Assembly (NCBI GenBank): GCA_025201365.1
Contig: JAIXMF010000019.1
Coordinates: 336,640 to 400,639 of the forward strand
Length of the DNA: 64,000 bases
Source of the DNA: Syncephalis plumigaleata
Lineage: Eukaryota > Zoopagomycota > Zoopagomycetes > Zoopagales > Piptocephalidaceae
Direction of reading: 5' to 3'
Made by a program: the position numbers and the translations under genes. The stretch's first letter is position 1. The number at the start of each line of letters is the position of its first letter. This document shows positions 1 through 64,000 of this stretch, piece after piece. The notes under the pieces were generated by a model that had not been told where the DNA came from, ran no database searches, and saw nothing but the letters and a program-made list of their open reading frames with translations.

Positions 1-406
<406 letters not shown>

Positions 407-772
407 CGTATTATTGCTAAATCAACGTGTAAATATCCCAATCAATGAATGAATATTATTGCTTATTGCGCAATAAAAATAGCTATGCACTATCTAATGG
501 AGAAATAGCTCACCTACAAGTACAACAAGACGAAAGGTATGTGGTTCGTTGATAGATTGCACTTGGTCAAAGAAAAAAACAAGGAAAAAAGAAAAGACAA
601 CGTAAGTGGTGAGATGTTTTGATTATAAATTGATAATAACGATGATGATGATGTCTTGCCTCACTTAATAACTTAACATCCATACATCGTATAAAGAGAA
701 GCAAGAAGAAAAAACCTTTCTTATTCATATTATATTATTGACTTTGGTGTTCCACTTTCACATTCGTATACT
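407..772. promoter_or_regulatory. Shared upstream region of RVB1 and BUD31
   Basis: A 366-bp spacer between two divergent start codons, so it must hold both promoters. It is AT-rich with an A-rich stretch near 570-600 and a GATGAT run near 640-650. No clear TATA box or known operator stands out at a suitable distance from either start. Confidence 0.5.
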
Positions 773-1417
773 ATGCCTAAAGTTCGCCGTAGTCGTGGAA
801 AGAAGCCGCCTGCAGGTTTCGACGATATTGAAGAGACGCTGCTGGAGTTCCAGCGGAAGATGCGCGATAGTAAGTGATAATAGATGCTTGTGTTTATTCG
901 TTTATAACGAATTGCAGTTGATTGCTTACTTGCGATTCACGTACTTATTACTTTGGATGTTTCCGGCTATTTCTATCGTCGCCGTGTATAGTCGAGAACG
1001 AACCGCATGAGGGCAAGCGTAAGGTAGAATCTGTATGGCCGGTATTCCGCCTTCATCATCAACGATCGCGCTATGTCTACGAGCTCTACTATAAACGAAA
1101 GGCTATCTCGCGCGAATTATACGATTATCTACTTAAGCAGGGTTATGCCGATTCCAATCTGATTGCCAAATGGAAGAAGGTAAGTCGATATTAGTGAGCT
1201 GGACATCATTGTTGTTGCTGTAATAGAGTACTTATTGCTTATTGCTGGTTGAACATAGCCGGGATTCGAGAAACTATGCTGTCTACGTTGTATACAGTCT
1301 CGCGATACAAATTTCGGTACAGCTTGCGTATGTCGTGTGCCGCGTGCCAATCTACAAGAAGGCAAAGTGGTGGAGTGTGTACATTGTGGATGCAGAGGCT
1401 GTGCCAGTACCGATTAA
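773..1417 (+). CDS. BUD31: BUD31 / G10 pre-mRNA splicing factor
   Basis: Small zinc-binding protein of the activated spliceosome (Prp19-associated). Three exons, 773-869, 992-1179 and 1259-1417, give 147 residues, the usual family length. The start reads [16 protein letters not shown]. The middle holds the family signature [11 protein letters not shown], then [13 protein letters not shown] and [13 protein letters not shown]. The last exon carries the Cys-rich zinc clusters ([30 protein letters not shown]). Introns are GT-AG and phase is kept at both joins. It is convergent with the homeodomain gene, whose stop is about 220 bp away. Confidence 0.97.
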
Positions 1418-1640
1418 AGACGCTTTAGACAGGTTATTAGCATTCTTCTAATATATACATATATATAGCATGTAACTAATTAAATGAACACGAGAGCAAT
1501 CAATCAATCAGTCAGTCAATTATATGTATGTGTATGTACTACTTTATATAACAGCTATGGCAAATGCTAGTACTGCGAAACAAAACATGACAAAGAGTAT
1601 AGATGATCATTACCAATGATAAACGCAATAGCTACTTCGG

Positions 1641-2453
1641 TCAATGTCGATGACCACATCTTTCCTTCTCCAATAGACTTTGCTCTCGTTTGGCTTTGGC
1701 TCGCCGATTCTGGAACCATATTTGAATGGAGCGAACAGGCACGCCTAGTTCACGGGCCAATTCCTCGCGCCTACTCTGATCGGGATGCGTTTCACCCGAG
1801 TTGAATAGAGCGAGTAAACGTGCTGTCTCATGGGATGTTAGGCGTTGTCGTCGCTTGTAAACGTTATTAAATCGCATGATACTCGAGGTCGCTGGTGTAT
1901 TCACTTCGCTCGATCTTGAACTACAGCCTAGATTGGTGGACAAATAGGCAGCAGGCGAGTTCATTAGGTAGGCATAGTTGGCACTATTCGGTATAGTTGA
2001 TGGCATGACACCAACACCAGTGGGATTAGACGACAATGGCAGTGGTGTTATATGACGAGGTGTCCCGAGGAATGCTGCAGATGGTAGTGCAGGTGCTGCT
2101 ATAAGATTACTCGTCGGGACCAGTCTAAGTAGAATGGAATAGTTTATGTCATCATTGGACGATGGAGATGGCTGGCCTGCTTGTAGAGACTGTCCGATTA
2201 TTCTGCTATACCACGGATGATGGATTGCTTGTTGTAGTAGTGCCGCAATTGCACTTTCTGACGACATACCATACTGATTGGTAGGCAAGTGAGTGGATAT
2301 CAGACTTGATTCAGTTGTATTGGCGCTACTTGCCAGTAATGGTGCAGTTAATTGGTTTGTAGTGGAACTAGTTGTATTGTCGTCATTACGAACTACAGAT
2401 GGCGTTATAGCCGTTGACGATGCACTCGGATGATGTTCCTGCTGTTTCTCCAT
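1641..2453 (-). CDS. Homeodomain transcription factor
   Basis: A 270-residue single-exon protein. Residues about 195-256 form a homeodomain: RRQRLTSHETARLLALF in helix 1, then REELARELGVPVRSIQIWFQ and NRRAKAKR in the recognition helix. The WFQNRR core with Asn is intact. The loop between helices 1 and 2 looks one residue longer than in a canonical 60-residue domain, by my count. Residues 1-190 are low complexity (Ser, Thr, Pro, Asn rich) with no other domain. The domain lies very near the C-terminus, with only about 12 residues after it. It is probably a nuclear DNA-binding regulator; target and orthology are not evident. Confidence 0.85.
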   Translation of the reverse strand: MEKQQEHHPSASSTAITPSVVRNDDNTTSSTTNQLTAPLLASSANTTESSLISTHLPTNQYGMSSESAIAALLQQAIHHPWYSRIIGQSLQAGQPSPSSNDDINYSILLRLVPTSNLIAAPALPSAAFLGTPRHITPLPLSSNPTGVGVMPSTIPNSANYAYLMNSPAAYLSTNLGCSSRSSEVNTPATSSIMRFNNVYKRRQRLTSHETARLLALFNSGETHPDQSRREELARELGVPVRSIQIWFQNRRAKAKREQSLLEKERCGHRH

Positions 2454-3190
2454 TGCTTTCTATCGAATATGCTTGACAAATAATACTCAATTATAGTAAG
2501 TTATTACAGAATCGATGGTGCCACAATTGAATAAGATCTACCTAAATCATTTGTATTACAGTCGATGTATTAATTGGTTAGGAAAAGCCATTCATTACAG
2601 ATATAGCTATCGCAGTAATAGGACTATTTGCTTGCTAATGAGACGCGTCTGTATATTTACCATTAATTGTGTAACCGTTTTACTATTATTACTGATGAAT
2701 GATGTTGGCAAAGGTGAACTAGAACTATTCCAAGTAACTAAGCGAATAGAAGGGAGGACAGATGACTATGCTTTCCTCTTTTTCATGCGTGCATTCATAT
2801 GAATGTCTAGCCAAGATGACATGCTCATGACTACAATGATATATTACATGTTTAACTGATTTAACGTGATTTACATCGTATAAATTGACTGTACTTTCAT
2901 TATTACATCATCATTACCATGTAAACGGATGATAAACAAGCAAGGTAAAGCGGAAAGAATTCACAATGGAATTGAAACATATACGCAAGTACATGCTTGA
3001 TTTATTAACTCATACTTTATTGGAGAAAACAACAAAACAAAAGAAGAGGAAGACCTAATCAAAAATGCACACCCGTAATAACAAGCACAAACTCATGCAT
3101 TCCTGATGTGAATGAATGAAATTGAAGAGAGGAAGAGGAAGAAATTATATTCAAATAAAAAGCAGCTAATGTCTATTTACACGTATCCAA
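2454..3190. other. Intergenic, no gene seen
   Basis: AT-rich spacer upstream of the homeodomain gene and downstream of the Ser/Thr-rich protein gene. A 95-codon plus-strand ORF at 2515-2802 has no recognisable domain or homopolymer-free protein character and is not called. Confidence 0.5.
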
Positions 3191-4950
3191 TTAAGCAGCC
3201 AGACTGCAATGGCATCGAGTAGATCGCCACCATGATCTAATGACAATAGCAAATAAGTTACTACCATCATTGTTATGATGATTAAGCATTTCAACTTACC
3301 CTGCACTAAATCCTGTACCGAATAAGACCAACGAGATAACAGTTATAGAGAAGATATTAACCGTAATTTCATTATTTGGCCTAATCAATCAATCAAACAA
3401 TTAGTTAGTTAGTTAGTTGGCCAATTATATTATTAATATGATTACTTACCAATATCGAATATAAAATGGTTTACGCTTAGTGTTGTTGGATGTACTAGCA
3501 TGACCAATTCGACGAAGTGATTTCTCATTGCCAATCGAATGGTTCGTACTTGCATGACGACGATGCTGATGATGATGCAAGTGTCGTTTATGAGTGGAAA
3601 TAGTAGCAGTAGCAGTAGCAGTAGCATTGGTAGATGACTGATGTCTATCTGTTACGACATTTAATGTATTAGGCGTAGTAGCTTTTACTGGACTTGTCTT
3701 GCTATCATTAGAAGTATCCTCTGTGCTTGTATAGGCTAATTCAACTTGATTGCATACGATTGCTTCTTGATTAGGACTTGCATTATTGCTTATACGAGAT
3801 GCTAGTTTATCTTTACGATCGTAGCGATGTGGTGGCAAGCTAGCGGAAGGAATCTCCGGTGAACTAGCCATGAGAGCCTCCATTTCTGCCGTGCCTTCGA
3901 CCAATTGCACATCCACCTCGGTAGATGGTGGTGTCGTCCACATGGATTGTGTATCTGTTCGGAAGGCGATGCTATCCGCTTGCGAGTAATGAGTAGTAGG
4001 CCATGCCGCCTGCGGGAATGTGCTGATCTGCGAACGATGCATCGCCAGTGCAGAACGGAGTGTATCGGTAAGCGTGCCGAATACAGGAGGCGTGCATACG
4101 GATGACAACGGACGTAAGGTAGGGGATAAATGGATAGTGGGCGACACTTCCGGTATCATCGTACTTTGTGCACCACTACCGCCGTTTACTTGAAGTAGCA
4201 CCGATGATGGACTGGATAGCATAGCGTCTACTTGTCCCGATGCAACGGAGAGACTACTGCGTGTCTCGCTAGTTGACTCTACTCTTGACACGACAATAGG
4301 GGCTGTGTGCTTGGTGGACGACAAATCCTGCTCGGTAGATACAGCGGAGGCCAATAGTTCTGCCACACTAATCAGCATCGATTGGTTAGTTACAACAATA
4401 GTCCGTTCATCATCATCATCATTATACGTCGATTGACTTACCTAGCTACCAGATCAGCTTCTATTTGTGCCTCTAATGTTCTTGCCAATGGCGCCGTGGC
4501 CGATGATTCAGAGGCAAGAGCAACCGGTGTTGGATTGTCGACATTTGTCTTGGACAGCAATGGAATTGCCGGCTGGGCTTCCACGAGCACTGGACTAGTA
4601 GCAGCACTGGATGAAGACGAGTCAGCGACACTTGATTCATTGTTGCTATGCTTTGACTTTTGATTTGCTCGAGCTTGTGCTGCTGCCACTTGAACCCACA
4701 CTTGACCTATATAAATATGAATATGAATATGTATATTGTGTATTGTGTATTGTATATTACCTTCACCGCCAGGTGGAGTGATAGCAAAGAGTGAATCGGG
4801 CGTCTGCGAGGTAATAACCCAATCGCTATCACTTATCCATGAAGCATTAGCAGAAGATGTGGATGCCAATCCAATCTCAGTCTCAGCAAGATCTCGACTA
4901 TCGATGACTGTCTCTGAGGTAGCAGTCCTTTTCGTGGTGCGTTTATACAT
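3191..4950 (-). CDS. Unrecognised Ser/Thr-rich protein with C-terminal membrane segment
   Basis: Five exons read by splice motifs: 4950-4761, 4706-4442, 4367-3450, 3380-3300 and 3236-3191, about 499 residues. The frame is kept across the first four exons. The N-terminus reads MYKRTTKRTATSETV, followed by WISDSDWVIT; the centre is rich in Ser, Thr, Ala and Pro. Exon 4 encodes one hydrophobic stretch (VNIFSITVISLVLFGTGFSA) preceded by a basic region (KRKPFYIRYW), which looks like a tail anchor or single-pass segment. I do not recognise the family. The last exon is uncertain because all three frames stay open for some distance, so the true C-terminus could differ by a few to about 25 residues. 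Confidence 0.65.
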
Positions 4951-5867
4951 GTTGAATAAGTGGGATAATCGAATGATATAATATCAGTGGTGTGATTGAT
5001 TGATTGGTTAAAAGAAAGAAAGAAAGAAAGAAAGGGAGAGATATCAATGACTGTATGGCTGTATGAATAAATGGAACAAGCAAAAAAGAGTAGCAGCAGT
5101 AGCAGTAGAGCAGTAGAGCAGTAGTAGTTAAAGAAGAAAGCAGCCGCAGAAATACACTTGCACTATCGCTACTAATAATACTCGATGAAACAACCCCAAA
5201 CTATGCTGGTATATTAATATGAGCGGCAGTCAACCGGCTTACAACTAGGTTGGTTATGTACCCCTTAAGAATAAAGATGAGTGTACTGCAATGAGTTTGA
5301 CCAATGTAATGAGTAGAAAAAAAGGAGAACTAAGTAACAAATGGCGTACTACTACTTCCAACGGTAATGGTAGAAATAGTAAAAGTAGTAAGAATAATGG
5401 TAATAATAGTTGGTAATGAGAAAGATAGGTGCTATGGAAAGGTCAAGGACCAGCCGTCAAAATGTAAGTAGCGGATTAAAGGGTGAAGAAAATGGAACGA
5501 TTCAATGACTGGTAAAAATGCCATCCCATTCGCTCTCACTTGCTCATAGTGTAATGTTTTCTGTTTTATTATTGTGTACCATTCTCTCGTTGTGTTCTGC
5601 ATGTGACTGTTGTGATAGGTAAGCGGAATCCAAACCTGTCAATTTTCCTTTGGTCACATGAATAGAATGGGGTTCTGTTTAGGTAGATACTTGGTTATCT
5701 ATCACCATTGCAATATCTATAAATGTGGGTGGATACTACTGTACAAATACTAAAATGGGGCAAATAAGAATTAGCGTGTACGATATCGATATTGCGCAAT
5801 ACTATACGGCTCTATAGAGGAATAGTAACGAGATGAATGAACATGCTCAACCGTGTAACGTATAGTG
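4951..5867. other. Intergenic with simple repeats
   Basis: No coding signal. Contains a GAAA tetranucleotide run near 5012-5034 and AGCAGT-type triplet repeats near 5090-5130. The first part should hold the promoter of the minus-strand gene starting at 4950. Confidence 0.5.
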
Positions 5868-6434
5868 TTTTTCCATCCAATTTGCGCATTTATCCTTTAA
5901 CGTTTGCAGTTTATTAATAAATAGATTAACACAATTGTTAACACCATTATCACCATAGAAATGCCAATTGATACAACATGATAATAATAACAATTCAGTA
6001 TTAGTAATGGATTATTTATTGATAGCGATAACTATCATAATCAATTCTATAAGGTAGACGATACAAGTGTACTAGTATAGTTGGATATTGCCATGTCATG
6101 TACTTACAAGTAGCTATTGATTATCGTTTATGGAATCGGGATATGGCAGCATGTCTGAATTTTATTCAGATTATTCGCAGTGTTCGTAAGGACAACCTTA
6201 TTCCAACACAATTCCAACGAGGTGCCGTTTCTCCTCCTCAGCCTAGTACGTCCGCAAAGCATTCACTGAATGAAGATCAAGATCAAGATGGACAAGATCA
6301 AGAGGGATCTAAACATCAAAAAACAAATTAGCCAGATTGTATCGTCAATCGTCTAAAATACAGGCTAGTTGTAAGTGTTAAATATCATTTATTCATAAAG
6401 ACAAAAGGCTAACTGCGCAAATTGGATGGAAAAA
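5868..6434. mobile_element. Transposon remnant between inverted repeats
   Basis: A 21-bp perfect inverted repeat lies at 5868-5888 and 6414-6434 (outer end TTTTTCCATCCAA, inner end TTTGCGCA); similarity continues imperfectly inward for about 10 bp more. The segment between encloses a transposase-tail ORF. The same end sequence occurs at 48755-48790 beside another copy of the tail. It could be a small non-autonomous element with terminal repeats, or two tails of the same element family facing each other. No clear target-site duplication was seen. Confidence 0.5.
6098..6331 (+). pseudogene. Transposase C-terminal fragment (zinc-ribbon/OrfB-like tail)
   Basis: About 77 codons ending in a stop. 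The key motif YRLWNRDMAACLNF resembles the NRDxxAxxNI end of OrfB/Fanzor-type nucleases, here followed by an acidic, Gln-rich tail. Two minus-strand relatives in this window (near 22.9 and 48.9 kb) carry the same motif as VWNQDMATCLN and VWNQDMAACLN, preceded by a Cys pair (RCTHQNC or RCTHQSC). No upstream catalytic region is present, so it is a 3' remnant. The family name is inferred from the tail motif only. Confidence 0.5.
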
Positions 6435-9400
6435 GCCTGTAGTGCTAGTTAGAGCAAGGTGTATGGTCATCATCATTCATATGTATTAGTAAATGCTAAT
6501 GAATGGTTAACAAACTTACTAATGGAAGTTAATAAAATGTTAGTACACGGTTAATGACATTTTCAATGCAGGACCAATGAAGCAAATGCGGTTGGTTTAA
6601 TGGATTCTACGCCATAGACACGACATCACGTTACAAAATACAGTGCCAACTACCTATACGTTACACCAAAAGCAAGAGAGAGAGGAGAGGAGAGGAGAGG
6701 GAACAGAAGGAAGAGAGACGCCCTGTCAATGTTTCAATGCTCGTTTCATAATTGTGACAACCATGATGAATCGATACTGCTAGGACAACATTCATAGAAA
6801 AGTGATACTACGAGGATAGTAGACAGACCTCCCTTTTGTCTGCCATTGCCTGTAACTTGCACTGATGTGTTCGTGGGTGTGTGCTTGTTTGAATGTTTGA
6901 ATGTTTGTTTGTATATACAAGCACGTGGAGGGTGGCAGAAACGGCGGAGCGGTTAGAGATTGCCGTTGTTCTATTCTATGTTTAGCACAAGAACTACGCG
7001 TTGTATTCGCATCTCAAACACTTGTACACAATTGTGTTTCTGTGACACCATGTTTAACCAGAGAACACTAGCGAACGGAGAAACAGGTTAAGACATGCTA
7101 ATGTGAATACAAGCAAGCATCATCCCATTTCCTGGTTAATGTACTCATTTAACAATAATGAGACAAGTGAGCGGTACTCATTGTCACTGTTCATTTACAC
7201 GTAGACCGATAGATGAATAAACAGACACTCGACTCTAGTGTCCACTTGTTACATACAAGATGCGCCACGCCATGACTGACCAGTGGCCTTGCCACTTTAC
7301 TAATTAGTGCAAGTTTCTAATTTATCAACAGGCCTTTTATGACTCATACTATTCAGCGAGTATGTTAATAAGCAGGTGAACCATTATCAGCAGCAGCAAC
7401 AGCATCAAAAATAACTACATGAACCTGGGACCCAGTTCCATTGACATTGTACACAATTGCGGCAAAACCGGTCTATGGATGAACAAACAAATCAGTAGAT
7501 TACAATAGCGCATAGCACATTCGCTTTACTTTTGATCAATCTAATACAATCAATGCAACGGATATTGACATTGACATTTCCGTACTGTTCCTCTAGTTGC
7601 TTTATCTAACCGCAGCAACAACAACAACAACAACAAACGGGTGTGGTTCTTTCTTTATCATTTGCACGCCTGGTGATTTCCATTCTGTGCCATCTACGCG
7701 ATCATCGTATTTATCGGGTTACTTTTGTATGTTGATAACCAAAAATATACCACATTATCACGTCTACGTGCTTGCTTGCTTGTCACATTCAAACTGATAA
7801 TGATGATGATAATGATGATGGTGATGCACCTTCATGCCATGCATGGCTGTCCTATAGTTGCTCGATACAACTCGTGCTATGTCATCCTTTAATAGCAAAT
7901 GAACAGCACGCTCTATTGCTTTGTTCCGCAACCGAATTTGGGATGTGTATGTATGTGTACGTGTGCGTAGATGGCCATATCAATTTTATTCTCTACGTCA
8001 ATAACGTTGTCCTACGTTTAGGGCAATTAGCTCATGGCGCGACTGCCATTTCCGGCCTGTTGCATAAATTCAGGCGTCTATTTGAGATTGCTCCTGTTTC
8101 ATCCTCATTCTCATGGACCAAGGGTGAACACACCTTCACGGTTTCGTATACACCGCATCCTTGGATGGTGTATTTGGGACAGGGGCAACATGTTGTGTAT
8201 GTGTATGAGTGTATGTGTGCACTATATTCTACCAACCACCCACCCACTCACTCACTCCTTCCCTCATTCCATGTGGGGTTCTTTTTCATACGTGAATGGT
8301 GCCCCGCTTTAATGACCGACACTCAGCTATCGTCCCAGTCATTATAATGGATAAATGATCATAATGATGGATGATGATGATGATTCTATTGTATTGTATT
8401 TACTTGTAACATCCATTATTATGCTTATTAGATTGATTGTTATACATTTATATACATATTTATGATGTTGTTGATCACTGTCCCATTATAACAAGCAGCA
8501 TCATAATCGTAACAATCTAGGCAGCACCTGTCATAGTCTCATGTGTCCCTTCAACATGGGCACTTGCTTATTGCAGTAGAGGCAACTCCTAAATCTTGTG
8601 GGTGTTTTGACTCCTTTGGTCGCCTCCTACTTTCTATAGTTTGTTTTGCACGCGGCTAATTATCCACCCTAGAAGAGGAACGCGTTGAACGAGGAACGAG
8701 GATCGAAGACAGACAGTCAGAGACAGACAGAGACGGTGCTCAAGTCCGCCTACACTCAATCACGCCTTCTTTCTTCTTTTTTCTACTCCGTTCGCCTCCT
8801 GCCCTTTCCTACTTAAAAGGGCCCACACCCCGCCCCTCCGCCAACTCGACGTTTTTTAGATTTATTGAAAAAGCGACTCGCCTTTTATCTTTGCTCATTT
8901 CCTCGGTTCCACAACTATACTGCGTCAATGCCCTTGTTACGTGATTTGATTATTTTATAAAGAAACCCTCTATACGCTCGCGTACCTTTGCCATACGGTA
9001 TAACTATTACTACGTGTCTCTCTCTCTCTTCTTTCACTTTTCCATTCTCTCTTTTAACGCTGCCTTACCATTACAACTACGTTATCTCTCTATACATTTG
9101 ATCGAGTTACGGTTATATCATCATCATCATTATCATCATTGAACGCGAGAAACAGTCAAAGCGATTTCTTTTTTCTTCTACTACACATCTACGAACCTTA
9201 CATATTTCTTTTCTTCTTCTTCTTTGACAGCTTATATAACGCGTGGACTGCACGGTCAGTTCATTTTTGCTTCTCTGCATATCGTCGTCCTCTCTTTCTC
9301 TTACTCGCTTTCTCTCGCTTGGGTATTATTTCACCTTGGTAGAACGTATATATATACATGCCCATTTAGAACCACCTATATCACACATTTGGTTACGTTT

Positions 9401-10168
9401 TAACGCTTGTTCTACACACACACGCACCAATCTATCTGTTCCATTGCCGTAAGTTATTGTGGTGAATTACGCTTATTGTCGTTTGCATCAAACAACAACA
9501 TCAACAACAACAACAACAACGTTTCTCTTTCATCTAAACGTTCTATAATCATTGACACTTGTTTCACATTATACAGGTTCATTGTTTATTGTGTACGTGC
9601 CAACAAGATTTATTTGACTCCCTCTTTTCTTACGCACGTTCTTTCTTTCTCTTTCTTTCTATCGATCATCTCCATTTATACATATCATTCGTTTTTGGAC
9701 TGGCTGGACTATCCAAAACCGTGATTATCATCATCTTTCTCTTCTCTCTCTCTCTCTCTCTCTCTCTTCTCTTTCTCTTTCGATTGTCTAACGCGACTCA
9801 TCGTTTGCGCATCATTTCCTTTCTTTCTTTCTCTCTTTCTTTCTCGCGCGCTCTTTCTTAAGCAACGACATATTAGATCTTCCCATTCTAACTTGGTATT
9901 GGTGAACATACACACACACATCCATTATATATTGGTAGCACGTATTTTTTATTTTTCTTTCACGTGCAATCTTTGGTTTTCATCCTATAGACACTTAGAA
10001 GATACTTGTTTTACGAAACAACATTTCTGCACGTCACGCTTCTCCTGCTAGTTAGTCAGCTTATCGTCATACAACATTGCTAGCTAACGAACGAACGAAC
10101 GAACGAATTTATTGAACGAATTTATTGAACGAATTTCACATCCATTTTACTCTTTCCATTAAGCAAAC
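6435..10168. other. Long gene-poor region upstream of the C2H2 gene
   Basis: No convincing protein. From about 8980 to 9900 the plus strand is strongly pyrimidine-rich, with CT and CTTT runs (9738-9770, 9815-9850). A CAA-rich stretch lies near 9495-9520, and an AACG tandem run followed by a repeated 13-mer of the GAACGAATTTATT type at 10086-10138. A C-rich block (CCCCGCCCCTCCGCC) sits near 8827-8841. It is probably promoter and long 5' untranslated sequence of the zinc-finger gene at 10169. Open frames here overlap in several phases and look like composition effects. Confidence 0.5.
6448..6535 (+). repeat. Dispersed repeat, copy 1 (inverted relative to 12640-12722)
   Basis: Contains GTTAGAGCAAGGTGTATGGT, followed by diverged TTAGTAAATGCTAATGAATGGTTAAC; the reverse complement of 12640-12722 has the same core and the same order of motifs. 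It lies directly outside the inverted-repeat element ending at 6434. Confidence 0.6.
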
Positions 10169-11707
10169 ATGCGTCAAATGGCCAAATCCGTTGCCATTTA
10201 CCGTTGCGACTATCCAGGTTGCGATCGTCGGTTTGCCGCCAGCGGTCATCTGGCCCGTCATCGTCGTGTGCACACAGGTGAACGTCGCTTCATTTGTCCA
10301 TATGAGGGATGCGGTGGTCGCTTCAGCCGCAAGGACAATATGATGCAACACTACCGCACACATTACGGCATTCGTGTGCGTCGTCCAAAAAAGACCAACG
10401 AAGATGGCAAGGATGAAGACTACGATCGTGAGATGGAACAACGTCGCAAGCAGATTGTCGATGCCATGGCCATTGAAGCCACTGCACGTATGAAGATTGC
10501 TGAGCAACAGCGTGAGATGCTGCAGCATCAACAACGCTACTATTACGATACACGTCGTGACATGGCATTGTCCACGCCACCACCGCCATCGTCGCGTCGT
10601 AGCGCGTTATCTGCCGCTGCCCATCATAGCCATCATCGTTCGCTATCCACCTCGGCTATTCCATCAAAGCCAGTCAGCCTACATACACCTCATTATCATC
10701 AGCCACAATCACAACAGCAACCATTCTCTATGCTTCGCTTCCGTGATTTGATCACGCAGGACTCCTATGAAACTCGTGATGGTCGAGTGCAAAAGCGTGA
10801 ACGTGACCTACAACAGCTTATTCCGCTGGCATCCCTTGAACGTAAGGAATTGCCAACTGCTAGTGCTAGTACTAGTGCCACCAGTGCTATTAGCAGCAAC
10901 AGTGGCAGTAATGTATCATCATCATCTGCTCATGAAACGTCGATTGAATATACGATGACAGCGACACACTCTCGTGGTAATGCCATCACGACTATGACTG
11001 GAGTCACCCCTGAACAGACACCGCAACTTGCCGCTTCCACGACACTGTTCGCTGCTACACGTCGTGATCTAGTCACCCGTAGTGTGTCACGCTCGCCCAC
11101 CATGTCCTATCGTCGTTACTCGCCCTATGATCACTACAGCGTGGTGTCACCACAATCGACGCCATCCATGGCACAACGACACGAGCTCTACTCGGGTTAT
11201 CCATCACCAGCCACCGCTGTATCATCCTCATATAGCAATATGAAACCAAGCAACAACCACCACAACAACAACAACCTCAGCAGCTATACGATCATGTCTG
11301 CCGGTGGTCGTCCTCAATGTCTGCCTAGTCCAGGCAGCAGTCCAACATTACTACATCGTCTGCCCTTACCACACCCCACGACCATGCCTCATCCCATCTC
11401 GACGGATGTCCTACCCGTGCAATCGAAACGACATGCTGCTACGTTTTTGCCACCACTCGAACAATCACCGCGACTAGCCTCAAAGTCATCGCTTACTGTG
11501 GATCCGTTCTTCCAACGTCCTGCCTCTTGCACCACTTCATCATCATCACCGGCTGGTAGTGCACCCATCTCGCCCATTACTCGTCCATCGTCGGCGGGTC
11601 CATTGCCCACCGGTGAACGTATCACTCTGCCACCACTTCGTCATCACATCCCTCTCATCACATCAGCATCATCCGTACGATTACCTTCAGTGACCCAGTC
11701 ATTCTAG
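10169..11707 (+). CDS. C2H2 zinc-finger transcription factor, NRG1-like
   Basis: A 512-residue single-exon protein. Two adjacent fingers sit at the N-terminus: C13, C18, H31, H35 and C43, C48, H61, H65, joined by the linker TGERR. The text ASGHLARHRRVH and RFSRKDNMMQHYRTH is typical of the fungal NRG1/RGM1-type repressors that bind CCCT-like stress elements. After the fingers come a basic segment (RVRRPKK), an acidic helix (DEDYDREMEQRRKQ) and a long Ser/Thr/Pro/His-rich tail. Fingers at the extreme N-terminus rather than the C-terminus set it apart from yeast Nrg1, so a one-to-one match is not claimed. Start: first ATG ahead of the fingers, preceded by AAAC. Confidence 0.88.
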   Translation: MRQMAKSVAIYRCDYPGCDRRFAASGHLARHRRVHTGERRFICPYEGCGGRFSRKDNMMQHYRTHYGIRVRRPKKTNEDGKDEDYDREMEQRRKQIVDAMAIEATARMKIAEQQREMLQHQQRYYYDTRRDMALSTPPPPSSRRSALSAAAHHSHHRSLSTSAIPSKPVSLHTPHYHQPQSQQQPFSMLRFRDLITQDSYETRDGRVQKRERDLQQLIPLASLERKELPTASASTSATSAISSNSGSNVSSSSAHETSIEYTMTATHSRGNAITTMTGVTPEQTPQLAASTTLFAATRRDLVTRSVSRSPTMSYRRYSPYDHYSVVSPQSTPSMAQRHELYSGYPSPATAVSSSYSNMKPSNNHHNNNNLSSYTIMSAGGRPQCLPSPGSSPTLLHRLPLPHPTTMPHPISTDVLPVQSKRHAATFLPPLEQSPRLASKSSLTVDPFFQRPASCTTSSSSPAGSAPISPITRPSSAGPLPTGERITLPPLRHHIPLITSASSVRLPSVTQSF

Positions 11708-12639
11708 ATGTGTACGAGAGAGCGAGAGTGCGTGCGTGTGTGAGTGAGTGAGTGAGGTTACTATGATGTTGTTATTATATAACATTACATTTTATTTTTA
11801 CTTTATTCTCTTATGCGCGTCTTATTTGTTTCTTTGTTATTATTTTTTTCATTCTTCATTTTTGTCGTTTATTGTGCGCGTGTACGCGTATGCATGCTAG
11901 CTACGTACGACTGTGTCAATGTGTGTATGTGTCAATGATGTGAAGGTAAGCGTTGAGCGTATACATATGTAATAGCTTGCATCCTATCCTAGAAAGTGAT
12001 GACATGTGTATACTACTCTATTCATTCATTGCCTATACATATACACACACGTACACACGTATATACATTACATGCGTAACGTACATGCTCACTTACACAT
12101 TCATCATTATAACATTATATCAATTGACTATTACTTGTCTTTCTTACATCAATATCCAATTATGTGGTATGTTCATGCGTATATACATGTGTGTGTGTGT
12201 GTGCGCAAATTTCTTTATTCATTCCTGCTGATGATTAGATATGTGCTTACAACAACATATGTCATTATCTAAAATGATAACACAATGATATAAAATGAAT
12301 ACTGATTGATTAGCATTTCTATGTATGTTCTAACATGTGTTCTGTCTACTCTTTCATCGCTCTTTACCTCTTTGATATATGGTTACATGTGTGTATGCGT
12401 GTGGATCAGTCAAGCGATAAACCTATCTATCTCTTTCTCTTTTCTTTTCTTACCAAGGCCTACAACAATGCAGTGCCCATGCTTTATTGATGGATGCCCT
12501 GTATCCGATATTGATGATGAGGATATGATGATAACTATAAAGATCTCTATTTTCTCGTATGTATGGTGTGATGTACATTACTATAAATATATGCTCAATT
12601 AGCCGAGCATTAATAAATTTATCAACTGTTATTAGTAAA

Positions 12640-12722
12640 TTGGTTAATCATTCATTAGTAGCATTTATCATTAACCAGGTATTAGCCATTAATGAGGACC
12701 ATACACCTTGCTCTAATTGTCA
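12640..12722 (-). repeat. Dispersed repeat, copy 2
   Basis: Reverse complement reads TTAGAGCAAGGTGTATGGTC, then ATAAATGCTACTAATGAATG and ATTAACCAATTTACTAAT, matching 6448-6535 in order with substitutions. Confidence 0.6.
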
Positions 12723-12921
12723 TTAGCTCCTTCAATAAACTCTCAATATTCTTATAATAAATACCATCATGTTCACCATTACAAAATATATCAAATGAAT
12801 ATAATTATAATGCTGTAGCTTTATTGCTCGTTTCATTATAAATTATTACGTTCGTTCAATGTTGTTATACTCATTTCTTTACTAATACCGCTCCTTCCTT
12901 GCTCGATCTACTCGCTCACCT

Positions 12922-13030
12922 GTTCACTTGTTGTTCGCATATCTATCACCGTGACACTCGTAGGAGGTGGATATGCTCACTAGTGCACTTGTGAACGCAC
13001 TCGCTTTGTTTACGCGTTACTTCTTTATTC
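12922..13030 (-). repeat. Degenerate copy of the ~135-bp repeat of 55.3 kb
   Basis: On the minus strand 12962-12922 reads ACGAGTGTCACGGTGATAGA and on to CAACAAGTGAACAG; 13030-12985 reads GTAACGCGTAAACAAAGCGA then GTGCGTTCACAAG. Both match parts of the tandem unit at 55275-55660 with few changes. Confidence 0.6.
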
Positions 13031-14649
13031 CTCTCACTATTTGATCTGCCAATCATCATTCCTGCTTCCCTTGATTCTTTTGCTTACTCTTCCATCTCTA
13101 CCCGTCTTTCCCCGTTAGCCACTCTCCATCTGCTCCTCGCTACGCTAACACTGCACGTCGCTTACCTGAATACACTCCCATACCTGTACTCCTCTTCTCA
13201 TTACTCGTTTGTTGTTCTCGGTCACCTTCACTATTCGTATATTCCTATTCCCGTTGTTGTTATTGCTGCTGCTCTATCAATAGGTCAACACCACGTCATA
13301 CGTTTACGCGTTCTATTCGTTTTCTCTATTGCCTTTACTTCTTTGCAGCTTGTGATGCTTCTCTACGAACAGCCACTTCAATGTCGCGTTATACACACTT
13401 TATTCCGCTGTGTTTGTCCTCCACTCTATAACACTTGTACACGATAAGGCTACACTGTTTATTTGTATTCTAGTCTGGTGCTTGTACCTGTGCACGATAC
13501 TACTGCTACTTGTTGACCCTATCCCTTGTTTATCAAATTGCGATACTGCACTCTCGTCAGATCCGTACCAGTTACCCGTATTCTATCACTGTATGCTCCT
13601 ATGGGATACTCACACTGTTTGCTTACCGGTCTGTATGCGTATCGTCATCAGTCTGTATTGACTATTAGGAGTAGCTTTATATGCATACATGCAGGCTAGT
13701 CGACCAGTATTGTACTGCTATAGCTTCTCCCGGTAGTATACCACTTGCTAAAGCATATTGTTTGGTTAATACAGCTCACAGCAAACGCTGCTTCTCAATA
13801 GTTCATTGACAGCACAGCTTGTTGCTTGTACTGATAGCTCGTTCGCTTACTCGTCCACTACTCTATTCATACACTCGTATCTCTATTGTTTATTTGTAAT
13901 CTACACGGTAAGTGGTGTATACGCGGTATTCACTCTATTCACTAGTTGCTGCTACTGCTCCTCTTTCTTGTCGTATCAACTCTGTTTATTTGTTTGTTTG
14001 TTTGTATTCTATAAGCATATGTGCTCATTCGCTCTATTCACTCCTACTGCTATTCATACTACTTGTCTCTCTGCTTCTATTCTCATTCAGCCAATAAACA
14101 CTATATCAGCTTCATACATATCGCTGTATTCTCTGCACTCTATTGAACATACTTTGCTTTCAACCAATACAACTAGCTACTACTACTACTACTACTGCTA
14201 TTCCTATCATTCATATTCAGTTATCAGCAGTATGCAGTCAACTAGAATATATCACTCATCCACTCACTGATGATGCGTTAATATCGATGGATGTATATTT
14301 ACCTGTAGTCATTGTAATGAATTGTATAGCAAATCATCGAACAACACAATAGATACTGACCATCTGACGTGATCGTGCGTGCATTGACATGAATACACTG
14401 CTACTACCTAATACTTGAATCATAAACTATAGCTGAATGACAGCATAGCTTACAAGTAGAAACAATGGTTTAATGGTCATTGCCATCATAGTTGGAATGT
14501 ATTCAATGACTTGTCTATTATTTCGTATGCTCTAATGTTAGCTAGTTGCATGCCAATGCATCATGTTGATCGTGCTATTATTGGAATTAAATCGAATTCC
14601 ATTCCATTTCAATATCAATCATGCATGTTTCAATTGCGCTGAATTCATT

Positions 14650-15010
14650 ACACTATTATGGATTTTATTCACGTTAGCCGCAATATAATCAGGACCCTAA
14701 TAGTCCTCAACTATTATGACCTTTACCTCCATGCTGATTTGCAATAAAGTCAGTACCCCAATGTCATTCAATGCCTATTATTAGCGACTACACATGGCGA
14801 ACGGTTTCATGGCTCGTTTATTTGATACTACGTTTGAAAGACATTCCAATACACTATTCTGTATTCATTCATGTTAGCTGTAACAGAATCACAGCTGTAA
14901 ATGAGTACCGTAAATGCCATCCAATATCTATCGTTCGAAATTACACATGGCGAACGGTTCCCGACTCATTTATTTGATACTACGTTTGAAAACACTTCAA
15001 TGCCGCAAAC
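14650..15010 (+). repeat. Two degenerate tandem units of about 150-200 bp
   Basis: TACACATGGCGAACGGTT and TTATTTGATACTACGTTTGA occur at about 14789-14838 and again at about 14942-14990; the preceding parts (ACACTATT...TTCA.GTTAGC) also correspond. It lies just upstream of the kinase-like gene. Function unknown. Confidence 0.65.
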
Positions 15011-15137
15011 ATTGACTTTTCACCTATAAATGAGCGGCCATTTGCCCTGAACAATTCGATAGCTCACTATTTTTACCTCATTTACACGCACAACATAGGC
15101 ACATCCACTTCTTTGCTCTTAAACCGTAACGAACAAT

Positions 15138-16449
15138 ATGCGAGTAACTCCACATTCTACATTGGCTATTAGCACTTGTGCTTTAGCACTGTTATCCCAG
15201 CTACCAGCGCTCATTCAGCCTTTGGTGGTGTTTTCCAAGAAGGCAAGCTGCTCATATGTGGCATATCCGATGTCTGCTAACCTGTTTATAGGTCGTGAAA
15301 CTAAATCTACGTTTTCCAAGGAATACGTCGAAAAATACAAGGACAATCTTTTTCTGTCGAATATACGCTGGGGTGGTGGAAATGATCTTGATCTTAGTTT
15401 TGCACGAGTAGATTGGAACGGCCACGATGCGTTTATGAAATGCGACATTGCGTCTAAGGAAGTAAAAGCATTCAACGTAAGTATATCTATCTGTTATCCA
15501 AATAACCTCACTCATTATATGATATAAAACAGGCATTGGATATAATGAAAACGGAATTGAAAGAAGGGAGGTTGTCAAAGATTACGCAGTAGGTCAGCAA
15601 AATGTCATGAATCCCTTGCATCGATTTGCCTTTACTAAGGCCGGTCCGGTGGATATTAACTTGGCTGATCCCAAGCAGATGTACGTATGTCATCTTTACA
15701 GCTTTGTTGAGGGGTGAACCTAAAAGAATACCTCAAAAAAAGCACCCCTGCTCAAGCATATATTGCTGTTGCCAGAGTATTACCTGATATTATTAAAGGT
15801 AAGTATTATGATTAATTCATCAAGCATATTATTAATTACTTTGTAGGCTTGCTTTATCTTTATAATGCCGGTATTCTCTATAAGATTTGCTTATACATAG
15901 TAAGTAAGCATTTATAATCATGAGACGTGCTAACAATGGAATATAGATACCGTGCTACAGCTAGATTCAAATAAGAACGTAATTGGTGCAAAGATCATTG
16001 ATCTGGATAGAATAAGCGTATTTAAAAAGGAGCAAGGCTGGCAACGTATAAACCTGAATGATCAGGAGTATTTATCGCCAAATCCAAGTCAACGATACAA
16101 CAGCTGCAATGATTTTAAGCTTACGCTGACAAACTTTTTGCTTAATTTTGTTTTTGTCAGTAAGGTAAACCCTTTTACGTATGGCGACGTGCTTCCCGAG
16201 TCAGATGCTATTGAGTATTTGAACCATTTTAACACAAAGCTAGCTGAGTATGGCCTAAAGCAAAACGTACCACGTTTAACATCAGAATCATTTGATGCAA
16301 AGGCAGCCATTCCTGCGATGCTTCGCCTTACACGAGCAATATACACACTATGGCACGATAGCTTCCCTTGTTCCTCTCCTATGCGTGTACTAGAAGGACA
16401 ACCACCACGGATTGGTACACCTAGTAGACCAGTTAGTCCTACGTTCTAG
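15138..16449 (+). pseudogene. Secreted protein-kinase-like protein, frame broken twice
   Basis: The N-terminus (MRVTPHSTLAISTCALALLS...) looks like a signal peptide. The body has a kinase-like order: DWNGHDAFMKCD (possible lysine strand), MYVCHLYSFVEG (hinge-like), LLYLYNAGILY (region before the catalytic loop) and IGAKIIDLDRI (DFG-like DLD). Exons: 15138-15476, 15533-15798, 15847 to about 15903, 15947-16449. Two frame breaks fall in exon 2, at the GGG near 15566 and the GGGG near 15711; each would be mended by one more G. The HxD position reads K-I-C in my splice model, so catalysis is doubtful. I take it as a secreted pseudokinase-like family member, either a pseudogene or an intact gene with sequencing errors. 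Confidence 0.55.
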
Positions 16450-16834
16450 TCGATACACTATTAGTATACGGTAAGTACCGAGCAATAACTTATTCATTCT
16501 ACTAAAATACTAATATGTCATTGAATCGATTAGCAATCATATAGACAATGAGAATGTGATGACACTCGCACAGCATGACCATACAACTACTGCTATCGCT
16601 GTATGATCTAATGATTTCATCATCAATAAACATATTCACTATTCGGTACAATAGTATTATAGCTTTTAGATGTACTGCTGCAATATGATGTGCTCGCCAT
16701 TGGAAGTATAGTCAGCAATGGACTTGGCTACGTGTATACAACTGGATATACAATGACTATACAGTATGACTAATGCTAATTGATAATTATGAATGGTGAA
16801 TAATGAGTGCCCTAGCGAACATTGTTACTGTCAA

Positions 16835-16885
16835 TTAATGACACGGCAATAGATACGCAAATAACGAATAAACGAGAATGCTACT
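16835..16885 (+). repeat. Fragment related to the 55.3-kb tandem repeat
   Basis: ACGGCAATAGATACGCAAAT followed by AACGAATAAACGAG matches the corresponding part of the units at 55275-55660 with about three changes. Confidence 0.55.
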
Positions 16886-17019
16886 AGACTGTATTGTGTA
16901 TTAGAAAGTGAAATAATCAATCGATTAATCAATTAATAAACTGCACTACAGGATGATGATGATGATGGATGTCTTGTGATTATCGCAATACTCGTATTTC
17001 TATTTCCTTATACACCAAA

Positions 17020-19018
17020 ATGACAAGTACAGAATCTATGACTACGCGAGAATACCGCGAGGAACAAGCACGCTGGGTGAGCGGTCATCGTGGGTCCAGT
17101 TACGCGGACATTGTGAACGTGATTGCCGTCTCTCTGGTAATATCACTTAGCACACTACTATTATTGCTATTCTAAACTACGTATATACGGTTATCTCTCT
17201 TTAGTCGTTTGTATGGTTGTGGCGTTGTTTGCAACTCGTGTTATGGCCACGTACGCGATTATCATTTTGGACGCAGTTCATTGCGGAATATGCCGTGATT
17301 GTTATACCGTCACTTATTAGTATGACGTATGCTGACTACGCGTTTACTATGAATTTGGTAGCAGTATTGGTTGGTTTCATTGTATATTGGTTAGCGTAAG
17401 TGATAACGAGTACTAAAATGAAATACTGCCTCTATATACTTATGTATGTATACGATTATTAGATGGACGAGAACAACTACTAAGGATCGTGTGCCATTAT
17501 CAGCAGCACCTAGTACGAATGACAATGTTGTTCGTGTTTCTCGTAAACCATGGCTATCGATCTATCGCGCCTTACTTATGCTACATACGTGTGCAGCCAT
17601 TCTAGCGGTGGATTTCCCGGTATTTCCACGTCGATTTGCTAAAGTAGAAACATTCGGTGTGTCATTGGTAAGCAAGCAATCAAGCAATCAAGCGAGTAGT
17701 AGTGCAATACAACTCAATCGTATCATATCATGATCATTATAGATGGATCTCGGTGTGGGTGCGGTTGTATTTTCATCGGGTGTCGTTGCCGCACGATCCT
17801 TCGTATTAGATGCATCCAAGACACATGCCAGTCTATTGAATCGCTTAAAGCGATCATTATATGATTCAACGGTGTTATTACTACTTGGATTTGCTCGATT
17901 ATTAGCTGTTAAAGGCACGGAATATCAGGTAGATGATGTGTACTACTGCTATTCTTACTGCTATTCATTCATTTAATTATTAGGAACACGTAACAGAGTA
18001 TGGTGTTCATTGGAACTTTTTCTTTACACTAGGCTGTTTACCAGTTTTAGTGGCACTCTTTCAAGGTTTAACACGATCACCGGGCCTAGTAGGCATCAGT
18101 ATTGTTGTAGGTATGTAGAATGCTACTATTACATTGTGTGTATATATTGATATGCTAATATGTATGTATGGATGTATGTTTAGCTTATCAATGTGCATTG
18201 ACCTATTGGCATGGCGAGACGTATATACTGGAAGCACCGCGTGACAACCTCATTAGTATGAATCGAGAAGGTTTATTCAGTATTGCAGGCAAGTAGTAAT
18301 GATAGTACGATGGATAGAATTATCGCTTACGACAAGTGTACAGGTTATTTGGCAATATTCTTACTTGCTATGGATATCGGTAAACGCGTTCTACCTGATG
18401 CCAAATCAACGGTCAGTGCACGCGATACAACCGTTCGACTTGCACTACAAGCTATCGGATTCTGGCTAGCCTTAGCAGGTGTCACTCATGGTTGGGGTGT
18501 TCAAGTATCGCGTAGAATGGCAAGTACTCCTACTATCATTGAAGTGGATCATTCATTAATACATGGCATTGTGATAATAGACAAATCTGCCCTATGTTCT
18601 ATGGGTGGTGGCATTCAGTTTATCGTTCATGACACTGCTACACGTCATGGAATTGGCACTGAATGGATTAGAGCGCGTTCGACTATATCGAATTATGACA
18701 CAATCAATGTCGGAAAGCAAGTTTAAAGAGAAGAAACAGGAGCAACAGCAACAAGCGTTGTATCGCCTGCAAACACCCATTATTCTCGATGCCATTAACC
18801 AGCATAGTATGAAGATATTCTTACTGGCAAGTGATTACATCATGATAGATTTCTTATTAAGAAGTAGAGCTAATATTGGATTGATATAGGCCAATCTACT
18901 TACTGGACTTGTCAACTTTTCTATGCGTACTATTTACGCGTCATCTATCACAGCCATGTCAGTGTTATCGCTGTATCTATTGTTTATCTGTTTAGTGGCT
19001 GCTCGACTAGTCTATTAA
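17020..19018 (+). CDS. GWT1: GPI-anchor inositol acyltransferase GWT1 (PIG-W)
   Basis: Acylates the inositol of glucosaminyl-phosphatidylinositol in the ER membrane, an early step of GPI-anchor synthesis. Nine exons: 17020-17136, 17205-17395, 17463-17667, 17743-17928, 17984-18110, 18184-18288, 18344-18519, 18581-18826, 18890-19018; 493 residues, close to yeast Gwt1. Family signatures are plain: [76 protein letters not shown] and [15 protein letters not shown]. Many hydrophobic segments are present, as expected of a multi-pass protein. Three introns (after 18288, 18519 and 18826) start with GC instead of GT, each as GCAAGT; the frame is kept through all of them. Confidence 0.95.
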
Positions 19019-20069
19019 ATCGGCTATACTTTCATGAAAGAATAACCACTCATTAATGGGATAGGATATTGTTGTTGTCGTATTGCTCTTTTGTATCTAG
19101 AATACAAGGGCGGCTGCGGCAATACTCTGATCAACGAGTGTTTCGTTTACAATAGATCCTTCTTTTCTTTATGAGACTGCCACGTGATAAATCTATTTAG
19201 AAAGAGTGTAGGAGGAGAAAAAAAGAAAAATAGCCGTCGGTATTAAGCAATTCCGCCAACTTCACACGATTTATTTTATAATTGTTTAGTTACTAACCAA
19301 CCAATCAATCAATCTAACTAAATAATAACAAATACATATACAAAGAGAAATGTATACTACAGGTTAGCTTAATGATTCCTATTGTCTTCATTTTACTAGT
19401 TTAATGATTATTGATGGCTATCTGTATGTCATGACCTATTGCTGTTAGTATCTCTTTATTCATTATTTGATATATACTAGTATATCGATTCTTATGACTA
19501 ATATTGCTAGAAGAGAGACATATCTATTAATTGATGATTGAATGATTGAATGATTGAATAATAGATTGATTGATTGATTGATTGATATAGAGTAGCGTGT
19601 TACATGTACAAGGTTTGTATTGGTGTATAGGCATTTGCTTGTGTTGATGGCATAGGATTTCATTTCGTAAAGCACACGCCATTTGCAAATCTAATTTATT
19701 CGCTACTGATTCATTCATTTTTCACTCAACTCACTCTTGTTTTCCTCTTACTGTTTCTGCTTCAAGCGAAGCGTACACCACTACCTGTCTGTACACACAC
19801 ACACTCGCTTGTCATTAGCATTGATAGCCACCCGGTTTATTCCGTAAACACCTGCTTATCTCGTCTTTGGTGACTAGTATACGGTCTTGCTCCCTACTGG
19901 TTCCGAAGACGTACGAATTAGCACTTTAATTGGACTGGGATTCCATTCCACTCCATTGAATCAAGTGGTGTTGTCGCACTTACCTCTAGGAGGAGTGTAG
20001 CGCGTAGAGAGCGAGAGCGCGCGACGACAAAACAAATCGCAGCTAAGCGTAAATTTATTTGTCGCTTAC

Positions 20070-22519
20070 ATGTCTGATTCATTAAGTGCTCTGACGCCCC
20101 AGGTGGGCAGTCTAATGCCAAACCAGGTCAAGGTAGAGCACCACCACCATAATCACCATGCTTATTCAACTATGGCAGCAGCAGCAACGTCGTCGTCGTC
20201 GTCGCCTAGCGTGAATTTATCAATGGCAGTAGGCACTTCCTCCACTTTTCCTTCTAACAAAAACAACAACAACAACAGCAACACGTCCACCAATTCTATT
20301 TCTTCTTCTTCTTCACCTTTCAACTTGTCACCGTCCACGGCGTCGTCTACTGCTTCAGCTACGTCTATTGTTAACAACGTACCTATTTCATTTGTTACAA
20401 CACCTTTGATATCGTCTTCAGTTGGCTTGGCAACAGATTCCTCACTATCGGGATCACCTACTGCTTGTGCGCGTACCGCTTCTATTAACGCGGTAGGTTT
20501 TGGTGGTTATTCGAAGGAGTTGTCGTCAGCTTCGGCATCCTCCTCCGCCTCTACTTCTACATTATTGAATCGAACCACAGAAGCTGAGTCCAGATCCACA
20601 TCGTCGTTACATCGACGTAAGAAAGCTTCTCGTGCCTGTCTACACTGTCAAAAGGCGCATCTAACGTGTGACGACAGTAAGTATAGTAGTAATAGTAACT
20701 GTAGTAATAATAACAGCAATACTGATTCATGATAGATCGACCTTGTAAGCGTTGTATTAAACGAGGTTGCGCCGATACATGCACTGACGGTCTACGAAAA
20801 CGTGCTAAATACTTGTTAGAGACAACACAAACTGGTAAGCATTTAGTCATGCGGTTATTCAAATGATACAGTAGCATTAATCTAGTCTGTTAGATACTAC
20901 ACATACAACGGCATTAACGGGTAAGGTTGCGTCTCCTTGTCATAGTAGACCTGTTACGGTTACTGCACCATCACCGGCGTCGAATCATAGCGGTGGTCCA
21001 GCGGCTTCCACCTTCGACTATACTGATCCGTTATCCGCCGTTGCTGTAGCAGCAGCAGCCGCGGCAGCCGCAGCAGGTCTTGGTTCAGTAACGAATCCCA
21101 ATTCAAGCGAGGAGACCTCACCCACTCCTGGATTCGATTTCGGTAGTGAAGCGTTAAATCTGGAGTACGCCATCCTTAGTAGTATGCTGGCCAATCCAGC
21201 ACTGGTCGCCCTTGGTAATCCTGCCTCCGGAGTGGCCACACCAGTATCTACCAACACGACAAATGCAGGCGATGATGGCACGAATGCCGCAGCCGTAGCA
21301 GCAGCAGCCTATGCCGGTCTACCCGACATGAGTATGATCGAAACGACCGCGTGGCCCAATTCATCTACACTTGCTCAATCGACAACCACTACCGTTGAGC
21401 AAAGCTTATTAGCGGGTGGTGTGGCAGCATCGCTTGATCAATCCGCGCTACTCTCATCGACGGCAGCAGCAGCAGCAGCCGTGCTATTAGCACAACACCA
21501 ACCATCGTCCACTAATACGACAACACTACGCGATGTCACATTAGCACAACCATTATCGCCGTCATCCTATTCAACCATGGCAGCATTCGGTGCTACTGGC
21601 AGTAATCATCAGTCACCATTGTTGTCATCAGCACAGCCACTCGTTCAACTATCGCCCAGCTATCAGAGTATCAATAATCTTATACGCACGAATCTTAATG
21701 CCAATGACGTGTACACTAAGGTACAAGCACCGTACGATTATACATCAGGATTTCATCATTTACTACAACATTTGAAGGAGCGGTAAGTAGTCCATTGAGA
21801 ATATATACACACAATCATGATCAATAGAAGAAGCTAATGATTTACTAGTATGAGTAAAGAGGATATGATGCGTGTATGTCGTGCCATGGCATCTATTCGC
21901 CCGTCACTTATTGCCCTCATTATGAATCTAACCCATGAAGATTTGATATTTATGGAGAAATGTTTCCAGCGTACACTACTCGTAAGTGACTCTAGTCGAC
22001 TAAACCACTCATCATTACTAATCAATGATTATTAGGAATTTGAAAAGTTGATTAGTTACTCGGGTACACCGACTGTAGTATGGCGTCGTACTGGTGTGAT
22101 ATCCTTTGTGGGTAAGGAGTTTACATTACTCACTCAATGGACGCGAGATCAACTATTAGGCAAACCCATGTATATTTATGAGGTAAGTAGTCAAGTATCT
22201 ATTAAAATTGTACACTCATTTACCGCGATTACTAACTACTATCTACTAGTTGATGGATACACGTTCTGCCGTTAATTATTGGGAGGAATTCTGCATGCAT
22301 GCCTTTGATAATGCTCATCAATCTGTTCAAACTACGTGCACTTTACTATCACCGGATGGTCGTGCTGTACCATGTACATTCTGCTTCACCATTAAGCGAG
22401 ACATATTCGATGTGCCTTTGGCCATTGTGGGCAATGTAAGTAGTAGCAGTATAATGAATGTATTGCGATGTGTACTTATTATCACTATTTCTGTTTAGTT
22501 CTTGCCCATTCTTCGATAG
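20070..22519 (+). CDS. ERT1: Zn2Cys6 transcription factor with PAS region, ERT1/AcuK type
   Basis: Regulator of gluconeogenesis and alternative-carbon genes in fungi, nuclear. Seven exons: 20070-20676, 20736-20834, 20894-21782, 21849-21981, 22036-22182, 22250-22435, 22499-22519; 693 residues. The zinc cluster is exact: C190-x2-C193-x6-C200-x5-C206-x2-C209-x8-C218, in the family text [14 protein letters not shown] and [10 protein letters not shown], followed by the basic RKRAKYLLE. The first intron splits the cluster. A long Ala/Ser/Thr-rich stretch follows, then the ERT1-type C-terminal PAS module ([58 protein letters not shown]). The start is the first ATG of the open frame. Confidence 0.9.
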
Positions 22520-22849
22520 ACGTATGCATTTATATATCAATATATCTATATATCTATATATCTATAGGCAAGCAGCATTTGATACATCTTTTTTATTATT
22601 TCATTAGGAATGAATAGACGGTATACGCTTCATTACACACATACGCAATTACGATAAAAAACAATACTCTTTCATTCATAATAAAATAGCTTGCATTATT
22701 ATTATCAGTATTAATTATTATGGATCAATTAAGCGATTCATGCATCTATTGGTTATACAAGTGCTGTCATGGCCCAGTAAGTGAAGGAAGCTAAGAGCCA
22801 CGATATCATACATTACAGTTAGTGATAATAAAACTTACGTATTTAGATG
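22520..22849. other. AT-rich intergenic segment
   Basis: 3' flank of the ERT1-like gene. Contains a TATATC tandem run at about 22533-22566 and several AATAAA-like poly(A) signals (near 22680-22690 and 22828). No gene. Confidence 0.5.
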
Positions 22850-23112
22850 TGAGTAGCGATAACCATCACGGATAAGTTGTTTTCTGTTGTTTGGTTCTTC
22901 ATTTATTGAACGTTTAGAAGTAATGGCACTTTGATGTAGTTGTGTTGGAACACCATTTCCATTACAAGACTGAGAATAATCTGAATAACATTCAGACATG
23001 TTGCCATATCCTGATTCCATACACGATACTCGAATCCTTTACCATTCATGTCATCTTTACAATTCTGATGTGTGCATCTAATAGAATAATGAATTAGTAT
23101 ATTATGGACCAT
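22850..23112 (-). pseudogene. Transposase C-terminal fragment, copy 2
   Basis: The minus-strand frame gives IRCTHQNCKDDMNGKGFEYR then VWNQDMATCLNVIQIILS, a zinc-ribbon-like Cys pair followed by the WNxD tail motif seen at 6098. The tail changes frame after this motif relative to copy 3. No start or catalytic core is present. Confidence 0.5.
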
Positions 23113-23299
23113 TAATCCATGTGCGCAGTATGTGGCACCACAAGAATGATGATCTCATGTCAATGATGAGACCGCAGTTTCGATCAGTTAAACCATTAAA
23201 CTACTTCTCATGACATGTCATTACTGTTTTACTATGCTGTGCAATGGAATATATCTTTGATCGTAATGCTGACAAACAACTAGATATGATTGTGTCAAT

Positions 23300-23495
23300 G
23301 ATGAGTAATCGAGTAAATCAACTATAGTAACGATTGAGACACCAAACTGATATATGACCTTCCATACATGAATGACGTTATTATATAAGACATATATCGC
23401 GTCATTTTTACATTCTGCTTGACTGAAGTTTGTTATATGAATCCCCTCGCACTCCATTATAAAGATGCACTGGACAAAGCGAGCACCAATATTGT
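23300..23495 (+). repeat. Upstream direct repeat flanking F-box copy A
   Basis: Contains GTAAATCAACTATAGTAACG, CATTCTGCTTGACTGAAG, CTCGCACTCCATTATAA and CACCAATATTGTCCTTTA; the same motifs in the same order recur downstream of the gene at about 25230-25440, and around copy B at 49262-49465 and 51115-51330. Confidence 0.75.
23458..23463 (+). promoter_or_regulatory. TATA box of F-box copy A
   Basis: TATAAA in the context CCATTATAAAGATGC, 51 bp before the ATG at 23514; preserved at 49418-49423 ahead of copy B. The spacing suits a very short leader. Confidence 0.5.
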
Positions 23496-23513
23496 CCTTT
23501 ATTCTTTTTCATC

Positions 23514-25136
23514 ATGTCTACTACTACTACTACTGAGATATCAAGTAATTCCAACTCGTCTTGTAGATTACTGGACTGTCTGAATACTCTTCCATTTCAT
23601 GACCAGCATGTCTTCCGTAGTCTATTTGTTCCTATTGAATTAGTGCGTTTATCAGCATGTTGTCGCTCGTTAACAAGCAGTATTCGAAATGATACAGTAT
23701 TATGGCGAAGACTATACCATAGGGATTTCCTATCGGGAGCGTATTACGACAAAGAAATGGAATTCGTATTGTGGTGTATACGCACGGATGTCAACAATCC
23801 ATGTACATCGGATAAACGAGCCGATCTACTAGAGAATGTGGACTGGTACAACACATATCGTCGACGAGTGAGCACCGAGAATAATTGGCGATATGGACGA
23901 TGCAAGACCACGCATATCAATATGAAATCTTTCATGAATGAAATAGACTATCGCAGATATGGCAATGGTAAGCGTATATTTATTACGCAGCGAAACCGCC
24001 TACGCAGAGCATCAGTCCGTCATTATACGTTAGAATATTTGCCACATCCAAATCTTAGATCAAACAACAGCGTCGTGTATAAAAGCAGATTCTCCACATC
24101 GCCAAATGCTCTTTCACTGGATACTGGTAATGAAGCTGAGTATACTTATGTCTTTGATGACCATTACGTAGCTGTAATTCCTAAAGAGATCGAGAGCGAT
24201 ACCGACTATAATGTAAAAATACTTTCTCGCAAACATGGCGGTGTTTTCACTACATTTGATGTTCCAGTACAATATCGAATGGTGGAAGTCGAGGGGAAAT
24301 GGGCATTGCTAGTGCATGACTCGAGAGATTTACTCGATGATTTGTCAATTTGTATATGTAAGTGTAGTAACTATACAATGATGTAATATAACTAGTACTA
24401 ATCATGAATATATTTAGACGATATAATGGTATTCGATATTGAGAATAGTATCATGTGTTTAGGAAGCATTAATGATACATGGAATACAACTTGTTTTTAC
24501 AAAACAACCAACAATACAGCAATAGTATACACGGCAAGAGTAGTCAAAGACAACGATGTGGGTCGTATTGATTGGGCATTATACCAGTTCTCGAGCAATA
24601 ATCCTGTTATACAATTGCGAAATGGCTGGTTTTATTTACCTGAGAGGGTAATGGGCATATTATTATTTGCTCATAATTCATACAATTCGCATATGATTAT
24701 AGGATTACATGGTCATTCTGATTATGATCTACACATAATGCATAGCGTAGCATCCAGTGGTCAAAGTCGTACTCCACGTAATTGCTACGTTATAGCTAGC
24801 CACTATATACCTATTCCATTATTAAGGGCTGGATATAAGTATTCAATACTTGGTTCCGACCCAACAAAAGTATGGACAGACTTATCCTACAATGGCAATC
24901 AACTATTACGAATGGAGTATATGGCTTTCATCAGACATATTATTGGAGATCTCTATGTTTTTACTACGTATCATAATCAAACATACAATCGATTGCTTGT
25001 AGACATCAATACAAAAGAAATAATACGCGAATTGAAAGCACCAAATAGGGGATTACCTGAATATGCAATGGCTGGTATGGCATATATCTCCAATGACAGA
25101 CGTACGCTAGCAATACAAGAATACGGCGAACTATAA
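23514..25136 (+). CDS. F-box-like protein, intact copy
   Basis: Two exons, 23514-24357 and 24418-25136, with a 60-bp GT-AG intron and kept frame; 520 residues. After a Ser/Thr-rich start, residues about 20-75 read LLDCLNTLPFHDQHVFRSLF, ELVRLSACCRSLTSSIRND and VLWRRLYHRDFLSG, which fits an F-box fold (start helix, LxxC/LW motif). The remaining 440 residues show no named repeat to my eye, though beta-rich patterns recur. A likely role is substrate recognition for an SCF ubiquitin ligase, by inference. It lies inside a duplicated block, next to a transposase tail, and is flanked by direct repeats of its own promoter, so it may come from a tandem family. Confidence 0.75.
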
Positions 25137-25229
25137 CAACTATCAATAAATCATACTATATTAGTTAATAAGAGTAGTGTTTATACATCATTAAATCATA
25201 ACACATGCTAATACTTCCTATGAACTGGA

Positions 25230-25440
25230 TGATTAATCGAATAAATCAACTATAGTAGCAATTGAGACATTAAGCTGTACAAACTGATGAATGCTTCTCA
25301 ATGCATAGAGGATGTTGCTCGATAGTGCATGTACTGCGTCATCATTTCATTCTGCTTGATTGAAGCTTGCTATCTGAATACTCTCGAATGCCATTATAAC
25401 AATGTACTGAATAAAACAAGCATCCATGTTGTCCTTTACT
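25230..25440 (+). repeat. Downstream direct repeat flanking F-box copy A
   Basis: Matches the promoter-side repeat at 23300-23495: ATAAATCAACTATAGTAGCA, CATTCTGCTTGATTGAAGCT, CTCGAATGCCATTATAACAA, CATGTTGTCCTTTACT. No F-box coding sequence follows it. Confidence 0.75.
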
Positions 25441-25475
25441 AAATGTTCCTGTCAATTCATCATAGCTCGTTAAGA

Positions 25476-26345
25476 CTGCTCTATTATTCTCCACACTTGC
25501 GTATGATTTATCTAAGTATTTTTAGTTAAATGGACACATCGTATTTCTCTTTCTTCATTTGAACAATGTCAAATACAATAAAATAAATAAATAACATTGC
25601 TGCAAATATGTAATGTCACTTCAGTATCCAATTACAACTTATCAACTAGCAGATACAAGTGACAAACATCAAGTTACATGATTGAGCATTGCTAGTAGAA
25701 CAGCGCAAGTAGAATATACAAGTGCTATTCGAGTCCAAATGCAATTGCAAATGCCATCGGTAGAGTGAACTGCATGTATGTATGTATGTAATGAATGGCC
25801 TCATAGGAACCATTTATTCAGGTACATAGGATGTAGCGCTGCAAGTGACATGAATCATTCAATACACACGTCACCATTTATTAGTCGGTGTATCACCATT
25901 GCATTAGACACGTATACTATTGTCATTAGTACATTTAAGTGATTATCGCTATTGTTAGAATACATGTAGCTAGTCATGAGATGTTGGGCAATGCCAATGT
26001 TTATTGATAATAACCAATTAACAATTAACAGCACATACCGCAACGCATGATGTGTTCTATAGAATCATACAACTAGCAATATGTTATGTACGTGCCTCTA
26101 AATAAACTTGTGTTTTCAGATAAACATGGATACACAACGATGCATGGCATGAGCCATCATCATTCATCACCGTTGATATTGTTATGTATACGTCAGGCAT
26201 GCTTAATAAATAGTCTACAAGTATACGATATTGGTTTAAGCAAGCCATTTCTCGTTTCTTTTGGTAATCTATCGTTTGTTATAGTTGTTTTCTCTTTACA
26301 CGCATTATCTGTCATTTGTTCACTTACTCGTCTGTTGTTTAAGCC
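25476..26345. other. Intergenic, no gene seen
   Basis: AT-rich spacer between block A and the P450 gene. It should contain the P450 promoter. A GTAT run lies near 25775-25790. The ORF at 26086-26418 overlaps the P450 first exon in another frame and is not called. Confidence 0.5.
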
Positions 26346-28677
26346 ATGCTGTCTATCTTATCTACTTGGCCGGAGGTGGCAGTGGCAGTGGCGACCATTT
26401 ATCTTGTTCACAAAGTGAGTAGCGGATATGAACATTGTGACTTGTTTTAATAGGATAGAACGCATCACATCTAACCTTATCATCCATTGGTTACTACTAC
26501 TACTACTACTATTCATCAATGTATCTATTGCTATCCGTTTAGGTGATCAAAGAAGAGTTTATTAGTCCATTGGCTAAGGTGCCAGGTCCACGTCCCGCTT
26601 CGTTGAACAAGATCATACTGAGTATTCGACAACTGTATCATATGCAATTTGTGGGTGCCACCGAGGCTCATCGAACCTATGGTCCCATCGTACGTGTAGG
26701 TAAGCAGGCAAGCAATCAAATATAACGTGGATACTTTCTATTATCATAAGCATACTAATTGGTATAATCATTATTACTATTGAACAGGACCCAAAACCAT
26801 TTGGATATCTGATTCTACGATGATTCGCAAGGTGAATAGCAGCTATCAATACAATAAAGGAGAAGACTATGAATCGTTTCGTGTTGGTGAGATTGGCCTG
26901 TTTACAACTAGGTAATCTATTTTGGCACAATTCGAGTTACTATTATTATGACAAACTAATAAGCAATCATCTAATCCTTATTAACGATGTAGGGATGCCA
27001 ATTTCCATCGAGTTCGTGTAAGTTACACGCAATAATGAACTATACGACATGTACTTATACCGCTGCCATGTAACTAGAAACGACTAATGTTGCCGGCATT
27101 TACACCTGCCGCCCTTAATGATCTGGAACCTATTATCTACGATATGGGCCTACATCTGATGATACAACGATTGTATGAATATGCCGATAATGGACAAGCA
27201 GTCGATTTGATGGATCTATTAAAGAAGATGACACTAGTAAGTGAGCAATGATCATTGTAAAAGGATGTTACTATACGTGCATTTGACTAATCTATCCATT
27301 GACTATCATATCATGTTGATGATGATGATGACGTTAGGATACTATCGGTGAAGTGAGTTTCGGTAAATCATTTGGACTATTGAGTGAGAAGCAAGAGCAT
27401 CATCCTATCTTCGATTGGATTAATAGTCGATTCGCAGTTGGTGTTCAAGTAAGTTGTTGTATCTCTTCTGCACATGTACATCTCCTATATAAGAAATACT
27501 AATCATCAATCAAATGATTAGCGTGTGATGCTGGGTCGAATTCATATACCGTTCCTTTCATCCAAATGGCAACGAGACATCAATGCCTTTGATAATGTAA
27601 GTAATAATACTACTACTAGTAAGCTATATCAACCATGCTAATATGGGAATGGCCTAGTATGTTCTAGAGGCCATTGAAAAGCGACGTGCATCCCAGTCTG
27701 ACGCGCGTAGGGATACACTACAACAATTGATGGAAGCGGTAGATGAAGAGACTGGTGCCACTCTATCCGATAGTGACCTTATAACTGAAGCAATATCCCT
27801 CATGTAAGCACTACTAATACTAGTATACCAATTGACTGGCTGATTAATGAACTAATCGACATGATGACAGTATTGCTGGCACGGACACGACTGCACTTGG
27901 TATTACATGGCAAGTATTGACTGATCATACCATTCATTTATTCATTAATTTTACTAATTGATTCATTATTATAGGATAATGCATTATTTATTATCACATC
28001 CCGAGTGTTTACACCGATTAACCGAGGAGATCCTACAGCTGTACCCCGATCCACAAACACGTATCGCTTATAGAGATGTGATATCGTTGCCCTATCTAGA
28101 TGCAGTACTTCACGAAGTATTTCGCATTGAACCGGCTGCTCCTCAGGGTATGCCACGAGTTATTCCAAAGGAGGGCACCACACTAGGAAACTACTTCATA
28201 CCTGGCGGTGTAAGTATAATATCAATCTATATTCATTCAAATGCTATGGTTCATCTAATCTAATATATACATATCAATGTGATTATCATTCAATAGACTG
28301 TCGCTTTTGTATCACTCGGTGTGATGCAAATGAATAGTCAAATATTCCCGAATCCTCATGAATTCAAACCGGAGCGTTGGCTCGATTGTACACCCGAGCA
28401 ATTGGCTGTGATGAAGCAGAATATTATGCCATTCCTAGTAGGACCACGGGCTTGTTTAGGTCGCAAGTAAGTAGCATGATTACTGCTATTAATTGCTTAT
28501 TACTAATAATCATTATTGATTAGTCTGGCCTGGATGGAGTTACGTATGGTAGTAGTAGAATTGATACGTCACTTTACATTTACGCCATCTTCAGACAATG
28601 ATATGACGCCAACCTACGATGGACCTGCTCGTCCTCGCGGTAAAAAGTATGTTGTCACACCAGTACGTCGAGTATAA
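26346..28677 (+). CDS. Cytochrome P450 monooxygenase
   Basis: Twelve exons (26346-26414, 26543-26699, 26788-26911, 26993-27017, 27078-27236, 27338-27448, 27522-27596, 27658-27803, 27871-27909, 27975-28209, 28297-28466, 28524-28677) give 487 residues. The start [20 protein letters not shown] is a short ER membrane anchor, followed by the proline-rich hinge [10 protein letters not shown]. Motifs in order: I-helix AGTDTT, K-helix EVFR, FKPERW near residue 403, and the heme loop [10 protein letters not shown] with axial Cys433. Substrate is not predictable; the text resembles CYP4/CYP5-like and fungal fatty-acid or sterol-type enzymes only in general. The intron after 27909 starts with GC (GCAAGT). 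Exon 8's start was chosen for a good acceptor and natural text ([10 protein letters not shown]). Confidence 0.93.
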
Positions 28678-28764
28678 CTACAAGATGATCATGGATTACT
28701 ATTATCAATATCATTACATAAATAGTATATAAATATATTCGCGTTTATTTATACTGCACAGCTT

Positions 28765-28767
28765 ATG

Positions 28768-28799
<32 letters not shown>

Positions 28800-28800
28800 G
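28765..28800 (+). repeat. (AAT)n microsatellite
   Basis: About eleven ATA/AAT triplets in a row in the short spacer between the P450 stop and the convergent STK11IP-like stop. Confidence 0.9.
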
Positions 28801-28878
28801 AACACACATGACTGGTAATAATAGAAATAGTAGTAATAGTAGTAGAAATAGAGTTACGTTAAATAGACAAATAACTAT

Positions 28879-31800
28879 CTATACATCTTCTGGCTCAATG
28901 GCTTCTTGAATAGATGGCACGCGTTGCATATCGATTGCTCCCATAGTAGGTGAACCGGTAATTGTTCTATGTTCTTGTTTCACATCAATCGATGCTGATG
29001 ATGCTGATTCATCTTCAACTACCAGCAATGTTTCGACATTACCGCTAAATGTTTGTCCACTAGATGACGATGATGTCAATTGCTGCTGTTGCGCAATATG
29101 ATAAAGACGACTCAATGTCTCCACACAATGAGTAGCTTCATCGCGAGTATGAAATAGGAATGTCCAATGCTGTTGCTGTTGCTGTTGTGGAGACTCGGTT
29201 GTTTCCGTTCCATCTTCTGTATCTAGTCGGAAATCGATGCGTACACTACAAGACCAGCTTGCTGCCGTATAGCCTTCGTGTGCCTGTTCATCCACTAGTG
29301 CGGCACTCCAACCGACGCGTGCATAGGCCACTTTCGTCATATGAAGTAGTGATATCTTGCGTATGGACTTGTAGCGTGGTATGACTGTGGCCATAGCATC
29401 TCCCTGTATTGGTGTATCGTGATATTTATCGAGTATCGCGTGTACATCATCCACCGAGGGTGGCCACACATCAAACCGTTCCGTTGTAATGTATAGATTC
29501 TGTAAGGTGGCCGATAGCGTACATGATCGAATACACTTTTCATCCGTGCACACCCACGCCGTAAGCCATATGGGGTCGGGCAGGGCAGCAATGGTGTTCT
29601 CCTCGATGGCCACCGTTAATCCAGCCGATTCACTGGATGTCCAAGTGGTACGTGTTAGACAATCACGCCACAACTGTGTATCGCGTCGAATAAGTTGCGC
29701 GTAATTTGTTGATGATGACGACGACGTGATATTACTAGGCCATTCCATTTTATGTTCCAGTAGATCCAACACTTCAGCACATCGTTCCATATCACGGATG
29801 AACAGGGTGACAGGTCGTTGATCTTCCATAGTTGAACTAGCGTCAGTAGCACTCGTTGCCGCTACTGTTGCGGTGGTGGTGGTTGTAGTTGGCCGTTGTA
29901 AATGGAATGTGATGAATTGATTACGTGGTCCCACATCGATTCTCGTCAATTGATTAAGGGTCAACTTGCGTAGAATACGTAAATACTGCTCCGGTCTACT
30001 CTCGGCCACTTTATTAGTGACACCAAGTGAATTGGGTGCCAGTTTGGGTGGGCCATTATTTTGAGGCGATGTGGTTGTGTCGCGTTGCCACGAGAATGGA
30101 TTATAAATGGAAGCAGCAGCGGCCACTACCGCTACACCACCGGTCAATGGACGTGTCAGCTCCACTAGATAGACGGCACGCGTGGACAATGCTAGATAGA
30201 TGGGTCGTTCCACTGGACAATGATTGGGCACGTTATTAGTGGATTCACCCGTACGTACACGCGTCCATCTAGCAGATGTCGAACTACTACTAGTGGTTAC
30301 TTTAGATGGTGCTTGTACAATAAAAGAACACGGCACCCATGCCAATAAATTCTCGTTATCGTCCTCGAATACACTAAGATGAAAGTGTAAACGTAGCGAA
30401 TTCGTATTTGTTTGATAGGGCGGCAGTACAGGTTGATAGCCTAATAACGAAGCAAATGGATTCTCATGTGGTACCGCGGCCACTTCTGATACGCGTCCCG
30501 CTACACGCGACCACCCTGATAGACGTGATGTAGGTGCGGATGTAGATGGCAGTGCTCCTGTCGATGTTAATACGCCATTTTGTGTTGCTTCAGATTCAGT
30601 CGAATTACTCGTATTGCCACCTAGACCGAGTAGCATGTCCATTTTAGGCCAGGATGGACTAACTGATGACATCCACGATGATAATAGACCAGGATCATTC
30701 GCACTCGTATTAATAGTCCTGTGCGTGGATGATGTAGCAGTCGTAGTGTCTGTGTCCGTATTCGTAGTATCCTCCTTGTGACTAGATGACGCGATCTCCT
30801 TTGTATTCGTTGCTGTATCTTTTGTCTTACTATCGGTGGGTGTGGAATGATCAAAGAAATCTACCAAGAAATTACTATGACACTGAGGACATTGCTTATC
30901 CTCTACGGTTCCTGGCATACGCTTCGCTTCGTCGTTTGCTGCTAGATCTACGGATTGACCGGCAGCACCCGTCAATTCATGCTGATGGATACCCGTCCAT
31001 TGGCAGCTTAGACATTTAGATTGTTTACACACGCGATGTACATGCCCTTGCTCCCAGTTTGTCTTGCGTGTCGTATCGAATAGGGTCATTAGTTGATCTG
31101 CCGCTTTAACATCTTGAATACGATATCGTACAGTAAGTACGGGATCATGTCGACTGGATTTGAAGCGTAGTTGAAGTAAGGCGGCTCCCGTTCGATCAAC
31201 GCCTACGTGTGCCGCGTATATAAGCGTATTTAAAGGACGACGTGTCATTATTTGTTGCGTTTCAAGATTCATCTCCATTAAGATAGAGTGCTGTCCCTCT
31301 TCTTCGCCTTCTTCCTTTTCTCCTTCGCTATTACTGCTGTTGCTGCTGCTATCAATGATGAGTTGTCGCGTTTCAAATGGTGCTCTAGCTGCACGTCGAT
31401 GTAATTTAGCAGTAGTCTCTTGGACTTGCGCGATGATCGTCGGTGTATTCAATGTTGACTTGCTACCCTCTAGATTAGATGTCTTCTTAGCGGGTGTAGC
31501 TGATAAATTAGTCGTGGATGTCGGGCGATGACTATCAGAGAAGGAACGCTTCATATCCGTGCTATCAGCTGATAATAGGGCAGTGGATACTAGACTATCG
31601 GTGAGTTGTAGATCATCTTTGGAGAGACGACGATCTCTTATTTCTGCTTCATTCAATGGCGTATGACGATTGGCATCTTGTGTTTGTTGCTGATGTTGCT
31701 GCTGCTGTTGTTGTAAACGACTAGCACGAATTGCTGCCAATGTAATCATGGGTTTCGATGTCACTGAACTACCAATGGGGAATTGATCATCGCGTCCTGT

Positions 31801-34326
31801 TGCAGTATTAGCATTTGTCGTATGTGGATCAGTAGATTCGCGTCGTCTTGCATTTGGCGACATCGATGATCTATCACGATATTGTATTTCATTGTACACG
31901 CGAAGCCAAGTGGAACCCGCTTCATTACGCATCGCCTCAATACGACGTCTGTAATCGTCACCTGGCAAGCCTACCGGTGGTGAGGATAGACCGGGACGTG
32001 GGTGTGATGCTTGACGCTGACTCATAGGATTTGGTCCCGCTGATAACACCGCAGATATGTTGTCGGTAGTAGCACGTCGTTGGCGTGTACGTGGTGTAGG
32101 TGTACCATTACTACCATTGCTACTATCACTCGTACGATTGGCCAATCCTTCCGATACTGATGCCTCCAATCCTATAACACGATGTACACGTCGACTTGAG
32201 TTGACACCATTACGATGATGATAGTCATTAGGCATGTTGGATATCGTATCGGCAGCCTCTGATGCTGATTCTGTTGGATGTCCTATCATCAGCATACTGT
32301 CTGACATGGCAGTTACTTGCATATCATTGTGATCATCACTGAGTGGCGTTGATTTACAACGATGATGCTGATGCTGACTTGTATTACTAGTGTTGCTGTC
32401 ATGAGTCCATTCGGTATTCGCGGTTGATGTCGACGATGCTCGATTTGCTTCAAGTGACTCCCATCGATCGCCATCCAACGATAGACTGGTGCCAGTTAAG
32501 TCGCGTGATTGTCTCCATTCTGAATTAAGTGTGTCGAATGAATCAGCTCGTGGTCGAATAGGTGAGCCTAGAATGTTGAGCCCTTTCATCTCCTCGCTCT
32601 CCCTCCTCGATGCAAACTCTTGTTGTGATAGAGCGACTAAACGTGTCGGTTTACGACGTGGTTTCGCTTTAGGCGAGGCAGCAGCTGTCGTGTTTTTCGA
32701 ATGATTAATCTGTGTTGATACCACGGCAGCTGGAATGGCTTCTGTTGCATCTGCGGGTCGATTCTTAATTTGACGTCGTTCCATGAATGTCGGTAGACTG
32801 TTGTCAAGATACAGTTGTGCTCCACCGTACAATAACGAGAATATAGTTATTCGATATTGTGGCTACCATATCATGTTAGTTGTTAGTCATTATTCACTCT
32901 AACAGATAATGGCACTTACTATTTTAACAAGCGGATTACCTTCTACTTGTAAATGTGACAAATGTAATAGGCCCGATAATCGACTCATCTCTTGTGGATC
33001 TTGTATTTGATTGTTACTAAGATCAAGTCGTTCTAATCGCGACAACTGCTCAACACCAATGATCGATCGTAATCGATTGGATGCCAGTGAAAGGTGAACG
33101 AGTGTGGGCAGTATCTCCCCGATACCGGTTAGCGAGTCGATCTTGTTATGTGATAGGTCGAGACTACGCAGCTGTGCAAGATCTTTCAGTGATCTAGGAA
33201 CACTAGTTAATATATTACGCGATAAATTAAGTTCCATACAATGTCGAGCGTAAATAAATGGATTATCTGGAATATCGGCTAATGCGTTACCCGTTAGATC
33301 AAGGGCCACCAATCGAGGCCACACTTCTAATGGCGATAGTTGACATAGTGCCTCCAGTTCTTCAAGTAATTCCGTATTATATTGCGGTGGAGGTTGTTGC
33401 TGTTGCTGATCATCATTACTATCGTTGGTGGCTGAGCTGCTTAGTCGTTCCGCTAATATACGCTGTTGCATCTCTAGTTGTAGTGTCTTCAGTAATAGAT
33501 CCTCGACTCGTCCCAGCCTACCTCGACAGCCTACACGTTCCAATTGCGATTGTAAACGCATCCAACCGGTGAGTGCGAGCGGTGATATCTTGATGACTTC
33601 CAGTTGTCGTACATTACTGAATGCATCCAGTGACACTTGAATACCATTGGGACGATCTGTACCATCATCCGCGTCTAATATACGTCGTTTGCCGAATGGA
33701 CCAATACGTACGGCCGCGATATATTGCATACATTGATGAATGAATCGTACATCTTCCTCCACCGTAGTATGCGGTGCTTCATTCGCCTTTTGACTATTAC
33801 TACCTGTAGCTGACCAACGAGCAAATCCGGTAAGTAGTGTCATGGCAGTAGAGGCTACTGAGCGTTGTGAGGCCACCGATACAATAGAAGGCGGCTTTAC
33901 TGCTCGTTGTAAACTTGCTACAGCTGCTGATGAATTGGCACTGGCTGTATGCGACTGATGATTTGTCGTAGAAAGTCTCGTCATCTGACCTCGTGCCTCT
34001 ACAACGGAATCAATGACGTCATCCTCGCATTCAAGTAAAGTGAGTCCTAGTTCCTCAAAGCGAGCATTTAAATAGAATAGATGCCACGGGTCAACTATAA
34101 ATGGCGTATGATTGCCGTTACTATTAGGAGTGTTGCCATCACTGTTACTAGGGCCGTTGTTGTTACTGTTGCTGTTATAGCCAAGCCATGATACAAGTAA
34201 GCTTGTCGTACTAGTAGGAAGCGTGGTGGTGGCTGCAGCTATTGCTGGATGATGACTCCACGTTGACTCATGACTGCGCATATACGCGGCAAGCGTCCGT
34301 ATAAACTGATCACCAGTAACGTGCAT
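28879..34326 (-). CDS. STK11-interacting-protein-like leucine-rich repeat protein
   Basis: Two exons, 34326-32920 and 32862-28879, joined in frame, give about 1796 residues. Residues about 320-465 hold six leucine-rich repeats (e.g. LVALDLTGNALADIP, LRSLDLSHNKIDSLTG, LERLDLSNNQIQD), closing with the cap text NPLVKIPQYRITIFSLL. Then come WLRVYNEIQYRDR, a Cys-x2-Cys pair set near residues 1080-1135 (CKQSKCLSCQW ... CPQCHSNFL), and blocks LRLHFHLSVFEDDNENLLAW, YLALSTRAVYLVELT and IWLTAWVCTDEKCIRSCTLS. This order matches animal STK11IP/LIP1, which links LKB1 and the lysosomal V-ATPase to TORC1 control. Long Ser/Thr-rich linkers make it larger than the ~1090-residue human protein. Symbol withheld because orthology rests on motif order. 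Confidence 0.75.
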
Positions 34327-34757
34327 TCCTCTAGGTATTGTATAGAAGATATGCCAGTATACAACTAGAAGAAGGAAAAGATAAAGAAGCGGTTACTAAC
34401 ACGATGAATTATGGTTTGTATACAAGAATGAAAGAGTAGACAACGAAATGTCCGCGTGATTACCTACACTCGCACCAATAAATGAATGGGTGTGAAGACA
34501 GAATATTATAATGTGACAATACAATTGTAATAAACGTAATAGAATCAATACACATTAATAATGATGATTATTAACTAACTATTCAAAACAGATAGATCAT
34601 TTATAGTAGAAATTTAAACGAATTGATGGCTAATAATTAACTAATGTCGAAGATGTGAAGTAGATGCCAATGAATGTGTAAATGAAACGATATCGCATAG
34701 TTGTAATGATGATGAGATGATCCTGTGATTGCATTAGTATAGTGTCTATTATTATTA

Positions 34758-41430
<6,673 letters not shown>

Positions 41431-42806
41431 TTGAATACTCTACTACTGTAGCATACAATGCACAATAATAGCAATATCAATACCTGTATGTATGAGGAAC
41501 GCGGCAGGTAGGTGTGGCGGTATAGGTAAACAGCACTCGACACCACACAAATACAAGCGTACCTGCTCACACACGGACACTATGCGCTACACGTTATTAC
41601 GGGGCTCGAACGGCTCTAGTAGGTAAGAGTGAAAGCGTGCAGGCACGATGTACGTATAAGAGAGTAGAAACGGAATAGATGAGAGTAGAGACACAAAGAC
41701 TTGATGCAGTGATTGTCTCTTTTTTTCTACCAACCAATTAGTCACTATTTAGTTGTTAGCTATTAAAGGACGAGCGACTATTACAATAGTGAGGGTGACA
41801 GCTAATACTACTACTATGACTATTACTACTACTATTACTATGACTACTGCTACGACAAAAGAAGACTAGAAAGACGACGATGAAGACGATGAAGACGATG
41901 AAGGCAACGACGACGACGACAACCACTAGAATAATGGATATCGCGGTTGTTGTTGTTGCTGTTGTTGTTGCTACTGCAACAATAAAACGTTATTGAGGCA
42001 CGTGCCAAACCAAATGTCAATGACTTTGGCTGCTAGACACGCATACGGACACGAACCAAAAGGAAAGAGCGGCTATGCACGAATGCGAATAGTGCAGTAG
42101 GATAGATGATGAAGATGAAGTAGAACCGCACCGAATGACACCTGCAAGCGAAAAAGGAAAAGGATTGTGGAAAGCGAAAGCAAGTAAAGTGCGTGTGTGT
42201 ATGCGTGTGTATGTGTGTGTATGTGTGTGTGTGTGCTTGTATGCGTGTGTGGATGGATGTGGATGGAAAAGTGTGAGAGTGGAAGCATTGTACGGTATTT
42301 TATGGTATAAATATAAATTGGCAGTAGCGGAAATGAGAGAACCAATAATTTGCTCACTCATTGCTCATTTATACCGTAATAGTAATAATAATGTCATATG
42401 CACAAGTAATGAAAATAATGAGCAATGCATATAGTCACTCTGTACGTATTGTTAAACCATAGTCATGCAAGTATTATACTAGCATCGATAATGCTGCAAT
42501 GTCATTACGCTCGATGGTCACTGCTACAAAATTCTAGTACCACTATGCCATTATTATCACTACTACTACCATTGCCATTGCCATCCATTACACTTTCTTT
42601 TGACTTTATAGGTTGCGCATTGTGTGACTTTATTATTTCCAACGAGCTTTGTTCCAAATTAGATAATAAACAAACCCTATTCCTATTACCGTCTTTCTAT
42701 TACGGAGTTAGTAAGCCAGTGTCTGTACACAAAAAGAGAATAAAAGCTGTAGGACATTCCATCTATTGGGTTTATTCGTAATATAACCAGGACATACGGC
42801 TGCTAT
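41431..42806. other. Upstream region of YAK1, no gene seen
   Basis: Holds the YAK1 promoter and probably a long leader. Triplet-rich stretches (ACTACT near 41805-41850, GACGAT/GAAGAC near 41870-41925) and a GT-rich run (42189-42245) are present. Open frames in both directions here are composition effects. Confidence 0.5.
42189..42245 (+). repeat. (GT)n/(GTAT) simple repeat
   Basis: GTGTGTATGCGTGTGTATGT-type dinucleotide run between YAK1 and the gamma-glutamyltransferase gene. Confidence 0.85.
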
Positions 42807-44985
42807 TTAGTAACCGGCTGCTTTACCGTGTTTACGTCCATCGCTCACTGCGTGGATCTCACGTAGCTGCTGTGCTGGATTGTAAGGACAAAAGATTGCT
42901 TGTACCGAGGACTGGCTCACTTCGACGGGCGACCATCCGATGGCGTGTCCACGACTCGACAATTCCTTAGCGATATCTTTGTTGAATCTTGCCTCCACCG
43001 TAATTTGATTAGGTATAAGCTGATGATGGAAGCGTGGCCTATTAATTGCCGCTTCAATCGGCATTTTATAGTCGAGTACATCGACGAGTGTGCCAATGAC
43101 ACTGGTCAAAATACGAGAGCCACCACTTGCTCCTGCCGCAAACACAACCTGACCGTTCTCTTCGACAATGACGGGTACACTCGAGGAGAGTGGACGCTTG
43201 CCGGGTCGAATAAAGTTATTAACGGCTGGTGGCAGGCCAAATGCATTGGGCATACCTGGCGTGGAAAAGTCGTCCATTTCATTGTTTAGAATTACACCGG
43301 TAGTCGGTGAAACGACACGTGCACCAAAGTAAAGATTCACGGTAGACATGACAGATACGGTCTGTCCATCTTTATCAATAGTCGTAGTGTGTGTCGTGCC
43401 ATGTGGATCGTTGCCCGCTAGTTGAGGATGATAATAGTCGGGCGGGAAGGTGCGATCCTATTACAAATTGTTAATTAATTTATTAATTAATTTATTAGCT
43501 AGTCAGTCGATTACTTACATCAACGATACGATCGCGAATCTGCTTGGCTGTATCCTTATTGATAATACGCTGAATTTCATCTTTAATATCTACAAATTTG
43601 GGATCTCCCAACTTTGTACGTTGAGCGAATCCATGCTTGAATGCCTCAACAATTCGATGGAAATCAAGAGCCGATGGAGATGTCATGTTGTATTGTTCGA
43701 GAACATTTAGTACATTTAGTAATACAGGCCTGATGTAGGTGCATTCGGTGTAAGTATACGTCGACCATGATAGGTTCCTTCGAGTGCCGGTGCCACAACC
43801 GCCGATAGCTGGCCAGATCTTCTTTGGTGAGTATGCCCCTGTTGCGCGTACCGCTTTGACTAGTTCATCGGCAATGCTACCTTTATAAAAGACATCGGCA
43901 CCATCCTTGGCTACTTTCTCGAGTGTCTCGGCCAATGCCTTACGCTGGCATATATCACCCCTTCGGAGGGTTTTCCCATTACGAGTGAATACTTCGCGGA
44001 AACCTGGTGTGGCTACCATGGTCCTGGTGAAACTCTAGAATACATATTCTCCATATTAGTCTCTAGTAATTACGTGTATTCCTTTAGCTTATTGCCACCG
44101 CTACTTACGCGTAACCGTGTCTCGAGCAATGATGTCACGGGAAAGCCATCGCGACTAAGCTTGATCACCGGCTCGAGCAATTCATTCCATTTTAGTTTAC
44201 CATAACGTCGGTGTGCCTCTTCAAATCCTCGTAGCTCTCCTCTAATAGTATTAGCCATCAGGAGTGCAATAGAGGAATGTGTATTATTAGCTTATTATCC
44301 AATCATTTTATGCTATTGATTACACTTACGGTACAGCGACTGCTAATCCACCGCTAGTTGATGCGCCCTGCTTATTCTTGAACATCAGTTCAGTGGCTTG
44401 ACCGGGTGCTGCCTCGCGGAAATCAATGGTTACAGCGGTGCCATCTGAATTACGGACAAGCATGAAACCGCCGCCACCGATACCCGATGAGAAACTATTG
44501 ATTACACCAATGCATAGCGTAGATGAAATGGCTGCATCCACTGCTGAGCCTCCTTTTTTCAAAACTAATGACGTATTAGTAATATAAACAAACAAATAAA
44601 CATGCAAGCAAGCAAGCAAATGGCTATTCGTAAACATCAACTTACTATCAACACCGATTTGTGAGCAAGTCTCATGCTCTGAAGCTACCGCTCCTTGCTT
44701 GGCCTTGATTACTTCAGCGTCAGGCCAGCCTAATAGTCGTTCATGTTAGTATAGAAGGAGGTAGTAGTCACATATGTCCTCTAGCATGTGATACTTACTT
44801 GCACTTTCAGCACTATTATCAAAACTAACAATATTTAATAGAATGCATAGTATAGCTGTCGTCGCTAACACTATGGTAAGTGCTTGACGGCGTAAACGAG
44901 TCAAGCGCGACTCGGTTTGAAATAACGGTTTAAGTTGTTGGTTCGTCCCTAGTAAGGGCTGTTGTTCATAAGAATAGCCTTGCAT
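42807..44985 (-). CDS. Gamma-glutamyltransferase (glutathione hydrolase), with frame breaks
   Basis: Cleaves the gamma-glutamyl bond of glutathione and its conjugates. Six exons: 44985-44799, 44729-44646, 44564-44330, 44241-44109, 44034-43519, 43457-42807. The N-terminus (MQGYSYEQQPLLGTN) has one membrane anchor (ALTIVLATTAILCILLNIV), as in vacuolar or type II fungal enzymes. Family text: LKKGGSAVDAAISSTLCIG, GIGGGGFMLVR, DFREAAPGQA; the autoprocessing threonine lies in HGTTHTTTIDKDG; the small subunit has STVNLYFGARV, LNNEMDDFS, KRPLSSSVPVI and GASGGSRI. In exon 5 the conserved text jumps frame three times, near 43837, 43801 and 43729, each explained by one missing G in a G run. An alternative start is 45021. 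Either a recent pseudogene or sequencing error; the rest is intact. Confidence 0.85.
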
Positions 44986-45710
44986 TGCAACTAAATAAAC
45001 TGCAATTGACGAGAAAAACAAATAGAATAAAAGTGGCAGTAACTTGAATGGAGTAATAGGGAAGGTGCCAAACTATACTACTAATAACGCAGTCGCTGGC
45101 TTATGCTGACGCAAGCAACTTGATAGCGTGATCAAAATGGCGTGATTAGCGCGGTGTGGTACAACAATCCTGACAATGGTCCTAATATGTTCGAGTACAA
45201 GAAAGAAAAGAAGCAACAGCAAGCAGCAGCGACAATAAGCGTAGAATAATCGTATAAGGTGATAAGTACGTAGAAATAATAGTAGAATAGTAGTAGAATA
45301 GAATGGTAGTATTAGTAATGAATGCCTCGCAGCAAGGAATGAATAAAGCAGCGGTCTTTTTATAATGAGAAAATAATAGGCACGCTTAAATAATTGACAG
45401 ATGTATGAGCTATTTATTTTAAAAGCCCGTCGTATAGGCCCATGAGCAATTATAATATTTTTGGTATTTACTACACTCGTGTACGTATCGAGTACATGCG
45501 GTGGATACTCGGTTTAGTATGAGGCAATATGTGACGGGATAAAAATGGAAAGACAACCTCTAATGATATGTATACGGTAAAAGTCAAAAAACAGGAAGGG
45601 ATGCACGTGCAACTAACTGTGCCCATGTGTACCCATCTCGTTGGTTGGTTCAGTGCAGTAGTTGCAGTAGTAGTAGTAGTTGAAATACATTTGAACTTGG
45701 CCTATTGTTG
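44986..45710. other. Intergenic between the transferase and malonyl-CoA decarboxylase genes
   Basis: Upstream region of the gamma-glutamyltransferase gene and downstream of malonyl-CoA decarboxylase, both on the minus strand. Nothing coding seen; the ORF at 45568-45813 is antisense to the last decarboxylase exon. Confidence 0.5.
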
Positions 45711-48570
45711 CTATACAATAAACACACTTTCTTCGCCTAACCCGGCCCCTGAAACAGTACGTGCTAAAAGACGATCACTGCCATTGACGGCTATACGACC
45801 ATTGAACAAATAGGTCTGGTTATTGCTTTCTACGTGCTCTTGAATGTAATTGTAGTTGACCATCATTCCACATGATTCGCTATTGCCTCGATCTATTTTA
45901 CATTAGCATTAGTGGATATACTATTAGTATTATTATTAGGGAAAAGGAATGGGACAATGTAGATTACCTGTTGTATTAGCAAGCCAATTGATACGATACA
46001 CGCATGCACCGTTACGTAGATGGAAATGAGCTGTACAAGAGGATACAAGGTTAGCATAGTCGAGATCTAAGCATGCCAACACTGTAGTAGCTCACCAACT
46101 GGATCAGAGGCGGAGCCATTTCGCCTTTCCACGATCAAATATCTAAAGCAGATATTAATAAATAATACGTTGAAATCATACTCATACGATTACTACTAGT
46201 TACCGTGCGCATAATGCCATGAGTGGTTCTTTAACGCCTTGACCAGTATGGGATTGGACATCCATTTGGTAGTAGTAGTGCATCCTAGTAATTAATTGCC
46301 AGTGAGTAACTCATCCCATATACCATTGTATTATAGCAGCAGTAGCAATAATCCCTACTAGTATCAATTGCCCTAACGGTATGCACTCATCGGTTGTAAT
46401 ACGCGTAGATTGTTGCGTTAAAACGTCACGAGTGGTATCTGCCATACGTTTCGGTAGATACTGCTCAACCTGGTTGGCATTCCCTTCCACCATCGACGGA
46501 AATGTGTAATGGGCGAGAGTGTACAGAACGTTTCAATGCCAGGGAATTCGGTTTTAATTCCCCGACCACTCGCTTAATCAGAAAACTGCCCAATTCTACA
46601 CCGCTCAACCCTATGAAGTAAAAGTGATTTCACAGGAATACATACATACAGACATACATTTGTAGATTAGTCATCTCACAAGGGATAAGCGTGCGCATCC
46701 GAGTCATTCCCACCTTGTCGTGTAGAAATAGAGTAAAAGATACCGCATTTGACGAGATCATCACTTGCTACACCGGGACATGGATCAGTTAGAATAGCCT
46801 GTCGTGAACATTAGTATAAACAGTTGATTATTAATCGACAAATGTACTATTGTATAGAGCTGTGTCTACTACCTGAACATTATCTGATATCTCGGGCACC
46901 AATGCCACCTATCAATTAATAATTAGTTGTTTATAATAGTAATCATTATTGGCTATTCATACTAGTGTAACTCACCTGAACCGATACTAATGGTGATAAT
47001 GGTAAGCTACGATGAAAGAATCCAAAGCAGCGTCGTCCTGGCCCCAGTCGTCTTTATATGTTATGATAAGCGGATTGAATAAACATGCACGTTACCCTTC
47101 TTATACTTACTGTTTTACATCGCCCCATCCTTGGAATGGATGTACCGCTTCGTATTCGATAACCTATAATGAATGAGTGAATATTCATATTGTTACGTTT
47201 CCTTTCAATTTTCATTTGTATATGTCTGTCTACCTTTTCTAATAATGCAGCGGGTGATGCCCATGTAATACGTTCTAGTTTCAGGAAACCAAGCAACCAG
47301 CCTTGTAGTTTCTCGCGTAAAACATCATTTACCGCGGCTAATTCAACATCTTGACGATGCTGCCGTATCATACGCTATATGAAATAAACGAGTTATAATC
47401 AAAGTGATTTCTACACGTTATACTGCATCTTACAAGTAGATCAGTGCGTAATTCCACCAAGAATTGCATACCATCAGGTAAACGATTTATACGATCAAAG
47501 AATGAATACGACATTGGTTGTAAAGTATGCCGTAGGATCTGTTGAGTACGTAGTAGTGCACGCGCTGATGCATCATCATTATTATTATTCTAATAGTTCA
47601 TTAGCAATCTGTTAAATGTCTATCGTTATACATCATCCCTACCGCATTGCGTGCTTGTTTCAAATATGCTTCAGCTGCTTCAGCTGCTTTCTGATTTTGT
47701 ACGCCAAATTCACGACCAAGTAATCGTAAAAACTGCAGTTTACCCTCCTAGTATTTATCAATATATATATATATATATATATATATCAATATGACATTAG
47801 TAAAAAACAAAACAAACATAACTCCATTGAAATATTCACCTCATCGGTCGCTTGGTAGATCTCGCAACAACGGCGTGCCGATATACTGGGCAGTATATCA
47901 CCCTGACCCGGAAGAACATTAACAATGGCTTTGATTAGTTGACGTAACTCATCGAGATCCGGTCTTGTCGGTGTAGTTCCACCCGTGGAAGCATACGAGA
48001 AAAACCCTTGTTATTACGAATAATTAGTTAATACGCTTGCCAATGTAACCAGTCGATCATTCTATCCAATAACATATTCAATGGCTTATAACAAGTCCAT
48101 TACTTACCTGGTTCATGTCCATACTTCGCCACGTCATTCCAGTAATTTTTTACATCGCCCGATCGAAGTGGCGGCTCCTTCATTCCTAATCGATTATCCT
48201 TACTGCCATGATGCGTAGTAGGCATCGATTGTTGTGTATCGGCTGTTTTCCCCGCTGAATTAGAATTCGATCCTACTGGAGTGGCCTCCTTTTCCTCTTG
48301 CTGCTCCTGCTGTTGCTTAGTAGACGTGTCTCGATTGTCACGCGCTATGCCATATCGTCTTTTTGTCGTGCGTTTACTATCTCCCGTCATATTATCTATT
48401 ATGACGTATCGTCGATGACTATAGGAGGAACACGTTAGTCGTGAAGACCTATGAACACGAATGGTATGGTAATGAACGCGTGGAATGTCGCGATTTAAAC
48501 GAGGATTTATTCCTTCACGGGCTATACAAGAGTGAACCAGCAGAGACGGACGCAATAGTAAACGTGACAT
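45711..48570 (-). CDS. Malonyl-CoA decarboxylase, with frame breaks
   Basis: Converts malonyl-CoA to acetyl-CoA in mitochondria or peroxisomes. About 14 exons: 48570-48108, 48006-47840, 47747-47643, 47589-47434, 47374-47234, 47163-47111, 47051-46976, 46908-46873, 46798-46714, 46610 to about 46376, 46284-46204, 46142-46096, 46030-45968, 45892-45711. The Arg/Ser-rich start (MSRLLLRPSLLVHSCIAREG) suits a mitochondrial presequence; the end (EESVFIV) is not an SKL-type signal. Family text: FLVELRTDLL, LGFLKLERITWASPA, EAVHPFQGWGDVKQ, RRLGPGRRCFGFFHRSLPLS, VALVPEISDNVQAIL, IFYSIS, GVELGSFLIKRVV, TLSPITHF, DPVAHFHLRNGA with the catalytic His, and SCGMMVNYNY. In exons 10-11 the frame jumps at least twice (near 46552 and 46488, perhaps 46230), each consistent with a lost base. 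Confidence 0.85.
47762..47788 (+). repeat. (AT)n run in a decarboxylase intron
   Basis: Uninterrupted AT dinucleotides within intron 2 of the malonyl-CoA decarboxylase gene. Confidence 0.85.
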
Positions 48571-48726
48571 ATGAAATTAAACCAAGTCAATAAACAGGAT
48601 GTAGAAGGAGAAGGAACAAAAGAAAGTAAGTAGTAAATGACAAGTGAAGTGACAAGGTATCCAACGCTTATCTGTGCGTATTTGTGTCTGTCTGTGTGAC
48701 CATCTCCGGGTTAAACGTATTTCCAT

Positions 48727-49119
48727 TCAAACATATTGCATTACAGAACTTTTCCATCCAATTTGCGTAGTTAGCCTTTTTATTTTTACTAATAAATAAT
48801 AGCCATGATAATATGTATTATATGTGAAAGCATATCCATCACGGACAAGTTGTTGATCTTGTCCTTCATTTCTTGAACGTTTAGAATAATGGCACTTTGA
48901 TGTAGTTGTGTTGGAACACCGTTTCCATTGCAAAGCTGAGAATAATCGAATAACATTCAGACATGCTGCCATATCCTGATTCCATACATGATACTCGAAT
49001 CCTTTACCTTTCATGTCATCTTTACAACTCTGATGTGTGCATCTAATAGAATAATGATTAGTATATATGACCATTAATCCATGTGTGCAGTATGTGGCGT
49101 ACAGGAATGATGATCTCAT
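48727..49119 (-). pseudogene. Transposase C-terminal fragment, copy 3 (longest)
   Basis: A 130-codon minus-strand frame: YCTHGLMV, then IRCTHQSCKDDMKGKGFEYH and VWNQDMAACLNVIRL, a Cys/His zinc-ribbon-like set and the WNxD tail. It ends beside TTTTCCATCCAATTTGCG (48756-48773), the same sequence that bounds the element at 5868-6434. No catalytic core upstream. It is part of duplicated block B. Confidence 0.5.
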
Positions 49120-49417
49120 GTCAATGATGAGAGTGCAGTTTCGATCAGTTTAACCATTAAACTACTTCTGATGACATGTCATTACTGTTTTACTATGCTG
49201 TGCAATGGAATATATCTTTGATCGTAATGCTGACTAACAGCTAGGCATGATTGTGTCAATGATGAGTAATCGAGTAAATCAACTATAGTAGCGATTGAGA
49301 CACCAAACTGATATATGACTTCCATACATGAATGACGTTATTATATAAGACATATAACGCGTCATTTTTACATTCTGCTTGACTGAAGCTTGTTATATGC
49401 ATCCTCTCGCACTCCAT

Positions 49418-49423
49418 TATAAA
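49418..49423 (+). promoter_or_regulatory. TATA box retained ahead of F-box copy B
   Basis: TATAAA at the same distance (51 bp) before the ATG at 49474 as in copy A. Confidence 0.45.
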
Positions 49424-49473
49424 GATGCACTGGACAAAGCGAGCACCAATATTGTCCTTTATTCTTTTTCATC

Positions 49474-51040
49474 ATGTCTACTTCTACTCCTACTACTGAA
49501 ATATTGAGTAATTCCAACTCGTCTTGTAGATTACTCGATTGTCTGAATACTCTTCCATTTCACGACCAGCGTGTCTTTCGTAGTCACTTGGTCCTATTGA
49601 ATTAGTGTGTTTATCAGCATGTTGTCACTCGTTAACAAGCAGTATTCGAAATGATAGAGCATTATGGCAAGCACTATACCATAGGGATTTCCTATCGGGA
49701 GCGTATTATGCTAAAGAAATGGATTTGTATTGTGGTGTATACGCACGGATGACAACAATCCATGTACATCGGATAAACGAGCCGATCTACTAGAGAACGT
49801 GGACTGGTACAACACATATCGTCGACGAGTGAGCACCAAGAATAATTGGCGATATGGACGATGCAACCACGCGTATCAATATGAAATCTTTCATGAATGA
49901 AATAGACTATGTGGATATTGTAAGCGTATATTTATTACGCAGCGAAACCGCCTACGCAGAGCATCAATCGTCATTATACTTTAGAATATTTGCCACATCC
50001 AAATTTTAATCAAACAACAGCTTGTGTATAAAAGCAGATTCTCCACATCGCCAATGCTCTTTCACTAGATACGGTAATCAAGCTGTATAATTATGTTACG
50101 GTGATCATTACATAGCTGTATCTCCTAAGCAATCAAGGACAATATCAACTATAATGTAAAATATTACTCGCAAACATGGCGGTGTTTTCACTACATTTGA
50201 GTCCAGACAATATCGAGTGGGGCAATCGAGGGGAAATGGGCATTTTAGTGCATGACTCGAGAGATTATCGATGATTCACCAATTTGTAAGTGTAGTAACT
50301 GTACAATGATGTAATATAATTACTAATAATCAATATATTTAGACGATATAATGGTATTTGATATAGATAACATGTCATATTCAGGAAACATTGGTGATAC
50401 ATGGGTGAGGCATGTTTCTACAAAACAACCAAAATACAGCAATAGTATATACGGCAAGACTAGTCATGACGATGAGTGGGTCGTATTGAATGGGCACTAT
50501 ACCAGTTCTCGAGCAATATCTGTTGTACAATTGCGAAATGGCTGGTTTCATCTACATGAGAGGATAGAGGATGGGTGGCTAATGACGTATAATTCATACG
50601 ATTCATATATGTCATTGGATTACGTGGTCATCCTGATTATATATACACATAATCCATAGTGTAGCATCCAATGGTCAAAGTCACACTCCACGTAATTGCT
50701 ACACTATATCTAACCACATATACCTATACCATTTTAAGGGCTGGATATAGTATTCATATTAATGCCAACCAGAAAAGTATGGACAGACCTAACTTACAAT
50801 GACGATCAAGATTACGAATATGGGTACAGTTTCCATCTAACATTATTGGGATCTCTATATTTTTTTAAAGGAAGTAATGGTATACAATCGATTCTTGTAG
50901 ACATTAACACAAAGGAAATAATACGCAAGTTAAGCATCAAATAGGGAATTATGATTATGCAATGGCTGGTATGGCATATATCTCCAATGACAGACGTACG
51001 CTAGTGATAGAGGAATACGGTTATAACAGTATCAATAAAT
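49474..51040 (+). pseudogene. F-box-like pseudogene, copy B
   Basis: Starts MSTSTPTTEILSNSNSSCRL like copy A, but after RVFRSHLV a one-base loss (near 49589) brings an in-frame TAG. The correct text continues in other frames (SACCHSLTSSIRNDRALW, HRDFLSGAYYAKEMDLYCGV), and further single-base losses occur throughout both former exons, for example near 49866, 49912 and 49990. The intron with its GTAAGT donor and TATTTAG acceptor (about 50287-50341) is still visible. Later fragments MVFDIDNMSYSGNIGDTW and VQLRNGWFHLHERI match copy A's second exon. Not translatable as a full protein. Confidence 0.9.
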
Positions 51041-51586
51041 CATACTAATTAGTTAATAAGAGTAGTGTTTACACATCATTAAACATAACACATGCTAATA
51101 CTTTCTATGAACTGGATGATTAATCGAATAAATCAACTATAGTAGCAATTGAGACATTAAACTGTACAAACTGATGAATGCTTCTCAATGCATAAAGGAT
51201 GTTGCTCGATAGCACATGTACTACGCATCATTCATTCTGCTTGATTGAAGATTGCTATCTGAATCCTCTCGAATACCATTATAACAATGCACTGAATAAA
51301 ACAAACATCCATGTTGTCCTTTACTAAATGTTCCTGTCAATTCATCATAGCTTGTTAAGACTATTGTAATATGTGATATCGCGACCATCAACATCTCCCT
51401 CAACTGCTAGGGCAATGACAACTACTCAATAATAATAGTAATGCAATAATGGTGTTAACAATTGTGCAAATCTATTTATTAATAAACAGCAAAAGTTAAA
51501 GACTAGCAGTGTTAATTGATTGGAAAACACTGTATTTCCTCCTCTCTTTTCTTTGTAGTCTTTTATTTAACACAGGATTGCATGCC

Positions 51587-52982
51587 ATGCCACCAACTTC
51601 GCCTATAGATATGGGAGCCGCATATCGTTCCCTAGTGTTGGCACCAGGTGTACTGGCTAGTGATCGACTAGCTATTGATAGTACTCGGCGCATTACTATC
51701 ATGTCATACAATGTAAGGCCCACAGAGCGTAGAGGAGTCTTCCTAATTATCTAACAGTAGATTACTTAGATATTGGCTCAATGCCTAGTCAGACGCGAAA
51801 TGTTTCCCTACTGCGACAAGAAATCGTTAAAGGGCTCATTTAGACGAGAGAATATCACCCATGAACTACGTCATTATCAGCCGGATATTGCTTGTTTACA
51901 AGAAGTAGATGAGTACGAATTGTATTATCGCGACGTATTCCGTCGAGCGGGCTACGACAGTATATACGAGGGTGGTCGTAAGCGTCACGGTAAGTAAAGC
52001 GCTGATAAACGGTAACATGGTAAGCAATCCATTTTTACTGATCATATCATTTACTAGGATGTTGTATTTTATGGCGACGAGATCGATTTGTTCGACATGA
52101 TTATCAATCGATTCAATTCGATAGTACGCAGCATCCACCGGCTACAACAAATACACGCTGTATTGGACAGTTATTGGCGCTTCGTCTACGTACAGATCTT
52201 GATGATGCTTTAGGATTGGATCAACTATCGTTGGAGGATCGCTCGTCGCTTGAAGCGGGTAAAAAACCTGAACGTAAACGTGGCGTAATCGTAACAAATC
52301 ATCACTTGTACTGGCCACCCAATGCCATGTACGAACGCATGAGACAAGGCTGGATTATGCGTCAACAATTGATACGCTTTAAGCAGAAACACGCATTTCC
52401 CGCATTCATGTGCGGTGGTAAGTGGACGACACGCCAAATGAACCACTAGTCTAATTTGTATTAACAATTGCGCAACTGTTCATCACATTAGATTTCAACA
52501 GTATCCCAACAAGTCCACTCTATCGTTTAATTACGGGGAAACCACTTGAACCGGATAATCATAAGGAGCTAGAAGTGATCCCGACCTCCTATGTGGTTAA
52601 TGAGAATGCGAATGTAGTCGCGCCGAGTGCTCATCCTAATCCCGATCAAGTTGAATTTAAACCATACACGGAATTCGTCAATGATTACGAGGAAATGCCG
52701 CCATGTCGTAGTGCATACGCGGACTACACTACACTGCATCCTGAACTGGCCTCTACCGAATGGAAGGGCGAAGCGAGGTTTACGAATTACGCAGTGTGGA
52801 AGGGTACTTTGGATTATATCATGCAGGTGATGGACGAGGAATCGAAGAATGTTAAATTATTACAGCTGCTACGCTTACCTAATGAGGATATGTGCAAGCC
52901 AGGTTTGCCTAATCGTGTCTACTCTAGTGATCACCTTTGTATTATGGCCGAGTATGCATTGTCTCCAGAGTTAACTACTTAG
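51587..52982 (+). CDS. CCR4/NGL-family exonuclease (endonuclease/exonuclease/phosphatase fold)
   Basis: Four exons, 51587-51712, 51770-51989, 52058-52417 and 52492-52982; frame kept; 398 residues from MPPTSPIDMGAAY. The frame is open upstream to an ATG at 51509 that would add a hydrophobic 26-residue leader. Fold motifs: MSYNILAQCLV (first strand with Asn), DIACLQEVD (metal-binding Glu), VIVTNHHLYWPP (catalytic His region), GDFNSIPTSPLY (Asp/Asn), and YSSDHLCIMAEY (final Asp-His). The order and spacing fit NGL2-like proteins, which trim RNA 3' ends (5.8S rRNA in yeast), rather than CCR4 itself, which carries an LRR. Exact orthology is not settled. Confidence 0.85.
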
Positions 52983-53202
52983 AGGAAGTAGAAGAAGAAA
53001 AGCACAGGAATTGTATACTATCGTCGATATAGTTTATAATTTGATAATTTAATAGTGGTATTGATCAAGCTACGATATTTCATTTCATTGCAGTTCTTTT
53101 TTATAATAAAGAATCAGAATCAGACACACACACACATAAACACACACGCGAGTATAGTGAAATAGTTGAATGAACGTATATGAAACTAGCTTATCCTAAC
53201 TA

Positions 53203-54822
53203 TTAAACGCGTGCCTGAGTAGTGGCACGTGCGGTAGCCACAGTTTCCAACACAGAGTTCAGCGAGTTTTGCCATGAATGCAATCGGTTGCCAAGTAGTT
53301 GCCATTCGCGTTGACCGAATACGCGATACGATGATCGACTGTAGAATAAACAAACAAATAAATAATAGAACACATTAGTTAACTCGCTCGGTAATACGTG
53401 TATATATATAGTAGTAGTAGTAGTAGTGCTGCTTACTTACCTAATAGTCACTGTTTCCTTAAGCTGATTAAGTCGAGCAGAGATTAGACCGGCACGAATG
53501 ACTAACAGTTTATAATGATTAGATTACATTCATAATTGATCCTTATTAGTATTAGCATTAGTATTAGGATGATTAATGGCTTACCGTCGATAACCCAAAC
53601 TTCTACTTCGTCCGCGTCGATCTCCAATGCTTTAGCAATATCCGCGTAGGGCACCTCAACACCAAGACGCTCGGCACCAATGGATGCCAATGTAAGAATA
53701 CGCATCTTGCGTAGGACATCGTCGCTCGATAATCCCAATGACACGAGCGCGTCGCCATTAGCGCGAATAAAGTCGCGATATTCCGCTACACTGCTGTCGA
53801 CCAACAAATTGAGCATTTGACCAGCGGACTCCTTGTTCAGCTGCTGTACACTGGGAATGCTGGCCAACTCTTCAAATGCAAAGAAACTTGGCGATTGAAT
53901 GGCATCGGCGATAACGCTAACGATCTGATCTTTAGCGGAGGTCCAGCATGACTCGGGAATAGCGTGCAAGTATTTGCGCCGCATGTCAAACGCTGGCTCC
54001 AATTGTCCGCCCGCCTTAAACGCAAGGCCAAGTTGCAAATAGAGTTCGCTTTGTTGTTCAGCATCCAATGACCATTCGGCCATCCAGCTGTCCAGGTGAG
54101 CGAGTTGTGGTGCAACAGCACTCATGGCACCGGCTCGTTCTGCAAGGCGTACGATCGATTGGAAAATACGCGCACGCAATGAGGATGTGGCCTGGATCGC
54201 GTTAAACAGATTGGATAGACTAGGGCGTCAACAGCATTAGTCGATGTCGTCATAGATGATGTACGAGTAGTAGTTGTATCTACAGGCTAATAGCATCAAT
54301 TGCTTACATTTTAAGCTTGAGCGCCACACGATCCGCCTCATTTTCATCGACAAAAACTAGGACACGCGTAACGAACGCATCTATTTGCTCTTCTTTGGCG
54401 TTAACAAGCACGGCCAGGACCAGATTGAAGGAAGCCTCGAGATCTAACGGCATCAACACGTGAGTAAACGTAGCTTCGCGTATTGCATACACAAACTCGC
54501 GCACACGCACAAAGCCTATGCTCCTCTGATGGCAGGAAATAACGGCCAGCGGCTTACCTTTATCTGCAGCAGCAAAAAGCGTGGTGGCCTCCTCAATAAG
54601 TACCGAGTATACTTCGTCCCAATCACGACCCTTGAGTAGTGGTTTCATACGCACTTCAAGTGCTTTACCAGCTACCGCATCTGATTCACTTTTCAATTGA
54701 ACCAGAATAGCCGACAACTCAGCAATCTATTTATCGAGGATCTAAGCTGGGGATCTTCATCTATACCGATCACTTACCTGGTTGTCATTGGTAGTATCAA
54801 GCAGGGCAGCGTTGCTGTTCAT
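53203..54822 (-). CDS. Translation initiation factor eIF3 subunit M (PCI domain)
   Basis: Five exons, 54822-54778, 54726-54308, 54219-53585, 53501-53441 and 53338-53203; frame kept; 431 residues. Alpha-helical throughout. The C-terminal PCI domain is clear: FFAFEELASIPSVQQL, YRDFIRANGDALVSLGLSSD, RKMRILTLASIGAERLGVEV, PYADIAKALEIDADEVEVWV, VIRAGLISARLNQLKETVTI and YRVFGQREWQLLGNRL, the usual eIF3m winged-helix ending. The PCI-containing COP9 subunit 7 is a near relative and the main alternative, but the RVFGxxxW-xL text favours eIF3m. Tail-to-tail with the exonuclease gene (about 220 bp). Confidence 0.88.
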
Positions 54823-55274
54823 ACCTATAAAGATGAGGATCACACTGCGGTTAAAATGCTGGAGCAAAAAAAGGAAGAATCCAATTGGGTGATGATGAGT
54901 GTGTAAAAAAAGAGAAAATTTACGCTGATGAATACAATCGTAGGAACACGCAAATGTTGTGCGCTGGATTGGTATGACGAGTAGTAGCATCTTCAATTCA
55001 TGGAATACTCGATCCACACAAGCATCGATATATTCCTGTTGTTGTTATTGAGTATAACTCGAATACATACAAGCTGTATTAATAGTTGACAACGCATTTG
55101 CATGGTTATAATATTTTATTTATGAATATCCTCATGATTTGTACTATGATAATAATATTAGTTAGACAACGGTAATACTAAATATTCAAGCAAGCTTGCA
55201 CATTTTAACCAGGTTTAATAAATGATTAGTGAAGACAAATGGAAATATACAAATAAATTTATTACTGTATTAAC
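54823..55274. other. Intergenic, no gene seen
   Basis: Promoter side of the eIF3m gene, becoming AT-rich towards the tandem repeat. No coding signal. Confidence 0.5.
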
Positions 55275-55660
55275 AATAAACGAGTAACGCGTAAACAAAG
55301 CGAGTGTGTTGACGAGTGTGTTAGTGTGCATATATCAACCAATTGAGAGTGTTACGGCAATAGATATGCGAATAACGAGTGAACAAGTGAACGAATGAGC
55401 AATAAACGAGTAAGCGAGTAACGCGTAAGCAATAAACAAGTGTGTTGACAAGTGTGTGAGTGTGCATACAGCCAGTTAAGAGTGTTACGGCAATAGATAC
55501 GCGAGTAACGAGTGAACAAGTGAACGAATGAGCAATAAACGAGTAGACGAGTAACGCGTAAGCAATAAACAAGTGTGTTCACGAGTGTGTTAGTGTGCAT
55601 ACAGCAGCCAGTTAAGAGTGTTACGGCGATAGATATGCGAATAACGAGTGAACAAAGGGC
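55275..55660 (+). repeat. Tandem repeat, ~133-136 bp unit, about 2.7 copies
   Basis: The landmark GTGTGTT starts at 55304, 55440 and 55573. Each unit contains GAGTGTTACGGC, AATAGATA, CGAATAACGAGTGAACAAG and AATAAACGAG followed by CGAGTAACGCGTAA. Related single copies lie at 12922-13030 and 16835-16885. Confidence 0.9.
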
Positions 55661-56078
55661 TGTTTATGGTGGGAGAAGAGAAGGTAAGAGAGAAGAAGAG
55701 AAGGAACATGGAATGGTGTGTAATAAAGAGTACATAGAACAGCATATAACGTACATGAAATGAAAGAGCGTTGAGTGGATGGATAGATGCATGGATGAAA
55801 TGGATGAAGGGAGATGATAGTGATGAGTGAGAGGATGGAAAGTGAAGGGATAGAGGATATGAGTGAATAATGACTAATGGGTAGTATAATGAGTTGATAA
55901 ATGATCATGAATGTTAATTAGAAATGTAAGAAGAAATGTAATGATGACATTAGTAAATGATAAGGAAATTAATGAATTTATTAATGAACATTATATTGTT
56001 TGTAATGCGAATTGTTAATTGTACAAAATAAAAAAATAAAAAATTATTACAAAATAATTACAAAATAATTACAAATAT
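55661..56078. other. Purine-rich spacer, then AT-rich 3' flank
   Basis: 55670-55870 is strongly A/G-rich (GAGAAG, GGATGG motifs); 56020-56078 has A runs and repeated TTACAAAATAA, likely the 3' flank of the minus-strand ORF ending at 56079. Confidence 0.5.
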
Positions 56079-56693
56079 TTATCGTAAAGAAGAATATCCT
56101 AACCCAGGAAGGGCCTGTTTTGATGTTAGCTGAGCAGCTAACTCGCCCGCTTCGTCAACGCAGTGAAGTCTTCCAGTTATGTCGGTTTCCTCCACCGTTT
56201 TGTACCATACCTCTCTGCCGACCCTGTCCCTTGTTCTGATTCTTTGGATTTTTTCAATAATGTCTTTAGCCAATTCAGGGCGTGCTATTTGTGTGGCGTA
56301 TCTTGGCTGGGGAACCCCTGGATTAAACAAGGCCACGTAGTCGCTACCTACGACTAAAAGACAGGAGTGGCGTTCGCTAATCGTATTGTTGTTTTGTGAT
56401 CTAACGAATCCATCGATCCATAGAAGTAGCGGCTTATTTAGTGAGCCACTAAGGTATCTTCTGCGGACAGATTCGAAATCGACACTGCCCTCTAAATACC
56501 TTCTTGATTCTTCACTCAGTCGAGCCCGTTGTTGCCCTAATAGAGGCACCAATGAAGTGACGACTGTGCCCACAACATCCAGGTTTGTTGTGGACAAGCG
56601 TCCCAACTCCTCATTTATCTCGGCACAGTTAGCTGGAATAGCACGCTGGCCGCCAAAGATCAAGGAGCTTATGTAATTCAAAACTGAAGTCAT
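56079..56693 (-). CDS. Orphan intronless ORF, 204 residues
   Basis: Uninterrupted from MTSVLNYISSLIFGGQ to the stop, with ordinary amino-acid composition: no homopolymers, mixed hydrophobic and charged residues, for example SVDFESVRRRYLSGSLNKPL, SCLLVVGSDYVALFNPGVP and DRVGREVWYKTVEETD. I do not recognise a family. There is no signal peptide or clear membrane segment. It stands out from the flanks by higher GC and by lacking introns, and lies between two tandem-repeat zones at the edge of a satellite array. It may be a lineage-specific or transferred gene. Confidence 0.65.
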   Translation of the reverse strand: MTSVLNYISSLIFGGQRAIPANCAEINEELGRLSTTNLDVVGTVVTSLVPLLGQQRARLSEESRRYLEGSVDFESVRRRYLSGSLNKPLLLWIDGFVRSQNNNTISERHSCLLVVGSDYVALFNPGVPQPRYATQIARPELAKDIIEKIQRIRTRDRVGREVWYKTVEETDITGRLHCVDEAGELAAQLTSKQALPGLGYSSLR

Positions 56694-57922
56694 TGTAGTA
56701 AATGTAAGAGATAAGAAGTATAAAGGCGAGTATAACTTTCAAAGAAGCTGGTACAATAACTCAATAATGGTAAGCTGTTTACTTGCTTTACACATGCCAT
56801 TGTTTATAGATATAACCATTGCAGATATATATCAGCTTTATAAATAGCAGAAACAACACGTCAAAATCACTTTCATAGATTCCGCTACCCAGTGCACAAC
56901 GCTGTCTACAATAAAGATTCTTTGTTTATTATCATGTCATAATGTTCAAATCTACCAATTCGTGTTCACTGTCAATCATGTAGCTTCTTGGATCGTCTAT
57001 CTGTTTTCTTTCTCTTTTGCCAACATCCTTCTTGATGTCAAAAATACATCATCGCATGTTTCGCTCTTCTTCTTTATGGATCAATTGTCACAATGCATGT
57101 TCACGGCGTTATTCGAGTTATCTTTATTGTTCTGGCATTATTGTTTGTATATCCCTATTGCTTGTCAACTGTCATTCCTTGTTATCATTGTACACTTTCT
57201 TTATTGTTCGTATGCTCATTGGCAACATGTATAATCGTGTTTATTCTATTCACATGTCTTTTATTGTTCTTTACTATCACTTTCCCTTCTACGCTACATT
57301 CAACAAGCTAAACTGCAAGTGTGCACTTAGTAGTTTGAATATGAAGGAGGCGACAATGATGCGCGACAACTATAACCGAGGTGATTGGGAAAGCGGAAGG
57401 CATAGTAAACTAATGATATGCGATTAGTGAGTGGCAAATAAAAAAATAGAGAGATTATCAATCTATGAATGGAAGGGGGAGATGGTGCGCGACAATTATG
57501 ACTGAGGTGATTGGGAAAAGGAAAAGTATAATTAACAAGTGATACATAAAACCAAGAAATTACTAATAATTCTATAGCGGGAAGAGAACTAATTGTCCTT
57601 TATTAGAGCTACTAATAATGCTCACACCTTAGTAATCAACGTTGAAATGGCGTCTTTATTAATAAATCATTCACTTTATCTGCTATTTCACTAGTGTATT
57701 CTACTTGATTTGATGCAGTGTTGTGCAACGTCAGCATCATCGATTATTTTTAATACGCTAGTGATGGTCAATTGATCAATTACGCGTCGAATGATGTCAT
57801 CTACATCGATGACCGGGGCACTGACGTTGCAATAATCCACGTTAAACTAATCGCAATATACTTAATACTATTAGATAGCCAAGAGGCGTCTCTACATATA
57901 TTTGCTAATTAAAACAGGCTGA
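56694..57922. other. Spacer before the satellite
   Basis: AT-rich. A TATAAATA at 56839-56846 precedes overlapping Tyr/Leu/Phe-rich frames (56962-57427) that are not convincing proteins. From 57560 onward, words such as ACTGACGTTGC and TACTATTAGAT hint at decayed satellite units. Confidence 0.5.
57340..57545 (+). repeat. Two imperfect direct repeats of ~125 bp
   Basis: ATGCGCGACAACTATAACCG plus AGGTGATTGGGAAA at about 57357-57391 recurs as GTGCGCGACAATTATGACTG plus AGGTGATTGGGAAA at about 57485-57518. Confidence 0.7.
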
Positions 57923-60900
57923 AATTGGTACTGACGTCACCCAATACTACGGCGAATCACGCGCATTATTAATAATAAATAGCGGTAAAATAGATCATTT
58001 ATTAATGAATCGGTCCACTTTAACATGGACTACTGAATTTTCGGATGTCGTAGTGACCGTGTAATTAGTACCATTAGATGCGCAGTGTCCGTATTAGCCA
58101 TTAATAGTCGACAGATGAGCAATAATCGGTACCGACATTATTCAATACTACGGCGAATCACGTGCATTATTAATAATAAATAGCAAATAAAATACTTGTT
58201 TATTAATAGAATCGACCCACTTTAACATGGACTACTGAATTTTCGGATGTCGTAGTGAATTTGTAATTAGTACCATTAGATGCGCAGTGTCCGTATTAAC
58301 CATTAATAGTCGACAGATGAGCAATAATCGGTACTGACGTCACTCAATACTACGGCGAATCACGTGCATTATTAATAATAAATAGCAAATAAAATACTTG
58401 TTTATTAATAGAATGGCCCACTTTAACGCGGACTACTGAATTTTCGGATGTCGTAGTGAATTTGTAATTAGTACCATTAGATGCGCAGTGTCCGTATTAA
58501 CCATTAATAGTCGGCAGATGAGCAATAATCGGTACTGACGGCACTCAATACTGCAGTGAATCACGTGCATTATTAATAATAAATAGCAAATAAAATACTT
58601 GTTTATTAATAGAATCGACTCACTTTAGCATGGACTACTGAATATTTGGATGTCGTAGTGAATTTGTAATTAGTACCATTAGATGCGCAGTGTCCGTATT
58701 AACCATTAATAGTCGACAGATGAGCAATAATCGGTACTGACGTCACTCAATACTACAGTGAATCACGTGCATTATTAATAATAAATAGCAAATAAAATAC
58801 TTGTTTATTAATAGAATGGCCCACTTTAACGTGGACTACTGAATTTTCGGATGTCGTAGTGAATTTGTAATTAGTACCATTAGATGCGCAGTGTCCGTAT
58901 TAACCATTAATAGTCGACAGATGAGCAATAATCGGTACTGACGTCACTCAATACTACGGCGAATCACATGCATTATTAATAATAAATAGCAAACAAAATA
59001 CTTGTTTATTAATAGAATGGCCCACTTTAACGCGGACTACTGAATATTTGGATGTCGTAGTGACCGTGTAATTAGTACCATTAGATGCGCAGTGTCCGTA
59101 TTAACCATTAATAGTCGACAGATGAGCAATAATCGGTACTGACATTACTCAATACTACGGCGAATCACGTGCATTATTAATAATAAATAGCAAATAAAAT
59201 AGATCATTTATTAATGAATCGGTCCACTTTAACGTGGACTACTGAATTTTCGGATGTCGTAGTGAATTTGTAATTAGTACCATTAGATGCGCAGTGTCCG
59301 TATTAACCATTAATAGTCGACAGATGAGCAATAATCGGTACTGACGTCACTCAATACTACGGCGAATCACGTGCATTAATAATAATAAATAGCAAACAAA
59401 ATACTTGTTTATTAATAGAATGGCCCACTTTAGCGTGGACTACTGAATATTTGGATGTCGTAGTGACCGTGTAATTAGTACCATTAGATGCGCAGTGTCC
59501 GTATTAACCATTAATAGTCGACAGATGAGCAATAATCGGTACTGACGTCACTCAATACTACAGTGAATCACGTGCATTATTAATAATAAATAGCAAATAA
59601 AATACTTGTTTATTAATAGAATGGCCCACTTTAACGTGGACTACTGAATTTTCGGATGTCGTAGTGAATTTGTAATTAGTACCATTAGATGCGCAGTGTC
59701 CGTATTAACCATTAATAGTCGACAGATGAGCAATAATCGGTACTGACGTCACTCAATACTACGGCGAATCACATGCATTATTAATAATAAATAGCAAACA
59801 AAATACTTGTTTATTAATAGAATGGCCCACTTTAACGCGGACTACTGAATATTTGGATGTCGTAGTGACCGTGTAATTAGTACCATTAGATGCGCAGTGT
59901 CCGTATTAACCATTAATAGTCGACAGATGAGCAATAATCGGTACTGACATTACTCAATACTACGGCGAATCACGTGCATTATTAATAATAAATAGCAAAC
60001 AAAATACTTGTTTATTAATAGAATGGCCCACTTTAACGTGGACTACTGAATTTTCGGATGTCGTAGTGAATTTGTAATTAGTACCATTAGATGCGCAGTG
60101 TCCGTATTAACCATTAATAGTCGACAGATGAGCAATAATCGGTACTGACGTCACTCAATACTACGGCGAATCACGCGCATTATTAATAATAAATACAAAT
60201 AAAATACTTGTTTATTAATAGAATGGCCCACTTTAACGCGGACTACTGAATATTTGGATGTCGTAGTGACGTGTAATTAGTACCATTAGATGCGCAGTGT
60301 CCGTATTAACCATTAATAGTCGACAGATGAGCAATAATCGGTACTGACATTACTCAATACTACGGCGAATCACGTGCATTATTAATAATAAATAGCAAAT
60401 AAAATACTGTTTATTAATAGAATCGGCCCACTTTAACATGGACTACTGAATTTTCGGATGTCGTAGTGAATTTGTAATTAGTACCATTAGATGCGCAGTG
60501 TCCGTATTAACCATTAATAGTCGACAGATGAGCAATAATCGGTACTGACATTACTCAATACTACGGCGAATCACGTGCATTATTAATAATAAATAGCAAA
60601 TAAAATAGATCATTTATTAATGAATCGGTCCACTTTAACATGGACTACTGAATTTTCGGATGTCGTAGTGAATTTGTAATTAGTACCATTAGATGCGCAG
60701 TGTCCGTATTAACCATTAATAGTCGACAGATGAGCAATAATCGGTACTGACGTCATTCAATACTACGGCGAATCACGTGCATTATTAATAATAAATAGCA
60801 AATAAAATACTTGTTTATTAATAGAATGGCCCACTTTAACGCGGACTACTGAATATTTGGATGTCGTAGTGAATTTGTAATTAGTACCATTAGATGCGCA

Positions 60901-63900
60901 GTGTCCGTATTAACCATTAATAGTCGACAGATGAGCAATAATCGGTACTGACATACTCAATACTACGGCGAATCACGTGCATTATTAATAATAAATAGCA
61001 AATAAAATAGATCATTTATTAATGAATCGGTCCACTTTAACATGGACTACTGAATTTTCGGATGTCGTAGTGAATTTGTAATTAGTACCATTAGATGCGC
61101 AGTGTCCGTATTAACCATTAATAGTCGACAGATGAGCAATAATCGGTACTGACGTCATCAATACTACGGCGAATCACGTGCATTATTAATAATAAATAGC
61201 AAACAAAATACTTGTTTATTAATAGAATGGCCCACTTTAACGTGGACTACTGAATTTTCGGATGTCGTAGTGAATTTGTAATTAGTACCATTAGATGCGC
61301 AGTGTCCGTATTAACCATTAATAGTCGACAGATGAGCAATAATCGGTACTGACGTCATCAATACTACGGCGAATCACGGCATTATTAATAATAAATAGCA
61401 ATAAAATAGATATTTATTAATAGAATGGCCCACTTTAGCGTGGACTACTGAATTTTCGGATGTCGTAGTGAATTTGTAATTAGTACCATTAGATGCGCAG
61501 TGTCCGTATTAACCATTAATAGTCGACAGATGAGCAATAATCGGTACTGACGTCACTCAATACTACGGCGAATCACGTGCATTATTAATAATAAATAGCA
61601 AATAAAATAGATCATTTATTAATGAATCGGTCCACTTTAACATGGACTACTGAATTTTCGGATGTCGTAGTGAATTTGTAATTAGTACCATTAGATGCGC
61701 AGTGTCCGTATTAACCATTAATAGTCGACAGATGAGCAATAATCGGTACTGACGTCATTCAATACTACGGCGAATCACGTGCATTATTAATAATAAATAG
61801 CAAACAAAATACTTGTTTATTAATAGAATGGCCCACTTTAAGCGTGGACTACTGAATTTTCGGATGTCGTAGTGAATTTGTAATTAGTACCATTAGATGC
61901 GCAGTGTCCGTATTAACCATTAATAGTCGACAGATGAGCAATAATCGGTACTGACGTCACTCAATACTACGGCGAATCACGTGCATTATTACTAATAAAT
62001 AGCAAATAAAATAGATCATTTATTAATGAATCGGTCCACTTTAACATGGACTACTGAATTTTCGGATGTCGTAGTGAATTGTAATTAGTACCATTAGATG
62101 CGCAGTGTCCGTATTAACCATTAATAGTCGACAGATGAGCAATAATCGGTACTGACGTCACTCAATACTACGGCGAATCACGTGCATTATTAATAATAAA
62201 TAGCAAATAAAATACTTGTTTATTAATAGAATGGCCCACTTTAACGTGGACTACTGAATTTTCGGATGTCGTAGTGAATTTGTAATTAGTACCATTAGAT
62301 GCGCAGTGTCCGTATTAACCATTAATAGTCGACAGATGAGCAATAATCGGTACTGACGTCACTCAATACTACGGCGAATCACGTGCATTATTAATAATAA
62401 ATAGCAAAAAAATACTTGTTTATTAATAGAATGGCCCACTTTAACGTGGACTACTGAATTTTCGGATGTCGTAGTGAATTTGTAATTAGTACCATTAGAT
62501 GCGCAGTGTCCGTATTAACCATTAATAGTCGACAGATGAGCAATAATCGGTACTGACGTCACTCAATACTACGGCGAATCACGTGCATTATTAATAATAA
62601 ATAGCGTAAAATAGATCATTTATTAATAGAATGGCCCACTTTAACGTGGACTACTGAATTTTGGATGTCGTAGTGAATTTGTAATTAGTACCATTAGATG
62701 CGCAGTGTCCGTATTAACCATTAATAGTCGACAGATGAGCAATAATCGGTACTGACGTCACTCAATACTACGGCGAATCACGTGCATTATTAATAATAAA
62801 TAGCAAATAAAATACTTGTTTATTAATAGAATGGCCCACTTTAACGTGGACTACTGAATTTTGGATGTCGTAGTGAATTTGTAATTAGTACCATTAGATG
62901 CGCAGTGTCCGTATTAACCATTAATAGTCGACAGATGAGCAATAATCGGTACTGACGTCACTCAATACTACGGCGAATCACGTGCATTATTAATAATAAA
63001 TAGCAAATAAAATACTTGTTTATTAATGAATGGCCCACTTTAACGTGGACTACTGAATTTTCGGATGTCGTAGTGAATTTGTAATTAGTACCATTAGATG
63101 CGCAGTGTCCGTATTAACCATTAATAGTCGACAGATGAGCAATAATCGGTACTGACGTCATTCAATACTACGGCGAATCACGTGCATTATTAATAATAAA
63201 TAGCTAAAATAGATCATTTATTAATGAATCGGCCACTTTAACGTGGACTACTGAATTTTGGATGTCGTAGTGAATTTGTAATTAGTACCATTAGATGCGC
63301 AGTGTCCGTATTAACCATTAATAGTCGACAGATGAGCAATAATCGGTACTGACGTCATTCAATACTACGGCGAATCACGTGCATTATTAATAATAAATAG
63401 CAAATAAAATAATCATTTATTAATGAATCGGCCCACTTTAACGTGGACTACTGAATTTTGGATGTCGTAGTGAATTTGTAATTAGTACCATTAGATGCGC
63501 AGTGTCCGTATTAACCATTAATAGTCGACAGATGAGCAATAATCGGTACTGACGTCACTCAATACTACGGCGAATCACGTGCATTATTAATAATAAATAG
63601 CGTAAAATAGATCATTTATTAATGAATCGGCCCACTTTAACATGGACTACTGAATTTTGGATGTCGTAGTGAATTTGTAATTAGTACCATTAGATGCGCA
63701 GTGTCCGTATTAACCATTAATAGTCGACAGATGAGCAATAATCGGTACTGACGTCACTCAATACTACGGCGAATCACGTGCATTATTAATAATAAATAGC
63801 AAATAAAATACTTGTTTATTAATAGAATGGCCCACTTTAACGTGGACTACTGAATTTTGGATGTCGTAGTGAATTTGTAATTAGTACCATTAGATGCGCA

Positions 63901-64000
63901 GTGTCCGTATTAACCATTAATAGTCGACAGATGAGCAATAATCGGTACTGACGTCACTCAATACTACGGCGAATCACGTGCATTATTAATAATAAATAGC
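57923..64000. repeat. Satellite DNA array, ~201-bp unit, 30 units, open at window end
   Basis: The landmark ATGTCGTAGTG recurs at intervals of 201-202 bp (58047, 58249, 58450, 58652, 58853, ...). The core CGCAGTGTCCGTATTA occurs 30 times to the window end. Each unit carries TACCATTAGATGCG, TTAATAGTCGACAGATGAGC, the palindrome TGACGTCA (sometimes TGACATTA), TACTACGGCGAATCACGTGC and ATTATTAATAATAAATAGC. A variable linker comes in two forms, ACTTGTTTATTAATAGAATG and GATCATTTATTAATGAATCG. No ORF. The array continues beyond 64000. Confidence 0.97.

Follow-up and report, generated by a model that had tools for sequence, protein, structure and literature searches.

The window, a 64,000-nucleotide stretch of Syncephalis plumigaleata DNA, forms the right-hand end of the 400639-bp contig C101 in an assembly of 32.6 Mb and 383 contigs, and it closes with a satellite array, array A (57923–64000, + strand), of 30 units of approximately 201 bp. 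Array A is part of a composite block of repeat modules. The preferred reading, a possible but tentative one, is that the array could be the outer satellite layer of a regional, inverted-repeat pericentromeric block. Observed directly are the order and polarity of the modules, mirror-image arms on contig C1, different arrays behind near-identical flanks, and locus-specific families of units. In the mechanism proposed, heterochromatin on the repeated arms would position and shield a kinetochore site close to the centre, and unequal exchange would lengthen, shorten and homogenise the satellite layer. We infer that the A-bearing blocks may be arms of centre-type blocks, and infer likewise the heterochromatin and any centromere function.

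Module order and orientation of the block

Starting at the contig body and moving to the contig end, the block consists of satellite A (201 bp), satellite B (191 bp), satellite C (201 bp), module D (a degenerate GA/CT-repeat), module E (a 65-77-bp array) and a 1.5-kb core. On C57, A (547854-551791), B (551726-552729) and C (553042-557437) are followed by D and E near the contig end at 560501. C79 and C184 display the modules in reverse order, running on into the core, and C315 shows core, E, D and C. The last module before the contig end is E on C57 and the core on C79, whereas C184 continues past its core with a further D-like stretch and a dispersed repeat.

Alignment of single units gives the relative orientation of the satellites. 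Unit A aligned with unit B reaches a score of 109 in the same orientation, against 59 for the best of 200 shuffles, and 62 (best shuffle, 57) when reversed; unit A against unit C scores 98 reversed (shuffle best, 68) and 52 forward (59). Thus A and B share an orientation that is opposite to that of C, and satellite C is a relative of the A family, turned round. On the four longest contigs with A (C57, C79, C101 and C113), the A units are directed at the nearer contig end, with the long contig body on the A side. A position at a contig end is weak evidence, as contigs break at repeats in any case.

Left of array A, contig comparison and alignment reveal one unit of satellite C (57633–57840, + strand), with 90-95% identity to the C units of C57, C184, C315 and C79 and in opposite orientation to A. 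Junction sequence directly left of the array (57777–57920, + strand) is common to C305, C57, C336 and C79 (89-100% identity), where it includes part of a C unit, and its last 75 bp are also present on C113. Farther left, two repeats are shared with C113 in inverted orientation, one at 56639–57532 (95.2%) and one at 55550–56071 (91.4%); part of the latter is also found on C79 (89.9%). Tandem Repeats Finder shows in addition a 133-bp tandem repeat of 2.8 copies (55277–55655, + strand), related to 108-109-bp repeats that lie beside the blocks on C79 and C184.

The palindrome on C1 and rival readings of the blocks

Contig C1 (3046566 bp) carries in mid-contig a 21.6-kb palindrome, from approximately 1526106 to 1547690, with its centre near 1537506. 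Both arms are made of core-E-D-AT units with a repeat spacing of about 7.1 kb and are 98.9% identical over 6616 bp (35 substitutions, 39 gap positions). No mirroring is found beyond the palindrome at 12 kb and 30 kb from the centre, and different gene-like frames, by eye a CAP-Gly protein and an ABC1-type kinase, lie close outside it. A simple mirrored-read artefact was rejected on the substitutions between the arms and on the difference in the outer sequence.

Thus inverted repeats surround a centre, as in inverted-repeat centromeres; this full-length palindrome reading is for C1 only. The centre is not the non-repetitive core of a regional inverted-repeat centromere, as it is itself palindromic and recurs on six other contigs. 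Strong matches to it, in both orientations, are found on at least seven contigs, C1 included (the others are C2, C13, C223, C236, C283 and C372; 40 of 42 candidates scored), with one centre on each of the seven. Some of these are perhaps haplotype copies, and several contigs longer than 1 Mb have no centre. Small contigs that repeat gene matches of large ones, e.g. the histone matches on C376/C168 and C58/C223, suggest uncollapsed haplotypes; the histone search cannot separate CENP-A from other histones. Cores run minus then plus on C1, C2, C13, C223, C236, C287 and C372, and C287 shows no strong centre match among the matches listed.

The motif TTAGGGTTAGGG is present, in a conserved setting, in all seven core copies examined for this stretch (four on C1 and one each on C79, C184 and C315). 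The four C1 cores are close copies of each other, so the seven motifs are not seven independent cases. The motif points outward: away from the centre on C1, into the contig body on C79, and toward the satellites on C184 and C315. This polarity argues for A-blocks as arms that would extend outward from internal blocks, and against their being chromosome ends.

In favour of the pericentromeric reading are the module orders on C57, C79, C184 and C315, the mid-contig palindrome, the recurrence of its centre and of minus-then-plus cores on other contigs, the outward motifs, the orientation of A on the four longest contigs, and the locus-specific families described below. Dispersed cores, D-like sequence beside the telomere of C316 and the repetitive, palindromic centre count against it, and no match to satellite A or C was found on any of the centre-bearing contigs. 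No contig joining array A to a palindromic centre was found in the assembly. An exon-by-exon search gave no CENP-C_C match, with the control below the cut-off in 4 of 14 genomes. The reverse-transcriptase matches listed, from 150 of 179 candidates scored, all fall outside the C1 palindrome and the blocks of C57, C184 and C315; one is located on C13, between cores.

Yeast X and Y' elements are subtelomeric repeats with TTAGGG-type sites near chromosome ends. A similar role for the present blocks, as telomere-associated (subtelomeric) repeats that would lie near chromosome ends, exchange sequence among chromosomes and bind telomere proteins through the core motif, is less likely than the pericentromeric reading but is a serious rival to it. 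Searches with four exact copies of TTAGGG or TTAGGC give matches only at the end of C316, where TTAGGC and then TTAGGG repeats are preceded by D and AT modules. This is the sole telomere found, and together with the TTAGGGTTAGGG copies of the cores and the location of A arrays near contig ends it favours the subtelomeric reading. The C336 array is also closer to C101 (mean best identity 97.4%) than to C57 (94.4-94.5%) despite 98.7% identity of C336 and C57 left of the array (2812 of 2850 aligned bases), a pattern compatible with exchange among chromosomes. However, C57 and C79 have the core side at the contig end and D, C, B and A toward the body, opposite to C316, where D leads into the telomere. 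The C1 palindrome sits in the middle of a 3-Mb contig with its motif pointing away from the centre, opposite to what a telomere fusion would give, and the C316 stretch read shows no match to A, B or C. The blocks resemble X and Y' elements in bearing TTAGGG-type sites near ends, but differ in their polarity into the contig body and in being found inside contigs as well. For the earlier proposal of a centromeric satellite, the block layout makes a centromeric place of the array plausible, but a D-like module also borders the one telomere. A match between C316 and C184, considered as a telomere link, belongs to a separate 1.6-kb inverted-repeat element.

A second serious rival, likewise less probable, is that the blocks were built by transposable elements and have no host role, a dispersed element of about 5 kb (1.5-kb repeat, D-like, AT, core) having inserted and recombined into palindromes and satellites. 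The dispersal of the modules fits such an origin. The core search gives at least 41 strong matches at 40 places (40 of 67 candidates scored; the listing lacks the core of C184, which was identified through C315), and single copies are found inside contigs away from palindromes, e.g. at C1:2529578, C113:223151 and C135:222623. The 1.48-kb neighbour of the core has at least 40 matches (40 of 110 candidates scored), and many copies of both are away from the blocks. The two are found together in one orientation on C1 (2526-2531 kb), C113, C135 and C362. A search with part of D, in which 40 of 63 candidates were scored, yields at least 318 matches, among them several inverted pairs. Against this origin, the C1 palindrome breaks off at a different place in the unit on each outer side, on the right within a core, whereas a single insertion, e.g. 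of a TIR transposon, would be expected to have matching ends. The two block frames searched (core and C1 centre) match no Pfam family, which also counts against it, but dead or non-autonomous elements would be compatible with this result.

A bolder version of the pericentromeric reading has the centromeres built from telomere-type sequence, with mirror arms, a telomere motif pointing outward as it does at a true chromosome end, and a reversed satellite pair bordering genes. It has been proposed that centromeres arose from telomeres, and telomere-built centromeres, if true, would be a living, testable case of that origin. This version is decidedly unlikely.

Units of array A and turnover between loci

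Tandem Repeats Finder gives array A a period of 201 and 30.3 copies, stopping exactly where C101 ends, and a conserved anchor occurs 30 times, which delimits 29 full units. The earlier note's thirty units up to the window end are therefore borne out. Two unit motifs checked do not occur in the window outside the array. Unit forms with TGAATTTTCGG and TGAATATTTGG alternate unbroken across eight units, 58840 to 60247; AGTGACCGTG accompanies the second form at 59059, 59462 and 59864, with an additional occurrence at 58052. The dimer of about 402 bp claimed earlier is thus real but local. Over the 29 full units, identity at lag 2 amounts to 95.80%, whereas shuffles average 94.77% and attain the observed value in 8 of 2000 cases. 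Lag 1 (1670 of 2000 shuffles) and lag 4 (1075 of 2000) show no rise over the whole array.

Unit alignment places a local four-unit duplication in units 4-11 (58673–60279, + strand), where unit 4 is identical to unit 8 and unit 5 to unit 9. In this stretch, which was picked post hoc, lag-4 identity is 97.8% against 95.2% (50 of 5000 shuffles), and the lag-2 value is reached by 389 of 5000 shuffles. A tetramer, also suggested in the earlier note, holds here and not elsewhere in the array. Two rarer variants had been said to recur about 800 bp apart. ACAGTGAATCACG does so, with copies at 58755 and 59560, but TGACATTACTC has four copies, at 59140, 59945, 60345 and 60546, which a plain spacing of 800 does not describe. 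A regular higher-order repeat of the alpha-satellite type, i.e. a fixed multi-unit repeat iterated throughout, is not found, only short local dimer and tetramer stretches. The pattern of array A is short-range duplication rather than a regular higher-order repeat.

Near the right end, unit alignment and motif search confirm the loss of a C (TTTTGG) in six of the seven last units, units 23-29 (62489–63883, + strand), with the exception at 63054. Relative to the majority, units 1-10 of C101 have no deletions and 14 of the 19 later units have 1-5 each; as deletions are confined to later units, some of the lost bases may reflect errors of the consensus. Assembly or consensus error as a partial source of the array detail more generally (deep unit order, lost bases), to which the termination of arrays at contig ends on C101, C305, C336, C113 and C184 would also point, is very improbable given locus-specific substitution patterns in five arrays, a C57 array assembled on both sides, and the lost-base form on C305 as well, where one unit is identical to C101 units 24 and 29.

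The unit does not display a single conserved box: among 98 units, no stretch longer than 19 bp is conserved at a level of 96% or above, a length matched by 1558 of 5000 shuffles. An identity as rDNA spacer subrepeats was rejected, as neither the window nor the 12 loci scanned (98739 bases) gave an Rfam match, and a search for plasmid relatives gave no match.

Genome-wide, unit A is found on seven contigs, and these head-to-tail, near-identical units at several loci are those of a satellite DNA. C79 has only about two A-like units. Unit statistics refer to C101, C305, C57, C336 and C184; C113 and C79 show no full unit by anchor. On C57, 19 anchors give 17 units, with one interval outside the length limits. 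In the shuffle comparison of these five arrays, C184 (22 units) has a lag-2 excess (15 of 2000 shuffles), C57 has excesses at lag 1 (13 of 2000) and, more weakly, at lag 4 (67 of 2000), and C305 and C336 show no excess.

C305 (12277 bp) is a second copy of the C101 locus. The 6.6 kb preceding the array, from window position 51276, contain one difference (52992), and units 1-4 are identical, yet the unit order diverges at the start of unit 5 (58874, + strand). This contrast fits a fast turnover of the array, and locus copies with near-identical flanks and different arrays also fit the unequal exchange invoked in the earlier note. Such copies are a direct view of satellite turnover. Units are more alike within than between arrays, the nearest neighbour being in the same array for 15 of 17 units on C57 and 12 of 14 on C336, i.e. 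locus-specific families. C101, C305 and C184 intermix, as expected if all are one locus. The nearest neighbour of nine of the 22 C184 units is on C101, and of one on C305; thus C184 may represent the far side of the C101 array.

Comparison with known systems

If the blocks are centromeric, they would represent an inverted-repeat centromere bordered by satellites, in an assembly good enough for the design of ChIP and Hi-C experiments. No satellite-bordered centromere of such form in an early-diverging fungus is among the top matches listed from the open-licence literature. On chytrid centromeres, the literature search gives one passing mention (PMC11797018).

The mosaic centromeres of Mucor circinelloides have cores of about 1 kb, a 41-bp motif and pericentric Grem-LINE1 elements (PMC9089191, PMC7377519). 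The present repeats are similar as candidate pericentric DNA in gene-poor regions, and CENP-C_C is without a match here in the exon-by-exon search. They differ in consisting of satellites and palindromes; LINE-type retroelements of the Mucor kind are not seen in the C1, C57, C184 and C315 blocks among the reverse-transcriptase matches listed.

In the repeat-associated centromeres of Candida tropicalis, inverted repeats of 2-5 kb that are highly alike between chromosomes flank a non-repetitive 2-5-kb core, and kinetochore proteins are mapped (PMC4741521). C1 likewise has inverted repeats around a centre. However, its centre is palindromic and repetitive, its arms are tandem 7-kb units, and the satellite layer is on other blocks.

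In Tribolium madens, satellites lie in macro-dyad symmetry in megabase arrays (PMC13081366). As in that species, two related satellites of one ancestor form arrays in opposite directions in the present block, but here the arrays are of kilobase size and are joined by further, non-satellite modules.

Retroelements and an inverted-arm element

Reverse-transcriptase matches number at least 150 across the whole assembly (150 of 179 candidates scored), and many of those listed have the same score and fall within long open frames. The number of matches and the equal-scoring frames suggest that retroelement families have been recently active in the assembly. A 1.6-kb element is found on two contigs, at C316:4253-5868 and C184:1-1615, and consists of 721-bp perfect inverted arms flanking about 150 bp. 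The two copies share a 99.8% identity. Because of the inverted arms and this identity on two contigs, the element is probably a young non-autonomous mobile element.

The 1.48-kb dispersed repeat

Positions 12692-16867 of the window represent one copy of a dispersed repeat that includes a 1.48-kb part, which is found in at least 40 rows genome-wide (40 of 110 candidates scored). Further sequence of this copy is 75-92% alike to C79:6331-9997 and to C113. The 1.48-kb repeat also forms inverted pairs, approximately 4.45 kb across, at C112:1522069-1526534 and C353:24710-29161.

Divergence between the two locus copies

The window and C305, the second copy of its locus, diverge strongly over one 1.7-kb block (window 49585-51275, C305:1-2163), yet the adjoining 6.6 kb displays a single difference. 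The C305 block carries long open frames, which the corresponding window block lacks and which have an 86% identity to window positions 23313-25477. This latter segment overlaps an F-box-like frame scoring slightly below the Pfam cut-off.

Module D and the C316 telomere

In module D, the degenerate GA/CT-repeat part of the repeat blocks, one strand of the 20-51-bp repeats on C1, C315, C316 and C79 is stop-free over long stretches, which on C316 reach as many as 720 codons. When translated, these stretches appear repetitive. The telomere at C316:10015-10194 is of mixed type, with inner TTAGGC repeats and TTAGGG repeats at the tip.
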